From assembly GCF_000515335.1 (NCBI RefSeq), contig NZ_KI911563.1, positions 2,124,056 to 2,188,055 of the forward strand: DNA of 64,000 bases. Reading direction: 5' to 3'. Position 1 is the stretch's first letter. Each line of letters opens with the position of its first letter. The notes beneath the pieces are model-generated. The model did not search any database and was not told the DNA's origin. It saw only the letters and a list, made by a program, of their open reading frames with translations. Both the position numbers and the translations under genes were made by a program. This DNA comes from Cohnella panacarvi Gsoil 349. Its GTDB lineage: Bacteria > Bacillota > Bacilli > Paenibacillales > Paenibacillaceae. Of this stretch, positions 1 through 64,000 are shown in pieces.

Positions 1-17
1 CACGCGGGAGGATCGAC

Positions 18-899
18 ATGCGCGACCAAGCGAACTATGCCATAAACACTTTCGTCGACGGTTATCCGCTTTACGAACTGACCGACGCCGCGACGCGATC
101 CCGAGTCGTCTTCTGCCCCGAACGCGGCGCGATCGTGACCCATTGCCGGTTGCAAGACCAGGAACTCCTTTATCTTGACCGAGAGACGTTCTTGAATCCG
201 CAGGCGAATATACGCGGCGGAATTCCGATTCTGTACCCGATCTGCGGACAACTGGCGGGCGGGCAATACGAATGGAACGGCGCCGTCTATGCCATGAGGA
301 ATCACGGCGTCGCCCGCATAAAGCCTTGGCAGGTCATCGAGACGGGTACGGACGACGGCGCATACGCCACGTTCTCTCTCCGCAGCGACGAAGAGACTTT
401 GGCGTCCTATCCGTTCGCGTTCGAACTTCGCTTTACGTACCGCCTTAAGGACGGAAAGTTTACGATCGAACAGCTCTATTCGAACGGCTCGGACGAGCCG
501 ATGCCGATGGTTGCGGGGTTCCACCCGTACTTCGCCGCGGACGGCAAACATCTCGCCTACGAGACGGACGCTGCGACGATACTGGACTATAACGACAATA
601 ACGAAAAACCGTTTCATGGCGCACTCGATTTGCAAGGCCGCGTCGAGTCCGTCGCTTTGCTCGATGCGCGTAAACCGGAGGTCGGTTTTCCTCTCAACGG
701 TAAAGGCGGATTCGTGCGAATGACCTACAGCGAGGAGTTCCGATACGTCGTCTTATGGTCCATCGAGGACAAGCCGTTCGTCTGCGTGGAGCCTTGGACA
801 GCGCTGAACGAAGCGCTGAATCATAAGAAGGACTTGCTTCTCGTTAACCCCGGGCAGCCTCTTCGCCTCCAGTTAACGATCTCGTACGAGCAACGCTAA
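18..899 (+). CDS. aldose 1-epimerase family protein
   Basis: A 293-residue protein of the galactose mutarotase-like fold, which interconverts alpha and beta anomers of aldoses or acts on sugar phosphates. Family-typical residues are visible: His96 in the NHGVAR motif, His169 in the GFHPYF motif, and Glu258 in CVEPW, matching the two histidines and the glutamate of mutarotase-like enzymes. The start is supported by GGGAGG seven bases upstream of the ATG. The gene is followed by a strong terminator, so it ends its transcription unit; what lies upstream is outside the window. The exact sugar cannot be read from the sequence. Confidence 0.85.
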   Translation: MRDQANYAINTFVDGYPLYELTDAATRSRVVFCPERGAIVTHCRLQDQELLYLDRETFLNPQANIRGGIPILYPICGQLAGGQYEWNGAVYAMRNHGVARIKPWQVIETGTDDGAYATFSLRSDEETLASYPFAFELRFTYRLKDGKFTIEQLYSNGSDEPMPMVAGFHPYFAADGKHLAYETDAATILDYNDNNEKPFHGALDLQGRVESVALLDARKPEVGFPLNGKGGFVRMTYSEEFRYVVLWSIEDKPFVCVEPWTALNEALNHKKDLLLVNPGQPLRLQLTISYEQR

Positions 900-905
900 C
901 ACAAC

Positions 906-956
906 AAAACCCTCGGTCAGCCCCGTGCCTTTATAGCACCGTAAACCGAGGGTTTT
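906..956 (+). terminator. rho-independent terminator after the aldose epimerase
   Basis: A 12-bp stem AAAACCCTCGGT / ACCGAGGGTTTT with an inner GTGC/GCAC stem, just after the epimerase stop codon. The A and T ends make it potentially bidirectional, so it may also serve the minus-strand gene that ends at 1032. Confidence 0.85.
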
Positions 957-1031
957 CTATTGGCGGTCTAATCCGTAAGCTGAAGCTTATTGTATAATAC
1001 TATACACGCATTCTTGAATTTGGCAATCTAA

Positions 1032-1466
1032 TCAGAACACCGCCGTTCTCTTCTCGGTGTTGTTGTACGAAGAGGCGGAATAGCGGGAGAGCGCGAAGCC
1101 TGCAACGACGTAGATCGCCGCTCTGACATAATGCGCAAGCCCGAGCGATTCGAAGGGAAACAGCGTTACGAAAGCGTACGCCCACATCGCGTAAGGAAGA
1201 AGTCTAATGTCCCGGGAAATGAGCGTCAACCAAAAACCGGCGAAGAAAGAGTAATACGCCAGCAGATCGAGCGGAAAATCGTAAAACAGGTTGTGCAGCG
1301 TATCATAGCTTGACGGAGAGACGAGCTCATACAACAACTTTCTCGCGAAAAGCACGCATACGCCGCCGAACAGCAAGTGCAGGTGGATCGGCATCAACGT
1401 TTTTACGAAAGGCACCTGAACCAACCATGCTCTCAATTCTCGGATCAAAGCCGCAAATTGCCGCAT
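1032..1466 (-). CDS. hypothetical multi-pass membrane protein
   Basis: A 144-residue protein I do not recognise. It has about four hydrophobic segments: HLHLLFGGVCVLFA near residue 28, LLAYYSFFAGFWLTLI near 68, LLPYAMWAYAFVTLFPF near 88, and VRAAIYVVAGFALS near 113. The N-terminus is basic and amphipathic and the C-terminus is short and polar. A ribosome binding site GGAGGCG lies upstream of the ATG. It sits alone on the minus strand between the epimerase terminator and a sparse region. Function unknown; an integral membrane location is the only supported inference. Confidence 0.6.
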   Translation of the reverse strand: MRQFAALIRELRAWLVQVPFVKTLMPIHLHLLFGGVCVLFARKLLYELVSPSSYDTLHNLFYDFPLDLLAYYSFFAGFWLTLISRDIRLLPYAMWAYAFVTLFPFESLGLAHYVRAAIYVVAGFALSRYSASSYNNTEKRTAVF

Positions 1467-1650
1467 GCGAACGCCTCCTCGATGAAAATGAACCTTCGTC
1501 GGGCTCGAACTGACTCACCCTCTTGCGGTACCGGTTGGTAATATATACAGCGCAGCCGCGTTCGACATGCATGATAACAATAAGCCTGCAAGAGACAAAT
1601 CTCGCAGGCTTGTACGCAAACGGTCCATTTTGTTAATGAATTACTTTTCA

Positions 1651-1679
1651 TTTACATTTTCAGTTCAATACCGTATAAT
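1651..1679 (+). promoter_or_regulatory. sigma-A-type promoter pointing into a gene-free region
   Basis: TTTACA at 1651-1656 and a perfect TATAAT at 1674-1679 are separated by 17 bases. No plus-strand protein gene follows for nearly 2 kb, so the likely product is a short non-coding transcript ending at the hairpin at 1905-1934. Confidence 0.5.
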
Positions 1680-1685
1680 AAGATT

Positions 1686-1940
1686 TCGTAGAAGCAAGTA
1701 ACCCTCAGGTTTTTCCTCTTTGGGCAATATTCCTCCGTTTACCAAAGCAAACACAATCCTTTATGAAGATCGGCTGCTGGAAGGAAACACGAATTCTCAC
1801 TGGCGCGGCCTAGGAGCCGCAATGACGATGGAGAGGTAGGGCCGTCGTTGTGTTCGTGCAAGTGAATTCAGGAAGAATCGCGCGGTTGCGCTACAAATAA
1901 TCAAGGCCCCCGACAGACCGAGTCTGCGGGGGCCGTCCAA
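1686..1940 (+). ncRNA. candidate small structured RNA
   Basis: This is an inference from the promoter TTTACA-N17-TATAAT, an internal block that can fold as a three-way junction, and a terminator hairpin. The block has outer stem CACGAA 1788-1793 with TTCGTG 1853-1858, stem GCGGC 1805-1809 with GCCGC 1816-1820, and stem ATGACG 1822-1827 with CGTCGT 1843-1848 (one G-U pair). It does not match 6S, RNase P, tmRNA, SRP RNA or a riboswitch class that I recognise. Confidence 0.35.
1905..1934. terminator. hairpin terminator, bidirectional
   Basis: GGCCCCCG and CGGGGGCC arms enclose an inner CAGAC/GTCTG stem. It lies 11 bp past the stop codon of the minus-strand MFS gene, and would also end the candidate plus-strand RNA, where AATTTATTT follows the stem. 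Confidence 0.75.
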
Positions 1941-1945
1941 TTTAT

Positions 1946-3448
1946 TTAGCCTACCATCGCATGAAGATCCGCGGATCGCTTCTCTTCGCCTTCAATTGGT
2001 TTAGGTTTCGATAGCATAAGGCCGAGTATGCCGCCCGCTACCGCAACGAAGATCAAGATAAAGAACGTATGACCGAAAGCGTCGGTATAGTCGGCGAGCT
2101 CCGGACGCGCGCCCTGCCCTTTGTCTGTCATGATGTTATTGAGCTTCGTCGCGTAAATCGTCGTAAGCACGGCTACGGCGAATGACATCATGACTTGCTG
2201 CGCCGCGTTCGTCAAGGAAGTCACGCGTCCGACCAGGTTCGCCGGAGCGGATTGGATCAGATGGTTATTGAGCGGCATCATGAACAAGCCCATCCCTGCG
2301 CCCAGCATAGCGAGCGGGATCATCACCATGATCAGGCTGTCGCCCGCCGATAGGTTCGAGAGCAGGAAGGCAGAGCCCGTCGTCAGGATCATTCCCGCGA
2401 TAACGAGCGGACGCGCGCCGATCTTATCGGACAGCTTGCCGCCGATCGGCATGAATAAGCCCGAAGCGAGCGCCTGCGGAAGCATGATCAGCCCGGTTTC
2501 GAGCGGCGAATGGCCGAGTGCGCGCTGCAGATACAGCGGTACAAGGAACATCGTCCCGAACATGGCGATCTGCGACACCCATTGCACGACAATCCCTTTC
2601 GAGAAGTTGCCCGAGCCGAATACGCGAAGCTCAAGCAGCGGATTCTTCCTTCTCAATTCAACGATGATGAACAGGACCAGAGCGATCAGACCGATGCCGA
2701 TCCCGACAAGCGTATCCGTATTGCCCCACTTGGATTCGCCGGTGATTTCGTCGATGCCGCCCTTGGAGACTCCGAACACGAGCGCCGCGAAAGCGAGCGG
2801 TCCAAGGATCATGCCCAGCGAATCGAGAGTCGCGACCGTCTGGCGCCCAATGTTAGGCAGCGTGCGGATGCCGAAATAGATGCCGATGACGCCGATAGGG
2901 AGATTAACTAAGAAAATCCACTGCCAGGACGCGTGTTCGACGAATGCGCCCGCGATCACGGGGCCAAGCGCCGGTGCCAGCAGAATCGGGATGCCCATCA
3001 TCCCCATGACGATACCGACTTTGCTTGGCGGAGCCAATCGATAGATGAACGCCATCGCGATCGGGATCACCACGCCGCCGCCGAGACCTTGAATAATCCG
3101 GTAAGTAATCAGCATCTCCACGTTGGTGGCGAGCGCGCACAAGAGCGACCCGATCGTGAACATGCCGATGGAGATCAAGAATATACGCTTGGCGCCGAAT
3201 CGGTCGGACAGCCAGCCCGCCAGCGGAATGACCGCGGCTTGCGCCAGCGCGTAACCGATAACGGTCCATTGAACGACGGAGTAATCGGTCAGCTTGAATT
3301 CGACGATCAGCTTCTCGAGAGCGACGTTAACGGCCGTACCGTCCAGTATAACCATGAAAATACCGACGATGATGGCAATCAAAGGAGCGATAATGCTGCG
3401 CAGCGATGCATCCTCCGAGGGTGCTGCCGGTTGTGTTGCAGATGACAT
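1946..3448 (-). CDS. MFS multidrug exporter, DHA2 (EmrB/QacA-like) family
   Basis: A proton-driven drug exporter of about 500 residues with the 14-helix pattern of the DHA2 family. The cytoplasmic loop motif GWLSDRFGAKR follows helix 2 near residue 83, and a glycine- and proline-rich GGGVVIPIAMAFIYR-type stretch corresponds to motif C. The start is set at the ATG of MSSATQ because AGGAGG sits seven bases before it; a Met six codons upstream would place the Shine-Dalgarno inside the gene. It is divergent from a TetR regulator with a palindromic operator between them, so repression relieved by a transported compound is likely. The substrate cannot be predicted. Confidence 0.88.
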   Translation of the reverse strand: MSSATQPAAPSEDASLRSIIAPLIAIIVGIFMVILDGTAVNVALEKLIVEFKLTDYSVVQWTVIGYALAQAAVIPLAGWLSDRFGAKRIFLISIGMFTIGSLLCALATNVEMLITYRIIQGLGGGVVIPIAMAFIYRLAPPSKVGIVMGMMGIPILLAPALGPVIAGAFVEHASWQWIFLVNLPIGVIGIYFGIRTLPNIGRQTVATLDSLGMILGPLAFAALVFGVSKGGIDEITGESKWGNTDTLVGIGIGLIALVLFIIVELRRKNPLLELRVFGSGNFSKGIVVQWVSQIAMFGTMFLVPLYLQRALGHSPLETGLIMLPQALASGLFMPIGGKLSDKIGARPLVIAGMILTTGSAFLLSNLSAGDSLIMVMIPLAMLGAGMGLFMMPLNNHLIQSAPANLVGRVTSLTNAAQQVMMSFAVAVLTTIYATKLNNIMTDKGQGARPELADYTDAFGHTFFILIFVAVAGGILGLMLSKPKPIEGEEKRSADLHAMVG

Positions 3449-3569
3449 AGTAAACCTCCTATCCATGATTAGAGCGCACGACCGCCGTCTCTCTCGCCTG
3501 TTCGTTGACCGCTCTATTACGGACGCGATACAATACAGACACGGACGCTATTCTCGGTAGCTCTCTTAA

Positions 3570-3593
3570 TTAAACGGACAATTGTCCGCTTAA
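3570..3593. promoter_or_regulatory. putative TetR operator
   Basis: A perfect 14-bp palindrome CGGACAATTGTCCG at 3575-3588 is extended by TTAA on both sides, giving a near-perfect 24-bp dyad. It lies in the 222-bp divergent gap between the MFS exporter and the TetR gene, where it could control both. Confidence 0.7.
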
Positions 3594-3670
3594 TCCAAAT
3601 GTTACCGCACGTACGTTTGAGAGTCAATACGAACACAACGTTATTTTTTTGTGCGAGGAGAGGTGTCAAC

Positions 3671-4273
3671 ATGTCCTGCCGACGTGAGCGCAAAGACGCG
3701 ATCGAGCATCGCAGACTCATTCTGCAAACGGCTCAATCCCTTTTTAACCAGCATGGCGTTCATAGCGTAAGCATGCATCAAATCGCCAAGACAGCAGGCG
3801 TAGGACAAGCGACCTTATACCGCCGTTATGCGCATAAAGGCGACCTGTGCAGCGAATTGCTGCAAGATTTCAGCGAGCAATTGATCGAACAATTCAAGGC
3901 TTATTTAAGAGACCATACTCGCCTGAGCCCCGTCGAACGGCTGGGCGGATTGCTGAACAGATGGATCGACGCGATCGAAGAGAAAGCCGATCTGATCGTC
4001 GTTACGATGGAAGCGAAAATCATTTGCGACGACACGCGAGGCAATTTCTTCCACACCCCGTTGTATAAGACGCTAAGAGAGCTAATATCGGGACTGCTGG
4101 CCGAGATGATCGGTCCCGAAGTTTCCAACCTGATCGATACGAAGCTAACCGCGCATGCGCTTATCTGCTCGATGTCGCCGGCGGGATACTTCCACATGAA
4201 GCAGGAATTCGGCTATACGCCCGAGCAGATCAAGCAAGGTTACCTTCGAATGTGCCAATTATCCGTCCGTTAA
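3671..4273 (+). CDS. TetR/AcrR family transcriptional regulator
   Basis: A 200-residue repressor. The N-terminal helix-turn-helix is clear: RRLILQTAQSLFNQHGVHSV, then MHQIAKTAGVGQATLYRRYA with the family GxGxxTLYRRYxxK signature near residues 40-60. The C-terminal two thirds is the ligand-binding helical domain. The ATG start at 3671 follows GAGGAGAGGTG; earlier in-frame starts lie in the operator region and are unlikely. Divergent placement beside an MFS exporter indicates a local efflux regulator. It converges on the PAP2 gene across a shared terminator. Confidence 0.88.
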   Translation: MSCRRERKDAIEHRRLILQTAQSLFNQHGVHSVSMHQIAKTAGVGQATLYRRYAHKGDLCSELLQDFSEQLIEQFKAYLRDHTRLSPVERLGGLLNRWIDAIEEKADLIVVTMEAKIICDDTRGNFFHTPLYKTLRELISGLLAEMIGPEVSNLIDTKLTAHALICSMSPAGYFHMKQEFGYTPEQIKQGYLRMCQLSVR

Positions 4274-4289
4274 GGCATGGTTACTCATA

Positions 4290-4337
4290 AAGAAGCCCGT
4301 CACGCCGGAGATCGCTCCCCGCGGTGACGGGCTTCTT
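4290..4337. terminator. bidirectional terminator between tetR and the PAP2 gene
   Basis: A 14-bp stem: AAGAAGCCCGTCAC at 4290-4303 pairs with GTGACGGGCTTCTT at 4324-4337. It separates two convergent genes and can serve both. Confidence 0.85.
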
Positions 4338-4341
4338 GTCT

Positions 4342-5010
4342 TTATGCTTCGTACGTGCTTCTTTGACGCTGTTTGACCGTTCTGAACGACCGCTCGAGCA
4401 GAATGATCAGCGGAATGACGAGCTCCACGAGCAGAATGGCCGCGAGCGCGTCCATAATAACGTGTTGCTTCACGAACAGAGTGGACATAATAATGATGCT
4501 GGACATCCCCGTGATCAGGATCATGTTCCACTTGTTGCGGAACGAGCTGGTCCACAAAATCCTCATCACCATGTAGCTGGAGAAGCAGTGGATGCTGGGA
4601 AAACAGTTAAACGGCTGGTCCCGATTATAGATATACCGCATCAACGCGGCGAACGGATCGTTGCCGGTTACTTCCGGACGCGGCACCGTCGTCTGGAATA
4701 CGGTGTAGATCATGTAGCAGATCAGAGCGCAGACGATATAAGTCAGCAGCCCGCGGTAATAGGCGTTCGGTTCCTTGAAGAAGAAATACACGAGGCAGAC
4801 GTAAATATAAAAGATCCATATGGAATAAGGCAGCGCGAAATATTTGATGAACGGAATCGCGTGATCGACGCTCGTAATCAACAGCGAAGCTTCCTGGTCC
4901 GGCAACGGACTATTCGTCATGGCGTACATCATGCCGAGGAACGGGAAGACGAGCATCGACAAGAGCGGCGCGTACCTTTTCCAATCGATCGATTGCAACT
5001 TCAGTTTCAA
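4342..5010 (-). CDS. PAP2 superfamily membrane phosphatase
   Basis: A 222-residue membrane protein with about six helices. The three phosphatase signature pieces are recognisable: TTVPRPEV near residue 108 (in place of KxxxxxxRP), FPSIHCFSSY near residue 137 (PSxH), and FVKQHVIMDALAAI near residue 178 (SxxxxHxxxD-like). Family members dephosphorylate lipid phosphates such as undecaprenyl or phosphatidylglycerol phosphates. The gene uses a TTG start behind AAGGGGG. It lies 48 bp downstream of the LtaS-like gene on the same strand, which suggests a role in envelope lipid or teichoic acid turnover. Confidence 0.82.
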   Translation of the reverse strand: MKLKLQSIDWKRYAPLLSMLVFPFLGMMYAMTNSPLPDQEASLLITSVDHAIPFIKYFALPYSIWIFYIYVCLVYFFFKEPNAYYRGLLTYIVCALICYMIYTVFQTTVPRPEVTGNDPFAALMRYIYNRDQPFNCFPSIHCFSSYMVMRILWTSSFRNKWNMILITGMSSIIIMSTLFVKQHVIMDALAAILLVELVIPLIILLERSFRTVKQRQRSTYEA

Positions 5011-5058
5011 TGTTGTTACCCCCTTGTTTCTATCCTTCTAATCTCTCTACGGTTCGGT

Positions 5059-6906
5059 TCAATCGTGATTCGGAAGATTTCCGACGTAGCTATCGCACAG
5101 TCTGAGCAGCTCCAGCGCCCGATTGAATTCGTCCTCGGTCGTATCCGCGCCGTTTGGCTTCGCGCCATCGAACGGATAAACCGTGCCGTCTTCGTAATCG
5201 TAGCCCGGAACGAAAATACCGTTATTGTTGACGAACGAACCGGAAGGCAAATAATAGCGCTGCGGAAGCAAGTTATCCGTCTCGTTGAGCAAATCTTGAC
5301 CGAAATGAATGTGGTCCTTAAGCGAGACGCCAAGCAAATTCGCGATCGTCGGGAAAATGTCCACCTGTCCGCCCGTCTGCTCCAGCACCTTAGGCTCGGT
5401 AATTCCCGGGGCAGCGATGACAAGCGGAATGTTGAGCATTTCCGAGATGCCGTACGGCCGACCGTATATTTCCTCCATCAGCTTCTTCTCATGATGCGAC
5501 AGCGTATAAAGCGGCAAGCCGAGATGATCTCCATATATGACGAACACGGTCTTGTCCCATAGCCCGTTCTGCTTCAGCTTATCGAAGAATTGTCCGAGCG
5601 CGTAATCCGCGTAATTCTCTGCTTGGATATAGTCGCCCACGAGCGTATCCTCGTATCGTTCGGGCAGCTTAAAGCTGACTTTGCGCTCCGGAATATCGAA
5701 CGGATGGTGGGCGGACATCGAGATCAATTGCGCATAGAACGGTTTGCCGCTTCGGCTCATCTTCAGCAGCTCATCCGCCGTTTTGTCGTAAAACACTTCG
5801 TCCGACGATCCGAAGAACACGAGGTCTTCATCCCCGTAATAGGACGCATCATAATATTTATCGAAGCCGAGCGCTTTATATAACTCTTTTCGATTCCAGA
5901 ACTGCACGTCGTTCGTATGAAACGTGGCCGTCTGATAGCCGTTGGCGCTTAACACTTTAGGCATGCTCGGCAGCGCCGCGTTGCCGTAATCTTGCGAAGC
6001 GGCGCCGTGCTGCGGAATGTAGAACGACGTATTCACGACGAACTCGGCGTCCGACGTGTTGCCCTGGCCGACTTGCTGATAGAAGTGCGGGAAGTAAAAG
6101 TGCTCCTTCATGAGCTGATTCAATACCGGCGTAACTTCTTGGCCGTCGATCTTCGCGTCGAGCAGGAAGTTCTGGAACGCTTCTAATTGTATAATGACGA
6201 CGTTCTTATCCTTCGCTTGCCCCCAATACAGAGGCGCTTGCGGGTTGCCGAGCTTCTTAAGAGCGGATATCGCTTCCGGCGTCACCAGACTCGGATCCCC
6301 CAAATCTTGGCCCACGCTGGCGACGATCGCGTTCGCTTCATAGTTGATAATGCCCATGTTCTGCGCCTGATTCAGCTCATTGATGGTGTCCCGATGCACC
6401 CATATGTTCGCGATGCTGGCCGCCAGCGTTACGCCGAAAATCGCGGAAACGATAACCTTCGATTCCCGCACGGCGAGAGATTTGCCCCACGCGCGGAATT
6501 TACGGTTGAACATCAGCAGCAGGAACGCGACGATATCCACGAATATAAACAGGAAGTACGGATGCAGCAGCGACATCACGCTGCCTCTGACCTCCGTCAC
6601 TTGACCTACTTGTTGGAGCGCATGATAAGTTACGATAACTCCGAAATATTTGAAATACATAATGACAGCGAAATAGATGCTCGTCAGCAGCAGGTTAACC
6701 GTCAAGTACCAGCCGAATTTTCGGCGGGGCGAGAACCATTCGATCAACGCGAAGAACACCCAGACGGAAGGAATGTCCGTGATCAGCGGAAGCCAGTAGG
6801 AGCTCTCGTTGAAAACGACGATTTTAACCAAATAAATTTTGAACAACATAATTATCGAGAAAAACACAAACGGCTTAGACAGCCATCCGCCGACTCGTTC
6901 ACGCAA
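5059..6906 (-). CDS. LtaS-type sulfatase family (lipoteichoic acid synthase-like)
   Basis: A membrane-anchored alkaline-phosphatase-superfamily enzyme of 615 residues. Five N-terminal transmembrane helices (about 13-165) precede an extracellular sulfatase domain. Landmarks of LtaS are present: a metal-binding Glu in VVIIQLEAF (about residue 242), the catalytic threonine in QGNTSDAEF (about 284), and the Asp-His metal pair in IYGDHLG. Such enzymes polymerise glycerol phosphate from phosphatidylglycerol or prime that chain. The longest frame begins with a GTG directly abutting GGAG, so the TTG at 6906, eight bases after GGAGG, is preferred. It probably forms a unit with the PAP2 gene. Confidence 0.87.
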   Translation of the reverse strand: MRERVGGWLSKPFVFFSIIMLFKIYLVKIVVFNESSYWLPLITDIPSVWVFFALIEWFSPRRKFGWYLTVNLLLTSIYFAVIMYFKYFGVIVTYHALQQVGQVTEVRGSVMSLLHPYFLFIFVDIVAFLLLMFNRKFRAWGKSLAVRESKVIVSAIFGVTLAASIANIWVHRDTINELNQAQNMGIINYEANAIVASVGQDLGDPSLVTPEAISALKKLGNPQAPLYWGQAKDKNVVIIQLEAFQNFLLDAKIDGQEVTPVLNQLMKEHFYFPHFYQQVGQGNTSDAEFVVNTSFYIPQHGAASQDYGNAALPSMPKVLSANGYQTATFHTNDVQFWNRKELYKALGFDKYYDASYYGDEDLVFFGSSDEVFYDKTADELLKMSRSGKPFYAQLISMSAHHPFDIPERKVSFKLPERYEDTLVGDYIQAENYADYALGQFFDKLKQNGLWDKTVFVIYGDHLGLPLYTLSHHEKKLMEEIYGRPYGISEMLNIPLVIAAPGITEPKVLEQTGGQVDIFPTIANLLGVSLKDHIHFGQDLLNETDNLLPQRYYLPSGSFVNNNGIFVPGYDYEDGTVYPFDGAKPNGADTTEDEFNRALELLRLCDSYVGNLPNHD

Positions 6907-7021
6907 TCCATCCACCTCCGTGACCTCAATATTATAGCGAAACGGTATCGCGTATGAAAGTATATCTCATAGGAAACACATCTAAAGGTTGGTTATCCCT
7001 ATCATTCGGATATACGATAAA

Positions 7022-7051
7022 TTGGCTAAAGAAAACGGCGTCGCGTATAAT
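7022..7051 (+). promoter_or_regulatory. sigma-A-type promoter for the 98-residue protein
   Basis: TTGGCT at 7022-7027 and a perfect TATAAT at 7046-7051 with an 18-base spacer, 27 bases upstream of the start codon. Confidence 0.5.
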
Positions 7052-7077
7052 GTTGTAAAAATGAAAGGGGCAACCCC

Positions 7078-7374
7078 ATGGCCATCGCCTATTCAAGAGA
7101 TTACGACCGCATATTGGACGATTTAGTAAACGCGATATCGACCGTCCCGCAATTCTACGAAGCGTTCGAGATGGACATAAGCGACTGGAATAGTCTGTCC
7201 CAAGACGAGCGCGACGTGTGCGTCCGCACGCTTGCCGACGATTTATTCTACGTCCTCGGCTCGGAGCCGTCCACAGACGTAGGTCTAGGTCGGGCGGAAT
7301 ACGATGCCTCGCACTCCATGATTAAAGTATTCGCGGGCTCCGGACTCGTTCACGTCGTTTCCTTGCGCGAATAA
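7078..7374 (+). CDS. hypothetical small acidic protein
   Basis: A 98-residue soluble protein I do not recognise. It is acidic and helical in its first two thirds (YDRILDDLVNAISTVPQFYEAFEMD ... DERDVCVRTLADDLFYVLG) and has a short beta-rich end ending in VHVVSLRE. A ribosome binding site GAAAGGGG and a good promoter upstream support expression. Its last 25 bases overlap the 3' end of the convergent LplT-like gene, with no terminator between them, so antisense read-through is possible. Confidence 0.6.
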   Translation: MAIAYSRDYDRILDDLVNAISTVPQFYEAFEMDISDWNSLSQDERDVCVRTLADDLFYVLGSEPSTDVGLGRAEYDASHSMIKVFAGSGLVHVVSLRE

Positions 7375-8561
7375 GTCGCGCGGATCGTCCCGAACTGCGT
7401 GGACAAATACAAGAGGAACAACGTCAGTACGCAACCCATGCCGATAACGGCCCAATTGACCGACATATCCATCTCGGTAAGGAACAAGTAAATGCCTAAC
7501 CCGACGACCGTAATGGCGTTCTCCACGAAATTCTGAACCGCGATCGTCCTGCCGGAGCCGATGGCGGTTTTGCCTTCTTCTTGAAGCATCGTGTTTAGCG
7601 GAATAAGGAATATGCCCCCCATAACTCCCGTAATAAAGAGCAGCGATACCGTGAACGCTACGTGATGCGTGAAGCTTGCGGCCATCACCGAGGCCACCAT
7701 GACGATCCCGTAGAAGAACGAGCGATACAGCTTGCCTTCCGGCACGAGCTTCGGAATCAACACCGCGCTCACGACGACCCCGAAAGCCGTCGCGCCGATA
7801 ATCATCGATTGCTCGTCCGTATCCTCGATGCCGAGATTAACGGGAAGCCACGCGATGAGCGCAATGCGCAGTACAGCCGCGGTAACCCAGAACGCGCTCG
7901 TGCCCAGCAGAGAAAATTTTCCCCTAGGGTTGCGGAACAAGATCGTCATATCGCTGAAAAATTGGCCGGCGGACTTCTTGTAATCGATATTCGGATTTCC
8001 GGCTTTGGCCGGGATAAGCAGCGTCATCGCCAAGGACAGCAAGTAGATGAACAGACAGACGAGAATCGCCGGCAAATCCGAGTTGGCCGCCAGTAATCCG
8101 CCGGCAACGGTACCGGTCAATATCGCGAAGATCGTCGAGCCTTCTACCCAAGCGTTCGCCCTCAGCAGCTCCCCTTCGGATTTCGTCAATTCCGACAGAA
8201 TCCCGTATTTGCCCGGAGAATACACGACCGCGCCGATCCCTACGAAGAAATAACACAGCACGGGCGGAACGCCAAACAACAACAGGAGTATCCCCACGGA
8301 CTTAAGGGCGTTGCCGAGCAACAGTACGCGCGACTTCGCCTTCTTATCCGCGAAAGCTCCGACGAGCGGCGCAAGCAGCACATAGGCGCATAGAATCGCC
8401 ATTTGGATGTACGTAACAACCCCGTCCGGATTGTCCACCTCTTGTCTATTGACCATCCCCACCACGAGGAAAAAATTCAAATTATCGGAGAACGCGCTTA
8501 AGAATTGTGTCCATACGACCGTATTCAATGGCGATAGTTTCTTTCTAAGTCCTTGCAGCAC
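7350..8561 (-). CDS. MFS transporter, LplT (lysophospholipid transporter)-like
   Basis: About 403 residues with 11-12 predicted helices. The N-terminus, LNTVVWTQFLSAFSDNLNFF, and the loop PLVGAFADKKAKSRVLL resemble LplT, which moves lysophospholipids across the inner membrane of bacteria. The start is uncertain. The longest frame opens with TTG at 8591, but GGAAGGCGGG lies inside that extension, eight bases before a GTG at 8561, which I prefer. The 3' end overlaps the convergent small protein gene by 25 bp. No acyltransferase partner is adjacent, so the substrate is an inference. Confidence 0.75.
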   Translation of the reverse strand: MLQGLRKKLSPLNTVVWTQFLSAFSDNLNFFLVVGMVNRQEVDNPDGVVTYIQMAILCAYVLLAPLVGAFADKKAKSRVLLLGNALKSVGILLLLFGVPPVLCYFFVGIGAVVYSPGKYGILSELTKSEGELLRANAWVEGSTIFAILTGTVAGGLLAANSDLPAILVCLFIYLLSLAMTLLIPAKAGNPNIDYKKSAGQFFSDMTILFRNPRGKFSLLGTSAFWVTAAVLRIALIAWLPVNLGIEDTDEQSMIIGATAFGVVVSAVLIPKLVPEGKLYRSFFYGIVMVASVMAASFTHHVAFTVSLLFITGVMGGIFLIPLNTMLQEEGKTAIGSGRTIAVQNFVENAITVVGLGIYLFLTEMDMSVNWAVIGMGCVLTLFLLYLSTQFGTIRATYSRKETT

Positions 8562-8708
8562 GACAATGTCCCGCCTTCCATGAACTAACAATCTAAAGAT
8601 CCGCGCACACTTGTCCGTCCCATATTATACTCTTTCCCTGAGACTTAGTCCCTAGTTCTTTTGCTTTTTTACCGAACCTTTAAGTGACCCGTCGGCGTTA
8701 TCTCGACA

Positions 8709-8737
8709 TTGACTTTCCCCGGCCGTGGCGTTATTGT
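8709..8737 (+). promoter_or_regulatory. promoter of the FhuF-like gene
   Basis: TTGACT at 8709-8714 and TATTGT at 8732-8737 with a 17-base spacer, directly upstream of the Fur box. Confidence 0.45.
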
Positions 8738-8749
8738 TAGTTTATATGT

Positions 8750-8768
8750 GATAATGATTCTCATTCTT
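8750..8768 (+). promoter_or_regulatory. Fur box
   Basis: GATAATGATTCTCATTCTT matches the classical 19-bp Fur box (GATAATGATAATCATTATC) at most positions, with the core GATAATGATTCTCATT intact. It lies just downstream of the promoter of an iron reductase-like gene, so iron repression is expected. Confidence 0.8.
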
Positions 8769-8787
8769 ATGGCCAGGCGGGATAACG

Positions 8788-9591
8788 ATGGATTTAACTT
8801 TCATGGAGAAATATTGCCATATATCGACGCATGGCGCGGATCAACCCGCTTATACGGTGTCCGCGAACGAACTCATAGATGATCCTGCGGTCATGAGAGA
8901 TTTGCTGGAGCGGAGCAGCGTAGTTCTCAAGGCGATCGGGATGGAGCTTCCCGTATCGTTCCTGGGTCTTGCAGCCTTCGGACTAGCCTCGACGAAACAG
9001 TTGATGATGTCCCAGTACGACCGCGTGCTCGACTTATCGCCGGCAAACTTGACCGTGCAGCTCGTGATGCATAACGAATATGCCCAGATCGTATTCAAGC
9101 TGCATGAGCTGAAGTGGACGGAGCTCCCCGCGGGGACGCCATGCGAGAGAGAAGCCGCCGTCGCGCAAGAATGGGAACGTTACTTCCGGTACGAGTTCAA
9201 TCCGCTCATCGAGAGGATTGCGGTTGCCGGGGGCTTGAAGCCCGACCTCATCTGGAATCAGTTCGGCACGCGGGCGGCGTTCATGATGGATTTCATTCGC
9301 GAGAATACGCCCCAAGGTCCGAAGCGTAGGCGGATCGAGGACGATTTCGAACAACTGGCCGGATTGCCGGCAGCTACGTTCAACCGCAAACGCGGCAATC
9401 CGTTCGACCATAAGCCCGTTTACCTCGATAGTCCCTATAAACCGGGGACGAAAACGATGATTCGTTCGTCCTGCTGCATGTATTATCGTCGCGAGAACGG
9501 GGTTAAATGCTATAACTGTCCGCTCTTGAAAGATGCCGATCGCGCGCAGCGCAAGCTTGAAATCGAAGCTGGGCTGGCTCAGAAAGCGTAA
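8788..9591 (+). CDS. FhuF-like siderophore-iron reductase / (2Fe-2S)-binding protein
   Basis: A 267-residue protein whose C-terminus carries the FhuF-type cluster motif SSCCMYYRRENGVKCYNCPL, that is Cys-Cys-x10-Cys-x2-Cys, near residues 225-245. FhuF-like proteins bind an unusual 2Fe-2S cluster and release iron from ferric siderophores in the cytoplasm. The rest of the protein is helical and poorly conserved. Placement directly behind a Fur box supports an iron-starvation role. It is monocistronic, ended by the terminator at 9609. No siderophore transporter is adjacent. Confidence 0.78.
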   Translation: MDLTFMEKYCHISTHGADQPAYTVSANELIDDPAVMRDLLERSSVVLKAIGMELPVSFLGLAAFGLASTKQLMMSQYDRVLDLSPANLTVQLVMHNEYAQIVFKLHELKWTELPAGTPCEREAAVAQEWERYFRYEFNPLIERIAVAGGLKPDLIWNQFGTRAAFMMDFIRENTPQGPKRRRIEDDFEQLAGLPAATFNRKRGNPFDHKPVYLDSPYKPGTKTMIRSSCCMYYRRENGVKCYNCPLLKDADRAQRKLEIEAGLAQKA

Positions 9592-9608
9592 CGCGCCTAT
9601 GGTTCATG

Positions 9609-9650
9609 GCTCCGATCCCCGGAAATCCGGGGGGTCGGAGCTTTTTGCTT
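9609..9650 (+). terminator. terminator of the FhuF-like gene
   Basis: GCTCCGATCCCC pairs with GGGGGGTCGGAGC around a short AAAT loop region and is followed by TTTTTGCTTT. Confidence 0.88.
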
Positions 9651-9833
9651 TCGTCGCGCTTTCCCGCCTCAAACCCGCGTCCCGCAACGCTTCCGTGCCT
9701 CCAGCCCCATCTTATTGTCCGACTTAAGTCGGCGGGAATATTAGGCGTATCGCCTGTTTCCAGCCCTATCCGAAATATGGTTAGCTAAGTGGTGTTGATT
9801 GGAAACGATAGGGGCAGGAGGCATTATAATAGC

Positions 9834-11066
9834 ATGCGGCTACGAACGGCAACTTTATGGGTAACGGCTTTGTTACTCGCAAACTCGGTACAGACTTCGG
9901 CATTCGCGCAGGCGACGATCCCCGTTTTCAAGGATATTAAGGGGCATTGGGCGGAACGAACGATTGCGGCGATGGTCGATCGAGGCATACTTGACGGGTA
10001 TCCGAACGGCACCTTCAAGCCCAACGACCCGGTGAAGGTCGACCAGTTCATCAAGATGCTCGTTCTCTCGTACACGGAATTGCATCAGGACGGCGAACGA
10101 AGCTGGAGCACAAGCTTCGTGCAATCTTTGAGCGCGGAGAATCAGACGATTCTGATGCAGGATTATCGGTATTACGACTTCAAGCCGGTAACGGCGGGTT
10201 ATTGGGCGAAGCCCTACATCGACGTCGCCAGCGATTTGCATTTGCTGAACAAGAGCCGGTATAGCGACTTCCAAGGCGATATGACGCGGGAGAACGTAGC
10301 GGAGATCGTATATTATACGCTGCAGGAGACGGAGTTTCTGGAGGATTCGGCCTTTAGCCAACAGACGGCCCGGTCTTACGGAGATTTGCAAAGCGCGACG
10401 GAGAGAGAGCGGAAATTCATCGCCGAGGCGCTCGTCAAGGGCATTATGCTGGGCTACCCGAACGGTAATTTCGGCGTCGGAGACAAAGTAACCCGCGCCG
10501 AAGCGCTCGCGGTATTGAATCGGCTGACCGATAAGAAGCAGCGTATCGCGGTCTCCGCGCCGACGGGAGGCTTGCAGCTATCCGTGCCGACCGCCGGCGG
10601 GGCGAGGACCGTCACGTTCCCGGACCAACGCATGCGGGACGCCTACGACGTATTGAAGGCAGCGGGAACGTTGCGCGGCGCGAACCATGATCTGCTCGAT
10701 ACGAAGCTTCGTCTGTTCAAGGATAAGACGGAGATGGACGAGGTGATTGCCCAGCCGGCCGGATCGGCGAAGCCGACGGAGGAGACGACGCTGTGGCTCG
10801 ATCCGCAGTACGACGCGTACGGCATTACGGTTCGCCTGCGGGACGGCGCGCTCGCCCGCAATCAAGAAGCGATCGATCTGTTCTCTAACTTCCTGTTCGG
10901 CTACGATGCCTCGACGTTCCGCACGCTGTTCGCCGACACGACTTCGAAAGTCGCGGCCGGCAAGCCCGTCAGCTCCTCGCAAACTTCTATCGCCGGCGAC
11001 GCGGTCCAGATCATCGTCGACTCGACGACGAAGACGGTCATCTTCTCGGTTAGCAAGAAGAAGTAA
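9834..11066 (+). CDS. secreted S-layer homology (SLH) domain protein
   Basis: A 410-residue exported protein. A signal peptide MRLRTATLWVTALLLANSVQTSAFA ends near residue 25. Three SLH units follow: FKDIKGHWAERTI ... GYPNGTFKPND near 32-80, a divergent unit around GYWAKPYIDVA ... MTRENVAEIVYYTL near 125-175, and SYGDLQ ... GIMLGYPNGNFGVGDKVTRAEA near 183-230. SLH modules bind pyruvylated cell wall polysaccharide, so the protein is probably wall-anchored. The C-terminal 180 residues are unrecognised. I chose the ATG at 9834 because the signal peptide begins there; AGGAGG is 12 bases upstream, a longer spacing than usual. The 50-bp repeat array follows. Confidence 0.85.
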   Translation: MRLRTATLWVTALLLANSVQTSAFAQATIPVFKDIKGHWAERTIAAMVDRGILDGYPNGTFKPNDPVKVDQFIKMLVLSYTELHQDGERSWSTSFVQSLSAENQTILMQDYRYYDFKPVTAGYWAKPYIDVASDLHLLNKSRYSDFQGDMTRENVAEIVYYTLQETEFLEDSAFSQQTARSYGDLQSATERERKFIAEALVKGIMLGYPNGNFGVGDKVTRAEALAVLNRLTDKKQRIAVSAPTGGLQLSVPTAGGARTVTFPDQRMRDAYDVLKAAGTLRGANHDLLDTKLRLFKDKTEMDEVIAQPAGSAKPTEETTLWLDPQYDAYGITVRLRDGALARNQEAIDLFSNFLFGYDASTFRTLFADTTSKVAAGKPVSSSQTSIAGDAVQIIVDSTTKTVIFSVSKKK

Positions 11067-11083
11067 TTCGCGAGGCGTCGGAG

Positions 11084-11740
11084 TGCCGCTTATCGGACTC
11101 GCGCTGCGGGGGCAGCGATTTAGCGACATGTAGTGCCGCTAATTGGACTCGCGCTGCGGGGTCGGCTATTTATCGGCATGTGGTGCCGCTTATCGGGCTC
11201 GCGCTGCGGGGGCGGCGTTTTAGCGGCTTGCGGTGCCGCTAACCGGGCTCGCGCTGCGGGGTCGGCGATTTAGCGGCATGCGGTGCCGCTAATTGGACTC
11301 GCGCTGCGGGGGCAGCGATTTAGCGGCATGTGGTGCCGCTAATTGGACTCGCGCTGCGGGGGCGGCGATTTAGCGGCATGTGGTGCCGCTAATTGGACTC
11401 GCGCTGCGGGGGCGGCGATTTAGCGGCATGTGGTGCCGCTAATTGGACTCGCGCTGCGGGGGCGGCGATTTAGCGGCATGCGGTGCCGCTTATCGGGCTC
11501 GCGCTGCGGGGGCAGCGATTTAGCGGCATGCGGTGCCGCTAATCGGACTCGCGCTGCGGGGGCGGCGATTTAGCGGCATGCGGTGCCGCTAACCGGGCTC
11601 GCGCTGCGGGGGCAGCGATTTAGCGGCATGCGGTGCCGCTAATCGGACTCGCGCTGCGGGGGCGGCGATTTAGCGGCATGCGGTGCCGCTAACCGGGCTC
11701 GCGCTGCGGGGGCGGCGATTTAGCGGCATGCGGTGCCGCT
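11084..11740. repeat. thirteen tandem 50-bp repeats with a hairpin in each unit
   Basis: The anchor GCGCTGCGGG recurs at 11101, 11151 and every 50 bp to 11701 without a single indel, giving 13 full units plus a 7-bp partial unit. Each junction carries the inverted repeat TAGCGGCA-N5-TGCCGCTA (with minor variants in the first units). The variable segment alternates among AATTGGACTC, TATCGGGCTC, AACCGGGCTC and AATCGGACTC; units 5-8 are almost identical and units 10-13 alternate two types, suggesting recent expansion, partly as 100-bp dimers. A 50-bp period is not a multiple of three, so the array is unlikely to be coding. It separates the SLH gene from the convergent nas operon. Confidence 0.95.
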
Positions 11741-11742
11741 AA

Positions 11743-11781
11743 AAAGGGATAGGACGGCGATTAACGCCGACCTATCCCTTT
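11743..11781. terminator. strong bidirectional terminator at the end of the nas operon
   Basis: AAAGGGATAGG and CCTATCCCTTT arms plus an inner CGGCG/CGCCG stem form a long hairpin ten bases past the nasC stop codon, immediately next to the repeat array. Confidence 0.85.
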
Positions 11782-11790
11782 GCCACGTAT

Positions 11791-13911
11791 TTAGGAGAAC
11801 AGCGGCGAGATCCGGACCGCGCAGGATTTAAAGCCCGGCATGCGGCAGGTAGGATCGAGGGCGGGATTCGTCACTTTGTTCACGTTCTGCGTGTCGCCCC
11901 AGTGCATCGGCACGAACACGGTGTCCTCGCGAATCCCGTTCGTGAACCGGCTGCGCAGCACGACGACGCCTCTGCGCGATGCCAGCCGAACGAGCGTTCC
12001 GTCCTTGATGCCGAGTCGCCGCGCCGTTCGCGGGTGGATCTCCACGTACGACTCGACGTCGCGCGCGGCGAGAGAATGGCTTCGCCTCGTCTGGACGCCC
12101 GTCAGATAGTGCGTCAACACCCTGCCCGTCGTCAAGCAAAGCGGGTACAGATCGTCCGTCGGCTCGTCGGGCAGGTGGTTCGCGACCGGTATTAGCTCCG
12201 CCTTCCCGCCTGGATGAGCGAAGGACGATTCGAACAGGCGGTTCGTCCCTTTATGCTCCGGATCGGGACACGGCCAGTACACGCCTTCTTCCTGGCGCAA
12301 CCTCTCGTACGTAATGCCGTAATAATCGGCATGCCCGCCTTTGCTGGCGATCCGAAGCTCTTCGAAAATCTGCTCTGCGGATTCGTATGCAAACCATTGC
12401 TCTTTGCCGAAGCTCTTCGCGATGCCGCACATCACTTGCCAATCGTGCTTCGCCTCTCCGGGCGCAGGCCGACTGCCTTCTCTTAGAAGGACGCGGCCCT
12501 CGAGGTTGGTCAGCGTGCCTTCGTTCTCGATATAGGCCGTTGCCGGCAGCACCAGATCGGCCATGCGAGCCGTCTCCGATAGGAACATATCCGCGACGAC
12601 AAGATAATCCAGCTTCCTAAGCCCTTCTTCCACGAAGTTCGCGTTCGGGTTCGAGACGATCGGATTGGAACTCATGACAATCAGAGCGCGAATTTCCTGC
12701 TGGTGGATTTTCTCCATCATTTCGTACGCGGACACGCCCTTGCCCGGCAAGCTATGGGGATCGACTCCCCATACGCCGGCGATATACGCGCGATCTTCGG
12801 CATTCTCGATCAGCCGGTAACCCGGCAATTGATCGGCCTTCTGCCCGTGCTCCCTGCCTCCTTGACCGTTGCCTTGGCCGGTAACGGCTCCATAACCGGA
12901 GCCGGGCTTGCCGATCTTGCCGGTCATCAGCACGAGATTAAGGAAGCCTCGCACGGCCATATAGCCGTCGGTCTGCTGCTCCACGCCCCTGGCGGTGAAC
13001 ACCATGCCGGAAGCCGCTTTGCCGTATGCGCTCGCCGCTTTGCGAATGTCCGCGGAAGGAACGCCGGTCAACTCCGCGATTTCTTCCAAATCCAGCTGAT
13101 TGAGGTGCGCCTTCAGCTCGCCGTAACCGGTCGTTCGCTCGTTTAAGAACAGCGGATCGACCAAGCCTTCCTCGAGCACGACTTTCTGCAAACCGTTGGC
13201 AAGCGCCGCGTCCATCCCCGGCTTGACCTTCAGGTGCAGGTCCGCCATTGCCGTCGTCCCCGTCTCGCGCGGATCGATGACGATGAAAAAGGCGCCGTTC
13301 TCTTTCGCCCTCGTGAAGTAAGGCATAAGCGTCGGCTGGCACTCCGCGATGTTCGTGCCCGCCAGAATAATACACTTCGCAAGGCCGATATCCGATAACG
13401 GGTTCGTAAGCCCCCGGTCGACGCCGAACGCTTTGTTGCCCGCCGACGCGGCGGCGGACATGCAGAAGCGCCCGTTGTAGTCGATGTACTTGGTCTGCAG
13501 GGCGACGCGGGCGAACTTGCCGAGCAAATACGCGGACTCGTTCGTCAGGGAGCCGCCGCCGTAGACGCCGATCGAATCGTAGCCATATCGGCTGCGAAGC
13601 TCCGAAAACTTATGATGAATGCGGTTGTAGGCTTCATCCCATGAGATACGCACGAATTCGCCGTCGATGCGCGCCATCGGATATAGGATGCGCTCGGCCG
13701 TGAGCGCATGCTGGTATGCGTTCATGCCTTTAATGCATAGCCGGCCTTCGGATGCGGCGTTCGGTTTCGGGACTACCGTGAATATAGGCGCCTTGCCCGC
13801 GGACTTCTCTTCGATGACTTGCATCTTGCATTGCACGCTGCAGAACGGACATTGCGTGTCGAAGACCGACCTTGTCTCGTGCGATTCGGCGGAATTAAGG
13901 TTTACGCTCAT
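11791..13911 (-). CDS. nasC: assimilatory nitrate reductase catalytic subunit
   Basis: A 706-residue cytoplasmic molybdopterin oxidoreductase that reduces nitrate to nitrite. The N-terminal 4Fe-4S motif is CPFCSVQCKM with Cys21, Cys24, Cys28 and Cys59. The molybdopterin-binding core follows, with GVYGGGSLTNESAYLLGKFAR, GKPGSGYGAVTGQGNGQGG and the C-terminal dinucleotide-binding domain (LCLTTGRVLTHYLTGVQTRRS). It lacks a C-terminal 2Fe-2S domain, like the Bacillus enzyme, which takes electrons from NasB. The ATG directly follows the nasB stop codon and is preceded by AGGTGAG, so the two are translationally linked. It is the last gene of the operon. Confidence 0.9.
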   Translation of the reverse strand: MSVNLNSAESHETRSVFDTQCPFCSVQCKMQVIEEKSAGKAPIFTVVPKPNAASEGRLCIKGMNAYQHALTAERILYPMARIDGEFVRISWDEAYNRIHHKFSELRSRYGYDSIGVYGGGSLTNESAYLLGKFARVALQTKYIDYNGRFCMSAAASAGNKAFGVDRGLTNPLSDIGLAKCIILAGTNIAECQPTLMPYFTRAKENGAFFIVIDPRETGTTAMADLHLKVKPGMDAALANGLQKVVLEEGLVDPLFLNERTTGYGELKAHLNQLDLEEIAELTGVPSADIRKAASAYGKAASGMVFTARGVEQQTDGYMAVRGFLNLVLMTGKIGKPGSGYGAVTGQGNGQGGREHGQKADQLPGYRLIENAEDRAYIAGVWGVDPHSLPGKGVSAYEMMEKIHQQEIRALIVMSSNPIVSNPNANFVEEGLRKLDYLVVADMFLSETARMADLVLPATAYIENEGTLTNLEGRVLLREGSRPAPGEAKHDWQVMCGIAKSFGKEQWFAYESAEQIFEELRIASKGGHADYYGITYERLRQEEGVYWPCPDPEHKGTNRLFESSFAHPGGKAELIPVANHLPDEPTDDLYPLCLTTGRVLTHYLTGVQTRRSHSLAARDVESYVEIHPRTARRLGIKDGTLVRLASRRGVVVLRSRFTNGIREDTVFVPMHWGDTQNVNKVTNPALDPTCRMPGFKSCAVRISPLFS

Positions 13912-16272
13912 CTATCTCACCTGACCTATCGCAGCTTCCGACTGCCGTTGTGTAGTGCTGCCCTCTCGAGCATCCTCGGCCCATTCCAGTTGCCGGTCCA
14001 GCAAACCTTGCCGATAAGCGCGGTTAAAGAGCTGCTCTCGCAGGTTGATCAAGCCGACGCGGTCGATCCATTCGCCCGTCGTCTCCCCGTACCAGCCGTT
14101 CTCGGCATAGGCTTGCAGGAACGCCGCCGCCATCTCGATCGCGCCGCCGTCCTCGGACTCGGTGCACAATAGCTGCGCTTGGCGCAACGTCCCTCGAGCG
14201 TTGCCGCCCACGTGCAGCTCCCAGCCGCCCGGCGCCCCGACGATGCCGAGGTCCTTGGCGAGCGTGCCCGCCCGGTGCAGCGGACTGCCTGATACGGCGA
14301 CCGCGACAGGCGCGGGCGTCTGCGCGCGCTCCAGTCGGCGTTCCAACTCCGCGGCAAGGCTAACCGAGTCCTGAAGCGCAAGAGGGTCGTACGCCATGCC
14401 GTCGCAGGCGGTCACCGACACCGGATAGCCATAAGAGCGGCCGGCTACAGGCATGTTCAACGCAACTTCCACGTCGGCTACCCGTTCGCGAACGACGCCG
14501 AGCAGATCAAGCCGTCCATCGCTAAGCTTCGCGTGCGGGATGCCGTATGTCTCGATAACATCCGCGATATTGCGAAGCTGATCGGCTCCGACATATCCGC
14601 CGTACGTGCGGGGCCGCACCTTGTAGGTACCGTCCGCTAGCGCAGGCGAAGAGGAAGCAGCGGCAGCTGGACCATGCGCACATCCCAGATAATAACGAAT
14701 CGCGGGGCCGCACTTCTCGCAGCCGTCCGTCGTCAGCCACCCGAGTCCGGCTCGCGCGGCTGCCGAAGACGCATATCCGCCTAACGCGATCGCCTGCCTC
14801 AACTCGTCATGAGCCAGCGACGTGCAAGCACATACCGTCTCTTTGGGCGTTTCCGCACCCGCTCCGTTCTCCAGCGTCACTTTCAGGAGCGCCGAGACGA
14901 GAGGTTTGCACCCGCCGCATGAGCTGGACGCTCTCGTGCATTCCCGAACCTGCTCGAACGTCTCGAGCCCTTCCTGCCGAATCGCCGTCACGATCATTCC
15001 CTTGGACACGCCGTTGCAGGAACAGATCGTCTCTTTGTCCGACAGCTCGCAGACGTAAGACTCATCCGCATCCGCGCCTTGCCCGCCGCCTTGCTTCGCT
15101 TCGAGAACGGACACATCGGCGCCTTGCTTAATATAGCCGAGCAGTTGATTGCCCTCCGAGCTATCGCCGTACAGTACCGCGCCGACGATTCGGTTGCCTT
15201 GGACGGTCACTTTCTTGTACGTCCGGTTGATCGTATTCATTACCTTGAGAGAAGCCGTCACTTCCGTATCGCGAATTTCCCCGGCGGAGAATACTTCGAC
15301 TCCCGACACCTTCAGTTGCGAATACAATACCGAGCCTTGATACCCCTCGGTCGCCGAGCCGCAGACCGCTTTGGCTAGCACTTTACCTTGCTCGTAGAGC
15401 GGCGCGACGAGCCCGTACACCGTGCCTCTATGCTCCGCGCATTCCCCGACCGCATAGACGTTCGGAATGCTGGTCTCCATCCGATCGTTCACGACGATCG
15501 CGCGGTTGACCGCTATGCCGGAATCGATGGCCAGTTGCACGTTCGGCTTGATGCCGACGGCCATGACAACCAGATCGGCGAGCACCCTCGTTCCGTCCTT
15601 GAACTGCAGCCCTTCCGCGCGCTTGCGTCCGATCACTTTCTCCGTATGCTTTTCAAGCAGGAACCGCATTCCCTGAGACTCCAGCTCCGCCCGCAACAGC
15701 TCGGCCGCGTCGGGGTCCAACTGACGATCCATCAGATGATGGAAAATGTGGACGACGCTAACCTCCATGCCCAAATTGAGCAATCCCCGCGCCGCTTCTA
15801 ATCCGAGCAACCCCCCGCCTATTACGACGGCACGCTTATGTTTGCGGGACGCTTCGAGCATCGTATTGCAATCGCTGATATCGCGGAATGCCGTAACCCC
15901 GGGCAAATCTCCTCCCGGAAGATTCAGCATGAACGGAAGCGATCCCGTTGCTAGGATGAGCCTATCGTACTTCACGGTTATGCCTTGCTCGCTTAAGACT
16001 TCTTGCTTCAACGTGTCGATCGCGATGACAGGGTCTCCGGCATGGAGCGCAATGCCGCGGTCTTTGTACCACTGCCAGTCGTTGATCGTAATGTCGGAAA
16101 TCCGCGTGTCGCCTTGCAGCACCTTGGAGAGCATGATGCGATTGTAGTTCGGGTGCGGTTCCCGTCCGAATATCGTAATCTCGAACCGATCCGGCTCGAG
16201 CTTAAGGATCTCTTCGATGCATCGCACGCCGGCCATGCCGTTGCCGATGAGCACAAGCTTTAACTTCTCCAT
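13912..16272 (-). CDS. nasB: nitrate reductase electron-transfer subunit (NasB-type flavoprotein)
   Basis: A 786-residue protein that passes electrons from NAD(P)H to NasC. In order it has an FAD-binding domain (VLIGNGMAGVRC near residue 7), an NAD-binding segment (VVIGGGLLGLEAARGL near 148), a BFD-type 2Fe-2S domain (ETICSCNGVSKG ... CTRASSSCGGCKPL near 418-455), a second cysteine cluster (VCACTS ... GCEKCGPA), then a C-terminal half related to nitrite/sulfite reductase. In that half the cluster ligands seen in nasD are mostly lost: NasD GCPRNCAEA corresponds to GSPLHRAGT here. It is thus a carrier rather than a reductase. Start supported by GAGAGG and GAGGG upstream. Confidence 0.87.
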   Translation of the reverse strand: MEKLKLVLIGNGMAGVRCIEEILKLEPDRFEITIFGREPHPNYNRIMLSKVLQGDTRISDITINDWQWYKDRGIALHAGDPVIAIDTLKQEVLSEQGITVKYDRLILATGSLPFMLNLPGGDLPGVTAFRDISDCNTMLEASRKHKRAVVIGGGLLGLEAARGLLNLGMEVSVVHIFHHLMDRQLDPDAAELLRAELESQGMRFLLEKHTEKVIGRKRAEGLQFKDGTRVLADLVVMAVGIKPNVQLAIDSGIAVNRAIVVNDRMETSIPNVYAVGECAEHRGTVYGLVAPLYEQGKVLAKAVCGSATEGYQGSVLYSQLKVSGVEVFSAGEIRDTEVTASLKVMNTINRTYKKVTVQGNRIVGAVLYGDSSEGNQLLGYIKQGADVSVLEAKQGGGQGADADESYVCELSDKETICSCNGVSKGMIVTAIRQEGLETFEQVRECTRASSSCGGCKPLVSALLKVTLENGAGAETPKETVCACTSLAHDELRQAIALGGYASSAAARAGLGWLTTDGCEKCGPAIRYYLGCAHGPAAAASSSPALADGTYKVRPRTYGGYVGADQLRNIADVIETYGIPHAKLSDGRLDLLGVVRERVADVEVALNMPVAGRSYGYPVSVTACDGMAYDPLALQDSVSLAAELERRLERAQTPAPVAVAVSGSPLHRAGTLAKDLGIVGAPGGWELHVGGNARGTLRQAQLLCTESEDGGAIEMAAAFLQAYAENGWYGETTGEWIDRVGLINLREQLFNRAYRQGLLDRQLEWAEDAREGSTTQRQSEAAIGQVR

Positions 16273-16296
16273 CCCTCGTCACCTCTCCCTTGCTGC

Positions 16297-16632
16297 TTAC
16301 GAGACGAGAATATGTTCGTCATCGACATGAAGCCATATCGTTCCGGAAACCTCGTCGACTTCCACCTCGAACGTCGTCACGCAGCCTTCGTCCGGCGCTT
16401 GCACGAGACCGTCCGTCAGATTGATTTTCCAATCGTGCAGCGGGCAGAATACGTGATGATCGCACACGATTCCTTCCGAAAGCTTGCCGCCCTTATGCGG
16501 GCACCGGTTCTCCACGGCCCGGAAAGTGCCGTCCGAAAGTTTAAACAATGCGATTTCGAGCTCGCCGATCCGTATCGTGCGCGACCTGCGTTCTCCGATT
16601 TCCGAGATCGATCCGATTGCGATTCGTTTCAT
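16297..16632 (-). CDS. nasE: nitrite reductase small subunit, Rieske-type
   Basis: A 111-residue protein with one Rieske 2Fe-2S domain: CPHKGG and CPLHDW give the Cys-x-His ... Cys-x2-His ligands near residues 43-65. NirD/NasE proteins partner the large siroheme subunit in reducing nitrite to ammonium. The ATG at 16632 follows AGGAGGGGG seven bases upstream; a Met eight codons earlier lies before that ribosome binding site. It sits between nasD and nasB, whereas in Bacillus subtilis nasE follows nasD downstream of nasBC. Confidence 0.88.
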   Translation of the reverse strand: MKRIAIGSISEIGERRSRTIRIGELEIALFKLSDGTFRAVENRCPHKGGKLSEGIVCDHHVFCPLHDWKINLTDGLVQAPDEGCVTTFEVEVDEVSGTIWLHVDDEHILVS

Positions 16633-16660
16633 GCTGCTTCCCCCTCCTTCTCTCATCCGA

Positions 16661-19090
16661 TTAGCTTTGCGCCGCGCTGACGATCGGAACGAACGTGTCG
16701 TTCAGCTTTTTCTCCGCGATAATCTCTTGCCATGGATCTTTCGTCAGCCCGAGCGTACGCTCGATTCGCGCGACGAGAGCGTGGCGATCTTCCTGCTTCT
16801 CGAGAGCCGCTTTGATCGTGTCGAGGCCGATGCGCTCCAACCACTCGGACGTGCGTTCGTTGTACTTGCCGGTCTCCCTGTAAAATTGCAAGTACGCGCC
16901 GGACCATTCCAGCACTTCTTCCTCGGTCTTCACCCGGCACAGCACGTCGGTGCCGCGCAGCTTCGTGCCGCCGTTGCCGCCGACATGCAGCTCCCAGCCG
17001 CCGTCGATCGCGATAACGCCGAAGTCTTTGATCGTCGCTTCCGCGCAGTTGCGCGGGCAGCCCGATACGGCCATCTTCACTTTCGCCGGCGTGTTCAATC
17101 GCTCGAACTTCTTCTCGAGCTGGATACCCATGCCGATCGAATCCTGCGTGCCGAAGCGGCAGAAGGTCGAGCCGACGCACGTCTTGACCGTCCGCAGCGC
17201 CTTGCCGTACGCGTAGCCCGACGGCATGTCGAGGTCGGCCCACATGGCGGGCAGATCCTCCTTCTTCACGCCGAGCAAGTCGATGCGCTGGCCGCCGGTA
17301 ATCTTCACGAGAGGCACCTCGTACTTGTCGGCGATCTGGGCGATCCGAATCAAATCCTTCGGCGTCGTTACGCCGCCGTACATCCGAGGCACGACCGAAT
17401 ACGTGCCGTCCTTCTGAATATTGGCATGGTTGCGCTCGTTGACGAACCGGGATTCGCGCTCCTCCTCGTGCTCCTCCGGCCACACCATGCCGAGGTAATA
17501 GTTCAACGCCGGACGGCACTTCGAGCAGCCTTCCGGGTTGCTCCATTCGAGCACGTTCATGACTTCCTTCGAGGTCGTCAGACGCATGCCGCGGATCGCT
17601 TCGACGACCTCGTCGCGCCCAAGCGTCGTACAGCCGCAAATACCTTCCTTCACCGCTTTGACGCCGTCCGCGCCGACGACGCAGGTAAGCAAATCGGCGA
17701 CGAGAGGCTTGCAGCCTCCGCAAGAAGCGGACGCCTTCGTGCATGCCTTGATCTCGTTCACGCTCGCGCAGCCTTTCTCTTGGATCGCTTGCACGATAGC
17801 GCCTTTGCTGACGCCGTTGCACCCGCAAATAATCTCGTCGTCGCTCATCGCCGCTACGAGCTCTACGCCGGACTTGGCCGTTCCGCCTCCCGCGCTTGCG
17901 CCAAGCAGCACTTCCTTCTCCTTGCCCGTCACGTCTTCGCCGCTGCGGATGAGCGAGAAGATGCGGGAGCCGTCGGTCGTATCCCCGAACAGCACCGCTC
18001 CGATCACTTTGCCGCCGCGAATGACGACTTTCTTGTATATGCCGTCCACTTCGTCTTGAAGGCGAACCGCGCGCGTATCCGGCGCGTCTTTGAACTCCCC
18101 TGCCGAGAACACGTTGACCCCCGAAACCTTCAACTTCGTGGAGACGACCGAGCCTTGGTAGCCTTGCCCCGTCTCGGCGCCAGCGAGCCGCTTGGCCAGC
18201 ACCGCGCCTTGTTCATACAGCGGCGCAACAAGACCGTACGCAATGCCGCGATGCTCCGCGCATTCGCCGACCGCCGAGATATGCGGGACGCTCGTCTCCA
18301 GGTAATCGTTCACGACGATGCCGCGATTCACGTCAATGCCGCTGGACTTGGCCAGCGAGACGTTCGGGCGAATGCCGACCGCCATAACGACGAGATCCGT
18401 CGCGACTTCCGAGCCGTCGGTGAAGCGGACGCCGGTCACTCTCCGCCGGCCGATAATCGAATCCGTGTTTTTGGAAAGCAGGAATTTCATGCCTTGGCCT
18501 TCCAGCTCGCGCTGCAGCATGACGGAAGCCGACTGGTCAAGCTGGCGCTCCATCAGATAAGGGTGAATGTGCACGACCGAAACTTCCATGCCCAGATTGA
18601 GCAAGCCGCGCGCCGCTTCGAGACCGAGCAGGCCGCCGCCGATGACGAGCGCCTTCTTGAACTTGCGGCTCGTCTCGATCATCGTCTCGCAGTCTTTAAT
18701 ATCGCGGAAAGCGATGACGCCTTCCTTGTCCGCCCCGGTCAAAGGAAGCATGAAAGGCAGCGACCCCGTCGCGATAATCAGCTCGTCGTAAGGTACGCTA
18801 ATGCCTCCGTCCGTGCCGACCGTCTTGCGCTCGCCGTCGATCCGGGTTACCGTCTGCCCGGTATATAAGGTAATGTCGTTCTCTTCGTACCAGGACCAGT
18901 CGTTGATGACGATGTCGCGCATGCCGGCATCGCCGGCGAGCACGGACGAGAGCAAGATCCGGTTATAGTTCGGATGCGGTTCGCTCCCGAAGATCGTAAT
19001 CTCATAGCGATTCGGAGCCAGCTTCAGCAACTGTTCGATACAGCTGACGCCGGCCATTCCGTTCCCGATCAACACCAGTTTTTTCTTCAT
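16661..19090 (-). CDS. nasD: NAD(P)H nitrite reductase large subunit
   Basis: An 809-residue enzyme that reduces nitrite to ammonium. Order of parts: FAD domain (VLIGNGMAGVSC at the N-terminus), NAD-binding segment (VIGGGLLGLEAARGL near 150), BFD-type 2Fe-2S domain (EIICGCNGVSKG ... CTKASASCGGCKPL), a second cysteine-rich unit (ICGCTT ... GCSKCRPA), and the siroheme/4Fe-4S domain with TCVGSTFCRFG and SGCPRNCAEA supplying four cysteine ligands near residues 635-680. The start is the ATG at 19090, preceded by AGGGGAG; the upstream ATG at 19120 has no ribosome binding site. First gene of the operon, behind two GlnR-like boxes. Confidence 0.92.
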   Translation of the reverse strand: MKKKLVLIGNGMAGVSCIEQLLKLAPNRYEITIFGSEPHPNYNRILLSSVLAGDAGMRDIVINDWSWYEENDITLYTGQTVTRIDGERKTVGTDGGISVPYDELIIATGSLPFMLPLTGADKEGVIAFRDIKDCETMIETSRKFKKALVIGGGLLGLEAARGLLNLGMEVSVVHIHPYLMERQLDQSASVMLQRELEGQGMKFLLSKNTDSIIGRRRVTGVRFTDGSEVATDLVVMAVGIRPNVSLAKSSGIDVNRGIVVNDYLETSVPHISAVGECAEHRGIAYGLVAPLYEQGAVLAKRLAGAETGQGYQGSVVSTKLKVSGVNVFSAGEFKDAPDTRAVRLQDEVDGIYKKVVIRGGKVIGAVLFGDTTDGSRIFSLIRSGEDVTGKEKEVLLGASAGGGTAKSGVELVAAMSDDEIICGCNGVSKGAIVQAIQEKGCASVNEIKACTKASASCGGCKPLVADLLTCVVGADGVKAVKEGICGCTTLGRDEVVEAIRGMRLTTSKEVMNVLEWSNPEGCSKCRPALNYYLGMVWPEEHEEERESRFVNERNHANIQKDGTYSVVPRMYGGVTTPKDLIRIAQIADKYEVPLVKITGGQRIDLLGVKKEDLPAMWADLDMPSGYAYGKALRTVKTCVGSTFCRFGTQDSIGMGIQLEKKFERLNTPAKVKMAVSGCPRNCAEATIKDFGVIAIDGGWELHVGGNGGTKLRGTDVLCRVKTEEEVLEWSGAYLQFYRETGKYNERTSEWLERIGLDTIKAALEKQEDRHALVARIERTLGLTKDPWQEIIAEKKLNDTFVPIVSAAQS

Positions 19091-19162
19091 GTTAGCCACT
19101 CCCCTACTCTTATCTAACATGTAATGTTATATATATGATGTAGTTAACCGATTAATAGTGTC

Positions 19163-19191
19163 ATTATGTCATATAATATTACGCATAACAA
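19163..19191 (-). promoter_or_regulatory. nas operon promoter
   Basis: Read on the minus strand: TTGTTA (19191-19186), a 17-base spacer, then CATAAT (19168-19163), about 70 bases upstream of the nasD start codon. The spacer is occupied by a GlnR/TnrA-like box, so a bound regulator would block the polymerase. Confidence 0.5.
19167..19188. promoter_or_regulatory. GlnR/TnrA-like box, promoter-proximal
   Basis: TGTCATATAATATTACG matches the nitrogen-regulator consensus TGTNA-N7-TNACA with one mismatch in the last base. It overlaps the -35 to -10 spacer of the nas promoter, a repressing position. It is 21/22 identical, in inverted orientation, to the box at 19246-19267. Confidence 0.65.
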
Positions 19192-19245
19192 GTGAAGTGT
19201 TTCGTAAAACCGTTCGATTTTTTCGATGAATCTGATAAATCCTCT

Positions 19246-19267
19246 TTATGCGTAAAATTATATGACA
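19246..19267. promoter_or_regulatory. GlnR/TnrA-like box, promoter-distal
   Basis: CGTAAAATTATATGACA matches TGTNA-N7-TNACA with one mismatch in its first base. It lies about 80 bp upstream of the proximal box, an activating or looping position, and is an inverted copy of it with one base difference over 22. Confidence 0.65.
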
Positions 19268-19274
19268 CAAAAAA

Positions 19275-19297
19275 GAAGGGCGCCTAAGACGCCCTTC
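19275..19297 (-). terminator. terminator of the YdjO-like gene
   Basis: GAAGGGCG/CGCCCTTC stem; on the minus strand it is followed by TTCTTTTTTGTG. It insulates the nas regulatory region from the YdjO-like gene. Confidence 0.8.
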
Positions 19298-19335
19298 CTG
19301 GTTCGGTGCTCTATATTCCATTCCTCTTATCGATG

Positions 19336-19545
19336 CTACCTCATCGAGCGGCTTTTGCCCGTGTTGACCAATTGCGGCAGCATCCTCATCCCGCTGACCA
19401 TCGGCGTTTGACATACATGACAGGTAGGGATGGCTTCAAGGGAGAAATTATCTCTCATCCACCCGTTGCAGCCCTCGCTCTCGCACGACCATATCGCCGT
19501 CATTTCCTCCGGGATTTCCTCGAACGTCTTTTTCCGAGAATACAT
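19336..19545 (-). CDS. YdjO-like cold-inducible small zinc-ribbon protein
   Basis: A 69-residue protein resembling Bacillus YdjO. It has two cysteine pairs, WSCESEGCNGWMRDNFSLE and PTCHVCQTPM, in a treble-clef-like Cys-x4-Cys ... Cys-x2-Cys layout, and a C-terminal GMRMLPQL motif typical of the family. The ATG at 19545 is preceded by GGAGGGG; longer frames run back through the Csp terminator and are unlikely. Its position right after a cold-shock gene on the same strand fits the reported cold induction of YdjO, though its biochemical role is unknown. Confidence 0.75.
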   Translation of the reverse strand: MYSRKKTFEEIPEEMTAIWSCESEGCNGWMRDNFSLEAIPTCHVCQTPMVSGMRMLPQLVNTGKSRSMR

Positions 19546-19622
19546 GGACGGACCCCTCCAATTCAAAGTCGATTTAGCATACCCAAGTTCGGATGGATTA
19601 GCCATATGCGCGAACCGAATAA

Positions 19623-19658
19623 AAAAGTCCTTGGCGATCGGAATCGCCAAGGACTTTT
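19623..19658 (-). terminator. terminator of the cold-shock gene
   Basis: A perfect 16-bp stem, AAAAGTCCTTGGCGAT with ATCGCCAAGGACTTTT, followed on the minus strand by further T residues. It lies 13 bp past the Csp stop codon. Confidence 0.9.
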
Positions 19659-19671
19659 CATTAATTGCGGA

Positions 19672-19872
19672 TTACAGCTTAACTACGTTCTCCGCTTGTG
19701 GTCCGCGGTTGCCTTGTACCACATTGAAAGAAACGCGTTGGCCTTCGTCCAACGTTTTGAAGCCATCGCCTTGGATCGCGCTGAAGTGCACGAACACGTC
19801 GTTGCCGCCTTCAACCTCGATGAAACCGAAGCCTTTGTCAGCGTTGAACCATTTCACTGTTCCTTGTTGCAT
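19672..19872 (-). CDS. cold-shock protein (CspA/CspB family)
   Basis: A 66-residue single-domain RNA chaperone. Both nucleic acid binding motifs are intact: RNP1 KGFGFI near residues 13-18 and RNP2 VFVHF near 26-30. The start MQQGTVKWF follows GGAGGTGAAATAC. The mRNA has a leader of over 100 bases with two inverted repeats, a common trait of thermally regulated csp transcripts. Length and sequence are normal for the family; which of the usual paralogues it is cannot be told. Confidence 0.93.
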
Positions 19873-19907
19873 GTATTTCACCTCCAAACAATAATGCCTC
19901 ATGAACT

Positions 19908-19977
19908 TTTTTTTATTCGAACGAATAAAAAATCCACACCATGAAAGGGTATTCGGAACATAACCCATTTCATGTGT
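19908..19977 (-). promoter_or_regulatory. structured 5' leader of the csp mRNA
   Basis: Two inverted repeats lie upstream of the csp start: TTTTTATTCG/CGAATAAAAA at 19910-19931, and an imperfect long stem joining CACACCATGAAAGGGT (from 19935) with ACCCATTTCATGTGTG (to 19978). This resembles long, refoldable cold-shock leaders. The function is an inference. Confidence 0.4.
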
Positions 19978-19989
19978 GAATTCAGGTCA

Positions 19990-20392
19990 CGATTTCGATA
20001 TGTCTTATATTATCAGGTTCGCAACCAAAAAGCAAATTAATTGCAAAAAAAGTTGAGGGAGCTTGATCCCCCGACTTCACCACCCGATCGCCGAACCGTC
20101 CCTCGCGGATTCGCCGCCCCCGTTAGAAGCCCTTGTTCCCTATCCATGACGATGCCTTGCGCCTGCCCCATGACACCATCCCAAGGCTGCACGACTCCCA
20201 CCGCATGCCCCCCTGTCGCGAAGAAATTCGACGTCTCGCAAGGAGATACGGTTTTCGATTTTCAGGCTATCGCTATTATTCCCCCATGTCCTGCCGAATA
20301 CCCATCACGGCAACGGCAGCGCGATCGCTTCGGCGCACATAAATCCCGCAAGAAGCACGCGATGAGCAGGCTCCTTGCGGGACCCGAAGCCG
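19990..20392. other. 400-bp gap between csp promoter region and permease
   Basis: It contains the likely csp promoter region at its left end and the hairpin at 20344-20382 at its right end. In the middle 300 bases I see no gene with a ribosome binding site, and no repeat. Confidence 0.5.
20344..20382 (-). terminator. putative terminator of the permease gene
   Basis: TCCCGCAAGAAG and CTCCTTGCGGGA arms with one mismatch, eleven bases beyond the permease stop codon on the minus strand. Confidence 0.55.
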
Positions 20393-21805
20393 TCAGACGA
20401 GGAACATGGCGACGATCGTCGTCATGACGAGGCCGATCAGCACGGGCTTCAGATTGCGCCGCGCCAGCTCGAACGGGCTGACGCCGCAGATGGCGGCCGC
20501 CGGAATAAGCGCCCACGGAATGAGCGTGCCGCCGCCGACCCAGATCGCGGCGATCTGTCCGAGCGCCGTCAGCGTTGCCGCTCCGCCGTCGATGGCGATG
20601 GAGAACATGTTCGCGATCGGTCCGACGAGAGATATCCCGGAGAAGCCGGAACCGTCGAGCCCCGTAATCGCGCCAGTAACCGTCAACGTCGCGGCTGCAA
20701 CGCCTTCGTTGACCGGCACGCTATTCGCGAACGAGACGCCGAGATCGTTCACGAGGCCGTGGGACCCTTCGGCTAGCGCGGCATCCCCGAACAGCTGGGT
20801 GAGCGCCGAGTCGCCCAGATAGAAGAACGCGGCGATCGGAATGACCGGGCCGAATACCCGGAATCCGAACTGGAATCCTTCGATCAGGTAGGACGTCGTC
20901 TCTTCCAACCCTTGATTGCGATGGGCGATCATCGTGACCGCGATCAGGATGATGACCGCCGTGCCTCCGATGAGCGCCGTCGCGTCGCCCCCCTGAAGAT
21001 CTAGCGCGAACATGACGACGACGTCCGAGATGAACGACAGGACGATCAGGAGGGCGAGCGTCTTCTTCAAGACGGGAGAAAGCGCAACCGAGATCGCCGA
21101 TGAAGCGCCGTTGATATCTTCCGTCCCCCGATTGCCCTTGACGAGGCCGTCCCGCCAAGCTCCGCGCTTCATATCGCGCTTCATGTGCCAGAACGCCAGC
21201 ACCGTCGTCGCAACGCCCATTACGATGACCAGCGGCACGCTGGCCTCCATCACGTCCGAGACCGGCAAGCCCGCCGCGTCCGCCGTCAGCTTAGGCGCGC
21301 CTTGGATAATATAGTCTCCGGACAGAGCGATCCCATGACCGAACAGGTTCATCGCCATCGCCACGGCGAGCGCCGGCAAGCCGACCCGAGCCGCCACAGG
21401 CAGCAATACCGCCCCGATTAGGGCGACGCCGGGCGAAGGCCAGAAAAACAGCGACGTCACGAACATGATCAAGCCGATTCCCCAGAAAGCGAGCGTCGGC
21501 GTCCTCAGAAATTGCGTCAAAGGGGCGACCATCATTTCGTTAATGCCGGTAATGATCAGAACTCTGCTCATCGCGACGATAATCGAGATAATGAAGATCG
21601 TCCCCAGAAGCTCTTTGGTCGCGTAGATAAAGCTCTCGAAGATGCCCGCCACGGAGCCCTCCGGCGTCTCCGTCGCGATAAAGCCGATCGTGAATATGCC
21701 GACGACGCAAATCAACGTCGTGTCGCGGCGTTTGACGAGCAGCGCCAATATGAACACGATAAATGCCAGGTATACCCAATGTATCGCCGTCAATTGGATA
21801 TCCAC
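20393..21805 (-). CDS. ion-transporter-superfamily permease
   Basis: A highly hydrophobic 470-residue protein with 11-13 predicted helices, including paired re-entrant-like motifs (FWPSPGVALIGAVLLPVAARVGLPALAVAMAMNL near residue 140 and the GVSFANSVPVNEGVAAATLTVTGAI region near 375). The repeat-like layout resembles ion transporter superfamily carriers such as gluconate or citrate permeases and NhaC-like antiporters. I cannot assign a substrate. The start is taken as the GTG at 21805, following GAGAGGGTGG, because the first helix begins right after it; ATG codons lie 10 and 25 codons upstream. It is monocistronic, with no enzyme neighbour to hint at cargo. Confidence 0.6.
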   Translation of the reverse strand: MDIQLTAIHWVYLAFIVFILALLVKRRDTTLICVVGIFTIGFIATETPEGSVAGIFESFIYATKELLGTIFIISIIVAMSRVLIITGINEMMVAPLTQFLRTPTLAFWGIGLIMFVTSLFFWPSPGVALIGAVLLPVAARVGLPALAVAMAMNLFGHGIALSGDYIIQGAPKLTADAAGLPVSDVMEASVPLVIVMGVATTVLAFWHMKRDMKRGAWRDGLVKGNRGTEDINGASSAISVALSPVLKKTLALLIVLSFISDVVVMFALDLQGGDATALIGGTAVIILIAVTMIAHRNQGLEETTSYLIEGFQFGFRVFGPVIPIAAFFYLGDSALTQLFGDAALAEGSHGLVNDLGVSFANSVPVNEGVAAATLTVTGAITGLDGSGFSGISLVGPIANMFSIAIDGGAATLTALGQIAAIWVGGGTLIPWALIPAAAICGVSPFELARRNLKPVLIGLVMTTIVAMFLV

Positions 21806-21879
21806 CTGAACCACCCTCTCACTCGTGGAAGTCATACATTGTATGCCCGCGAGCGGATAGGCGTTCGTGGAACGGCACA

Positions 21880-21913
21880 AGCCCTATTGGCGACATTAGG
21901 CCAATAGGGCTTG
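21880..21913 (-). terminator. terminator of the MoaD-like/Asp-box operon
   Basis: A 12-bp stem AAGCCCTATTGG / CCAATAGGGCTT lies five bases past the MoaD-like stop codon. Confidence 0.8.
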
Positions 21914-21917
21914 CGGG

Positions 21918-22196
21918 TTAACCCCCGGACACGAGCTGCACGACGTGCAGCCGATCGCCGGAGCGCAATGGAACATCCAGACTGTCGAGCCAAGCGATAT
22001 TCCGATCGTTATAACAGAGCATGACGTGCTTGCGCACGCTGCCGTTCTCCGTGTATACGTGCCGCTTCAGCAACGGGTAGTCGTCGAATATCCGGTCGAT
22101 CGCTTCTTGCAGCGTCTCCGCTTCGACCGTAAACCGCGCTCGTCCCGCCGTACAATCCGTCAACAGGCCCGGCACCGTCGCTTCGATAATCATCAT
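21918..22196 (-). CDS. MoaD/ThiS-family ubiquitin-like protein
   Basis: A 92-residue beta-grasp protein ending in VVQLVSGG. The C-terminal Gly-Gly is the hallmark of MoaD and ThiS, which are adenylated and thiocarboxylated there to deliver sulfur. Its ATG overlaps the stop codon of the propeller gene (ATGA), so the pair is translationally coupled. It is not in a moa or thi cluster, and the neighbour 23438 is a molybdopterin enzyme, so a link to molybdopterin sulfur transfer or to conjugation is possible. Neither partner E1 nor MoaE is in this window. Confidence 0.78.
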   Translation of the reverse strand: MMIIEATVPGLLTDCTAGRARFTVEAETLQEAIDRIFDDYPLLKRHVYTENGSVRKHVMLCYNDRNIAWLDSLDVPLRSGDRLHVVQLVSGG

Positions 22197-23302
22197 GCCT
22201 CGCCCTCGATGATCCACGTTTTGACGCACAACACCCGAGATAACCGGCCGGGCAGTCTCTGCCACTTCACGCCGCGATCGGTCGAGCAGAACACTTCGCC
22301 GGACGTCGTGCCGAAATAGACGCCGTACGGCTCAAGGGAATCGACGTCCATCGCGTCCCGCAGCACGCTGACGTGCTGCAGCTCTTCCGGCACGACGTCC
22401 CCGATCGGCAACCATTCCGTCTCGTCGCGATGGCGGCGATAGACGAGCAAGCGGCCGTCCTTCATCGAGCGCTTCTCCGAGCTCTCGAGCGGGATGATGA
22501 ACAAGTCCCCCGTCTTGGAGACGACGAACGGGAAGCCGAACGGCTCCATGCCCTCCTTCATCGTCAGCCCTTCCTCGACCGGGAACCAGTTGTCCCCGCC
22601 GTCCTTGGACATGAACACGCCGCAATGCTCTTGCATATACAAGACGTCCGGGTCATCGGGGTCTTGGGCCATCTTGTGGATGCAATAACCGATTTCGTCG
22701 TACGGCTGTCCCGTAGGTACTCGCGCCAGCCCGACGTTGCACGTGTGCCATGTCTCTCCGCCGTCCAGCGAGCGGAACACGCCGACGGAAGACATCGCCA
22801 CCCAGATCCGTTCCGGACGGGTCGGGTCGACGATCACCGTATGCAAGCACAGGCCTCCCGCGCCCGGATGCCAACCCGGACGGGTCGGATGACTCGTCAG
22901 GCCGCTAAGCTCGCTCCATGTGAGCCCCTGATCCCGGCTTACGAATAGCCCCGCTTCTTCGACGCCGGCGTACAGCGTCTCCGGCTGCGAAGAGGCTCCT
23001 TGGACAAGCTGCCAAATCCGGTTCAGCGAGAATCCGCTCTCCTCCGAATATCGCGGGCCGTCTTCGATCTGCGTCCACGTCTCGCCGAAATCATAGCTGA
23101 CCCGGATCGAAGCGCCGTAAGCAGCATGGGACGTGCCTGCGAACAGCGCATGCTTGCCGTTGCGGCTGTCCCCCAGCACGCTGTAAGCCTCCCAACCGTT
23201 CAAGAACGGTCCGGCCATGCTCCAATTGCGTCTTTCCTCGTTCGAAGAGTAAATGAATACGCCCTTATTCGTACCGACCAGCACTTTCACTTGTTTGCTC
23301 AA
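22193..23302 (-). CDS. Asp-box (BNR-repeat) beta-propeller protein, sialidase-like fold
   Basis: A 369-residue protein with five Asp-box motifs: SYDFGETW, SRDQGLTW, SLDGGETW, SKDGGDNW and STDRGVKW, the turn signature (S-x-D-x-G-x-x-W) of sialidase/Vps10-type beta-propellers. No signal peptide is present, so it is probably cytoplasmic, unlike true sialidases. Annotating it as a sialidase would be overreach because the catalytic arginine triad is not evident. The TTG start at 23302 follows GGGAGGTATTCGA; the frame continues upstream into the divergent gene, but that extension lacks support. It overlaps the MoaD-like gene by ATGA. Confidence 0.78.
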   Translation of the reverse strand: MSKQVKVLVGTNKGVFIYSSNEERRNWSMAGPFLNGWEAYSVLGDSRNGKHALFAGTSHAAYGASIRVSYDFGETWTQIEDGPRYSEESGFSLNRIWQLVQGASSQPETLYAGVEEAGLFVSRDQGLTWSELSGLTSHPTRPGWHPGAGGLCLHTVIVDPTRPERIWVAMSSVGVFRSLDGGETWHTCNVGLARVPTGQPYDEIGYCIHKMAQDPDDPDVLYMQEHCGVFMSKDGGDNWFPVEEGLTMKEGMEPFGFPFVVSKTGDLFIIPLESSEKRSMKDGRLLVYRRHRDETEWLPIGDVVPEELQHVSVLRDAMDVDSLEPYGVYFGTTSGEVFCSTDRGVKWQRLPGRLSRVLCVKTWIIEGEA

Positions 23303-23437
23303 TCGAATACCTCCCGGGAAAATTCCTTCCACGCTAATGATTCGCCGAAATGTAAGTGTTTTCCTGCCCGCCGGAACACTCGGAATGTTGTATACTATTG
23401 GCATGCCGCGAGCAGCTAGAGGAGCGTGAACGATCGT

Positions 23438-25477
23438 ATGACAACAACCGAAATCCGCACGGCGCGGTCCGTATGTCCGCTGGATTGTCCGGATACGTGC
23501 AGCTTGCATGTTAACATAGAGAACGGACGCATCGTGTCCGTAGACGGCAACCCCGATCACCCCGCCACGCAAGGCGCGATTTGCAATAAAGTCCGCCATA
23601 TCCCGGAACGAGTCTACCATCCCGATCGCGTGCTATACCCGTTGCGCAGAGTCGGCCCGAAAGGAACGCATTCCTTCGAGCGGATTAGCTGGGAGGAGGC
23701 ATACGAGGAAATCGTATCGCGCATGCAGCGGACGATTCGCGAGCATGGCGCGGAAGCGATTCTTCCTTATAGCTTCTATGGAAATATGGGGATTCTGAGC
23801 GCCGAAGGAATGGACCGACGGTTTTTCCACCGACTCGGATCGAGCCAATTGGATCGGACGATATGCAGCGTGGCCGGTTCGACCGGCTATCGCTACACGA
23901 TGGGCGGAAGCTACGGCACCGATCCCGAGGATACCGTTCATTCGAAATTCGTGCTGATCTGGGGCTGCAACCTCGTCTCCACGAACATGCACCAAGTGAT
24001 GTATTTAACCGAAGCTCGCAAAAGAGGGGCGACGATCGTACACATCGATGTGCATCGGAACCGCACCTCTACATGGGCGGACGAGTTTATACCGATTGTT
24101 CCCGGCACCGATACGGCGCTGGCGATGGGACTCATGCATGTCATTATTAAAGAAGGCCTAACGGACGAGGCATTCCTTGGGGAACGTACCGTAGGGTACG
24201 AGGATTTGGTGGCTAAGGCCGAGGAATATCCGCCGGTAGTCGTCGCGGGCATCACCGGCATCCCGGCCGAGCAGATCGTGGACTTGGCTCGTCGGTATGC
24301 CGCAGGCGCACCGTCGTTCATTCGAATCGGCAACGGCCTGCAGCATCACGACAACGGCGGGATGGCGATCCGCGCCATCGCATGTCTTCCTGCGCTCATC
24401 GGTTCCTGGAACGTGCGGGGCGGCGGCGCGATCAAGGGCAACGGCGGCTACTCGGCGTTTAATGCCGAGCGCGTCGAACGACCGGACTTGCTGCCCGATC
24501 CGAGCGTGCGCACGATCAACATGAACCGGCTGGGCGAAGCGCTGACCGAGGCCGATCCCGCCGTCCGCATGATCTTCGTATACAACTGCAACCCTGCGAT
24601 CGTTGCGCCGGACTTGAACCGCGTACGCCAAGGGTTCATGCGGGACGATCTGTTCACGATCGCGCACGACCTATTCCTGACCGATACTTGCTTGTACGCG
24701 GACCTCGTGCTGCCGGCGACTTCGCATTTCGAGAATTTGGACTTGTACGCCTCCTACTGGCATCTCTACGTGCAACTGCACGAGCCGATCATCGAGACGA
24801 TGGGAGAGTGCAAGTCGAACTTTACGCTGTTCAAGGAACTCGGCTTGCGCATGGGCTTCGAGCCGGAAGCGTTCGACATCACCGAGGAGCGGATGATTCG
24901 CGAAGCGCTCGACAATCCGGCTAATCCGTCGCTCGAGGGGATTACGTACGAACGGCTGCAAGAGCACGGCTTCCTTAAAGTGAAGCCGGCGGGTCCCGCG
25001 GCCATGAAAGACGGGCTGCCAACGCCGTCCGGCCGGATAGAGCTATATTCGGAAGAGATGGCCCAGGCAGGCTTGCCTCCGGTGCCCGAGTACTACCCGA
25101 TCCGCGAGGAGAACGGCTTGCCGTTCTTGTTCGTCCCGGGGCCGAACCATAGCTTCCTCAACTCGACGTTCGCCAACCAACCGCGCATGAAGAAGCTCGA
25201 GAAGCAGCCGCTATTGGATATGAACGGCGCCGATGCCGCCGCTCGCGGGTTGGCCGACGGCGACGCCGTGCGCGTATGGAACGAACGCGGCGAAATCCGC
25301 ATTACGCTCAAAGTCGCGGACAACGTGCTTCCGGGCGTGCTCGTCTGCCAAGGCTTATGGTGGGAAAGCGGCAACGAAGGCGTGAACGCCGCCAATCTAT
25401 TGACGTCGCAACGTCTCTCCGACATGGGCGGCGGGGCGACGTTCTTCTCCACCCGCGTCGACGTAGAGAAGGCGTAG
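23438..25477 (+). CDS. molybdopterin-dependent oxidoreductase
   Basis: A 679-residue enzyme of the DMSO reductase superfamily. The N-terminal cluster motif CPLDCPDTCSL followed by AICNK gives Cys-x3-Cys-x3-Cys ... Cys for a 4Fe-4S centre. Molybdopterin-binding landmarks follow: SFYGNMG near residue 110, FVLIWGCNLVSTNMH near 168, FIRIGNGLQHHDNGG near 295, and a C-terminal domain with VPGPNHSFLNSTFANQPR. The substrate is unknown; relatives include formate dehydrogenase-like and biotin sulfoxide reductase-like enzymes. GTG at 23426 is a possible alternative start, but AGGAG is then too close. It diverges from the MoaD/Asp-box operon, and the next gene follows by 38 bp. Confidence 0.85.
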   Translation: MTTTEIRTARSVCPLDCPDTCSLHVNIENGRIVSVDGNPDHPATQGAICNKVRHIPERVYHPDRVLYPLRRVGPKGTHSFERISWEEAYEEIVSRMQRTIREHGAEAILPYSFYGNMGILSAEGMDRRFFHRLGSSQLDRTICSVAGSTGYRYTMGGSYGTDPEDTVHSKFVLIWGCNLVSTNMHQVMYLTEARKRGATIVHIDVHRNRTSTWADEFIPIVPGTDTALAMGLMHVIIKEGLTDEAFLGERTVGYEDLVAKAEEYPPVVVAGITGIPAEQIVDLARRYAAGAPSFIRIGNGLQHHDNGGMAIRAIACLPALIGSWNVRGGGAIKGNGGYSAFNAERVERPDLLPDPSVRTINMNRLGEALTEADPAVRMIFVYNCNPAIVAPDLNRVRQGFMRDDLFTIAHDLFLTDTCLYADLVLPATSHFENLDLYASYWHLYVQLHEPIIETMGECKSNFTLFKELGLRMGFEPEAFDITEERMIREALDNPANPSLEGITYERLQEHGFLKVKPAGPAAMKDGLPTPSGRIELYSEEMAQAGLPPVPEYYPIREENGLPFLFVPGPNHSFLNSTFANQPRMKKLEKQPLLDMNGADAAARGLADGDAVRVWNERGEIRITLKVADNVLPGVLVCQGLWWESGNEGVNAANLLTSQRLSDMGGGATFFSTRVDVEKA

Positions 25478-25515
25478 GGGGTTACATTACGCACTTGGAT
25501 GAGGAGGAAATCGAC

Positions 25516-25971
25516 ATGAAGACGATTAAACGCATGATGGACCACATGATCTGGGCGGACGGACGCATCTTGGACGCGCTAGAGGAAAGTAAGACTACGA
25601 ACAAAGATCTTACGAAGCTGGCCCGGCACATCGCGATCGCGGAACGAGTCTGGCTGTCCCGATTACAAGGCAAGGGCAGCGCGCAATATTCGTTGTGGGA
25701 GGAAGCGGAAGACCTGACGGCGATCCGGGCGATGTTCGAGGAGAACGCCGAGCAATATCGCGAATATATCGGCGGGCTCGAAGAATCCGCCCTGGACGAG
25801 ACGATCGACTACGCCAACCAGAGCGGAGTCCCGTTCCGAACGTCCGTCCGGGACATCCTGTCGCAAGTCCTTTTGCACGGACAATATCACCGGGGACAGA
25901 TTAACCGCGCGCTTCGGCTCGAATCGGCAGAGCCCGTCCAAGTCGATTACATCACGTACGCGAGGCTCTAA
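25516..25971 (+). CDS. DinB/YfiT-like putative metal-binding protein
   Basis: A 151-residue four-helix-bundle protein of the DinB superfamily. Candidate metal-binding histidines are at DHMIW (residue 10), RHIAIAERVW (near 38) and LHGQYHRGQIN (near 125-129), the last being the characteristic HxxxHRGQ pattern. Members act with low-molecular-weight thiols or are uncharacterised stress proteins. GAGGAGGAAATCGAC precedes the ATG. A longer frame upstream overlaps the oxidoreductase and is not supported. The gene may be cotranscribed with the oxidoreductase. Confidence 0.8.
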   Translation: MKTIKRMMDHMIWADGRILDALEESKTTNKDLTKLARHIAIAERVWLSRLQGKGSAQYSLWEEAEDLTAIRAMFEENAEQYREYIGGLEESALDETIDYANQSGVPFRTSVRDILSQVLLHGQYHRGQINRALRLESAEPVQVDYITYARL

Positions 25972-25986
25972 TCGGATAAGCGACAC

Positions 25987-26039
25987 CAAGGAGCTGCCCG
26001 ATACGCGCATGAGATCATGGCGTGAGGAGCAGCTCCTTT
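25987..26039. terminator. bidirectional terminator
   Basis: AAGGAGCTGC pairs with GCAGCTCCTT across a 31-base loop region, between the convergent DinB-like and anti-sigma-like genes. Confidence 0.6.
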
Positions 26040-26052
26040 GGCATTCCATCCG

Positions 26053-27240
26053 CTAGTCCACCGGCACTTGAATAGCCAGTTCATCCATCGGCGCGTCCTT
26101 CGCCTCGAATTGGCCGTTCACCTCGGTCATCGTTCGGTATACCGGCACGACAGTTACGGTAGAGCCGTTTCGGATAGGCGGAGTATGGGTCAGAACGTCC
26201 TCGATATGCAAGGCGTCGGGCGGAGCCGGGTTACCGTGATCCGTGTCGCGCCCGGATTTCGAAACGCCTGTTTGTTCCAGTTCGTTGCCGTCCTCGTCCA
26301 TGATGCGGTAGGTAATAGATTCACGTTGCTTCACCATGTCCAATCGCGCTGTAAGCGGGATTTGCAGCCTTAGACGCCATTCCGCAGCCGTGTCCGACAT
26401 GCGCAGGCTTACCACATCGAACGAATTTCTCTCCCGTTCAGCATGGAGCGGCTCGTCCCATTGGACCGTGCGGGAGTGATCCTCTCCCTTAATCGGCAGC
26501 GCGAAGCTCCAATCCCCCTTCCGAACGGTGTAGTTATCCTTCTCGGACATTCCGAACTTCGGAACGTTAACCTCTAAGTCGAACGAGTTGGGAAGCTTCT
26601 TCTGCACGAAATACTTGACCACGCCTGCCGCATATCCTTCGTGCAAACCGCCATTATCGAATTTACGGGTAGATCCGAGCAACTTCTTCGCGGAAGGCGC
26701 AAGCTGGAAGTCCGGAATCACGTAAGTTCCGGGCGGGATCTCCCCTTGTTCCTTGCGAAAAGTGTAAGTGAACGATACTTGCAGGCCGTCGTAGAAAGCC
26801 TCATGAATGCGCAGAATATACCCGTTATTCTTGACTTCTGCCAGAATCGGCAGGTCGCCCGTCTTCTGCAGCGGTAAGTTCCGCTTCACGCCGGCATCGC
26901 CGAACCAGCCGAATATGGAGGATATATGCGGCTTCATGGATTTAACCGTCTGGGGGTTCGACGCAATCCATACGCTCATGGACAACAGGAGGAGGACGAA
27001 TGCGATCGCCAGCCGTCTTGTTCGATTCGGGGAGCGGGCAGCCGGTCTTCGACCTGGAAGAGTCGCTGCATCATGCTTGCTCTGCTCGCCGCCTTGCATC
27101 ATGTCTTGCCCGTCGGCTGCCTTGCCGACTAACGCCGCCAATGTCTCATCGATCCTTCTCCTCACGGCGTCGGGAATCGGGAGGTCCTGCCGATCCGTCG
27201 TACCGTTTAGCTCGCCGCGGATCATGTCCTCGATGCTCAT
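26053..27240 (-). CDS. DUF4179-like membrane protein, probable anti-sigma factor
   Basis: A 395-residue single-pass protein. The N-terminal 75 residues are cytoplasmic and begin MSIEDMIRGELNG, one helix spans LAIAFVLLLLSMSVWIA near residue 77, and the C-terminal 300 residues are an extracytoplasmic beta-rich region typical of DUF4179 proteins. Its ATG overlaps the last codons of the ECF sigma gene by four bases, the standard arrangement for sigma and cognate anti-sigma. It lacks a clear zinc-binding HxxxCxxC motif. The signal it senses is unknown. Confidence 0.75.
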   Translation of the reverse strand: MSIEDMIRGELNGTTDRQDLPIPDAVRRRIDETLAALVGKAADGQDMMQGGEQSKHDAATLPGRRPAARSPNRTRRLAIAFVLLLLSMSVWIASNPQTVKSMKPHISSIFGWFGDAGVKRNLPLQKTGDLPILAEVKNNGYILRIHEAFYDGLQVSFTYTFRKEQGEIPPGTYVIPDFQLAPSAKKLLGSTRKFDNGGLHEGYAAGVVKYFVQKKLPNSFDLEVNVPKFGMSEKDNYTVRKGDWSFALPIKGEDHSRTVQWDEPLHAERERNSFDVVSLRMSDTAAEWRLRLQIPLTARLDMVKQRESITYRIMDEDGNELEQTGVSKSGRDTDHGNPAPPDALHIEDVLTHTPPIRNGSTVTVVPVYRTMTEVNGQFEAKDAPMDELAIQVPVD

Positions 27241-27773
27241 AGCATTCCCTCCTCTTGCGCAGGTTCCTTCATGAACAGCGCCAGTCTTTCTCTAGCCCGA
27301 TATAGACGCGACTTGATGGTTCCCTCCGATAGTTGGAGCAATTCCCCGATCTCCTTCAGCGGCATATCCTCGAGATAGTGCAGGATGATCGCTTCCCGCT
27401 GATCCGGTCCGAGCAGGCCGATGGCATGGTACAGATCAAGCCGGTCATCGCTTGGATGTTCCGTTGAAGACCCGGTAACGGCATCATTGTCGTACAGCGG
27501 AATAACCTGGCTTCTGCGCTTCAGCATACCGTTGCAATGATTAATCAGAATGCGGACGAGCCAGGTTTGCGCATAACGCGGCTCCTGCAACTGATGGATT
27601 TGGCGAAAGGCCGCCATGATCGTCTCCTGAATCGCATCCGCTGCATCCTCGTCCGAGCGCAGCATCCCGAAGGCGATACGATACATCGTCTTCTCATACA
27701 GGCGAATCATACGGACGAAATCGTCTTTCGATCCCTGCCTTGCGCGAATGATCATTTCGATCAGCTCGTTCAA
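27237..27773 (-). CDS. ECF-subfamily RNA polymerase sigma factor
   Basis: A 178-residue sigma-70 family protein with region 2 (FVRMIRLYEKTMYRIAFGMLRSDEDAADAIQETIMAAFRQI) and region 4 (LLGPDQREAIILHYLEDMPLKEIGELLQLSEGTIKSRLYRAR, a helix-turn-helix near residues 120-160). It lacks regions 1 and 3, as expected for ECF factors. The TTG start follows GGAGAGGGAGAA. The overlapping downstream gene is the likely anti-sigma factor. A short intergenic leader upstream could carry an autoregulated promoter, but I cannot identify it. Confidence 0.87.
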   Translation of the reverse strand: MNELIEMIIRARQGSKDDFVRMIRLYEKTMYRIAFGMLRSDEDAADAIQETIMAAFRQIHQLQEPRYAQTWLVRILINHCNGMLKRRSQVIPLYDNDAVTGSSTEHPSDDRLDLYHAIGLLGPDQREAIILHYLEDMPLKEIGELLQLSEGTIKSRLYRARERLALFMKEPAQEEGML

Positions 27774-27924
27774 TTCTCCCTCTCCTTTGGGCCAGTCCTA
27801 TATCTATTAGAGACCGAACTTGTCCGATAGGTTCCTTCCTTGATCCATTTCGAAGAAAAATAACGCTAATATTGAAAATTAAAGTATACTTTTGCTACAA
27901 CTCATAAACATTGGAGGCCTGATC

Positions 27925-28500
27925 ATGAGAAAACTCGTACTGTTCCTGCACGCATCGCTTGACGGTTTCGTAGAAGGGCCGAACGGCGAGATGGATATCG
28001 GCTGGGTTTCCTACGATGCCGATCTGGAGAAACACGCGAAAGAGATTTTGAGCACGGCCGACACGGTCATTTGGGGACGCAAGACTTATCAAATGATGCA
28101 CGGTTACTGGCCGTCCGTGCCTTCGAACCCGTCGGCTTCGCAGCATGAACGGAATCATGCCGAATGGATCGAGAAGACAACCAAAATCGTTTTTTCCAAG
28201 ACGTTGGAGAACGCCGAATGGAACAATTCCAGGTTGGTGAAGGAAGACGTAGAGGAAGAGATTAATCACCTCAAACGGCAACCGGGCAAAGACATGGTCA
28301 TCCTGGGCAGTCCTAGGCTTGCGCATTCCCTTATGCGGCTCGATTTAATAGACGAGTATAAAATTACGGTTTCTCCCGTCCTGATCGGCAGCGGATTGCC
28401 GCTATTCCAAGGTCTCACGGAGAAGATCAAGCTTAAACTTATCGAGAACAAGACATTCGATTCCGGAGCCATAGGCCTCGTCTACCAGACGGTTCGATGA
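27925..28500 (+). CDS. dihydrofolate reductase-like / RibD C-terminal domain protein
   Basis: A 191-residue NADPH-binding reductase-like protein. The pattern MRKLVLFLHASLDGFVEGPNGEMDIGW, the mid-region ADTVIWGRKTYQMMHGYWP, and KDMVILGSPRLAHSLMRLDLIDEYKITVSPVLIGSGLPLF match the RibD C-terminal/DHFR-like family widely found in Bacilli (YwjB/YyaP type). Whether it reduces folate, a riboflavin precursor or another compound is unknown. GGAGGCCTGATC precedes the ATG. It is a stand-alone gene with a strong downstream terminator. Confidence 0.85.
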   Translation: MRKLVLFLHASLDGFVEGPNGEMDIGWVSYDADLEKHAKEILSTADTVIWGRKTYQMMHGYWPSVPSNPSASQHERNHAEWIEKTTKIVFSKTLENAEWNNSRLVKEDVEEEINHLKRQPGKDMVILGSPRLAHSLMRLDLIDEYKITVSPVLIGSGLPLFQGLTEKIKLKLIENKTFDSGAIGLVYQTVR

Positions 28501-28532
28501 CCTTGCCTCGCACAACAGATACGCTAACAAGA

Positions 28533-28576
28533 AACGGATAGAGATTCAGATACGTTCTGAGTCTCTATCCGTTTTT
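28533..28576. terminator. bidirectional terminator
   Basis: AACGGATAGAGA and TCTCTATCCGTT arms with an inner TCAGA/TCTGA stem, followed by TTTTTATT. It separates two convergent genes. Confidence 0.9.
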
Positions 28577-28586
28577 ATTGACCATT

Positions 28587-29666
28587 TTAAGAGTTCGCTA
28601 CAAGAACCGCGTGTTGCGTTACCGTGTGCAGATCGCGCCAGGCGCGGTTGAGCGGATGATCCTCCATGAGCGCGGTCATGCCGAGCAGCGGGAAAATATC
28701 GTGCGCGGAGGCTAATGCGACTTTAGCGGCTTGCCGGCTAAGACGGGCGATCTCGCTCTCCTGCTCGGGGCTTAACGCCCCGGCGCGCTCGAACTCCGGC
28801 CAGGTCGCGTCCACGATGCCGTAGAACAGTGCCGAGGCCTCGGCAAGCGCAGCCGATTGCTTCTCGATACGAGCGCGCAAGGCCGTCAGCCGCTCCGGTT
28901 TCGACTGAGCCCAGTCGGCGGATTTCGACTCCGCGAAAGCAGCCGCTTCCTCCATGTAATGGTTGGCGACGCCGAGGGTGACCGCCGCGAACGAAGTTTG
29001 CGCGAACGCCATGAACGGATAACGGAATATCGGGTCGCCCTGATGCGGCGGCGACGTAATATCGAACGTCCGCTCGGCCGGCACGAACGCCTCATGGACA
29101 ACGATCGAATGGCTATCCGTCGCCCGCATGCCGAACGCGTTCCAATCGCGAACGATCGCGACTTGATCGGGCAGGAACGCGAACGAACGGTACGGCGTAT
29201 CCTGCGTGACGGGCTCGGCATCCTCCGCGATGCGGCAATTCGCCGTAAACACGCTGGCGAAGGTCGCGCCGCTGCACGTCGACCAACGTCCGCTGACGAT
29301 ATACCCGCCGTCCGTCCGCCGCGCGATGCCGTTCGGGTAACCGCTGCCCGCGACGACGGCTTTGTCGTGTCCGAACAGCTCTCGCGCCTGCTCCGGAGGC
29401 AGCGTCGCCGAGAAAAATCCGCCTCCCGAGCCGATCGTCACGAGCCAGCCGAAGCTGCCGTCGATCCATGACGCGCGCTCGAATACGCGAAGCGCTTCGG
29501 GCAGCGGCAGCATAAGACCGCCGAGGGATTTCGGCACGAATGTTTTAAACAGCTTATGTTCGTAGATGTATTCCAATAGGAGCGGATCGATCGTCCGCGC
29601 TTGCTCCATGCTTGCGGACCGTTCTCTTGCCTTGGCAACGAACGAGTCGGCGAATCGAACTTCCAT
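28587..29666 (-). CDS. acyl-CoA-dehydrogenase-like flavoprotein
   Basis: A 359-residue protein of the acyl-CoA dehydrogenase fold. The N-terminal helical domain is followed by a beta domain (GGYIVSGRWSTCSGATFASVFTANC near 120 and RDWNAFGMRATDSHSIVVHEAFVPAERTFD near 180) and a C-terminal helical domain ending HAVLVANS. The glycine-rich GRWSTCSGA segment resembles the flavin-dependent monooxygenase subgroup (HsaA/DszC-like), where oxygen rather than acyl-CoA chemistry is used. It starts 18 bp after the IF-3-like gene and so probably shares the TPP riboswitch; a role in thiamine-related chemistry is an inference. GGAGGTAGCAGA precedes the ATG. Confidence 0.78.
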   Translation of the reverse strand: MEVRFADSFVAKARERSASMEQARTIDPLLLEYIYEHKLFKTFVPKSLGGLMLPLPEALRVFERASWIDGSFGWLVTIGSGGGFFSATLPPEQARELFGHDKAVVAGSGYPNGIARRTDGGYIVSGRWSTCSGATFASVFTANCRIAEDAEPVTQDTPYRSFAFLPDQVAIVRDWNAFGMRATDSHSIVVHEAFVPAERTFDITSPPHQGDPIFRYPFMAFAQTSFAAVTLGVANHYMEEAAAFAESKSADWAQSKPERLTALRARIEKQSAALAEASALFYGIVDATWPEFERAGALSPEQESEIARLSRQAAKVALASAHDIFPLLGMTALMEDHPLNRAWRDLHTVTQHAVLVANS

Positions 29667-29684
29667 TCTGCTACCTCCACCCTC

Positions 29685-30173
29685 TTACAGAGGAATAACT
29701 TTAACGGCCGCTTGTTTGCCTCCGAGCTGGATGCCGGTCTCCTTGCGGCCGCTCGCGGCCAAGTCCTTCAGCATTCTCTCCAGCAATCGCTTCGCCTGCG
29801 GACCTTCTTTGCCTTGGAGCTTAACGACGAGCTGCACCGCGTTCCCGGAAACCAGAAGCTTGTCCGCCTGACGGCATTTCGTATCGTAGTCGTGATCTTC
29901 TATGTTCGCCGTTAAACGTATTTCCTTCACTTTCAATGGACCTTCTTGCTTGCGAACGGCCTGCTTCTCCTTCGAAGCCTCTTGCTTAGCCATCCCTCTT
30001 GCCGTCAGCTTGCAGGGAGGAGGACTGCTGAACAGCGATGTGCAGACGAGATCGGCTTTGAGCTCCCGCGCCATCTTCAGCGCATCATCGCGCGACACGA
30101 CGCCCAGGTCCTCGCCGTTTAGACCCGTCAACGACACTTCGGCCGATTTTATTTTCTCGTTCATAATGAGCAT
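29685..30173 (-). CDS. infC: divergent translation initiation factor IF-3 paralogue
   Basis: A 162-residue protein with the two-domain IF-3 layout: MNEKIKSAEVSLTGLNGEDLGVVSRDDALKMA at the N-terminus and a C-domain KVKEIRLTANIEDHDYDTKCRQADKLL ... VVKLQGKEGPQAKRLLERMLKDLA. It departs from canonical IF-3 in the linker, where PPPCKLTARGMAKQEASK replaces the near-universal PPVCRIMDYGKFRFEQ. It is not next to rpmI and rplT, and lies behind a TPP riboswitch and terminator. It is therefore probably a specialised second copy rather than the housekeeping gene. GGGAGGTCCAACTCAC precedes the ATG. Confidence 0.82.
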   Translation of the reverse strand: MLIMNEKIKSAEVSLTGLNGEDLGVVSRDDALKMARELKADLVCTSLFSSPPPCKLTARGMAKQEASKEKQAVRKQEGPLKVKEIRLTANIEDHDYDTKCRQADKLLVSGNAVQLVVKLQGKEGPQAKRLLERMLKDLAASGRKETGIQLGGKQAAVKVIPL

Positions 30174-30228
30174 GTGAGTTGGACCTCCCGCATATCGAAC
30201 GTCGGTTATTGTCCGGCCGCCTTCCATC

Positions 30229-30259
30229 GAAAAAGCCTGCCCCGGACAAAGGGCAGGCT
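30229..30259 (-). terminator. riboswitch-controlled terminator
   Basis: On the minus strand, AGCCTGCCC and GGGCAGGCT arms are followed by TTTTTC. It lies between the TPP aptamer and the IF-3-like gene, the expression platform of a transcription-attenuating riboswitch. Confidence 0.85.
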
Positions 30260-30289
30260 AGCGCACGGCATCTCGCGGATGCGCGACAA

Positions 30290-30382
30290 AAGGACGTCTC
30301 TACGCTGGCATTACCCAGATCAGATTCGACGGTCAGCGGCATGCGGCCGCAATCTCAGCCCGACTTCATCGAGCCCCCGTAT
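30290..30382 (-). promoter_or_regulatory. TPP (thi-box) riboswitch
   Basis: The minus-strand sequence carries the conserved THI-element pieces in order: GGGGGCTC, then GGCTGAGA, then CTGACC, then TCTGATCTGGGTAATGCCAG with CGTAGAGA after it. These correspond to the pyrimidine-sensing GCUGAGA loop and the CUGAUCUGG-UAAUGCCAGCG pyrophosphate-sensing helix. Downstream is a terminator and the IF-3-like gene, so thiamine pyrophosphate should switch the operon off. Confidence 0.93.
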
Positions 30383-30449
30383 GTTCGCGATTTCAACTTA
30401 ATATAAAGTAACCTAACGTCACCCGTTTGGCAAGCGGCATTTGTTCGTT

Positions 30450-31037
30450 CTACGCGTGCGGAAGATCGCTGAACAGTTCGCCGACAACGAACGCTGCGCA
30501 AGGCAGCTTGTCCGAAGACACCGCATCATTCTCCTCGAACAGATCGCGCAGCTCGTAAACGCCGGCTTCCGTCAGCACGTACCGTTCAATCGTCCGCGCC
30601 TTCGTCTCGACCACCCAATACTCCGGCACGCCGTGTTTGGCGTAAATTCGCATCTTCACGACTTTGTCCCGGGCCCTTGAGCTCGGAGATAAAATCTCTA
30701 CGATAAGATCCGGGGCTCCTTCCACGCCGCGTTCCGTGACGATGTTAGCGCGATTGCGATGGACGAGGAGCAAATCGGGCTGGAGCACGTTCCTGTGGCT
30801 TAAAATCACGTCGAGAGGCGCGTAGAAGATGAGATATTCAGATTTGCAACTTTGCATTACGAGGAGCAGTTCCCTGCTAACCGTCTGATGCGTCGCGGTA
30901 GGCGACGGCGACATCGCCTCGAGCACGCCGTCGAATACTTCGTATCGCATGCCGTCGTCCGGCATGCTGGCATAGACATCGTACGTGACCGGCTGCTCCT
31001 TCACGCGATCTTCCTTCGGTTTGCGTTGATCCGTCAT
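30450..31037 (-). CDS. Uma2 family (DUF820) putative restriction-like endonuclease
   Basis: A 195-residue protein of the Uma2 family in the PD-(D/E)XK nuclease fold. The core residues are visible in VLQPDLLLVHRNR (PD, near residue 88) and PDLIVEILSPSSRARD (E-x-L, near 108), plus the C-terminal Tyr/Trp-rich VPEYWVVETKARTIERYVL. Family members are abundant in cyanobacteria and some Firmicutes; their function is unsettled. The ATG at 31037 follows AAAGGGG. It is downstream of topB, separated by a hairpin, and probably transcribed separately. Confidence 0.85.
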   Translation of the reverse strand: MTDQRKPKEDRVKEQPVTYDVYASMPDDGMRYEVFDGVLEAMSPSPTATHQTVSRELLLVMQSCKSEYLIFYAPLDVILSHRNVLQPDLLLVHRNRANIVTERGVEGAPDLIVEILSPSSRARDKVVKMRIYAKHGVPEYWVVETKARTIERYVLTEAGVYELRDLFEENDAVSSDKLPCAAFVVGELFSDLPHA

Positions 31038-31068
31038 CGCTTGTTTCCCCTTTGAACGCAAACACCCT

Positions 31069-31102
31069 TCATTCAAACACGTCGTGTTCGGCCGAAGGGT
31101 GC
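31069..31102 (-). terminator. putative topB terminator
   Basis: CACCCTTC/GAAGGGTG arms with an inner ACACG/CGTGT stem in the 118-bp gap between topB and the Uma2 gene; on the minus strand GTTTGCGTT follows. Confidence 0.5.
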
Positions 31103-31155
31103 TTCCCGTATATGATAAGTTCATTATCCCATAACTCGTCCTCGTGTCAATCCCG

Positions 31156-33459
31156 CTAAACCCGCTCCAGCGCCAGCTCGCCGGTCGACGGGTTGACCAG
31201 AGCGATCCGGGCTTCGAACGGCTCTTCTCCGTCTTGGCCGCCGAACTTCAGCTTGCCCGTCTTGCCTTTCTCGGCAAGACTCTTCACCATCGCGTCGGTC
31301 AACGTGCGGCCTAGGCTCTCCTTCCAGATGACGAACCCGCAGCCGGAGCGGTAATGGCTGCAGCCGTAGCCTTTGCGCCCCATGAAGAGGTACCCGCCGC
31401 AGCCCGGTCTTGGGCACGCGCAGACGACGCCGGGCGCCGCAGGCGGCGTTACGGTTGCCGTGGCGGAGCCCGAGGATTTAGCCGAGGGTGCTGCGGTACG
31501 ACTGGTCCGCTTGCCCGCGCCTTCCGCTTTCGCGCCTCCGGAAGCCGCCCTCTTGCCGCCCTTGCCGCCCGCCGGCGGTTCGGCGGCCGCGAACGCGTTC
31601 TTCATCGCCGGGCGCTGCTCGCCCACCTTCGCGATAATAAGCCGCGTAAACTTCTTCACGTTCTCCATGAACGTGTCGGCGGACGCTTGTCCGCGCGAAA
31701 TTTCGTTCAGCCTGCGCTCCCATTGCCCGGTCATTTCCGGCGATGTGAGCAGCTCGACTCCCGCGCCGCGGATCAGCTCGACGGCGATGCGTCCCTTCTG
31801 CGTGAGGACGATCCGTTTGCCTTGCATGTCGACGTATCCGACCTGCTTCAGCCGTTCGATCGTCGCCGCGCGGGTGGCCGGCGTGCCGAGCCCGGAATCC
31901 TTCATCGCGTCGCGCAGTTCTTCGTCCTCGATCTGTTTGCCCGCGCTCTCCATCGCTTTCAGCAGCGTACCCTCCGTGTAATGCTTAGGCGGCTGCGTCT
32001 CCTTCTCCTTGACCTCGATGTCCGCGCAATGCGCCGATTGCGCCCTATCGAGCTCGAACGGCGCGTCCGTCTCCTCCGCTTCTTCCTCTTGCGCGGCTCC
32101 GCCGTCCTCTTTATCTTTATTTTTCGCGCCGTCCTTCGGACTCTTCTTCTCCTGATCGCCCGCGTAGATGATTTTCCACCCTAATGACAGCAATTGCTTC
32201 ACCGTCGTCTTGAAGCTCTCCCGCTCCACCTCGGTCAGCACCGTATGCACTTTGTATTCCGCCGCCGGATAGAAGTGCGACAGAAACCGCTTCACGATCA
32301 GATCGTACAGCTTCTTCTCGTCCGGGCTTAGCCCCTGCGGCTTCTTCATCGTCGGCATGATCGCATGGTGGTCCTCGACCTTCGCCGGGTTGCACACGGC
32401 TTTGTTCCCGGTATGTACGAATCGCTTATTGGCGCCGCTAACATACTCCCCGTAGTCGGGAGAATGGCGCATCGAATCGAGAATCCGGTGCATCTCCGGA
32501 ATGTTCTGCTCGTTCACGTAGTTGGAGTTCGTACGCGGATAGGAGATCACCTTGTGCTTCTCGTACAGCGCCTGAGCGGTGTCGAGCGTCTTCTTCGCGG
32601 AGAAGCCGAACTTCCCGTTCGCTTCCCGCTGCAGCAGCGTCAGGTCGTACAGCTTAAACGGGTACTCCTTCGTATCTTTGACCTCGTAGCTGGCGATCGC
32701 GGCGGTCTTGCCCTTGACCTTGGCGGCGATCGCGTCGGCCTTGGCCTTGTCCGTAATCCGCTCCCCTTGCCATATCCCGCGATAGGTCGTCGCCGCTTGG
32801 GCGAACGTGCCGGTAATATCGTAGAACTTGAGCGAATCGAACGCTTCGATCTGCTTCTGCCGGTCGTAGATCAGGGCGAGCACCGGCGTCTGCACGCGGC
32901 CGACGGAAAGAAGCTCGTTATGTTTCGTCGTGAATGCCCGCGAGCCGTTCATCCCGATGAGCCAATCCGCTTCGCTGCGCGCTCTCGCCGCCCGGGTCAA
33001 ATTCGAATATTCCTCGTTATCCTTCAGCTCGTCGAACCCTTTGCGGATCGTCTCCGCCGTCAGGTCGGAAATCCAGAGCCGCTTCACCGGCTGGTTCAAA
33101 CCGAGGTGCCGTACGATCAGGGAGAAAATATGCTGCCCTTCGCGCCCGGCGTCGCACGCGTTCACGAGCGCGTCGCAGCGCTCCGCAAGCTCCTTGATCA
33201 CCTGCAGTTGATCCTTCGTACGCGGGTTCGGCAGCAGCTTAAACGCGTCCGGAATGATCGGAAGATCGCCGAAGCGCCATTTTTTATACTTCTCATCATA
33301 CAGGTCCGGTTCCGCCAGTCCGATCAAATGGCCGATCGCCCAGGTGATGATGTATTGGTCTCCTTCAAGGTACGAACGTCGATTCTGCGCCTTCGGCTCA
33401 ATGACGGCGGCGATGTTGCGGCCCATGTCGGGCTTTTCCGCGATAATCAGCGTCTTCAG
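31156..33459 (-). CDS. topB: DNA topoisomerase III
   Basis: A 767-residue type IA topoisomerase. The Toprim domain begins LKTLIIAEKPDMGRNIA with the catalytic Glu in AEKP and DAGREGQ near residue 108; the active-site tyrosine region is SYPRTNSNYV near 308. The C-terminus has a zinc-ribbon-like CACPRPGCGGYLF ... GCSHYRSGCGFVIW. The usual first residues (MKTLIIAEKP) are encoded from a CTG at 33457-33459. No ATG, GTG or TTG occurs in frame between the stop at 33553-33555 and Met12, so starting at Met12 would delete the Toprim beta-strand. GGAGAGGA lies ten bases before the CTG. Confidence 0.9.
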   Translation of the reverse strand: MKTLIIAEKPDMGRNIAAVIEPKAQNRRSYLEGDQYIITWAIGHLIGLAEPDLYDEKYKKWRFGDLPIIPDAFKLLPNPRTKDQLQVIKELAERCDALVNACDAGREGQHIFSLIVRHLGLNQPVKRLWISDLTAETIRKGFDELKDNEEYSNLTRAARARSEADWLIGMNGSRAFTTKHNELLSVGRVQTPVLALIYDRQKQIEAFDSLKFYDITGTFAQAATTYRGIWQGERITDKAKADAIAAKVKGKTAAIASYEVKDTKEYPFKLYDLTLLQREANGKFGFSAKKTLDTAQALYEKHKVISYPRTNSNYVNEQNIPEMHRILDSMRHSPDYGEYVSGANKRFVHTGNKAVCNPAKVEDHHAIMPTMKKPQGLSPDEKKLYDLIVKRFLSHFYPAAEYKVHTVLTEVERESFKTTVKQLLSLGWKIIYAGDQEKKSPKDGAKNKDKEDGGAAQEEEAEETDAPFELDRAQSAHCADIEVKEKETQPPKHYTEGTLLKAMESAGKQIEDEELRDAMKDSGLGTPATRAATIERLKQVGYVDMQGKRIVLTQKGRIAVELIRGAGVELLTSPEMTGQWERRLNEISRGQASADTFMENVKKFTRLIIAKVGEQRPAMKNAFAAAEPPAGGKGGKRAASGGAKAEGAGKRTSRTAAPSAKSSGSATATVTPPAAPGVVCACPRPGCGGYLFMGRKGYGCSHYRSGCGFVIWKESLGRTLTDAMVKSLAEKGKTGKLKFGGQDGEEPFEARIALVNPSTGELALERV

Positions 33460-33492
33460 GTCTGCTCGTTCCTCTCCGCGCGGACGAACAAC

Positions 33493-33533
33493 GAACCCCC
33501 GGCAGACAGAAGGCCGTCCGGCCGGGGGCGTTC
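33493..33533 (-). promoter_or_regulatory. GC-rich hairpin in the topB leader
   Basis: GAACCCCCGGC and GCCGGGGGCGTTC arms form a stable stem about 35 bp upstream of the proposed CTG start. No U-run follows on the minus strand, so it is more likely a leader structure than a terminator. Confidence 0.35.
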
Positions 33534-33609
33534 TTCGCCGCGTATGGTATACTCAAAATCATACCACGGGTTGCCGGATCGCGCTATACGCCCGGCAATC
33601 ATACAAATA

Positions 33610-33625
33610 ATGTAAAGCATTACAT
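33610..33625. promoter_or_regulatory. inverted repeat upstream of the CBS gene
   Basis: ATGTAA-AGCA-TTACAT, a perfect 6-bp inverted repeat, in the divergent gap between topB and the CBS-domain gene. It could be an operator, but matches no consensus I can name with confidence. Confidence 0.3.
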
Positions 33626-33683
33626 CGGACGGCCGTTTTATGGTTTAATAGTAGATAACTTCTGACCCATTGGAGGGATCGTT

Positions 33684-34088
33684 ATGCGAATTGAGCATTT
33701 CTTACTGCCCAAGGATCGAGTGGCGTACCTCTCTGCCGGCGCTACGATGCTCGATGCGATCACGCACCTGGAGCGCTGTCACTATACGGCCATCCCGATA
33801 ATCGACGAAACAGGCAAATATATCGGAACGTTATCCGAGGGCGATCTGCTGTGGAAGCTGAAGAACACGCCAGGCCTTACGTTCGATAACCTGGACACCG
33901 TCCCCGTCACCCAAGTCAACAAACGCATCCATCACGAATGCGTCCGGCTGGAAGCGGATTTGGACGACATGCTGCAGCTCGCGGCAGACCAGAACTTCGT
34001 TCCGGTCGTCGACCACGACGGCCTATTCATCGGCATTATTAGGCGCAGAGACATCATCGAGTACTATACTCGCAATATTACGGATTGA
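33684..34088 (+). CDS. CBS-domain protein
   Basis: A 134-residue protein made of two CBS motifs: residues about 8-65 (AYLSAGATMLDAITHLERCHYTAIPIIDETGKYIGTLSEGDLL) and 78-128 (VRLEADLDDMLQLAADQNFVPVVDHDGLFIGIIRRRDII). A CBS pair binds adenine nucleotides. Stand-alone Firmicute proteins of this size include the c-di-AMP-binding DarB/CbpB (YkuL), which this resembles in layout, though I cannot confirm the ligand. A good ribosome binding site GGAGGG precedes the ATG and a strong terminator follows. Confidence 0.83.
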   Translation: MRIEHFLLPKDRVAYLSAGATMLDAITHLERCHYTAIPIIDETGKYIGTLSEGDLLWKLKNTPGLTFDNLDTVPVTQVNKRIHHECVRLEADLDDMLQLAADQNFVPVVDHDGLFIGIIRRRDIIEYYTRNITD

Positions 34089-34115
34089 CGTCGTGAGGCA
34101 ATCCCCCCATACGAC

Positions 34116-34160
34116 AAACAACGGACTTAGCGCACATATTGCGCGAAAGTCCGTTGTTTT
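34116..34160 (+). terminator. terminator of the CBS gene
   Basis: AAACAACGGACTT and AAGTCCGTTGTTT arms with an inner GCGC/GCGC stem, followed by TATTTT. Confidence 0.88.
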
Positions 34161-34374
34161 ATTTTCGCGGCTCATTTGCATTGTCGAAATACGGCGCGCG
34201 ACACCTTGCGTCACAGCGTAAAACTCCGTCTTTTTACTTATTGATTCCTTCGCCCATTTCGCATACGCTTTAATTGACATCATTTGGCTAATAAACATTT
34301 AATTACAGGAGGTGGCTGCGGAAAGCTACGTTTTTCAGGCAACTAAATAAACTTATCGGGAGGAATTTAGTGAA

Positions 34375-34821
34375 ATGAGAAAACGGATCGCGATTTCGTT
34401 AATTGCCATGTTGACGTTAACCGTCTCTTTGGGAGTATCCGCACACGCCGCTACCCAAATCTTAAAGTATATGACCATGAACGTCCACGGATCGCCCCGC
34501 TCATTGGCTGAAGTGACGAACAGCGCCCTCGTTATCGGCGGCGTACCGATCGCAACCGGCAAGACGGATTGTCTGAGCGCATGCCAGGACAAATTGACGG
34601 AGGTTCAGGTTTACGTTAAAGAGGGCAATACGTTGCTCGGATCAGCCTCGGGCACGGGCAGCGGTTATAACGAAGCGACGGCTACCGTAAGCACGCCGCC
34701 GGTTCCGATCGAAGATATCGATCAGTTGACGTCGGTGACTTACCATTACATCTACGAGAACAATAACGGTTTGCTTGTATCTTCTAAAAACCTGAACATG
34801 TACTATACCATCAAATCATAA
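34375..34821 (+). CDS. small secreted protein of unknown function
   Basis: A 148-residue exported protein. The signal peptide MRKRIAISLIAMLTLTVSLGVSAHA is cleaved near residue 25. The mature part is beta-rich with two close cysteines (DCLSACQ near 65-69) that could form a disulfide, and a serine/threonine/glycine-rich middle. I do not recognise a family. GGGAGGAATTTAGTGAA precedes the ATG. The lipoprotein gene 69 bp downstream has the same orientation, so the two may be an envelope-related pair. Confidence 0.65.
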   Translation: MRKRIAISLIAMLTLTVSLGVSAHAATQILKYMTMNVHGSPRSLAEVTNSALVIGGVPIATGKTDCLSACQDKLTEVQVYVKEGNTLLGSASGTGSGYNEATATVSTPPVPIEDIDQLTSVTYHYIYENNNGLLVSSKNLNMYYTIKS

Positions 34822-34890
34822 CCCGAAGAAGGCGGCAGGCGCCCCGCGCCTTGCCGTCTTCTTGAATTTACCGACGAAAGAGGATCGCTA

Positions 34891-35763
34891 ATGCTCAAAA
34901 GGATGATCTTGCTGCTTGCCGTTGTCCTTGCAAGCGGCTGCGGCAACGGCGGAAACGAAGCCAGCGGCGGACGACCGCAGGATAGCGGCGAATCGATGGG
35001 ATTCGGTCTATGGGGCGACGGCGCGCTGGACGATTATCAGCTTATCCATGCCGTGCCGAGCGATCGATATACGCTCAACATGACCATTCTGAACGACTAT
35101 TCGGAGCCGCACGCGTACCGCGTCCTGTTCTTCGTCGACTATACGGCTGTGCCGATTCGGCATAACGGGCAAGTCGTGTCGCAGATCGACGTCACGGTGC
35201 CCGCGCGCGATCGGATTGAGAATCGGAAGGTCGTGTTATTCGATCTTCCTTCGGGCAAACATCAAGTTCTGGCGATCCTAATCAAGGAGCCCGACAGCGG
35301 GCTTGAGAACGGCGCGTTCGTACCGTCCCCCGAAGTCTATATGTCGCGAAAGCTGGAGGTGCGCGTCGGTTCGTCTGCGGAGGCCCCAACCTCCGTTCCG
35401 CAGAACGTGCCAACGATCGCCGTCGCGAATCGGGCTTTCGCGCCGTTCGTCACTGCCGAACGGCCGAGCGAAGAACGCGCCGTGCGCCGTGCGCTTACGC
35501 TGCTGCCATCGTCGGGGGAGCTATGGTTGAACGCATACGCGGAAGCCGGGCAATCCTACTTGGCCCTTGCGGTAACGCCAACGGGAGACATGCTGTTCGA
35601 GCGCCATTACCGGGCGGACAAGACGGGAATGGCTTCCCTGCCGTTGGAATGGAAGCACCCTCCGCAGGGCAGCCACCCCCTCATCGTCGTCGTAAAGGCC
35701 CCTTTCGATTCCCCGAGCATCCTCGATGTGAGCATCGTCAATCGGCTGCAGGTTGGTTCTTGA
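34891..35763 (+). CDS. putative lipoprotein
   Basis: A 290-residue protein with a lipoprotein signal peptide: MLKRMILLLAVVLASGC has lipobox LASGC, lipidation being at Cys17. A low-complexity Gly/Ser/Asn linker (GNGGNEASGGRPQDSGES) tethers two beta-rich regions, about 45-150 and 200-285. No family recognised. GAAAGAGGATCGCT is upstream of the ATG. It ends 27 bp from the convergent nitrilase gene, and I do not see a clear terminator between them. Confidence 0.7.
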   Translation: MLKRMILLLAVVLASGCGNGGNEASGGRPQDSGESMGFGLWGDGALDDYQLIHAVPSDRYTLNMTILNDYSEPHAYRVLFFVDYTAVPIRHNGQVVSQIDVTVPARDRIENRKVVLFDLPSGKHQVLAILIKEPDSGLENGAFVPSPEVYMSRKLEVRVGSSAEAPTSVPQNVPTIAVANRAFAPFVTAERPSEERAVRRALTLLPSSGELWLNAYAEAGQSYLALAVTPTGDMLFERHYRADKTGMASLPLEWKHPPQGSHPLIVVVKAPFDSPSILDVSIVNRLQVGS

Positions 35764-35790
35764 TTCGGGACGAAGGGGCGATCCTGCCGT

Positions 35791-36603
35791 TCATCGCATC
35801 AAACCCCAATAGGTATCGGGCCTGCGATCCGCAAGCATGGTGAAGAAGGTGGATTTAATCTCGTCTCGCCATTCGTAATCCAAATCAGCCGCAACGATCC
35901 GCTCCTCGTTCTCCTCCGCCATGCAGACCGTGGCGCCATCCGGCGCGTAGATGGCGGATTTCCCGAAGAAGGATAGCTCCCCGGATGTTCCGATATGATT
36001 GCATGCGGCAACATAAACGGTATTATCGATGGCTCGCGCGGCGCCGAATCGAACGAAAGGCGAATCGTAGGGCGTCTCCCATGCGCTGGGAGCTGCGATG
36101 AGATCCGCCCCCTGAAGGACAAGCGAGCGAGCGAGTTCGGGGAAGGCGAGATCCCAGCAAATCATTAGCCCTACGACGCCAACGTCCGTACGGACGGCAA
36201 CAAGGTCGGAGCCGGGGCGAAACCAGGATTTTTCAAGCGGCGTCAAATGGATTTTGCGGTAATTGCCCGCTATACCGCCGGACGGGTCGATCATCTGGAT
36301 CGCATTGTATACGTGACCGGCTTCATCTCGTTCTACATAGCCGTAGACGATCCAGACGCCGTTCCGTATGGCCGTTTCTCTCATGCTTATATAGATTTCG
36401 CCCGTCTGTAACTGAGCCAAGTCCTTCGCTTGCGGAGAGAGTAAATAACCGGTGGCCGCAAGCTCCGGGAAGACGATCAGGCGTACCTTCGGGTGCAAGC
36501 TCAGGCATTGCCGAACAAGGCGATCCATCTTATTCAAGTTGCAGATTACGTCTCCGTTGACGAACGCGGATTGCGCGACCGCGATTTGTTGGAGCGTCGC
36601 CAT
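35791..36603 (-). CDS. carbon-nitrogen hydrolase (nitrilase superfamily)
   Basis: A 270-residue amidase-type enzyme. The catalytic triad is visible: Glu in VFPELAATGY (near residue 47), Lys in YRKIHLTPLE (near 118), and Cys in LMICWDLAFPE (near 150). Members hydrolyse amides or carbamoyl groups; several act on N-carbamoyl products of pyrimidine and hydantoin breakdown. The start is four bases past the stop of the NCS1 permease gene, so both are one operon, consistent with uptake and hydrolysis of a nucleobase-like compound. Exact substrate unknown. Confidence 0.85.
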   Translation of the reverse strand: MATLQQIAVAQSAFVNGDVICNLNKMDRLVRQCLSLHPKVRLIVFPELAATGYLLSPQAKDLAQLQTGEIYISMRETAIRNGVWIVYGYVERDEAGHVYNAIQMIDPSGGIAGNYRKIHLTPLEKSWFRPGSDLVAVRTDVGVVGLMICWDLAFPELARSLVLQGADLIAAPSAWETPYDSPFVRFGAARAIDNTVYVAACNHIGTSGELSFFGKSAIYAPDGATVCMAEENEERIVAADLDYEWRDEIKSTFFTMLADRRPDTYWGLMR

Positions 36604-36606
36604 TGA

Positions 36607-37980
36607 CTACGCCCCCAGTTTAGCTTGAGAATCCGCATCTTGGTCTTGGCGGCCGGAAAGCTGTCCGGAGACGCCCATCAATCCATAATAGAGGATGCCC
36701 GACAACACGAAGGTAAGGATGGTGGCCCCCATGCTAAGCGGATGTACATTGGTAAAGTAATAGGCGAATACCGCGCCTATAGCGTAAGCGATATAAGCGA
36801 CGAGGTTGAATCCGCCCTGATACCGGTACAATCCTTGACGGTCGAAGGCGATGTCCTCCGCGTCGTAGCGGCTTCTCTTCACAAGGAAGTAATCGACGAG
36901 AATGATGGCGAACACCGGAATGAACAGATTTCCGACCAAGAGAACGAAGTCGAAGAAGTTCGTCATTAGCGATTCCTTAAGCAGCGTGCCGAGCGTGCAT
37001 ACGATCCCTAAGGCGATAATCGGCTTCCAGAAGTTCGTCTTCGGAAATACGTTCATCAGGGACATCGTTGCGCTATAAAGCGCCATAACGTTCGTGGATA
37101 ACACGGACAGGAACACGACGATCGCCGCGGCGAAGCCGAAGCCGTATTCGGCAAGCAGAACGGTCGGATCGTAGGTTTGTTCCATGTTGTTCACGATGCT
37201 GAATCCGCTGACGACCGCTCCAAGTCCCATCGCGATCAAGGAAGCGAGCAGGTATCCCAGATAGGTTCCCCACAGGCTGCTTTTCTCGGAACGGCAGTGG
37301 CGGTTGAAGTCGCAGACGCTGGACATCCAGGAGAAGGCCGTGGCCACGACGATATCGAAAGCAATTATGGCGGTGATACCAGGATTCTCGCTAATCTCCA
37401 TCTCGATGAGGGATGACACCTCATATGCGGTGAACAGCTTGTAGAAGACGACAGCGGACAACACCAGCATGGCGACGGATACCCATTTCTCGATGCTTTC
37501 CACGCCGCGATGGCCGTATATGGTAATGGCTACGACAAGCAACTCCGTGAGAATGACGAACAAATCGATATTGCTATAGCCGGTTGCGTATTCGATCGCG
37601 TAGTTCAAGCTCAATCCCGCCATATAGGCTTGAATCCAGCTCCAACCGATCAGGACGAGCGTATTCACGAGCGCGGGAAGTATCGCGCCTTTATGACCGA
37701 ATGCCGCTCTGGCCACCACCATTGTAGGCAGTCCCGTTCTCGTGCCGATCAATCCGGTTAAGATCAATGGCACGGCTCCGATAGCCGAACCGATGAGTAT
37801 GGCAAGCATCGCATTTTGAATCGAGAGGTCGGGCACGAACAACATGCCGGTCATTATGGAGGTAATGACGACGTTGGCGGCAAGCCAGAGCGTGAAAGTG
37901 GAGAAAAGCGTCATGCTGCGTTCGTTCTTAGGCGTAGGGCTGATATTGTCCCGTCCGAATTGCTCCGTTAATTGGCTCAT
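36607..37980 (-). CDS. NCS1-family nucleobase/cytosine-type permease
   Basis: A 457-residue transporter with about 12 helices. The N-terminal part (FSTFTLWLAANVVITSIMTG and GTRTGLPTMVVARAAFGHKGA near residues 27-95) matches the NCS1 family that includes the cytosine permease CodB and hydantoin or allantoin carriers. The gene starts with an ATG that overlaps the stop codon of a 19-codon leader ORF (ATGA) and is preceded by GAGGTGATACG. It heads an operon with a nitrilase-type hydrolase, suggesting use of a purine, pyrimidine or hydantoin-like nitrogen source. Confidence 0.85.
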   Translation of the reverse strand: MSQLTEQFGRDNISPTPKNERSMTLFSTFTLWLAANVVITSIMTGMLFVPDLSIQNAMLAILIGSAIGAVPLILTGLIGTRTGLPTMVVARAAFGHKGAILPALVNTLVLIGWSWIQAYMAGLSLNYAIEYATGYSNIDLFVILTELLVVAITIYGHRGVESIEKWVSVAMLVLSAVVFYKLFTAYEVSSLIEMEISENPGITAIIAFDIVVATAFSWMSSVCDFNRHCRSEKSSLWGTYLGYLLASLIAMGLGAVVSGFSIVNNMEQTYDPTVLLAEYGFGFAAAIVVFLSVLSTNVMALYSATMSLMNVFPKTNFWKPIIALGIVCTLGTLLKESLMTNFFDFVLLVGNLFIPVFAIILVDYFLVKRSRYDAEDIAFDRQGLYRYQGGFNLVAYIAYAIGAVFAYYFTNVHPLSMGATILTFVLSGILYYGLMGVSGQLSGRQDQDADSQAKLGA

Positions 37981-38036
37981 CGTATCACCTCATGGCGTGT
38001 ATAGGTAACATCGGCGAGTCGGTTTACTTTTCTCAT
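37977..38036 (-). CDS. 19-residue leader ORF coupled to the NCS1 permease
   Basis: ATG at 38036 is preceded by AAAGGAGCGTTCTCA, a strong ribosome binding site. It encodes MRKVNRLADVTYTRHEVIR and stops at TGA (37979-37977), which overlaps the permease ATG by two bases. Such a short, well-initiated, coupled ORF may be a regulatory leader peptide or simply a translational enhancer. No protein family applies at this length. Confidence 0.5.
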   Translation of the reverse strand: MRKVNRLADVTYTRHEVIR

Positions 38037-38289
38037 TGAGAACGCTCCTTTAGTAGGCTGAATGCCTTTGTACAGAACACATCGAGAATTGTATAATGTT
38101 GGCGAATAATTTCATAATGTCTATTTTACCAAACTATGTCATATAAGTGCACCAAAAGTCCTATATGTCTTAGACGAAGGTTTGCAAAAATTCTCTCTTA
38201 GTAAATCCCCCAGATTAATTATAAGAGCTTGAGTAGCTGAGTCGGCGTTACACGGCGTCGCACTAGCTGTTTAAGGTGACTCTTGCTTG
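38037..38289. other. 253-bp gap, AT-rich, no gene seen
   Basis: The right-hand neighbour of the NCS1 operon probably contains its promoter (the stretch around 38085-38180 is strongly AT-rich). I see no gene, repeat or clear operator. Confidence 0.4.
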
Positions 38290-38403
38290 TCATCCTTGTT
38301 CTTGCGTTAACTTGCGCCGCAGTTCCTTGTATAGCTCATCCACGAAAGGCTTGTCTACGCCCGCATGCAGAGAAGCCTCCATAATGTCCAGCAATTGCTG
38401 CAT
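38290..38403 (-). CDS. putative 37-residue Sda-like small protein
   Basis: An ATG frame encoding 37 residues, MQQLLDIMEASLHAG followed by VDKPFVDELYKELRRKLTQ. The second half matches the helical hairpin pattern of the sporulation kinase inhibitor Sda (LNRDFIELIENEIKRRS in Bacillus subtilis): acidic-basic residue, Phe, hydrophobic, then a charged helix ending in Arg-Arg. It begins six bases past the stop codon of the frame at 38410. No strong ribosome binding site is visible, so coupling would be needed. Identification is tentative. Confidence 0.3.
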   Translation of the reverse strand: MQQLLDIMEASLHAGVDKPFVDELYKELRRKLTQEQG

Positions 38404-38409
38404 CGATAA

Positions 38410-38625
38410 TTATCCGAGCGTTCTGCGTCCACCCTTGTTCCACATTGATGCGCCCGCCTCCAGAATGACCTCCGCTTCGATTCGCTGGAAATTCGAAATG
38501 TACCGCGCAATTCCCTCCGCCAAGGCAAGCGTATCCTCATAGGTCAGCCCCAACCGTTCCCGTTTCTGATAAAGGGCAGTCAGGACTGCCATTTTGATAG
38601 AATGCGTTGCAATCATCTCTTTCAA
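38410..38625 (-). CDS. putative 71-residue small protein, Spo0E-like pattern
   Basis: Frame from a TTG at 38625 (or ATG at 38616), with no clear ribosome binding site. The sequence GLTYEDTLALAEGIARYISNFQR resembles the helical core of Spo0E-type phosphatases (GLxxxxTLxLSQxLDxLIxxYQR), but the SQxLD active motif is replaced by AEGIA. It could therefore be a degenerate or unrelated helical protein. It is directly upstream of the Sda-like frame, forming a possible two-gene unit. Confidence 0.3.
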   Translation of the reverse strand: MKEMIATHSIKMAVLTALYQKRERLGLTYEDTLALAEGIARYISNFQRIEAEVILEAGASMWNKGGRRTLG

Positions 38626-38985
38626 ATCTACTGAATGGAACAGCAGACTTCCTCATACTCTCGTAAACAGGCGCTTCACCCCAGTCCACACCACTTTAAG
38701 AGTTTCCTGTATATAAAGAGCGCATATCCGGGTTCTGATTAACGGTAATATTCCGAAACCATTGCCTTCCCTTGACTATCATAGGCTGATCCGAGAGCTT
38801 CATGTTGATAGACTTCTCTATCCAGATGCCGGGTGCCCACGAGTTGATTCCCCCGCAGGAGTGGCTTGCATGTATCTCACATCTAACCCTACTGGTTACG
38901 TTCCTCCAGATTTTCTCCTTACCGGAGTCATTCATATACGTTTGAAATACGTTGGAAACCGGGAGGTGGATTTTACAAGTTTAAG
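38626..38985. other. 360-bp gap without a supported gene
   Basis: Short frames exist on both strands but none has a ribosome binding site or recognisable composition. I cannot identify a remnant of any known element. Confidence 0.4.
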
Positions 38986-38986
38986 T

Positions 38987-39035
38987 AAAAACAAGCCGAT
39001 TGTCCTCCATCAGGAGAACAATCGGCTTGTTTTTT
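38987..39035 (-). terminator. terminator of the MMPL gene
   Basis: AAAACAAGCCGATTGTCCTC and GGAG-ACAATCGGCTTGTTTT form a stem of more than 15 bp, 16 bp beyond the stop codon on the minus strand; a T-run follows in that direction as well. Confidence 0.85.
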
Positions 39036-39050
39036 ATCGCTATATCCCCA

Positions 39051-41372
39051 TTACCTTTGCAAATCCGCCACGCTAGCGCTTTTCCGCTTCTCCGACGCTT
39101 GCCCTTGCGTATGCGATTGCGCCGTCTTACGCCCCGGAAACCACCAGTTGTACTTGCCGAGCAGCTTCATCGCCACCGGAACGAGCAGCATCCGGATAAT
39201 CGTAGAGTCGAGCGCGATCGCGACGGCCATGCCGAAGCCGAGCATCTGGATCGGCGGCACGCCCGAGAAGGCGAAGCCCGTGAATACGGCAACCATCAGC
39301 ACTGCCGCTCCCGTAATAAGCGGTCCGGTCTTCTCCATGCCTTCCGCGATGCTGTCCTCGTGTTCGCCGGAATGGTCGTACTCTTCCTTGATGCGGCTGA
39401 CGAGGAACACCTCGTAGTCGGTGCTCAGACCGAACAGGAGGGCCAGCAGCAGCATCGGCACGAAATGCACGATATAACCGTTCGCTTCGACGTCGAAGAT
39501 CTCGTTGCCGTACCCGAGCGCGAAGACGAGCACGAGAAGCCCGTAGGTCGCCGCGACCGAGAACAAGTTCAGGATAATGGCCTTGAGCGGAAGCAGCAAG
39601 CTGCGGAACGTCAGCACGAGAATCAAGAAGATCAGGACGAGCATGACGCCGAGCGCCGGCAGCAAGCTGTCGTTCAGCGCCTTGGACGTATCCACTCCTA
39701 CCATCGTTTCGCCGCCGATCGTAAAGGTCGAGCCTGTCGGCAAATCCGCCGACGGGAGCAGATCGTCCCTCAGCTTCTGCACGACGTCTCTGGCTTCGTC
39801 GCTCGACCCGTACTGATCCAGTGTCACGTCGATTAAGCTCGTATGCCTGTCGTTGCTTATATACCGTTTAACCATTAGATTCAAGTCCGCAGGCAGCGCG
39901 CCGCCTCCGTTCTGCAACGCGCCGGACACGGTTGCGGCATCCATTCCGGGGAAGAACGAATGGACGGACGTGACGTTAACGACGTGCTCTTGCGTCTTCA
40001 GATCGGACACCAGCTTCTCGATCTTCGCGAGCGCATCCGAAGAGCCAAGCTCGCCGCCTTCGTCGCGAAGCACGATGCTGATCTGCCCCGCCGCGCCGAT
40101 ACCGAACGACTGCTCCATTAAAGCCGTCCCTTGGCGCACGGCCGTATCTTCGGGAAGCGTACGGATATCCGGCGAACCCAGCTTCATATCGTTAGCGGGT
40201 AATGCGGCCGCGACCAGCGCCGCGAGCGTAAGGATCAAGAACAGCACCGGACGGCGCATAATGCCGTACGTCCATCGTTTCCATCCGCTGACCTTGCCGG
40301 CCGGTCTTGCGCGGAAGAACGGTATGCGGCCTTTGTTAATCCGCGTTCCGAGCATGGCGAGTACCGCCGGCAACAACGTCAAGCTAGCCAATCCGGCTAC
40401 GAACACGACGGCGATTCCGCCGAAGGCAATCGCCTTGATCGCATCGAGCGGCACGACGAACAGCGCGGACAGCGCCGCGATCACGGTAAGCGCCGAGAAG
40501 AACACCGTATGTCCAGCGGTCGCCAGCGTGACGGCTACCGCTTCTTGCTTCGTGCGGCCCGGCACCTCAAGCTCCGCTTTGAACCGGCTGACGATGAACA
40601 GCGAGTAGTCGATGCCGACCCCGAGGCCGAGCATCAAGGCGGAGTTCGTCACGAACACCGACAGCTCCACTTCCCGGGCCACGAGATAGACGATGCCCAT
40701 CGCGACCATGATGGAAGCGATCGTAACCATAAGCGGCGTGACCATCGCGACGATTGAACGGAATACGATGAGCAGAATAATAATGATGAGCGGGAAAACG
40801 ATCATTTCCGCCGTCGCAAGCCCTTCCTGGCTTTGCACGCTGCTCTCGCCCCAGAAGGCGATGCCTCCTACGAGGTAACTCTCTACGCCGAGACTCTTGC
40901 CGACGTCGACGACGCGCTCTTGAAAATCCGGCACCGTGTTCATGACGAAGTCGGCTTTCTCGTTCATCTCGACGAACGCGACGCTCATGTTCGGATCTTG
41001 GCCGACGAGCCCCGAGCCCACGCCTTCGGAAGCGTCTAGGACGCTGAACACGCTTGCTACGCCTTTCTCCACGCGCACGGTGTCTACGATCTGCTTCAGC
41101 TTCTCGTTGTACTCGGCCGTGCCGACCGCATGTTGCGGATCGCGAACGACGAGCGTCATCGCGCTCTCGGACCGCCCCTCGAACTGGGTCGTGATCAGAT
41201 CCACCGATTCCTTCGAGTGCGATCCCGCAACGTCCCAGCCTCCCCCGCTTAGCAGCGGCGTCAGCTTGCCGAAGGCGATGCCTCCGAGCAACAGACAGAC
41301 GATCCACAAGGACACGACGAGCCATCTCAGCTTATGAACCCTCTTTCCCCAACCTAACAACAAACGGTGCAT
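39051..41372 (-). CDS. MMPL/RND family transporter
   Basis: A 773-residue transporter of the MMPL branch of the RND superfamily, with two repeats of one helix, a large extracytoplasmic domain and five helices (second repeat starts near residue 365). Typical segments are GLGVGIDYSLFIVSRFKAELE near 245 and LLALLFGLSTDYEVFLVSRIKEEYD near 645, carrying the Asp-Tyr pairs used for proton coupling. Firmicute members export lipids or hydrophobic drugs. The start follows GGAGAGTGGAGAGAA. The adjacent TetR gene is the probable repressor. Confidence 0.9.
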   Translation of the reverse strand: MHRLLLGWGKRVHKLRWLVVSLWIVCLLLGGIAFGKLTPLLSGGGWDVAGSHSKESVDLITTQFEGRSESAMTLVVRDPQHAVGTAEYNEKLKQIVDTVRVEKGVASVFSVLDASEGVGSGLVGQDPNMSVAFVEMNEKADFVMNTVPDFQERVVDVGKSLGVESYLVGGIAFWGESSVQSQEGLATAEMIVFPLIIIILLIVFRSIVAMVTPLMVTIASIMVAMGIVYLVAREVELSVFVTNSALMLGLGVGIDYSLFIVSRFKAELEVPGRTKQEAVAVTLATAGHTVFFSALTVIAALSALFVVPLDAIKAIAFGGIAVVFVAGLASLTLLPAVLAMLGTRINKGRIPFFRARPAGKVSGWKRWTYGIMRRPVLFLILTLAALVAAALPANDMKLGSPDIRTLPEDTAVRQGTALMEQSFGIGAAGQISIVLRDEGGELGSSDALAKIEKLVSDLKTQEHVVNVTSVHSFFPGMDAATVSGALQNGGGALPADLNLMVKRYISNDRHTSLIDVTLDQYGSSDEARDVVQKLRDDLLPSADLPTGSTFTIGGETMVGVDTSKALNDSLLPALGVMLVLIFLILVLTFRSLLLPLKAIILNLFSVAATYGLLVLVFALGYGNEIFDVEANGYIVHFVPMLLLALLFGLSTDYEVFLVSRIKEEYDHSGEHEDSIAEGMEKTGPLITGAAVLMVAVFTGFAFSGVPPIQMLGFGMAVAIALDSTIIRMLLVPVAMKLLGKYNWWFPGRKTAQSHTQGQASEKRKSASVADLQR

Positions 41373-41396
41373 TTCTCTCCACTCTCCTCAATTCCT

Positions 41397-41412
41397 GTTT
41401 GAACACTCAAAC
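41397..41412. promoter_or_regulatory. putative TetR operator upstream of the MMPL gene
   Basis: GTTTGA-ACAC-TCAAAC, a perfect 6-bp inverted repeat in the 69-bp gap between the TetR gene and the MMPL start. Its TTTGA/TCAAA half-sites are shared with the dyad upstream of the TetR gene (42087-42103). Confidence 0.5.
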
Positions 41413-41441
41413 AATATGCGTGAAAAAAGAGAGAAGAACGC

Positions 41442-42041
41442 TTAAGTTTCTCCCTTTTCGCAAACCGTTGCGTAATACGCGCCCAGCATCTGCGACAGCG
41501 TCGCGTAAGCTTCGTCGTATTTGAAGTCGGGATCGGCGATTTTCTGCAGCGCCAACCCTTCGATTACGGAATGGAGAATCGCCGCAAGGCCTTCCGATTG
41601 CTCCGCAGGAAGCCCGGTCACATCCCGGACGATCTTGGCCACATGCTTGGTCTTGACCTCCAACATATCTTTAAGAATCGGCAGCGCAGCCTCGTTGCGA
41701 AGACCGATCGCGAACAGCTCGTAGCGAAGACGGAACCATTCCGGTTCTTCCAGCGCCCTGCTCTTCGGCACTTCCATCACTTTCGCTATCGCTTCGATCG
41801 TCAGCGGTTCGTTCGGATCGACCTCGAATACCCCGTCGAATGAGTCGCAATACCGCTCGGTCTCTCGGCGGAACACTTCCGCGAACAATTGATCCTTGCT
41901 CGGAAAATAGTAGTTGATGAGCCCCTGCGCAACCCCGGCCGTAGTCGCGATTTCCTTCGTCGATGCTCGATCGTACCCTTTTTGGGATAATACGTCATAA
42001 GCGGCCGCGATAATTCTCTCTCGTTTGTCTGGGTCAGTCAT
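41442..42041 (-). CDS. TetR/AcrR family transcriptional regulator
   Basis: A 199-residue repressor. The DNA-binding part is MTDPDKRERIIAAAYDVLSQKGYDRASTKEIATTAGVAQGLINYYFPSKDQLFAEVF, with the AGVAQGLINYYFPSKD helix-turn-helix near residues 35-52. The C-terminal domain is ligand-binding and ends AYYATVCEKGET. The ATG at 42041 follows AGAGGTGTGCCG. It is upstream of, and on the same strand as, the MMPL transporter, which starts 69 bp after its stop codon, so it probably controls both genes through TTTGA-type dyads. Confidence 0.85.
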   Translation of the reverse strand: MTDPDKRERIIAAAYDVLSQKGYDRASTKEIATTAGVAQGLINYYFPSKDQLFAEVFRRETERYCDSFDGVFEVDPNEPLTIEAIAKVMEVPKSRALEEPEWFRLRYELFAIGLRNEAALPILKDMLEVKTKHVAKIVRDVTGLPAEQSEGLAAILHSVIEGLALQKIADPDFKYDEAYATLSQMLGAYYATVCEKGET

Positions 42042-42086
42042 CGGCACACCTCTGTATCGTAGGGGATATGTAGCGCGTTTAGTGAT

Positions 42087-42103
42087 TTGAATGAACGTTC
42101 AAA
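42087..42103. promoter_or_regulatory. putative TetR operator upstream of its own gene
   Basis: TTTGAATGAACGTTCAAA contains the perfect palindrome TGAACGTTCA (42092-42101) and TTTGA/TCAAA outer half-sites like those before the MMPL gene. Confidence 0.5.
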
Positions 42104-42107
42104 CAGA

Positions 42108-42574
42108 TCATAGCACAGGATGATTTCGGAGCGCAAGCGCGCATTGCGAAATTTTGGAAAGCCGGTTCTTCGAAAGCTGCGGCGGGCGCAAGCTTCGAAA
42201 GCTTCGTACGCTTCGATAGCTTCGTGGCAGCGACCATGCGACATAGACACCTTCCTACCTTTATGCGGAGATCGTTGCAACTCGAAAATAAAAACCAATT
42301 ACAGTTATTTTGCGCATCTAGCTTCAATGGGCCTAGAATAACAACGATATGCAGTTATTTGAATCAAACTTGGTCGTTTTCCTGTATAAGTGATTAAATA
42401 ACTGCGTATGTGAGTTAATTCCATCCTTGCATTCGATCCGATCGTGAATAACTGCAACTGGTCGTTGTTTAGGCCAGTCCAACGATCTAGAACAACTCGT
42501 CCAGCAGTAGGTAATCGTCTCGGACAGAGCCGGTTGCTGATTTGCGCCGCTCAACCGGTCCACCTCCGCTAGAT
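42108..42574. other. 470-bp gap with a MITE-like element
   Basis: No gene seen. A run of four AGCTTCG-type repeats occurs at about 42188-42222, and an inverted-repeat-flanked element at 42330-42475 (separate entry). Confidence 0.5.
42330..42475. repeat. 146-bp element with imperfect terminal inverted repeats
   Basis: The left end GGCCTAGAATAACAACGA..GCAGTTATT (42330-42359) is mirrored on the right by AATAACTGC..TCGTTGTTTAGGCC (42447-42475). A third copy of AATAACTGC lies at 42397-42405. Size and structure resemble a non-coding miniature element; no target duplication was found. Confidence 0.4.
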
Positions 42575-43165
42575 CTAAATTCGAATATGCTTGATCGTAA
42601 CGATCATCCGATCTATCCGCTTCCTTAGCCATCCTCTACTGTCGGGCGCCAGTCGGATTCCCGCTTCGCTCGCGATCCGCTCGGCGACTTCTTCTACGGT
42701 TCGATGGTCCGTATGGATATGATGTCCGAAGAGCTCGCCGGACAAGCTTGCCGCGCATCGATCGATCTGCCGAGCCGGCCAAGAATCGCTCCGGTCCCCT
42801 CTCTTCCTTAGGCGCTTCAACAACGTCTCTCGGGATGCCAGCAGCGCGAAGTGCCTCACATCGGCGCCGTCCGCTCTTAATCGACCCACGATCTCGCCGA
42901 AATATTGCGGGTTCACGAGCGTCATCGGCACGATAATCGGCCCGTCGAACCGGTCGCTGATCATCTTGAGCATGTCATAATTCATCGATCTCCATTGGGG
43001 GAAGTCTTGAAAATCGCCTTGATTGAACGATTTCGGCGCGTTCTTCCAGATGAAGTAGCCGACGTTCTCCGGATCGTAGACGTGCGAGTCGGGAATTCTC
43101 CTATGCAACTCATGCGCAACCGTCGTTTTTCCGCTTCCGAATGCACCGTTGATCCATATGATCAT
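42575..43165 (-). CDS. tmrB: TmrB-like tunicamycin resistance protein
   Basis: A 196-residue P-loop protein very close in layout to Bacillus subtilis TmrB: MIIWINGAFGSGKTTVAHELHRRIPDSHVYDPENVGYFIW, then IVPMTLVNPQYFGEIVGRLRADGADVRHFALLASRETLLKRLRKRGD, and SRGWLRKRIDRMIVTIKHIRI at the end. The Walker A motif GAFGSGKTT is at residues 7-15 and the C-terminal amphipathic helix for membrane attachment is present. TmrB binds tunicamycin and protects the cell. Its ATG overlaps the stop codon of the upstream 64-residue gene by four bases. Confidence 0.85.
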   Translation of the reverse strand: MIIWINGAFGSGKTTVAHELHRRIPDSHVYDPENVGYFIWKNAPKSFNQGDFQDFPQWRSMNYDMLKMISDRFDGPIIVPMTLVNPQYFGEIVGRLRADGADVRHFALLASRETLLKRLRKRGDRSDSWPARQIDRCAASLSGELFGHHIHTDHRTVEEVAERIASEAGIRLAPDSRGWLRKRIDRMIVTIKHIRI

Positions 43166-43356
43166 AGGGTTTTCACCTTATCGTGGTCGAATTTGACGCT
43201 ATCGATGGGATATTCGAAAATGTCCCCATCGTCCTCGTAGCCGTCCTTGTATTGAATGTAAAAAAGTACCTTAAGCTGCGACTGCGTATCTACTTCGTAG
43301 GCGATCGTATGTATAGTCCGATTTGCTCCCTCTGCCTCTTCGCCATGATGCGCCAC
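43162..43356 (-). CDS. small hypothetical protein coupled to tmrB
   Basis: A 64-residue frame ending IEYPIDSVKFDHDKVKTL-like sequence (DIFEYPIDSVKFDHDKVKTL), acidic and beta-rich after residue 20. Its TGA overlaps the tmrB ATG (ATGA), which argues for real translation. The start is uncertain: GTG at 43356 has only a weak ribosome binding site, and a start further in is possible. I do not recognise the family. Confidence 0.4.
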   Translation of the reverse strand: MAHHGEEAEGANRTIHTIAYEVDTQSQLKVLFYIQYKDGYEDDGDIFEYPIDSVKFDHDKVKTL

Positions 43357-43360
43357 CTCG

Positions 43361-44146
43361 TCAACAAGTTATTGTAGATGCTAGAAACCTTTCCATCTCT
43401 GATCTCGTCTCGTAATAATACTGATTCTCATGCCTGCCATAGTTGAAAAATCCGTGCTCCATCCCCTCGTACGCGATGAAGTCTATACGATTGCCCGCTT
43501 GAATCATCCGTTCTACGAACGTTCGGTTTTGCTCGAAGATTCCATCGGACGAGCCGCACATCCATAACGTCGGCGGCAAGCATCGGCGGATCTGATGAAG
43601 GGGCGACATCGCAAGCGCCTTGTCCCGCAAGTCCGGAAAGAGCCTGTCCATGATATCCACTCCGTCCATGCCTGCGGCAAAAACAACGAGCGCGTTCGGA
43701 ACAGTATTCGTGCGTTTTCCGTCGGCATCGTCGTCCAAGTGATCGAACATGATCGACGATACGGCGACATAGCCTCCTGCGGACGCTCCGCACATCGCGA
43801 TTCGGTCCGGATCGACGCCTAATTCTTCGCAGTGGTCTCTCACCCATCGAACCGCGGATTTCGCATCCTTGATCGCTTGCTCCGGCGCGAAACCCGTGTC
43901 CGCTCCGTTGCGATAATCGACGCAAATCGCCGCCATGCCCAGCGTTGAGAAATAGTCGGCTTGATGCTGGAACTGCGCGGGATTTAAGGACGGATGCGGG
44001 CTGAAGCTGCCGCCGTTAAAAAAGAGAATAGCCGGGCGGTTCGCCCCTTTCTTCAAAGGCGCGACCATGTATAGCGAGAGCTGCCGCTCTCCCACGGTTT
44101 TATAGGTTAACTTTACGACCGGATATTCGAATGCGATTGTACTCAT
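43361..44146 (-). CDS. alpha/beta hydrolase, esterase/lipase family
   Basis: A 261-residue esterase of the hormone-sensitive-lipase-like group. The oxyanion segment is FFNGGSF near residue 42 (for HGGG), the nucleophile is in CGASAGGY near 120, the acid in CGSSDGIFEQN near 205, and the histidine in YEGMEHGFFNY near 235, completing a Ser-Asp-His triad. AGAGGGG lies upstream of the ATG at 44146. The tmrB pair follows on the same strand five bases after its stop, so the genes may be cotranscribed, but a functional link is not evident. Confidence 0.85.
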   Translation of the reverse strand: MSTIAFEYPVVKLTYKTVGERQLSLYMVAPLKKGANRPAILFFNGGSFSPHPSLNPAQFQHQADYFSTLGMAAICVDYRNGADTGFAPEQAIKDAKSAVRWVRDHCEELGVDPDRIAMCGASAGGYVAVSSIMFDHLDDDADGKRTNTVPNALVVFAAGMDGVDIMDRLFPDLRDKALAMSPLHQIRRCLPPTLWMCGSSDGIFEQNRTFVERMIQAGNRIDFIAYEGMEHGFFNYGRHENQYYYETRSEMERFLASTITC

Positions 44147-44207
44147 CCTGTCTGCCGCCCCTCTCAGCCTCAACTCCCCCTATCATAGCTTGGGTATTTT
44201 TTCCTGT

Positions 44208-45101
44208 CTACGACCATTCATAGTACTGGCTTGCCGTATACCGGTAGGCGTAGACCTTCGCCAAGGTGGCTTCATCGATCTCGAAGCGCGCCATCAAATC
44301 GTCCTGCATATCGACGATCTCTCGATAGAGAATGCGCTTGTTCTCGTATTTCAGCGCCACGCTTTCCGGATGTCTCCGGTGCGTATTCAGGGATCGCGGA
44401 TGGTAGTAGATCTTGCCATGCTCGAGCATCCATACGTAGAAGCAGAGATCGCCCAAAATACGGTAACGTGTCATCCGCGGCTCAATCTCCCGCACGTCGA
44501 ATTTCTTGAAGACGACGCCGGAGACGTTCGGTATCGTATTTTTGACGACCAGCGTATCCCTGATTTCGTCTATGCCGTTCCTGACGTACGGGGATTTCCA
44601 TCTCTCCGTATCGATGTCGTTCGTATACGTCAAATAATTGTCGGCGTATATCGTCCCGTCCGCGTCCGCTTGCCTCGATTGCGCGTAGCCGAGCACGATC
44701 CGATCGTCGGAGCGAAAGCCGGCCATCACGCTCTCCAAGAACGTCTCCGAGCAATAGTCGTCCGCCTCGGCGATCCAGATATGGCTGCCTTCCGCCGCTT
44801 CGATTCCTTTGGCCCACTGCTTGAACACGTTGCCGGAGTTCGTCTCGTTAACGATCGTTCGTATATTCATGCGCCGCCGCTTGCGAGGCAGAGCCGCAAC
44901 GTATCGTCGGAACAAGCGCACGCTGTCGTCGGTCGATGCGTCGTCCAGAAACACGACTTCGTGGACCGGGTAGGTCTGGTAGAAAATCGACCTCAGCCTC
45001 TCGGGCAGGAATCTCTCGTAATTGTAATTCGGTATAATGACGCTCACTTTCGGTTGCGGGCTCCTCCTTCCGAATCGCCCGAACAGCCAAGATAAATCCA
45101 T
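44208..45101 (-). CDS. family 2 glycosyltransferase
   Basis: A 297-residue GT-A transferase. VSVIIPNYNYERFLPERLRSI near residue 19, HEVVFLDDASTDDS near 45, and the AEADDYCS motif (DXD equivalent) near 105 identify GT2. The C-terminal half has WMLEHGKIYYHPRSLNTHRRHPESVAL, the acceptor-side segment typical of bacterial surface-glycan transferases. GAGGTGGCGGC precedes the ATG at 45101. It opens divergently from the large transferase at 45267, with about 165 bp between the starts. Confidence 0.87.
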   Translation of the reverse strand: MDLSWLFGRFGRRSPQPKVSVIIPNYNYERFLPERLRSIFYQTYPVHEVVFLDDASTDDSVRLFRRYVAALPRKRRRMNIRTIVNETNSGNVFKQWAKGIEAAEGSHIWIAEADDYCSETFLESVMAGFRSDDRIVLGYAQSRQADADGTIYADNYLTYTNDIDTERWKSPYVRNGIDEIRDTLVVKNTIPNVSGVVFKKFDVREIEPRMTRYRILGDLCFYVWMLEHGKIYYHPRSLNTHRRHPESVALKYENKRILYREIVDMQDDLMARFEIDEATLAKVYAYRYTASQYYEWS

Positions 45102-45266
45102 GCCGCCACCTCGATTCCCGAGTAATAAACCTCGTACTAGCATATGCGGCAATTCGACTCTCGCTTCTCCCGCCTTTTGTTGCTTGGACTGACAGTTGCC
45201 GTGAAGCGGACCCCGGGACGATCATATCTTGTACAATCTACTAACGCAGGTATAGAGGTGAATTTC

Positions 45267-48200
45267 GTGACGGGTTCAGGAGTCTGGACAAAGATAAAGA
45301 TTTACCTAGCGCAAGCCTGGAGGAGATTGACCTCCGGGAAACCTAAGCCGTTTCCGGCAATTCCTCATGCGGTCAGCGAGCATCCTTCGGCCTCCCTTCC
45401 GAGCTCGCTGCGCGAACAATCGATCGCGGTCGCCCGGGAGTGGCGGCGACGGAACGCTAACCGGGGAACCCTGCCTATGCCTGAAGGCTTCTGGGTCAAA
45501 CCGACAATAGATCCTTACGAGGCATGGCTCGAGGTCAACCGATGGAACGAGCGCAGGGAAAAGGTTCATCGGACGCAAATCGATAAGTTGAAGCGCAGGC
45601 CTCTCCTTAGCGTAATCATGCCGGTCTATCATCCGCATATTCCGTATCTCGACCAAGCGATCGAAAGCGTACGCCGCCAAGCCTACTCCGAATGGGAGCT
45701 ATGCATCGTAGACGATGCGAGCACCGACCCATCGGTCCGGGAAGCGATTCGGAGATGGTCTCGGACGGACGGCCGCATCCGAGCGTCGTTCAGCGAGAAT
45801 AACGAGCATATCAGCGTCGCCACGAACAAGGCCGTCGCGATGGCGTCGGGGGAATTCCTCGCGTTCTTGGACCAGGACGACGTATTGACTCCGGATGCGC
45901 TCGGAGAAGTCGCCGCTTATGCGAATGCGCATCCCGATGCGGACATCATCTACTCCGACGACGACAAGCTCGACACGGCAGGCCGCCGCGTCGCTCCCCA
46001 GTTCAAGCCGGGCTGGTCGCCGGAGCTTCTGTTGTCTTATATGTATTTCGGCCATTTGTTCGTCGTGCGGACGGCCTTGTTCCGCGCGGCCGGCGGAATG
46101 AGGCGCGGGTTCGAGGGCTCGCAGGATTACGACTTGGCGCTCAGAATCGCCGATAAGGCTAGACGTATCGGCCATATTCCGCGAATTCTGTACCATTGGC
46201 GAATACATCCCGGCTCCACTTCGTCGGGCGGAGGGGCGAAGCCCTATAGCTTCGAGGCCGGCAGGAAGGCGGCGCAAGACGCATGGGACCGGAGCGGCGT
46301 CCGCGCGCGGGTCGTTCAACCCGACTGGGCGTTCCAGGCCGGCCTCGGCATATTCGCGCCCGTATTCCCCGATGACGGTCCGAAAGTCGTCATCGTCATT
46401 TGCACGAGAAATCGTCACGGGTTGTTGCGCAATTGTCTGGAGTCGCTGGAACGTACAAGCTACCGGAATTGGGAGGCCGTCATCGTCGATAACGGGAGCG
46501 ACGATCCGGAGTCGATTCGCTATCTGCAAAGCGTCCGGCATCGGGTGATCCAGATTCCCGACTCGGCGGACGGATTCGATTATGCGCGCCTTAACAACGA
46601 GGCGGTTAAGCGAATCGACGCGGAATACGTCCTCTTCTTGAATAACGATACGGAAGCGCTGAAGCCCCAATGGCTAAGTCAGATGGTCGGGTGGGCCCAG
46701 CGGCAAGGCGTCGGCGCCGTCGGCGCCCGTCTCTTGTTTCCGGACGGCCATATCCAGCACGCGGGCGTCACGCACGGCTTATACAAAGGGATGGCCGGCC
46801 CTTCCTTTAAGCGGCTGCCTGCCCGGGATAACGGGTATATGAGCCTGGCCCGGGCGAATCGCAACTGCGCCGCCGTCACCGGAGCGTGCCTCCTAACGCC
46901 TCGCAAGTTGTTCATGAAGTTCGGGGGATTCGACGAACGTGCGTTCAAGGTCGCCTACAACGACGTCGATTACGGCTATCGGCTTCGCGCCGCCGGCTAC
47001 CGGATCGTCTATTGCGCGGACGCGGAGCTGACGCATCATGAAGGGGCCAGCCGGGGCTTCGTCGATCACCCGGCAGAGGCCGCCGCGTTCAGAGCCAAAT
47101 ACGGATTCGCTACGGATCCCTACTATAACGATAATTTGTCGCTCGATAACGAGAGATTCGACATCCGCTCCAAGACGGCCGTCACGGAACGATTCCAACC
47201 TATCCCTGCGTTGATGTGCGCCTATAACCTGAATTGGGAAGGTTCCGCCTACAGCCAGTTCGAGTTAACGGTCTTGCTCAAAGACAAGGGAATCATCGAT
47301 CCGATCGTCTATTGCGCGCAGGACGGTCCGTTAAGGCAGGCTTACGAGAAACAGGGCATTCGGGTTGAAGTCGCTCCTCACCCGCTGACGAACGCGTGGT
47401 CGTACGATTCGGCGATCGACCGATTCGCCGGGCGGATCGGAGAATGGAACGTCCAATTGGTCTACGCCAATACGCTCGAGACGTTCTACGGGATCGAGGC
47501 CGCCAAGCGGTTGAACGTGCCCTCCGTCTGGAACGTGCGCGAGAGCGAGCCTTGGCAAACCTACTACGATCGTTTCGGATCGGAGATCGCCGCGCGGGCT
47601 CTCGGCTGTTTCGCTTATCCTTACCGCGTCGTATTCGTATCGGACGCGACCCGCAGCGAATTCCGGAATCTCGAATCCAGGCTGAATTTCGAGACGATTC
47701 ATAGCGGCTTGGATCGCAAGCGGCTGCTCCTTCATCTCCGGCAAGAGGATCGGAACAAGCTTCGTTCAGCCCTCGGTTTCGCCGGCGATGAATGCATCGT
47801 GCTGCTGCTCGGCACCGTATGCGAACGCAAAGGACAGATCGATCTGGCGGAAGCGACGCTTCGCATGACTCGGGAAACCGTCTCGAAATGCCGATTCCTC
47901 ATTGTCGGCGACCGTCATGGCGAGTACAGCGAGCGACTGAGATGGCGCGTCGAATCTCTTCCTCCCGACCTTCGGACTCGCGTTCACGTCATTCCGGAAA
48001 CCTCCGAAGCCCCGTCCTATATGGCTATCGCGGACATTGCCGTCTGCACGTCCAGAGTCGAGAGCTTTCCTAGAGTCATTCTGGAGGCAATGGCCTACGG
48101 TCTGCCCATCGTGACGACTCCCGTGTACGGAATTACGGAGCAGGTTCAGGGCGGCATCAGCGGCTTGTTCTACATGCCGGGAGACACGGCGACGTTAGCC

Positions 48201-48368
48201 CGGCATATCGAGACGCTGGCGAACGATCCGGCCCTGCGCCGGACGATGGGAACTTACGGTCGTTATCTGCTCGATTCGATGAACGATTCCGAGGCGATGG
48301 CGATCGCCTACGGCAACGTATTCCAAGAGGCTTGGCTGAGCGGGGAGGCGAGAGCATGTGCGGAATAG
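45267..48368 (+). CDS. three-domain glycosyltransferase (GT2-GT2-GT4)
   Basis: A 1033-residue cytoplasmic or membrane-associated enzyme. The first GT2 domain starts LSVIMPVYHP near residue 112 (FLDQDDVLT DXD-like motif near 205), the second starts VVIVICTRNRHGLL near 372 (LFLNNDTEAL near 455), and a GT4 (GT-B) domain spans about 645-1030 with LLLGTVCERKGQIDLAEA and the SFPRVILEAMAYGLPIV donor-binding motif near 930. It would add several sugars in succession to a lipid or protein carrier. The GTG start follows AGAGGTGAATTTC. Its last 13 bases overlap asnB, so both are one operon. Confidence 0.88.
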   Translation: MTGSGVWTKIKIYLAQAWRRLTSGKPKPFPAIPHAVSEHPSASLPSSLREQSIAVAREWRRRNANRGTLPMPEGFWVKPTIDPYEAWLEVNRWNERREKVHRTQIDKLKRRPLLSVIMPVYHPHIPYLDQAIESVRRQAYSEWELCIVDDASTDPSVREAIRRWSRTDGRIRASFSENNEHISVATNKAVAMASGEFLAFLDQDDVLTPDALGEVAAYANAHPDADIIYSDDDKLDTAGRRVAPQFKPGWSPELLLSYMYFGHLFVVRTALFRAAGGMRRGFEGSQDYDLALRIADKARRIGHIPRILYHWRIHPGSTSSGGGAKPYSFEAGRKAAQDAWDRSGVRARVVQPDWAFQAGLGIFAPVFPDDGPKVVIVICTRNRHGLLRNCLESLERTSYRNWEAVIVDNGSDDPESIRYLQSVRHRVIQIPDSADGFDYARLNNEAVKRIDAEYVLFLNNDTEALKPQWLSQMVGWAQRQGVGAVGARLLFPDGHIQHAGVTHGLYKGMAGPSFKRLPARDNGYMSLARANRNCAAVTGACLLTPRKLFMKFGGFDERAFKVAYNDVDYGYRLRAAGYRIVYCADAELTHHEGASRGFVDHPAEAAAFRAKYGFATDPYYNDNLSLDNERFDIRSKTAVTERFQPIPALMCAYNLNWEGSAYSQFELTVLLKDKGIIDPIVYCAQDGPLRQAYEKQGIRVEVAPHPLTNAWSYDSAIDRFAGRIGEWNVQLVYANTLETFYGIEAAKRLNVPSVWNVRESEPWQTYYDRFGSEIAARALGCFAYPYRVVFVSDATRSEFRNLESRLNFETIHSGLDRKRLLLHLRQEDRNKLRSALGFAGDECIVLLLGTVCERKGQIDLAEATLRMTRETVSKCRFLIVGDRHGEYSERLRWRVESLPPDLRTRVHVIPETSEAPSYMAIADIAVCTSRVESFPRVILEAMAYGLPIVTTPVYGITEQVQGGISGLFYMPGDTATLARHIETLANDPALRRTMGTYGRYLLDSMNDSEAMAIAYGNVFQEAWLSGEARACAE

Positions 48369-50164
48369 CGGGGATAATCGACTTGGCGGGACAACAACGG
48401 CTCATCACGCGGAGCTTGGCGGTCATGCTAGGCGAACTCGAGCATCGCGGCCCGGACGGCGAAGGCCGGTTCGCCGAGGGACCGGTCGCCATGGGCATGC
48501 GGCGTCTATCGATCATCGACCTGCGGCGGGGCGGGCAGCCTTTCTACGGCTTGGGCGGGCGAATCGTCGCTTTTCAGAACGGAGAAATCTACAATTACCG
48601 TTCACTGCGGCAGGAGCTGCGCCGGCTCGGTTATTCATTCCGAAGCGACAGCGATACGGAAGTGGTCGCGCACGGTTATGCCGCGTGGGGAATGGACGGA
48701 ATGCTGGATAAGCTGGACGGGATGTTCGCCATCGCGATTCTCGATCGGCGAAGCGGGGAGTTGCATCTGGCCCGAGACCGCTTCGGGGAGAAGCCGCTCT
48801 TCTACGCATGGGCCGAAGGTAAATTCGCATACTGCTCCAGCATGGCGGTTGTGGCCGCGCTCCCTTGGGTGGACAATGACGTTCGCCCGCGAAGCCTGGA
48901 GCGATACTTGGCGTTGCATTACATCCCGGGGAGACAGACCCTGTTGGCAGGCGTCCATCGGGTCCTCCCGGGAGAGAGGCTGTCCGTGCGGGTGACTGAT
49001 CCCGTACCGCGGAAGTCGCGCTATTATCGATTTCCGCCGCCATCCGCGGACGCCGAGCAGCCGTCCGAGACGAAGGTCGCGGAGCTGCTTGAGCAGGCGG
49101 TTACAAGCCGATTGGCTGCCGACGTGCCGGTCGGCGTCTTCTTGTCCGGCGGGTTGGACAGCTCGTTGGTCGCCGCGATCGCCGCGCGAAGCCAACCCGG
49201 CTTGCCGACTTTCTCGATGGGATTCGCCTCCGCCGAGCATGACGAAAGCGAGCATGCCCGGACGGTAGCCGCCGCCATCGGAAGCCGGCATCATCGGTAC
49301 CGCTTCGACGAGGCGGCGTTCCTGTCGCTGCTGCCGCAAACGGCTTCCGCGCTTGACGAGCCTAACGGCGATCAGGCGTTGCTGCCTCTGTACTGGCTAT
49401 GCCGCGAAGCGCGTAAGGACGTGAAGGTCGTACTGTCGGGAGAGGGCGCGGACGAAGCGTTCGCGGGTTACTTCTATTACCGGCGATTTCTAGCTTCGAA
49501 TGGGGAACGGCCCGTGCAGAGCCTCATTCATGACGACAGAGCGATCAGTCCCTCGGGATTCCCGCTGCTGACGGATGTTTACACGCGTCAACGACTGTTA
49601 ATCGCCGGGGACGATGCTTGCGACCCTTGGGAGAGGCGGATTCTGCGCGATATCGAAGGGTTGCCTCCGCTCGCCCGGGCCACGGCCGCGGACCTGCTCA
49701 CTTGGCTGCCTGACGATCTGCTCGTGAAATTCGATCGGATGTCGATGGCGCACGGTTTGGAAGGAAGAGCCCCTTACCTGTTCAAGGAGCTCGTGGAATA
49801 CGGCATCCGCTTGCCGGACCCGAGCCGGATGACGGCGGACCGCGTCAAAGTGCTGCTCCGCCAAGCCGCCAAGCGATATTTGCCGGAGTCCATCGTCGAG
49901 CGACCCAAGCAGGGCTTCGTTCTTCCGATGCGGGATTGGCTGAGGCAATGGTTCAATGAACACGGTCCCGCGAGACCCTATTTCATTCGCCGCAGCGTGC
50001 CGGGATTGGACATGGACGCCGTGGCCGCCATCGCGGAGCGGACGCTGGCTGACGGGATCCGGAACGATCGCCTGCTGTTCGCGCTCGTTATGCTGGCGGA
50101 ATGGCAGCACGCGTTCGAGCGAAAGAGAGGATCGCTTAGGAAGAGATTGGGATTGCCGCTCTAA
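48356..50164 (+). CDS. asnB: asparagine synthase (glutamine-hydrolysing)
   Basis: A 602-residue class II amidotransferase. Processing of the initial Met exposes the nucleophile Cys of MCGIAGIIDLAG; the N-terminal glutaminase spans about 1-190. The synthase half has the PP-loop VFLSGGLDSSLVAAIA near residue 260 and LSGEGADEAFAGY near 365. The start at 48356 is fixed by this Cys and by GGGGAGGCG upstream. AsnB-like proteins inside glycan clusters often amidate sugar acids rather than make asparagine, so this copy may act on a glycan; the sequence does not decide. It overlaps the upstream transferase gene by 13 bp. Confidence 0.9.
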   Translation: MCGIAGIIDLAGQQRLITRSLAVMLGELEHRGPDGEGRFAEGPVAMGMRRLSIIDLRRGGQPFYGLGGRIVAFQNGEIYNYRSLRQELRRLGYSFRSDSDTEVVAHGYAAWGMDGMLDKLDGMFAIAILDRRSGELHLARDRFGEKPLFYAWAEGKFAYCSSMAVVAALPWVDNDVRPRSLERYLALHYIPGRQTLLAGVHRVLPGERLSVRVTDPVPRKSRYYRFPPPSADAEQPSETKVAELLEQAVTSRLAADVPVGVFLSGGLDSSLVAAIAARSQPGLPTFSMGFASAEHDESEHARTVAAAIGSRHHRYRFDEAAFLSLLPQTASALDEPNGDQALLPLYWLCREARKDVKVVLSGEGADEAFAGYFYYRRFLASNGERPVQSLIHDDRAISPSGFPLLTDVYTRQRLLIAGDDACDPWERRILRDIEGLPPLARATAADLLTWLPDDLLVKFDRMSMAHGLEGRAPYLFKELVEYGIRLPDPSRMTADRVKVLLRQAAKRYLPESIVERPKQGFVLPMRDWLRQWFNEHGPARPYFIRRSVPGLDMDAVAAIAERTLADGIRNDRLLFALVMLAEWQHAFERKRGSLRKRLGLPL

Positions 50165-50222
50165 TAACTCATCGTTATTACCGCTTGATGCGGTAACATT
50201 CGTTACCATTCAATTGCACGGA

Positions 50223-50346
50223 ATACAGTAAATAACCTTATTCCGAAATTTTCAGCACAATACCTGCATGGAGTACAGTTAGTTAGCAAATAACGAGGAA
50301 ACGGGCGGATATTGCCGGGTTGAGATGTAGTACGTACAGGTATTGA
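50223..50346. repeat. degenerate intergenic repeats, motif TACAG[GT]TA
   Basis: Three spaced copies, ATACAGTAAATAACC (50223), GTACAGTTAGTTAGC (50273) and GTACAGGTATTGA (50334), lie 50 and 61 bp apart in the gap after asnB. Reverse and variant copies occur on the far side of the insertion sequence, AAGTAACTGTAC (51758) and GTGCAGTTAGC (51823). Confidence 0.4.
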
Positions 50347-50358
50347 GAGGGAATGGGG

Positions 50359-50366
50359 GGTTCGAA
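50359..50366. repeat. left target-site duplication of the IS256-family element
   Basis: GGTTCGAA, identical to 51746-51753 on the other side of the element. Confidence 0.9.
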
Positions 50367-51745
50367 GATCAAGTCCAAAATTGTGTGTAAAATCCTCTGC
50401 TTAAAAGTTAACCGATACGGATGACGTTACTAGCAGGGTTTGGTGCTGTTTTCTTCCATTCGTAATACTCATCCATGTTGAAATAGCGCCGGCCGCTTGT
50501 CCACTTTTCCTCGTACTCCATCAGGACTGCGCCTAGTAGGCGAATAACAGATTCCCGGTTAGGAAAGATCCGTATCACACTCTCCCTCCGCCGGATTTCG
50601 GCATTTAAACGCTCCACGCCATTCGTGGTTCTTAGCCGAATTCGGTACGCTTCAGGATATACAATAATAGCTGTAGCATCGTCAAAACCGCTCTCCAGCG
50701 TCTCCATCGCTTTAGCTGCTTTGCTCGAATACGCCTCTAGGGTCTGCTTCAGATACTGTCGAGCAGTCTCTAGATCGGGCGCTTCAAATATCGATCGGAC
50801 ACGGCCTTTAATCTCGGTCTTCAGTGCTTTCGGCGCTGCGTCTAGAACGTTGCGGATGAAGTGCATTTGGCATCTCTGCCACGTTATACCTTGGAAATGT
50901 TGCCTTACAGCGCGTACAAGGCCGCCATGGTGATCACTAACCACTAACTCGACACCACGAAGCCCGCGAGCCTTAAGCGAGCTAAAGAACTCGCTCCAGC
51001 TTGCCTCGCTTTCGGTGTCACCGAGCATGAGGCCCAAAATCTCACGTTGCCCGTCCTTGTTTACGCCATAGCCAATCATGACGCCACGGGAACGAACCCG
51101 CCCATCTTCACGCACTTTAACGAACATGGCGTCGACCGAGATAAACGGGTAGGAAGTTTCATGAAGCGGCCGGTTATTCCAGCTGCTTACGATAGGATCC
51201 AGTTGTTTGCAGAGCTCGCTCACTGTCGATTTAGAAAACTCGGCTCCGCACAATTCTTCCGTAATCGTGGTTACTTTGCGTGTGGATACGCCGTTAATCA
51301 CCATTTCCATAAGAGAGAGCATCAAAGCTTGTTCGCTTCTTTGATACCGGGCGAAAAGCTCCGTAGAGAAGCTGCCGTCCCTAAGCCGAGGTACATGCAG
51401 TGTAATGCTTCCTACACGAGTCGTTAGTTTACGAGGATAAGTCCCATTGCGGTATCCCGTCCTTTCGTCGGATCGCTCATACTTATCTGCTCCTGCCTGC
51501 TCAGCTACTTGTGCTTGGAGAACCTGGTTTAACACGGATTCCAACAAACCATTCACCCCAGAATCTTGTCCTTTTCCTAAAAACAGTTGATGCAACAATG
51601 CCGTATCTACGGTAATCTGATACTGAGCCATAAATAAAAATCCTCCTCTAAAATGGGTCTCGACAACTTTCATTTTAAGAGAGGAATTTATTTATGGCTC
51701 TCCTTTTTTAGGACAACCATTTTACACAATTATATGGACTTAACT
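50367..51745. mobile_element. IS256-family insertion sequence, complete
   Basis: A 1379-bp element bounded by imperfect inverted repeats of about 29 bp: the left end begins GATCAAGTCCAAAATTGTG and the right end, read inward, AGTTAAGTCCATATAATTG; both resemble known IS256 ends (AAGTCCxTATAATTGTGTAAAA). An 8-bp direct repeat GGTTCGAA flanks it exactly. It carries one intact transposase. Intact target duplications indicate a fairly recent insertion, into the gap of the glycan cluster. Confidence 0.93.
50408..51631 (-). CDS. IS256-family transposase
   Basis: A 407-residue DDE transposase of the Mutator-like group. The catalytic residues are in YPFISVDAMFVKV (Asp), VELVVSDHHGGLV (Asp) and TTNGVERLNAEIRRR (Glu); a C-x2-H motif RCQMHFIRN follows the second Asp as in other family members. 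The ATG at 51631 lies just after an AGGAGG-type ribosome binding site (AGAGGAGGATT). It is full length with no frameshift. The copy is on the minus strand relative to asnB. Confidence 0.95.
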   Translation of the reverse strand: MAQYQITVDTALLHQLFLGKGQDSGVNGLLESVLNQVLQAQVAEQAGADKYERSDERTGYRNGTYPRKLTTRVGSITLHVPRLRDGSFSTELFARYQRSEQALMLSLMEMVINGVSTRKVTTITEELCGAEFSKSTVSELCKQLDPIVSSWNNRPLHETSYPFISVDAMFVKVREDGRVRSRGVMIGYGVNKDGQREILGLMLGDTESEASWSEFFSSLKARGLRGVELVVSDHHGGLVRAVRQHFQGITWQRCQMHFIRNVLDAAPKALKTEIKGRVRSIFEAPDLETARQYLKQTLEAYSSKAAKAMETLESGFDDATAIIVYPEAYRIRLRTTNGVERLNAEIRRRESVIRIFPNRESVIRLLGAVLMEYEEKWTSGRRYFNMDEYYEWKKTAPNPASNVIRIG

Positions 51746-51753
51746 GGTTCGAA
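51746..51753. repeat. right target-site duplication of the IS256-family element
   Basis: GGTTCGAA, the second copy of the 8-bp target duplication. Confidence 0.9.
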
Positions 51754-51904
51754 CTAAAGTAACTGTACTTGGTGCAGCAACGAGCGAGAGCGACCGTCGA
51801 TAGCCCGAAATAACGGCAATACGTGCAGTTAGCGGCGTTTATAGATGCGACTGCTTCGCGCCTGCTACGAATCGGGCTGTCCCGCTGCAGGGATACGCAC
51901 GCGA

Positions 51905-51929
51905 AAGCCGACCCTTGTAAGGTCGGCTT
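51905..51929 (-). terminator. terminator of the minus-strand glycan operon
   Basis: AAGCCGACC/GGTCGGCTT arms around a TTGTA loop, five bases past the stop codon of the glycosyltransferase gene. Confidence 0.8.
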
Positions 51930-51933
51930 CCTG

Positions 51934-54900
51934 TTATGGCATCGCTTCATTGTAGAAATGGACGAGCTCGCTCTTCACGTAGTCGGGATCGGCTACCATT
52001 CTAACGCCGTGATAGGCATTGTCCAGTATCGTTCCGGCACCGTTGCGAAGCGACCCGATCGCCTCGGATATCGTTGCCGCGATAGCGTCCGCATCCGCTC
52101 CTTCAAAGAGGAACCCGTTGTAACCGTGTTTGACGAGCTCTCTTACGCCGCCGACTTCCGTCGTCACGACCGGCACGCCGGACGCCATCGCCTGCAGAAT
52201 CGCCTGGGGCATCGATTCGTCCGTCGAGCAGCAAAGGACGAGGTCGGATTGCAGGTAGCTTTGAAGCGGGTCGTCTTGGAATCCGGCCATCTCGACGGCT
52301 TGCTCCAACCCGTTATTTTGTATATAGCTCAGGCACGATTGGCGGTAATCGCCCACCAGCCGGTCGTACCCGATCAGCTTCAGGCTGACGGGGACGCCTT
52401 CTTGCCGAAGACGATGCACCGCTTTGATCGCCTCCAGTTGATTTTTGCGCGGCTGAATCGTCCCTGACAGCAACACGCGAATCGTATGCGTCTGCGTCTG
52501 GGGCAGCGCCGTTAACCGGCGTCGGTTCGCATCGAAGCTGTCGAAGAAAGCCGACTCGACGGCGCAGCACAGCTTCGTCCCCCGTACATCCAGCAGGCGG
52601 CTCCATATATCCGAATATTTGCGGGAAGAAGAATGAACCGCGTCGATTCGATAGACGGAGCGAATCCGATCTAGCGTCAAATGGGAGGCGTAGTATTGAT
52701 GGAGGGTAGCCGCATGCGGGATATAGACGGCCTTGCAAGCGGCGCCCACCGCTTCGATATAAGTGACGGAATGGGCCAATCCGACGTTATTGCGCTGCAT
52801 CCAATCGGCAATGACCGGCGCGGTGTACGCCGCCTGAGGGTCCTGGTCCACCTTGACGTTAGAGATATACGGCAATTCATGGATCGCCAGTCCTCCCGCC
52901 GCCGCGCGCGCGTACAGATCGGGAACGTACCGCTGCGACTCCGGCACGCATAGCAGCACCTCGAAGCCCATCTCTCTCATGAACGTCGCGTGCTTCAGCA
53001 GATGAAGCGTGGCGCCTCCCAAGTAGGATTCATGGAAAAAATAAGCGATTCGCCTGCCTCGCAACTTGCGGTGCAACTCCGACGCTTCCAACGCGCCCGC
53101 GAAGGCATGGACCTGCGCCTCGCTCGCGTAATGGCGCCGAACGTACGCATAGGCCCGTGCGTGCATCGCGTTCATGTCGGATGCCCCCATACCGGCCGCC
53201 TTCAGCAAGGCGGCCAGCCAATCCTCGGGGGCGTTGCCGGTCTTGATGCACACGTCGTCCGGAAGCTCCGAATAAGGAGGTACGTTCGAACAAATCCATA
53301 CGGACCCGGCAGCGGTGCCTTCCAGAAATTTGACCGGACTTTTGCTTCTCGCCGCATCCAAGGCGCCATCCAGAGGAGACAGCGTAAAATCGAACTCTCC
53401 CGCTCGCAGCCATTCCAAGTACCGGTCGTAGCTGTTCGTGAATGCCCGATAATACGTCTTACCGTGCAGCCGACCGAAATCGTCGGGATTCATTCCCCAG
53501 AAATGAAACTCTGCCCGGTCTCCGACCAACTTGCTGAACTGCTCCAGAACCGGAAACAGGCGCTGCAATTCTTGTTTTCTCGACGGTCCGGTGAAGATGC
53601 CGAACTTATACGGCCGCTTCCGCGCCAAGCGCCTCTTATCCGTCAGGTATGCGCCCGGAATGTTGGTGCGGCTTTGAATGACTCGCGGGTTGTAACGTCG
53701 GCAATCCTCCGTGATCACGGAATTGTAGCTGATAATCTGGTCGCATCCCGACACTTGATGTTGGAGATGGTGATAGCCTTGCGTTCCGGGCTTTAAGTAC
53801 CCGAATTCCTCCCCTAGCTCGTGGAACTTGAACATATTGTCGTCCATCACGTAAATCGAGGGCTTGCCGGCAGCCTTGGCTTTCTCGAGAGCGGCCGTAG
53901 CGTTCGGGCCGATCGTCTTGTATAGCGCCAGAACGTCGTATTCGTCGAAGCCGAGCGCACCCGCGTTGTTCTCGTCGAGATAACAGTATCGATAGGGAAA
54001 AGCCGGCAGCCGATTCGTATAGTTTTTGACGGTGACGTCGATCGAGGTGGAGTACAGGCTCTTGATCACGGCCAACCGGCGCGTCCACGGACGGGACAGA
54101 TTGGCCAGCTCGCGTTGCTCCGCCTTCAAGTAATAGGGAGTGCGGCTCCGGAACGGAAAAATTTCGCTGCGGCTCCATTCGTCGATTTCCCGCTGCGACA
54201 AGCTGGGAGCTAGATGAGCGGTGCCGTCCACTTCGTATCGGCCGATCGCCTCGGGCGCAAGCATCGACTCGCGGTTGATCTCCATATACTGGCGCAGCTT
54301 GACGTAATGCTTCAGCACGATGCCGTCCGATTCGGCAAGCGAATGCTTCTCCCCGGCGTTAACGCTGCTGACGACCTTGTCGACCCATACGAATTTGAGC
54401 TTGCGCGCCATGCGCAGCCACAAGTCGTAGTCCGACAGACGGCGCACGAGGACATGGGGATCGTACATGCCGCACTGCTCGAGAACGGACTTGGGATGAA
54501 GGATGCTATTGTTCGCGATAAAGTTGCCGCTCTGAAGCAAGGAGTAGTCGAACGCCCGTCCGATGTCCGATCGCTGCGCGCTTCCGTCCTGCCGCTTAAT
54601 CGCGGCAAGGCAGGTGCCGTATACGGCGCACGGTTCGCCCTGCCGAAGCGCTTCGCCGTACAACGTCGCTAGACAGTCGGGCTCCCATTCGTCGTCATCG
54701 AACTGATAGGCGATATATTCGCCTCTGGCGAGAAGAATCGCTTCGTTCACTCTTGCCGCCGGAAGTCCGCTATTCCGTTCGTGCCGTATGATCGTAATCC
54801 GCGAGTCCCGCTTCCGGTACCGTCGCAGCGTTTCGTACGTGCCGTCCGTGGAGCCGTCGTCCACGATAATCAATTCGAAATTCGGGTACGTCTGCCGCAG

Positions 54901-55044
54901 GACGCTGTCGATCGCGCGGCTCAAGGTCGTTCGGTTACGGCAATAAGTCGGCATGATGACGCTAATCGCCGGCTTCTTGAATCGGCGAAGCCAGCCTGAC
55001 TTCAAGATCGTACGGTCCGAAGCCAGAGTATGGAATGAAATCAA
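51934..55044 (-). CDS. large glycosyltransferase (GT2 + GT-B-like middle + GT4)
   Basis: A 1036-residue protein. The N-terminal GT2 domain has AISVIMPTYCRNRTTLSRAIDS (near 26) and YIAYQFDDDEWEPD (near 112). A middle part of about 360-650 carries FHFWGMNPDDFGRLHG and PVKFLEGTAAGSVWICSNV, resembling a GT-B half. A C-terminal GT4 domain (about 660-1030) starts RIAYFFHESYLGGATLHLLKH and holds SMPQAILQAMASGVPVVTTEVGG. It is paralogous in its first two parts to the next gene upstream in the operon. The TTG start follows GGAGGGATCGCGC. Acts probably on a lipid- or protein-linked surface glycan. Confidence 0.85.
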   Translation of the reverse strand: MISFHTLASDRTILKSGWLRRFKKPAISVIMPTYCRNRTTLSRAIDSVLRQTYPNFELIIVDDGSTDGTYETLRRYRKRDSRITIIRHERNSGLPAARVNEAILLARGEYIAYQFDDDEWEPDCLATLYGEALRQGEPCAVYGTCLAAIKRQDGSAQRSDIGRAFDYSLLQSGNFIANNSILHPKSVLEQCGMYDPHVLVRRLSDYDLWLRMARKLKFVWVDKVVSSVNAGEKHSLAESDGIVLKHYVKLRQYMEINRESMLAPEAIGRYEVDGTAHLAPSLSQREIDEWSRSEIFPFRSRTPYYLKAEQRELANLSRPWTRRLAVIKSLYSTSIDVTVKNYTNRLPAFPYRYCYLDENNAGALGFDEYDVLALYKTIGPNATAALEKAKAAGKPSIYVMDDNMFKFHELGEEFGYLKPGTQGYHHLQHQVSGCDQIISYNSVITEDCRRYNPRVIQSRTNIPGAYLTDKRRLARKRPYKFGIFTGPSRKQELQRLFPVLEQFSKLVGDRAEFHFWGMNPDDFGRLHGKTYYRAFTNSYDRYLEWLRAGEFDFTLSPLDGALDAARSKSPVKFLEGTAAGSVWICSNVPPYSELPDDVCIKTGNAPEDWLAALLKAAGMGASDMNAMHARAYAYVRRHYASEAQVHAFAGALEASELHRKLRGRRIAYFFHESYLGGATLHLLKHATFMREMGFEVLLCVPESQRYVPDLYARAAAGGLAIHELPYISNVKVDQDPQAAYTAPVIADWMQRNNVGLAHSVTYIEAVGAACKAVYIPHAATLHQYYASHLTLDRIRSVYRIDAVHSSSRKYSDIWSRLLDVRGTKLCCAVESAFFDSFDANRRRLTALPQTQTHTIRVLLSGTIQPRKNQLEAIKAVHRLRQEGVPVSLKLIGYDRLVGDYRQSCLSYIQNNGLEQAVEMAGFQDDPLQSYLQSDLVLCCSTDESMPQAILQAMASGVPVVTTEVGGVRELVKHGYNGFLFEGADADAIAATISEAIGSLRNGAGTILDNAYHGVRMVADPDYVKSELVHFYNEAMP

Positions 55045-55068
55045 GCGCGATCCCTCCGTCCATTGATG

Positions 55069-57432
55069 TTATTCTCGTTCGCCCATCTCGGCGTACAGAC
55101 CCTCTCTTCGGCCGATAAGCCTAAGAAACGGATAGCGCACCGGGCGTTCGAATACCGATAGATAACCGCTGCCCTCGTCGTAAGAGACGCGAAATTCGAT
55201 ATGCAGCGCGGGAGCGCCGTTAACCGGCATCGGAGGAATGGGGAACGCGAGCGAGCAATCGCCCGACAACCCTGCGAGTTCAACGTCGAAGGCTTCGATT
55301 TCTCGTCCCGCCTCGTCGCGAACGGTTACCCGCATAAGCCCGCTCATCCGCTTGCCGCCGCATCGGAACAGACAACGAAGCGTTCGGACGGGTCGATTCG
55401 GCATCCCGATCGCATACGACAGTTTATTCCGAATCCGCGTTAATGCCAGCCCGGCCCGCGCGCGTTCCGCTTCCGTCGGCGAAGCCGGAGGGCTGACGCT
55501 CTCCATCGCGAGGGCGAATTTGCCGGCCTGCGCCTCGGACGTATACCTCTTGCGGATACAGTCGACCGCGCGATTCCGGATTCGCTTCCGATCTGCCGTC
55601 GGCATTCGGATGATTCGGCCGATTTCCCGTGCCCAACGGCCCTTTTCATTCGGCACCTTAAAGCCGTTCACGCCGTGTTGCACGGATTCGTAGGGCTCTA
55701 CGTCGGAGAACAGGCCTACCGCGCCGCAGATCGTCCCTTCCAACCATTTGATCGGGCATTTGCCCTTCTTGAACGGCGTATCGAAGAGCGGACAAAGCAA
55801 CAGATCGAATCGGCTCGCCGAAAGCCGGTTTATATACTCCTCGTAACTGACCGAGAACTCCGCGGCGAACACGTCGCTCTCCTGTATGGAACCGATTTGC
55901 GCGGGGATGTATCCCCAAAAATGAAATTCGACCCCCCGCTTGAACTCGCTGCTGACGCCGAGCAATTCGTCCCAGAGCCAGTCGATCTCCTCTTTTCTCG
56001 ATTTCGTCCCGAGCATTACGATCTTGAACGGGGCGGCGGGCGGGTCGAACGATTCGGCCTGACGGTTCAAAATCTTCTCCGCCACGTTCGTATCCAATTC
56101 GATGATTCGGGAGTTGTAAGGCCGTACGGAAGCCGCGGTCGAGCGGGAATAACAGAGTACGAGGTCCGCATTCGACAATTGCCGGATCAGGTTGCCGTGC
56201 TGGGGGGTTCCGGGCGCGTATCGCCAGTATTCCGGACTCACCGTATGCAGGAGCAGCAGATCGTCGTCGATCGCGTACACGATCGGAATACCCGACTGCT
56301 TGCATAGATCGAGAAGCGCGGCGGAACGATCCTCAATCGTTCTGCACAGCACCGCGATGTCGATGTTCCGGAGCGCGTCGGCGTTCAGCAGGGACTCCGG
56401 AACGAAGACGAACCGATAGGAACCGTCCAGCGCCCGAATATAGTTTTTGAGCATGATCACGACCGTCGCATCGTACGCGTCTTTCGTAACGAGCACGTAT
56501 TTCATCGGTTTGGCCGGGATGGTATCGTAACGCGCCCTGCGGCTCGCCCACTCGGGTCTTTGCTCGAACCACGGCAGCACCTGCTTCCGATAGACATGCT
56601 CCCGGTAAGCGCCGTCGTGCAGAAAATCCAAGTTATCCAGCGCGTAGTCCTCGATTCGGTCGAGCCTTAACCGATCCGACCGATCGATCGCGTAGCAAAG
56701 ACGGAAGAGTTGCGGATCATAGATATAATCCGAGCCCAGCGATTTCTCGTGATAAGCCTCCGCGATGCTGATCACTTGGTCGACGAAGACGAACGGCACT
56801 TTCTCCGCCCATCGCAGCCATAGATCCCAGTCGCTCGTCCGGCGCATGGCCAGATGGCAGTCGTAAGCGCCGTAGGCGTAGCAAAGCGATTTCGGATGCA
56901 AGACGGCATTATTGATAATGCGGTTATAGAGCTGCAGCTCGTCGTACCGGAGAGCGGCGCCGATGTAGAACTCCGTCTGCGTCTTCAAGTTTCTGAACAA
57001 CCCTTTGCCGAACACGACGCAATCCCGCGGTTGCCGAACGATCTCGCGGTATAACGCCTCCAGCGCGATGTCCGTCCATTGGTCGTCGTCGAACTGGTAA
57101 GCGATGTACTTCCCCTTCGCGCGCATGATGCCCTGGTTCACCCGCAGCGCCGGCAGACCGGAATTGCGCTCGTTGCGGATATAGACGATTCGGGGATCAT
57201 GGTTCCTATAACGCATGACGATCTCGCGCGTTCGATCCGTCGAACCGTCGTCGACGACAATAAACTCGAACGCGGTGAACGTCTGATTCAGCACCGAGCG
57301 AATGGCGCGTTCCAGCAGCCCGTTGTCGCCCCGGCAATAGGTCGACATAATGACGCTGATGACGGGATCTTGGACCGGCGATTCGGATTCGTACACCTTC
57401 GCGCCTTCCAACAACGGTTTAGCGGTAATCAT
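55069..57432 (-). CDS. glycosyltransferase (GT2 + GT-B-like domain)
   Basis: A 787-residue protein. Its GT2 domain, VISVIMSTYCRGDNGLLERAIRS near 24 and YIAYQFDDDQWTD near 114, and middle region (FHFWGYIPAQIGSIQ, CPIKWLEGTICGAVGLFSDVEPYE) align with the 51934 protein. It lacks that protein's C-terminal GT4 domain and instead ends in a beta-rich region of about 120 residues. This indicates duplication followed by divergence. GGAGGG inside the end of the GNAT gene supplies the ribosome binding site, and the ATG lies one base from that gene's stop codon. Confidence 0.85.
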   Translation of the reverse strand: MITAKPLLEGAKVYESESPVQDPVISVIMSTYCRGDNGLLERAIRSVLNQTFTAFEFIVVDDGSTDRTREIVMRYRNHDPRIVYIRNERNSGLPALRVNQGIMRAKGKYIAYQFDDDQWTDIALEALYREIVRQPRDCVVFGKGLFRNLKTQTEFYIGAALRYDELQLYNRIINNAVLHPKSLCYAYGAYDCHLAMRRTSDWDLWLRWAEKVPFVFVDQVISIAEAYHEKSLGSDYIYDPQLFRLCYAIDRSDRLRLDRIEDYALDNLDFLHDGAYREHVYRKQVLPWFEQRPEWASRRARYDTIPAKPMKYVLVTKDAYDATVVIMLKNYIRALDGSYRFVFVPESLLNADALRNIDIAVLCRTIEDRSAALLDLCKQSGIPIVYAIDDDLLLLHTVSPEYWRYAPGTPQHGNLIRQLSNADLVLCYSRSTAASVRPYNSRIIELDTNVAEKILNRQAESFDPPAAPFKIVMLGTKSRKEEIDWLWDELLGVSSEFKRGVEFHFWGYIPAQIGSIQESDVFAAEFSVSYEEYINRLSASRFDLLLCPLFDTPFKKGKCPIKWLEGTICGAVGLFSDVEPYESVQHGVNGFKVPNEKGRWAREIGRIIRMPTADRKRIRNRAVDCIRKRYTSEAQAGKFALAMESVSPPASPTEAERARAGLALTRIRNKLSYAIGMPNRPVRTLRCLFRCGGKRMSGLMRVTVRDEAGREIEAFDVELAGLSGDCSLAFPIPPMPVNGAPALHIEFRVSYDEGSGYLSVFERPVRYPFLRLIGRREGLYAEMGERE

Positions 57433-57433
57433 G

Positions 57434-57955
57434 TTACCCTCCTTGATTGGGCAGCGTCATGATACGTACGGGACCTTGTTCCGCGGATTTGGCGCCGACG
57501 GTTCGAAAGCCCGCTTTTTCATAAATCTTGATAGCCGCGGCATTGTGCTCGTATACTTCCAAATCGATGGCGTTCAGCCCCAATCGCTCGAATCCGAAGG
57601 CGCATATCGCGCCGACGATCTCGAGTCCGAAGCCTTTGCCCTTGGCCCGCGCGTTGCCGACCATGAGCCGCCCGAACTCCGCCGTTCCGCGAGAGGCATC
57701 GATCCGGTATAACGCCGCGATCCCCACCGGTTCATGCAAACCTGCCATGTCCTCGGCGATGAACGCGATATCCGCCCCGTTCTCCAGATATCGCGCATAC
57801 CAGTTCCGATGTTGTTCCCAAGTGATCGTGCCGCTGCTTAGAAACCATTGGCGGATTGCGGGGTCGTTCCGCCAAAGGAGCACAAGCTCTAAATCCGAGA
57901 GCTCGAGCTGGCGCAACCGTAGACGTTCGGTCCGAATAACGTATGCGTGGTTCAT
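57434..57955 (-). CDS. GNAT-family N-acyltransferase, probably for an aminosugar
   Basis: A 173-residue GNAT protein. MNHAYVIRTERLRLRQLELSDLELVLLWRNDPAIRQWFLSSG at the N-terminus, and MVGNARAKGKGFGLEIVGAICAFGFERLGLNAIDLEVYEHNAAAIKIYEKAGFRTVG with the acetyl-CoA pocket R-x-x-G-x-G/A pattern. Its form resembles PseH and RimJ-like acetyltransferases. With the aminotransferase just upstream it would acylate the amino group of a nucleotide-activated aminosugar. The ATG at 57955 follows AAGGAGTGAGCGG; longer frames are not supported. Confidence 0.82.
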   Translation of the reverse strand: MNHAYVIRTERLRLRQLELSDLELVLLWRNDPAIRQWFLSSGTITWEQHRNWYARYLENGADIAFIAEDMAGLHEPVGIAALYRIDASRGTAEFGRLMVGNARAKGKGFGLEIVGAICAFGFERLGLNAIDLEVYEHNAAAIKIYEKAGFRTVGAKSAEQGPVRIMTLPNQGG

Positions 57956-57959
57956 CCGC

Positions 57960-59093
57960 TCACTCCTTGGCATGGGCTGCTACGATTTCGCAGACGCGGT
58001 CTACGTCTTCTTCGCGCAGTTGCAGATGCATCGGCAAGGACAGAATCCGTCCGGACATGTCGTGAGCCCGAGGGCATGTTCCTTGCCCATAGGCGTACAT
58101 GGCGTAGTCGGTATTGTCCCGGTAATGAACGCCGGGGTAGATCTCGTTGTCGTTCAGCACATGAAGAAGCTCGTCTCGGTTGCCCGATTCGATCATGAAC
58201 AGATGGCGGGACGACTCGCAGTCCGCGGCGACGGGGATCGGCTTGGCGCGGCTGCTTCCGTGGCCAAGGCGATCCTCGTACCATTGCGCGACTTGCCGGC
58301 GGAACCGGTTATCCTCGTCCAAATACCGAAGTTGGACAAGTCCGATCGCCGCCATGACGGAATTACCGTGATACTTGTACCCCAAATATTCGACATCGTA
58401 TTTCCATTTGTAGTTGCCCGCGCTATGCGTTCGGGTATACGTATCCTTGTTGATGCCGAGCCAAGTGTACTTCCTGCAGATGCCGTCCATCTCTTCGTCC
58501 GCAAAGCAGATCATGCCGGAATCGGCGGTCGGCAAATTTTTGACGGCTTGGAACGAATAGACCGCCACGTCGGCCTCCTTGCCCGGCATTTCCCCGTGGA
58601 GACGGGTTCCGGCCATATGCGCGCCATCCAGGATGAGCGGCAGGCGGTGCTTCCTGCATATGGCGAGAATATCGGCGTATTGCCCCGTATTGCCGCCTAA
58701 TCCTACGAACATGACCGCGCGCGTCCGAGGCCCGATTCGCCGTTCCAAATCTTCCGGGTCCATGCACAGATGCTCGTCAACGTCCGCGAATACGACCTTC
58801 ATTTTCTCGTAGAGGATCGCGTGATTGGTGGAGACGAACGTCAACGGCGTCGAGACGATCTCGTCTCCGTCCTGCCAGCCATGGACTTGCTTTAATATTT
58901 TGACGGCCAAATGCAGGCCAGCGGTTGCCGAATTCACGAAGTGAGCGTGCTTATGACCCGTGTAGGCGCGCCATGCGCTCTCGAATTCCACCGTCTTGAA
59001 CCCGATGCCTGTCCACCCCAGCTCAAGGCATTGGCGGATTTCCTCGATGCATTCATCTACTCGGTAAGTTGGCACGAACAATTGGATAGCCAT
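57960..59093 (-). CDS. DegT/DnrJ/EryC1/StrS-family aminotransferase
   Basis: A 377-residue PLP enzyme that aminates a keto-sugar nucleotide. The catalytic Lys is in VYSFQAVKNLPTADSGMI near residue 190, following LDGAHMAG (PLP Asp) near 165. The N-terminus has FVPTYRVDECIEEIRQCLELGWTGIGFKTVEFESAW, typical of the family. AAGGAGTGAACCGGA precedes the ATG. It is the first gene of a four-gene operon (aminotransferase, GNAT, two glycosyltransferases). No dehydratase making the keto-sugar is in this window, so the nucleotide sugar must come from elsewhere. Confidence 0.87.
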   Translation of the reverse strand: MAIQLFVPTYRVDECIEEIRQCLELGWTGIGFKTVEFESAWRAYTGHKHAHFVNSATAGLHLAVKILKQVHGWQDGDEIVSTPLTFVSTNHAILYEKMKVVFADVDEHLCMDPEDLERRIGPRTRAVMFVGLGGNTGQYADILAICRKHRLPLILDGAHMAGTRLHGEMPGKEADVAVYSFQAVKNLPTADSGMICFADEEMDGICRKYTWLGINKDTYTRTHSAGNYKWKYDVEYLGYKYHGNSVMAAIGLVQLRYLDEDNRFRRQVAQWYEDRLGHGSSRAKPIPVAADCESSRHLFMIESGNRDELLHVLNDNEIYPGVHYRDNTDYAMYAYGQGTCPRAHDMSGRILSLPMHLQLREEDVDRVCEIVAAHAKE

Positions 59094-59177
59094 TCCGGTT
59101 CACTCCTTACTAGGTCGAAATCAATGATAGTTTATGAGAGACGTTCCGATACGGATTGGACGAAAGACGGCCAGAAC

Positions 59178-59224
59178 ACAAAAAAGAACGGCCGTTAGAC
59201 GCATATCGCGCCCCTCGGCCGTTC
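59178..59224 (-). terminator. terminator of the YkvA-like gene
   Basis: GAACGGCCG (59186-59194) and CGGCCGTTC (59216-59224) arms; on the minus strand the stem is followed by TTCTTTTTTG. Confidence 0.8.
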
Positions 59225-59242
59225 ACTTGTATTCAATGAATT

Positions 59243-59614
59243 TTAGAAAATAATCAGACAACCCGATAGAACAACGGCTGCCCAGACCGTAACAATGATC
59301 CCCGCCGCCACCCAATTCTTCGGCTTGTCTCTGGCGACTCTGGCCTCCGCCTTTGCCCTGGCTTCATCCAATACCGACCGAGGCGTCATTCTCAAAGCGA
59401 GCTTCACGCCAAGCGGAATAAGGATGAGGTCATCCAAGTAGCCTAGAATCGGAACAAAATCGGGAATCAAATCGATCGGGCTGAAAGCATACGCCACCAC
59501 GCAAGCCGACAACAGCTTGGCATACCCGGGCGTGCGCGCATCCCGATAAGCATAATAGAGAACGAAGAGCTGCTTCTTCAACTGTCTCGCCCATGCTTGC
59601 AGCGGCTTCAACAT
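59243..59614 (-). CDS. YkvA-like (DUF1232) membrane protein
   Basis: A 123-residue protein with the DUF1232 core AYAFSPIDLIPDFVPILGYLDDLILIPLGVKLALRM near residues 45-80, the signature of the YkvA family, and a C-terminal hydrophobic helix WVAAGIIVTVWAAVVLSGCLIIF. Function is unknown. The ATG at 59614 overlaps the end of the upstream hydrolase gene closely (stop TAG at 59616-59618), so the two genes are coupled. GGGAGC lies upstream. Confidence 0.82.
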   Translation of the reverse strand: MLKPLQAWARQLKKQLFVLYYAYRDARTPGYAKLLSACVVAYAFSPIDLIPDFVPILGYLDDLILIPLGVKLALRMTPRSVLDEARAKAEARVARDKPKNWVAAGIIVTVWAAVVLSGCLIIF

Positions 59615-59615
59615 G

Positions 59616-60464
59616 CTATGCCAGCTCCCGAAGCCACTGCTCGACTTCGCGGAACGCCCCTTCGCTCGATAGGATGCCGTCATGGTCGGCGTCCAGGATC
59701 ATCTTCACTTTGGCGTCGTTATGCTCGGCGAACATCGGAGCGTACTGTCCCGGAACGAACACTTCTTCCTTCTCCCCGACGAGCACGAGCGTCGGCTGGG
59801 TCATCGCCTTCAAGCTGCGCTCGTACTTGGCGCTCGGCGCGCGGGATTGCAGCAGACGGTAGCTGAGTTCGAGCGTCTCCCGACCATGCCGGCGAGCCGG
59901 CGGCTTATCGTTATGCATAACGGTCAGACGGTTGAACCAGCGGATGCCGAGCTTGTTCATGAAGGTTAACACCGCCAGTCTCGGCACGTTCAGCTGGACC
60001 GTGCTCATATGGTTTTTCTCGTAGTTAATGGGCGCTTTCGGGTGAATCGCCGGCGCCAGAAGCAAATAAGCGTTAACCTGCCCGGCAAGCGGCTTGTCGG
60101 CTAGGCGAAGCACGTTGCCTCCTCCGCCCGAATGGGCGGCAAGGATGAGCTTGTCCGCCTGCGGCTCGCTCTTCTCCAGCCACACCGCCAAATCCTCGAT
60201 ATCATGATCGTGCTGGCCCACGTATTCTACGTCGCCTCTGCGGATCGGGTGCAAGCCGTACCCTCTCAGGTCGGGCACGACGACTTGCGCTAACTGCCGC
60301 TTCGCGATGAACTCCGCGAGCGGGTGCAAATATTGTCCATCCTCCGAGATCCCGTGCAGCAGAATCATCAGCTTGTCGCTGTCCGCGCGGTAATGGCGAT
60401 AACATAAGGATCTTCCGTCCCTGGCTTCGTAGGTTTGGATGGGTGGCAGCAATCTCTCGTACAT
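59616..60464 (-). CDS. alpha/beta hydrolase (serine aminopeptidase S33-like)
   Basis: A 282-residue monoacylglycerol-lipase-like hydrolase. Oxyanion segment ILLHGISEDGQYLHPLAEF near residue 35, nucleophile AAHSGGGGNVLRL near 110, Asp in VLVGEKEEVFVPGQYAP near 237, and His in DADHDGILSS near 262 make a triad. GGAGGCCAGTTC precedes the ATG. It is coupled to the DUF1232 gene. The substrate is not predictable from the sequence. Confidence 0.83.
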   Translation of the reverse strand: MYERLLPPIQTYEARDGRSLCYRHYRADSDKLMILLHGISEDGQYLHPLAEFIAKRQLAQVVVPDLRGYGLHPIRRGDVEYVGQHDHDIEDLAVWLEKSEPQADKLILAAHSGGGGNVLRLADKPLAGQVNAYLLLAPAIHPKAPINYEKNHMSTVQLNVPRLAVLTFMNKLGIRWFNRLTVMHNDKPPARRHGRETLELSYRLLQSRAPSAKYERSLKAMTQPTLVLVGEKEEVFVPGQYAPMFAEHNDAKVKMILDADHDGILSSEGAFREVEQWLRELA

Positions 60465-60587
60465 GAACTGGCCTCCGAGGGTGACTATTGACGCGCTAGT
60501 CTTTGAATATCTTGCGAATTACGGCGGGTCGTGAAAATGTTGAATGCGTTTACAGCCCATTATACCATACTCGAATGTCCCTACGTT

Positions 60588-62042
60588 TTACGTACCGCAA
60601 TAGGTCCGGTACGGACGCGTCGCTCCCGCCGGCAGCGCGCAGTATTGTTCCTGCGCGGCGTCGTATGCGAAAGGCCGCGCCAGTACGGCAACCAACCGCT
60701 CCATCGCGCCGTAGTCCCCGCGGTTAGCCGCTTCCAGCGCCTCTTCCACCCGATGGTTGCGCGGGATGACCGCCGGATTGGCGGCACGCATCAGCTGTTG
60801 CGACTCGGCCTGCGAAGCTTGCTGCCTGCCGAGCCTCGCCTTCCAGCGCTCCTCCCACTCGGCAAACTCCGCGCTTCCGAACAGCGCCTCGTCATCCTGC
60901 TTGTTAAGCGTCAGCGCCCGGAACGTGTTCGTGAAGTCCGCCCCTACCCGCTCCATGATCTCGAGCAGGTTCTCGATCAAGGTTTGGTCTTGCTCCTCTT
61001 CGCCTACGAGGCCGAGCTTCGCCCGCATGCCCGCCAGCCAATGGCGGCTGTACTGCGAAGCATAGTCCGCCAGCGCGCCTTCGGCCAGCTTGATGGCCTG
61101 CTCCTCGTCGTCATGCAACAGCGGCAGCAGCGTCTCCGCGAATCTCGCGAGATTCCACCCGCCGATCGGCGGCTGATTGCCGTATGCATAGCGCCCCTGC
61201 GAGTCGATGGAGCTGAATACCGTCGCCGGATCGTACGCGTCCATGAAGGCGCACGGGCCGTAATCGATCGTCTCGCCGCTAATGGCCATGTTGTCGGTGT
61301 TCATGACGCCGTGAATAAAGCCGACGAGCTGCCACTTGGCGATGAGCGCGGCTTGGCGCTTGATCACTTCCCGCAGGAAGTTCAGGTAGCGGTCGTCGTC
61401 ATGCGCGATGCCCGGACAATGCCTCTGCATCGTGTAGTCCGCTAACGCCCGAAGGTCCTCCGCGCTGCCCCATTGCGCCGCGTATTGGAACGTGCCTACG
61501 CGGATATGGCTGGCGGCGGTGCGCGTCAGCACCGCGCCCGGCAGCTCGACCTCGCGCTGGATCGGCTGGCCGGTCGTCGCGACCGCCAGGCTGCGGGTCG
61601 TCGGGATGCCGAGCGCGTGCATCGCTTCGCTGATAATGTATTCGCGCAGCATCGGTCCTATCGCCGCCCGGCCGTCTCCTCGGCGGGAATACGGCGTCGG
61701 GCCGGAGCCTTTAAGCTGAATGTCCACCCGCTCGCCCCGCGGAGTGATCTGTTCGCCAAGCAGCAGCGCCCGTCCGTCTCCCAGCATGTTGAAATACCCG
61801 AACTGATGCCCCGCGTAAGCCTGCGCGATCGGCTCGGCACCTTCCGGAATCCGGTTGCCGGCGAACGCCGCGACGCTATCCTCGCTCCTCAGCGCCTCGG
61901 CGTCCAGTCCGAGGGATTGCGCCAACGGTTCGTTAAGAACGATGAGTTTCGGCGAGCGTACGGGAGTCGGGTTCATCTTGGTATAAAAGGACTCCGGCAG
62001 CCTCGCGTAACTGTTATCGAAATTCCACCCTGGGTTCGTCAT
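60588..62042 (-). CDS. selO: protein adenylyltransferase SelO (YdiU/UPF0061)
   Basis: A 484-residue pseudokinase-fold enzyme that AMPylates target proteins. The N-terminus [18 protein letters not shown] is typical, with the family run [22 protein letters not shown] near residues 80-101 and [45 protein letters not shown] near 113-160. The conserved [25 protein letters not shown] with the DYG-like metal motif is near 235. It is intact and of normal length. GGAGGAAACG precedes the ATG. No obvious operon partners. Confidence 0.92.
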
Positions 62043-62432
62043 CGTTTCCTCCTGCTCCCAACTTCGGTCTTAGGTGTATTATAACCTTTTCATTGCGGTA
62101 AGCGTCGCTTCATAAGAAAAGGTTAAACATCGTCGGCATTGCGAAGGGAAGCTTTTACTTCGGCGTGAACAATCAGTCCGCGTTAGGCAGCGATAGGCGT
62201 TAAAGCACAACAACGCCTGCAATCGTGCAGGCGTTGTTGCTAGATCGGGATTGTGATGGGGGAGACCTGCGGATGTGCAGGTAATCCGTATGTTATCCGC
62301 TCAAGTCGACGTTTGGCGTCTAGAGGAACTGTATCTAGGCAGGTATTCACGGATAATCGGTCAATCTGCCGCTTCAAGACTATATAATAGCAGGTAATCG
62401 AATCTCCACCACCGACGGCGCTGCTTGTTCAC
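62043..62432. other. 390-bp gap: terminator hairpin and degenerate repeats
   Basis: A strong hairpin lies at 62208-62239, and three spaced copies of GCAGGTA-type motifs at about 62276 (GTGCAGGTAATCCG), 62339 (GGCAGGTATTCACGG) and 62390 (GCAGGTAATCG), 63 and 51 bp apart. No gene is seen. Confidence 0.5.
62208..62239. terminator. hairpin, probable terminator
   Basis: A perfect 13-bp stem CAACAACGCCTGC / GCAGGCGTTGTTG with a six-base loop, in the gap left of selO and 190 bp from the microsatellite. No T-run of length follows, so efficiency is uncertain; it would end the minus-strand YolD/UvrX transcript. Confidence 0.6.
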
Positions 62433-62734
62433 CTTGCCCTGCTCTGCCTTGCTCTGCCTTGCTCTGCTCTGCCTTGCTCTGCTCTGCCTTGCTCTGCTCT
62501 GCTCTGCTCTGCTCTGCTCTGCTCTGCCTTGCTCTGCTCTGCTCTGCCTTGCTCTGCTCTGCTCTGCTCTGCTCTGCCCTGCTCTGCTCTGCCCTGCCCT
62601 GCCCTGCTCTGCCCTGCCCTGCCCTGCTCTGCCCTGCTCTGCTCTGCCCTGCTCTGCTCTGCTCTGCCTTGCTCTGCTCTGCCTTGCCCTGCCCTGCCCT
62701 GCCCTGCCCTGCTCTGCTCTGCCCTGCTCTGCCC
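62433..62734. repeat. pentanucleotide microsatellite (TGCYY)n, about 60 units
   Basis: About 300 bp of uninterrupted five-base units, read on the plus strand as TGCTC, TGCCT and TGCCC with no other unit type, starting 3 bp past the last unique base and ending next to the stop codon of the YolD-like gene. Only the fourth and fifth bases vary, always C/T. On the minus strand every frame stays open (RAEQS, RAGQS), which produces long spurious reading frames. Confidence 0.95.
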
Positions 62735-62745
62735 GACACGCTCCC

Positions 62746-63066
62746 CTACCCCCGCACCTCCACGATGCTCGCCAGCTTCACCCACTGGTCCCCGATGAAT
62801 ATCCGGTAAGACAGCAAATCCAGCTTCACGATCGTCCCGCTGACCGTCCGGTCGGCCTCCGGCTCCCAGAGCAGCAGCTCGATCTCCTCGCCCGTCTGGC
62901 AAGCCGCGCTAAGACGCTCGTTGATCTCCTCCCATCGCTGCGGGTCGAGCATCGGCTTCGTCCTGCGCTCCGGCCGGTTGTTCATCTCGATAATCCGTTC
63001 CTTATGCTCGGGCAGCATCATGCGGCTCGACTCCCATAGTCCGTTATTCTCGAGCTTCTTCGTCAT
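62746..63066 (-). CDS. YolD-like protein
   Basis: A 106-residue protein of the YolD-like family, which is regularly paired with UvrX/YqjW-type Y-family polymerases. The pattern MTKKLENNGLWESSRMMLPEHKERIIEMNNRPERRTKPMLDPQRWEEIN at the N-terminus, and TVSGTIVKLDLLSYRIFIGDQWVKLASIVEVRG at the end, is typical. It overlaps the polymerase stop codon by four bases and is translationally coupled. Its 3' end abuts the pentanucleotide microsatellite. Confidence 0.87.
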   Translation of the reverse strand: MTKKLENNGLWESSRMMLPEHKERIIEMNNRPERRTKPMLDPQRWEEINERLSAACQTGEEIELLLWEPEADRTVSGTIVKLDLLSYRIFIGDQWVKLASIVEVRG

Positions 63067-64000
63067 CTATAGTGCCCTCCGATCTTGCCGGCTCTATCCT
63101 CGGCTTGCCCCGCGGCCGTCTTCGAGACGGCTCGCATGATCGCGGTGCTGCCGTATTTATCCTTGAGCGCGTCCGTCGCCCGCTCCAGCATGCGGAATCG
63201 GTCCCGCTCGTCGAACAGCGACAGTTGGTACTCCTCCTCGCCGGACAATTGGGTGAGTCCGACCGCCACCTTGCGCACCGGCTCGCCGCCCCAATGCCGC
63301 TCGAACAGCTCGACCGCCGCCTTGTACACGTGGTTCGTCACGTTCGTCGGCTCCGGCATCTTCGACTGCCGATAGAAGCCGGTCGGGCGGTCGAAGTCGG
63401 CGCCTTGACACCCGGCCGACACGACGAAGCCCATGAAACCGAGCCCCCGGCAACGCCTGCACACGAGCTCGGTCAACTCCAATAGCACGACCTTGAGCTC
63501 CTCCATCGTCCGGTAATCGCGCGGCAGCGTCATCTGATGGCCGACGCTCTTCGGCGGCGTCTTGTGCGTGTACGGGCTGACCGGACTGTCGTCCTTGCCG
63601 TTGGCGAGCCGCCAGTACAGCTCCGCGTCGATGTCGCAGTTTTTCCTGAACTTGCGGCGCATAAGCCGCTTCAATTCGGGCAGCGGCGTCCTCGCCAAAT
63701 CCCCGATCGTCGGCATCCCCATCGCCGTAAAATGCGCCGTCATCCGGCTCCCGACCATGAACATCTTATTGATCGGCTGCTTCCACAACAGCTCCGGCAA
63801 ATCCGCCTCGCGCAGCACGAACAGCCCGGTGTCGTTCTTTTTGGCCCATAGGTCGCAAGCCATCTTCGCCGTCACCTTGGAATAGCTGATCCCAAGCCGC
63901 GTATAAATTCCCGTCTCGCTCCGCACTTGATCCTGGATCGCCTGCGCGATCTCGAGCGGCGTGCCGAACAGCTTCTGGCTGCCCGTCACGTCGATGAACT
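63063..64000 (-). CDS. UvrX-like Y-family DNA polymerase, 5' end outside the window
   Basis: A partial translesion polymerase (DinB/UmuC superfamily). Visible parts include FIDVTGSQKLFG (palm region following the catalytic site), KLFGTPLEIAQAIQDQVRSETGIYTRLGISYSKVTAKMACD, the DNA-binding HhH segment, and a little-finger domain ending GGHYR. The frame is open to the right window edge, so the N-terminus and catalytic Asp-Glu lie outside. It forms an operon with the YolD-like gene. In Firmicutes such pairs are often part of damage-induced or mobile-element-borne cassettes. Confidence 0.85.
   Translation of the reverse strand, partial: FIDVTGSQKLFGTPLEIAQAIQDQVRSETGIYTRLGISYSKVTAKMACDLWAKKNDTGLFVLREADLPELLWKQPINKMFMVGSRMTAHFTAMGMPTIGDLARTPLPELKRLMRRKFRKNCDIDAELYWRLANGKDDSPVSPYTHKTPPKSVGHQMTLPRDYRTMEELKVVLLELTELVCRRCRGLGFMGFVVSAGCQGADFDRPTGFYRQSKMPEPTNVTNHVYKAAVELFERHWGGEPVRKVAVGLTQLSGEEEYQLSLFDERDRFRMLERATDALKDKYGSTAIMRAVSKTAAGQAEDRAGKIGGHYR

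Follow-up and report, generated by a model that had tools for sequence, protein, structure and literature searches.

In the 64,000-nucleotide stretch of Cohnella panacarvi Gsoil 349 DNA that was analyzed (hereafter, the window), two predicted GlnR boxes precede a minus-strand assimilatory operon, nasD-nasE-nasB-nasC. We consider it probable that both boxes are GlnR operators, the proximal one repressing nasDEBC and the upstream one serving as an accessory site, which most likely activates in the manner of site I of the nif operon, or else strengthens repression. The operon, its upstream neighbor, and the elements lying between them are the following:

11791–13911, minus strand: nasC, assimilatory nitrate reductase catalytic subunit (NF047855, 1200 bits)
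13912–16272, minus strand: second NirB-family protein, putatively a nasB-like electron-transfer subunit (TIGR02374, 778 bits)
16297–16656, minus strand: nasE/nirD, small subunit (TIGR02378, 91.6 bits)
16661–19090, minus strand: nasD/nirB, assimilatory nitrite reductase large subunit (TIGR02374, 1065 bits)
19163–19168, minus strand: predicted extended -10, TG-N-CATAAT, weak, overlapping the proximal box
19164–19188, minus strand: predicted proximal GlnR box (19-nt core 19166–19184, center 19175, 85 bp before the nasD ATG), the best GlnR-matrix match of the window
19186–19191, minus strand: predicted -35, TTGTTA, weak, overlapping the proximal repeat arm
19246–19270, minus strand: predicted upstream GlnR box (19-nt core 19250–19268, center 19259, 169 bp before the nasD ATG), the second-best GlnR-matrix match
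19273–19299, minus strand: intrinsic-terminator-like hairpin after the ydjO-like gene, its T run abutting the upstream box
19336–19650, minus strand: ydjO-like ORF upstream of nas and co-directional with it (PF14169, 2.9e-26)

A repeat search of positions 18950–19600 returned a single inverted repeat, whose 25-nt arms (19164–19188 and 19246–19270) are complementary at 23 of 25 positions (92%) and are separated by 57 nt, the repeat with both arms spanning ~107 bp. The sequence-only reading had described two nearly identical, opposed boxes, the second about 80 bp upstream of the first, and both points hold. The 22-mers at 19167–19188 (plus strand) and 19246–19267 (minus strand) agree at 21 of 22 positions and differ by one base, and the distance between the box centers is 84 bp. 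When the whole genome was searched with the 22-mer, allowing up to three mismatches, it was present only at the two nas boxes, and the reversed control pattern gave no match. Within two mismatches, the 22-mer was found in 7 of the 394 genomes of the family, this one included, and as two copies in this genome only, so that it was rejected as a recurrent motif.

Each nas box departs from the consensus TGTNAN7TNACA by one mismatch, which alone is weak evidence, as 11 such matches occur in the window against 7.8 expected. A GlnR matrix was taken from 24 sites of Paenibacillus polymyxa WLY78 (PMC9948412, Table 1), restricted to 17 supported operons. In a scan of the 64-kb window with this matrix, the nas boxes ranked first (17.0 bits, p ~1e-6) and second (13.8 bits, p ~1e-5). 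Chance matches of at least 12 bits amounted to 0.026 per 400 bp in base-shuffled upstream regions of 23 relatives, and nirB coding sequence, 190,400 bases in all, gave two. The third-best match of the window (13.1 bits) is at 30401–30419, between the minus-strand ORFs 29685–30227 and 30450–31124. In the whole genome, the exact consensus occurs at 28 sites, a slight enrichment over the 21 of the reversed control, and this counts against the GlnR reading. The 15 of these sites with loci were scored, and the genes were checked at eight of the 15; four of the eight are nitrogen genes with strong boxes (two amtB ammonium transporter genes, glnA1, and pucR). Matrix scoring also gave strong GlnR boxes at the paralogue nasD1, while the genome's own glnRA promoter showed no box of at least 10 bits (best, 6.5), another point against that reading.

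The Pfam model MerR_1 matched eight proteins in the genome, and inspection of the translations found a GlnR/TnrA-type recognition region in one of them. The best PDB match of this protein was the GlnR chain 4r4e (E 2.4e-32, vs. 1.3e-14 for TnrA), which we take to be the GlnR of Bacillus subtilis. In NCBIfam it matched no GlnR model, its best match being a TnrA model below the cut-off (77.8 bits vs. 140). The gene that follows it encodes a glutamine synthetase. We thus annotate this MerR-type regulator as GlnR, encoded beside glnA, and as the sole GlnR/TnrA-type protein found in the genome. No TnrA-like protein was present among the eight MerR_1 matches, a search that a relative missed by one Pfam model would escape. 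The earlier designation of the boxes as GlnR/TnrA-like is accordingly kept for GlnR, with the first two matrix ranks and glnR beside glnA in its favor, and dropped for TnrA; that designation also presupposed a GlnR or TnrA gene in the genome, and a GlnR gene is found, next to glnA. The identity of the pair as GlnR boxes is well supported, because of the matrix scores, the glnR-glnA arrangement, the boxes at amtB, glnA1, pucR, and nasD1, and the conservation of the pair described below. Rrf2-family genes gave seven matches in the genome, five of them over the cut-off.

Other loci were also scored with the matrix. A strong GlnR box, of 20.2 bits, separates an ammonium transporter gene from a divergently oriented MerR-family gene of 155–176 aa (locus L101, 1500–1760). 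Two further GlnR-like boxes, spaced by 95 bp, lie between two minus-strand ORFs of 664 and 287 aa (L149, 2032–2145; genome positions 3230031–3230144), and one of these boxes shares the GCGTAA...TGACAT form with the nas boxes. A strong GlnR box lies ~12 bp ahead of the start of a GNAT acetyltransferase gene (L150, 1237–1713, minus strand), which is a candidate for an uncharacterized member of the GlnR regulon. GNAT-like proteins, similar by eye, are encoded divergently from nasD in four Paenibacillus loci (L009, L010, L011, and L013), with a box ~50 bp from their start. The nasD1 paralogue (L136, 3948–7320; genome positions 2111947–2115319) has two GlnR boxes, a divergent gene for an ANTAR-domain protein, and adjoining NarK-like transporter ORFs; there was no Rfam match in L136. 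In the leaders of related genes (L111–L115 and L118–L120), a terminator-like hairpin (GCCTGCT..., then a T run) was recognized by eye, which suggests ANTAR antitermination. At 7620–8838 of L136 (plus strand), the coding sequence of a NarK/MFS-like transporter appears to be divided between ORFs of 195 and 270 aa that overlap in different frames and match the first and second parts of the profile, possibly through a frameshift or a sequencing error.

Conservation was evaluated in 23 orthologues of at least 77% identity, a set without L020 and L022 and with L108 and L109. The proximal box was present in 22 of the 23 (in L108 it was assigned by hand, as the matched gene start sits further downstream), and 20 carried two boxes scoring 12 bits or more inside 600 bp, the second box missing in L003, L016, and L064. 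The boxes of the pair are 84 bp apart in the window, 83 bp in G007, 104 bp in G015, and 177 bp in G005, which is C. cholangitidis and, like G027 (Cohnella sp. CFH 77786), belongs to the same genus. The spacing is 225–230 bp in 12 of the 20 two-box orthologues, and the others have 184, 185, 213 (twice), and 342 bp, for an overall range of 83 to 342 bp. We read the box pair as ancestral. Among 180 nirB-type loci, which hold some genes twice (two collections) as well as the genome's own nasD1 paralogue, 153 had two or more boxes inside 600 bp, 17 had one, and 10 had none. From the family search, its 30 loci and another 60 selected places had their upstream sequence read. Loci L116, L117, and L121–L126 were left out of the final spacing, contrast, and 180-locus analyses; L107 and L110 are duplicates of L055 and L007; and L127–L135, weak or partial matches, were not used.

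The promoter predicted in the window, TTGTTA-17-CATAAT with an extended -10, reached a score, with assumed textbook values as weights, that was equaled by 15% of 300 base shuffles, a control applied to the window promoter. The promoter scan covered 23 relatives (L003–L022, L055, L064, and L072), a set different from the 23 orthologues above. The best-scoring promoter in 20 of them was TTGNNN-17-TANNNT (TTGAAA in 16), and in those 20 (L008 having been rescored) the proximal box is centered +9 to +19 from the inferred start of these predicted promoters; the exceptions are L017, L022, and L055. By its predicted promoter, G015 has the proximal box at +12, and the best-scoring promoter of G007 follows neither pattern. 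For the window, as for G005 (L055), the top-scoring promoter has as its extended -10 the TGACATAAT of the box itself, which places the box at -19. The proposed location of one box within the promoter spacer stands as a prediction for the window and is not supported as a general feature, since in 20 of the 23 relatives the box is downstream of the inferred start. The upstream core of the window ends 58 nt from the predicted -35; because the predicted promoter is weak, this match to the nif distance and the other positions relative to the window promoter are provisional.

Box identity, the presence of GlnR, and conservation of the pair having been computed, we infer GlnR binding, the repression, and the role of the upstream box as follows. 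When glutamine is high, feedback-inhibited glutamine synthetase would stabilize GlnR, and GlnR on the proximal box would block transcription of nasDEBC, in the window by covering the promoter spacer and in most relatives by sitting just past the start site. The upstream box would be an accessory GlnR site retained with the nas operon in evolution, most likely aiding transcription under nitrogen limitation like nif site I, or alternatively strengthening repression.

It is a real possibility, though not the one that we favor, that both boxes only repress, two GlnR dimers, perhaps looped via feedback-inhibited glutamine synthetase, jointly shutting the promoter. In WLY78, nas is repressed by GlnR in both nitrogen states (PMC9948412), and a looping model exists for the nif genes of Paenibacillus riograndensis, as cited inside PMC6191146. 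In addition, paired boxes less than 110 bp apart tend, in the raw data, to lie a whole number of helical turns from each other (n = 49; R = 0.56 for a 10.5-bp turn), and the 84 bp of the window correspond to 8.0 turns. This phasing, which was seen in the raw numbers and in collapsed clusters, was nevertheless lost in phylogenetically disjoint contrasts on the tree, both in the 13 contrasts (V = 0.10, p = 0.31) and when spacings up to 260 bp were taken in (17 contrasts, p = 0.22); controls with box-to-ATG distances in the same contrasts were null too. Since the disjoint contrasts lack phasing, the raw clustering mostly reflects shared descent. Helically phased spacing was the criterion for looping chosen here, and a similarity-based division of the loci into two types did not separate them cleanly and was not used. 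Orthologue spacings from 177 to 230 bp have no common helical phase either, and for nif of P. polymyxa the authors argue against looping, their mutants having given it no support (PMC6191146). With no phasing, with orthologue spacings of 83 to 342 bp, and with the nif authors against it, DNA looping, as put forward in the sequence-only reading, is not supported.

That the upstream box serves another promoter, of a divergent or neighboring gene, and is near nas by chance, is improbable. In some relatives a divergent ORF does lie upstream (MFS-, GNAT-, or chorismate-synthase-like, by inspection), and a GNAT-family gene elsewhere in this genome has its own GlnR box. However, crude ORF calls showed that the upstream genes vary among the orthologue genomes while the upstream box persists, and that the upstream gene is co-directional with nas in several relatives, among them G015, as it is in the window, with the upstream box still present; in G005, the same ydjO-like DNA and then a terminator-like stretch are likewise accompanied by the box. 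Because the upstream genes differ and several are co-directional, nas is most likely the operon that the upstream box belongs to. Very improbable is a repeat that acts as an RNA or DNA hairpin (a leader structure or a cruciform) in place of protein sites. The region, if transcribed through, would fold far better than shuffles (z = -5.8), but relatives do not keep the complementarity (at most 19/25 in 78 within-locus pairs), each box separately retains the GlnR consensus, the upstream box sits before the predicted promoter and just after the terminator, and the locus has no Rfam match. Scarcely credible, finally, is the reading of the pair as the terminal inverted repeats of a small mobile element; a unit of ~107 bp with 25-bp inverted ends has the look of one, yet orthologues of different sequence have boxes at matching places, and the idea is already contradicted by the ends occurring as a single genomic copy, with no further one at up to three mismatches.

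In their best orientation the two nas boxes agree at 17 of 19 positions, which has P ~0.0009 for two independent matrix draws and is also reached by 2 of 79 within-locus pairs in relatives. In a 25-nt comparison centered on the boxes, the window pair agrees at 22 positions (23 in the repeat frame), against a maximum of 19 among 78 relative pairs. We regard the near-identity as peculiar to this genome, a local feature that requires no function. Compared with G005, G015, and G007, the proximal box has four bases found in the window alone, each of which agrees with the upstream copy; the upstream box has two such bases, one matching the proximal copy. These observations, few in number and from a test picked after the data were seen, suggest copying from the upstream to the proximal box. 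It is conceivable, though doubtful, that an inverted-repeat template switch rewrote the proximal box from the upstream one, so that its outer half-site TGACATAAT now also serves as the extended -10, and a downstream roadblock operator became an intra-promoter operator. No TTGAAA/TACATT-type promoter like that of the relatives can be recognized in the window. As for orientation, the pairs in relatives are mixed (43 direct and 35 inverted, n = 78), and GlnR is described as a symmetric dimer on palindromic sites (PMC6191146), for which reasons the opposite facing of the boxes has no clear meaning.

In B. subtilis, the nas and glnRA promoters have the same box consensus, and glnRA also has two GlnR sites (PMC6191146); TnrA activates the nas genes there (PMC9948412), whereas no TnrA-like protein was found among the eight MerR_1 matches of the present genome. 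Closer systems are those of P. polymyxa WLY78, for which PMC9948412 reports binding of GlnR to the nasA, nasD1, and nasD2EF promoters under nitrogen limitation (ChIP-qPCR). Its nasD1 has two boxes like the window, but shares them with the divergent nasA, while the neighbor in the window is the co-directional ydjO-like ORF. Its nasD2EF, unlike the window, has a single box, with the same GCGTAA...TGACAT half-site types. According to the same source, the glnR mutant expresses nasA and nasD more highly than the wild type in either nitrogen state, which favors repression over activation for nas; a distance of 83 to 342 bp in close orthologues would also be unusual for a fixed activator position. 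By analogy with nif, dual activation and repression of nas by GlnR is possible. The earlier suggestion that the layout fits dual control is thus partly supported, by the resemblance of the upstream and proximal boxes to the published nif sites, and is opposed by the lowering of WLY78 nas in both nitrogen states.

The nif-type layout itself, with an upstream and a promoter-proximal box on one promoter, is found at nas. The two-site arrangement known from nif would thereby extend to widespread nas promoters in Paenibacillaceae and neighbors, whose many natural spacing variants could serve to tell apart activation from the upstream site, stronger repression, and looping. In PMC6191146, the nif operon of P. 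polymyxa is described with a repressing site II and, 58 bp ahead of the -35, a site I that activates. As at nas, the nif promoter of WLY78 has one box upstream of the -35 and one near the start, site II lying at +24 and the proximal box at about +17 in most nas relatives (predicted starts). The window differs from nif in its genes, in a proximal box that overlaps the predicted spacer, in the near-identity of its two boxes, and in being known from sequence alone.
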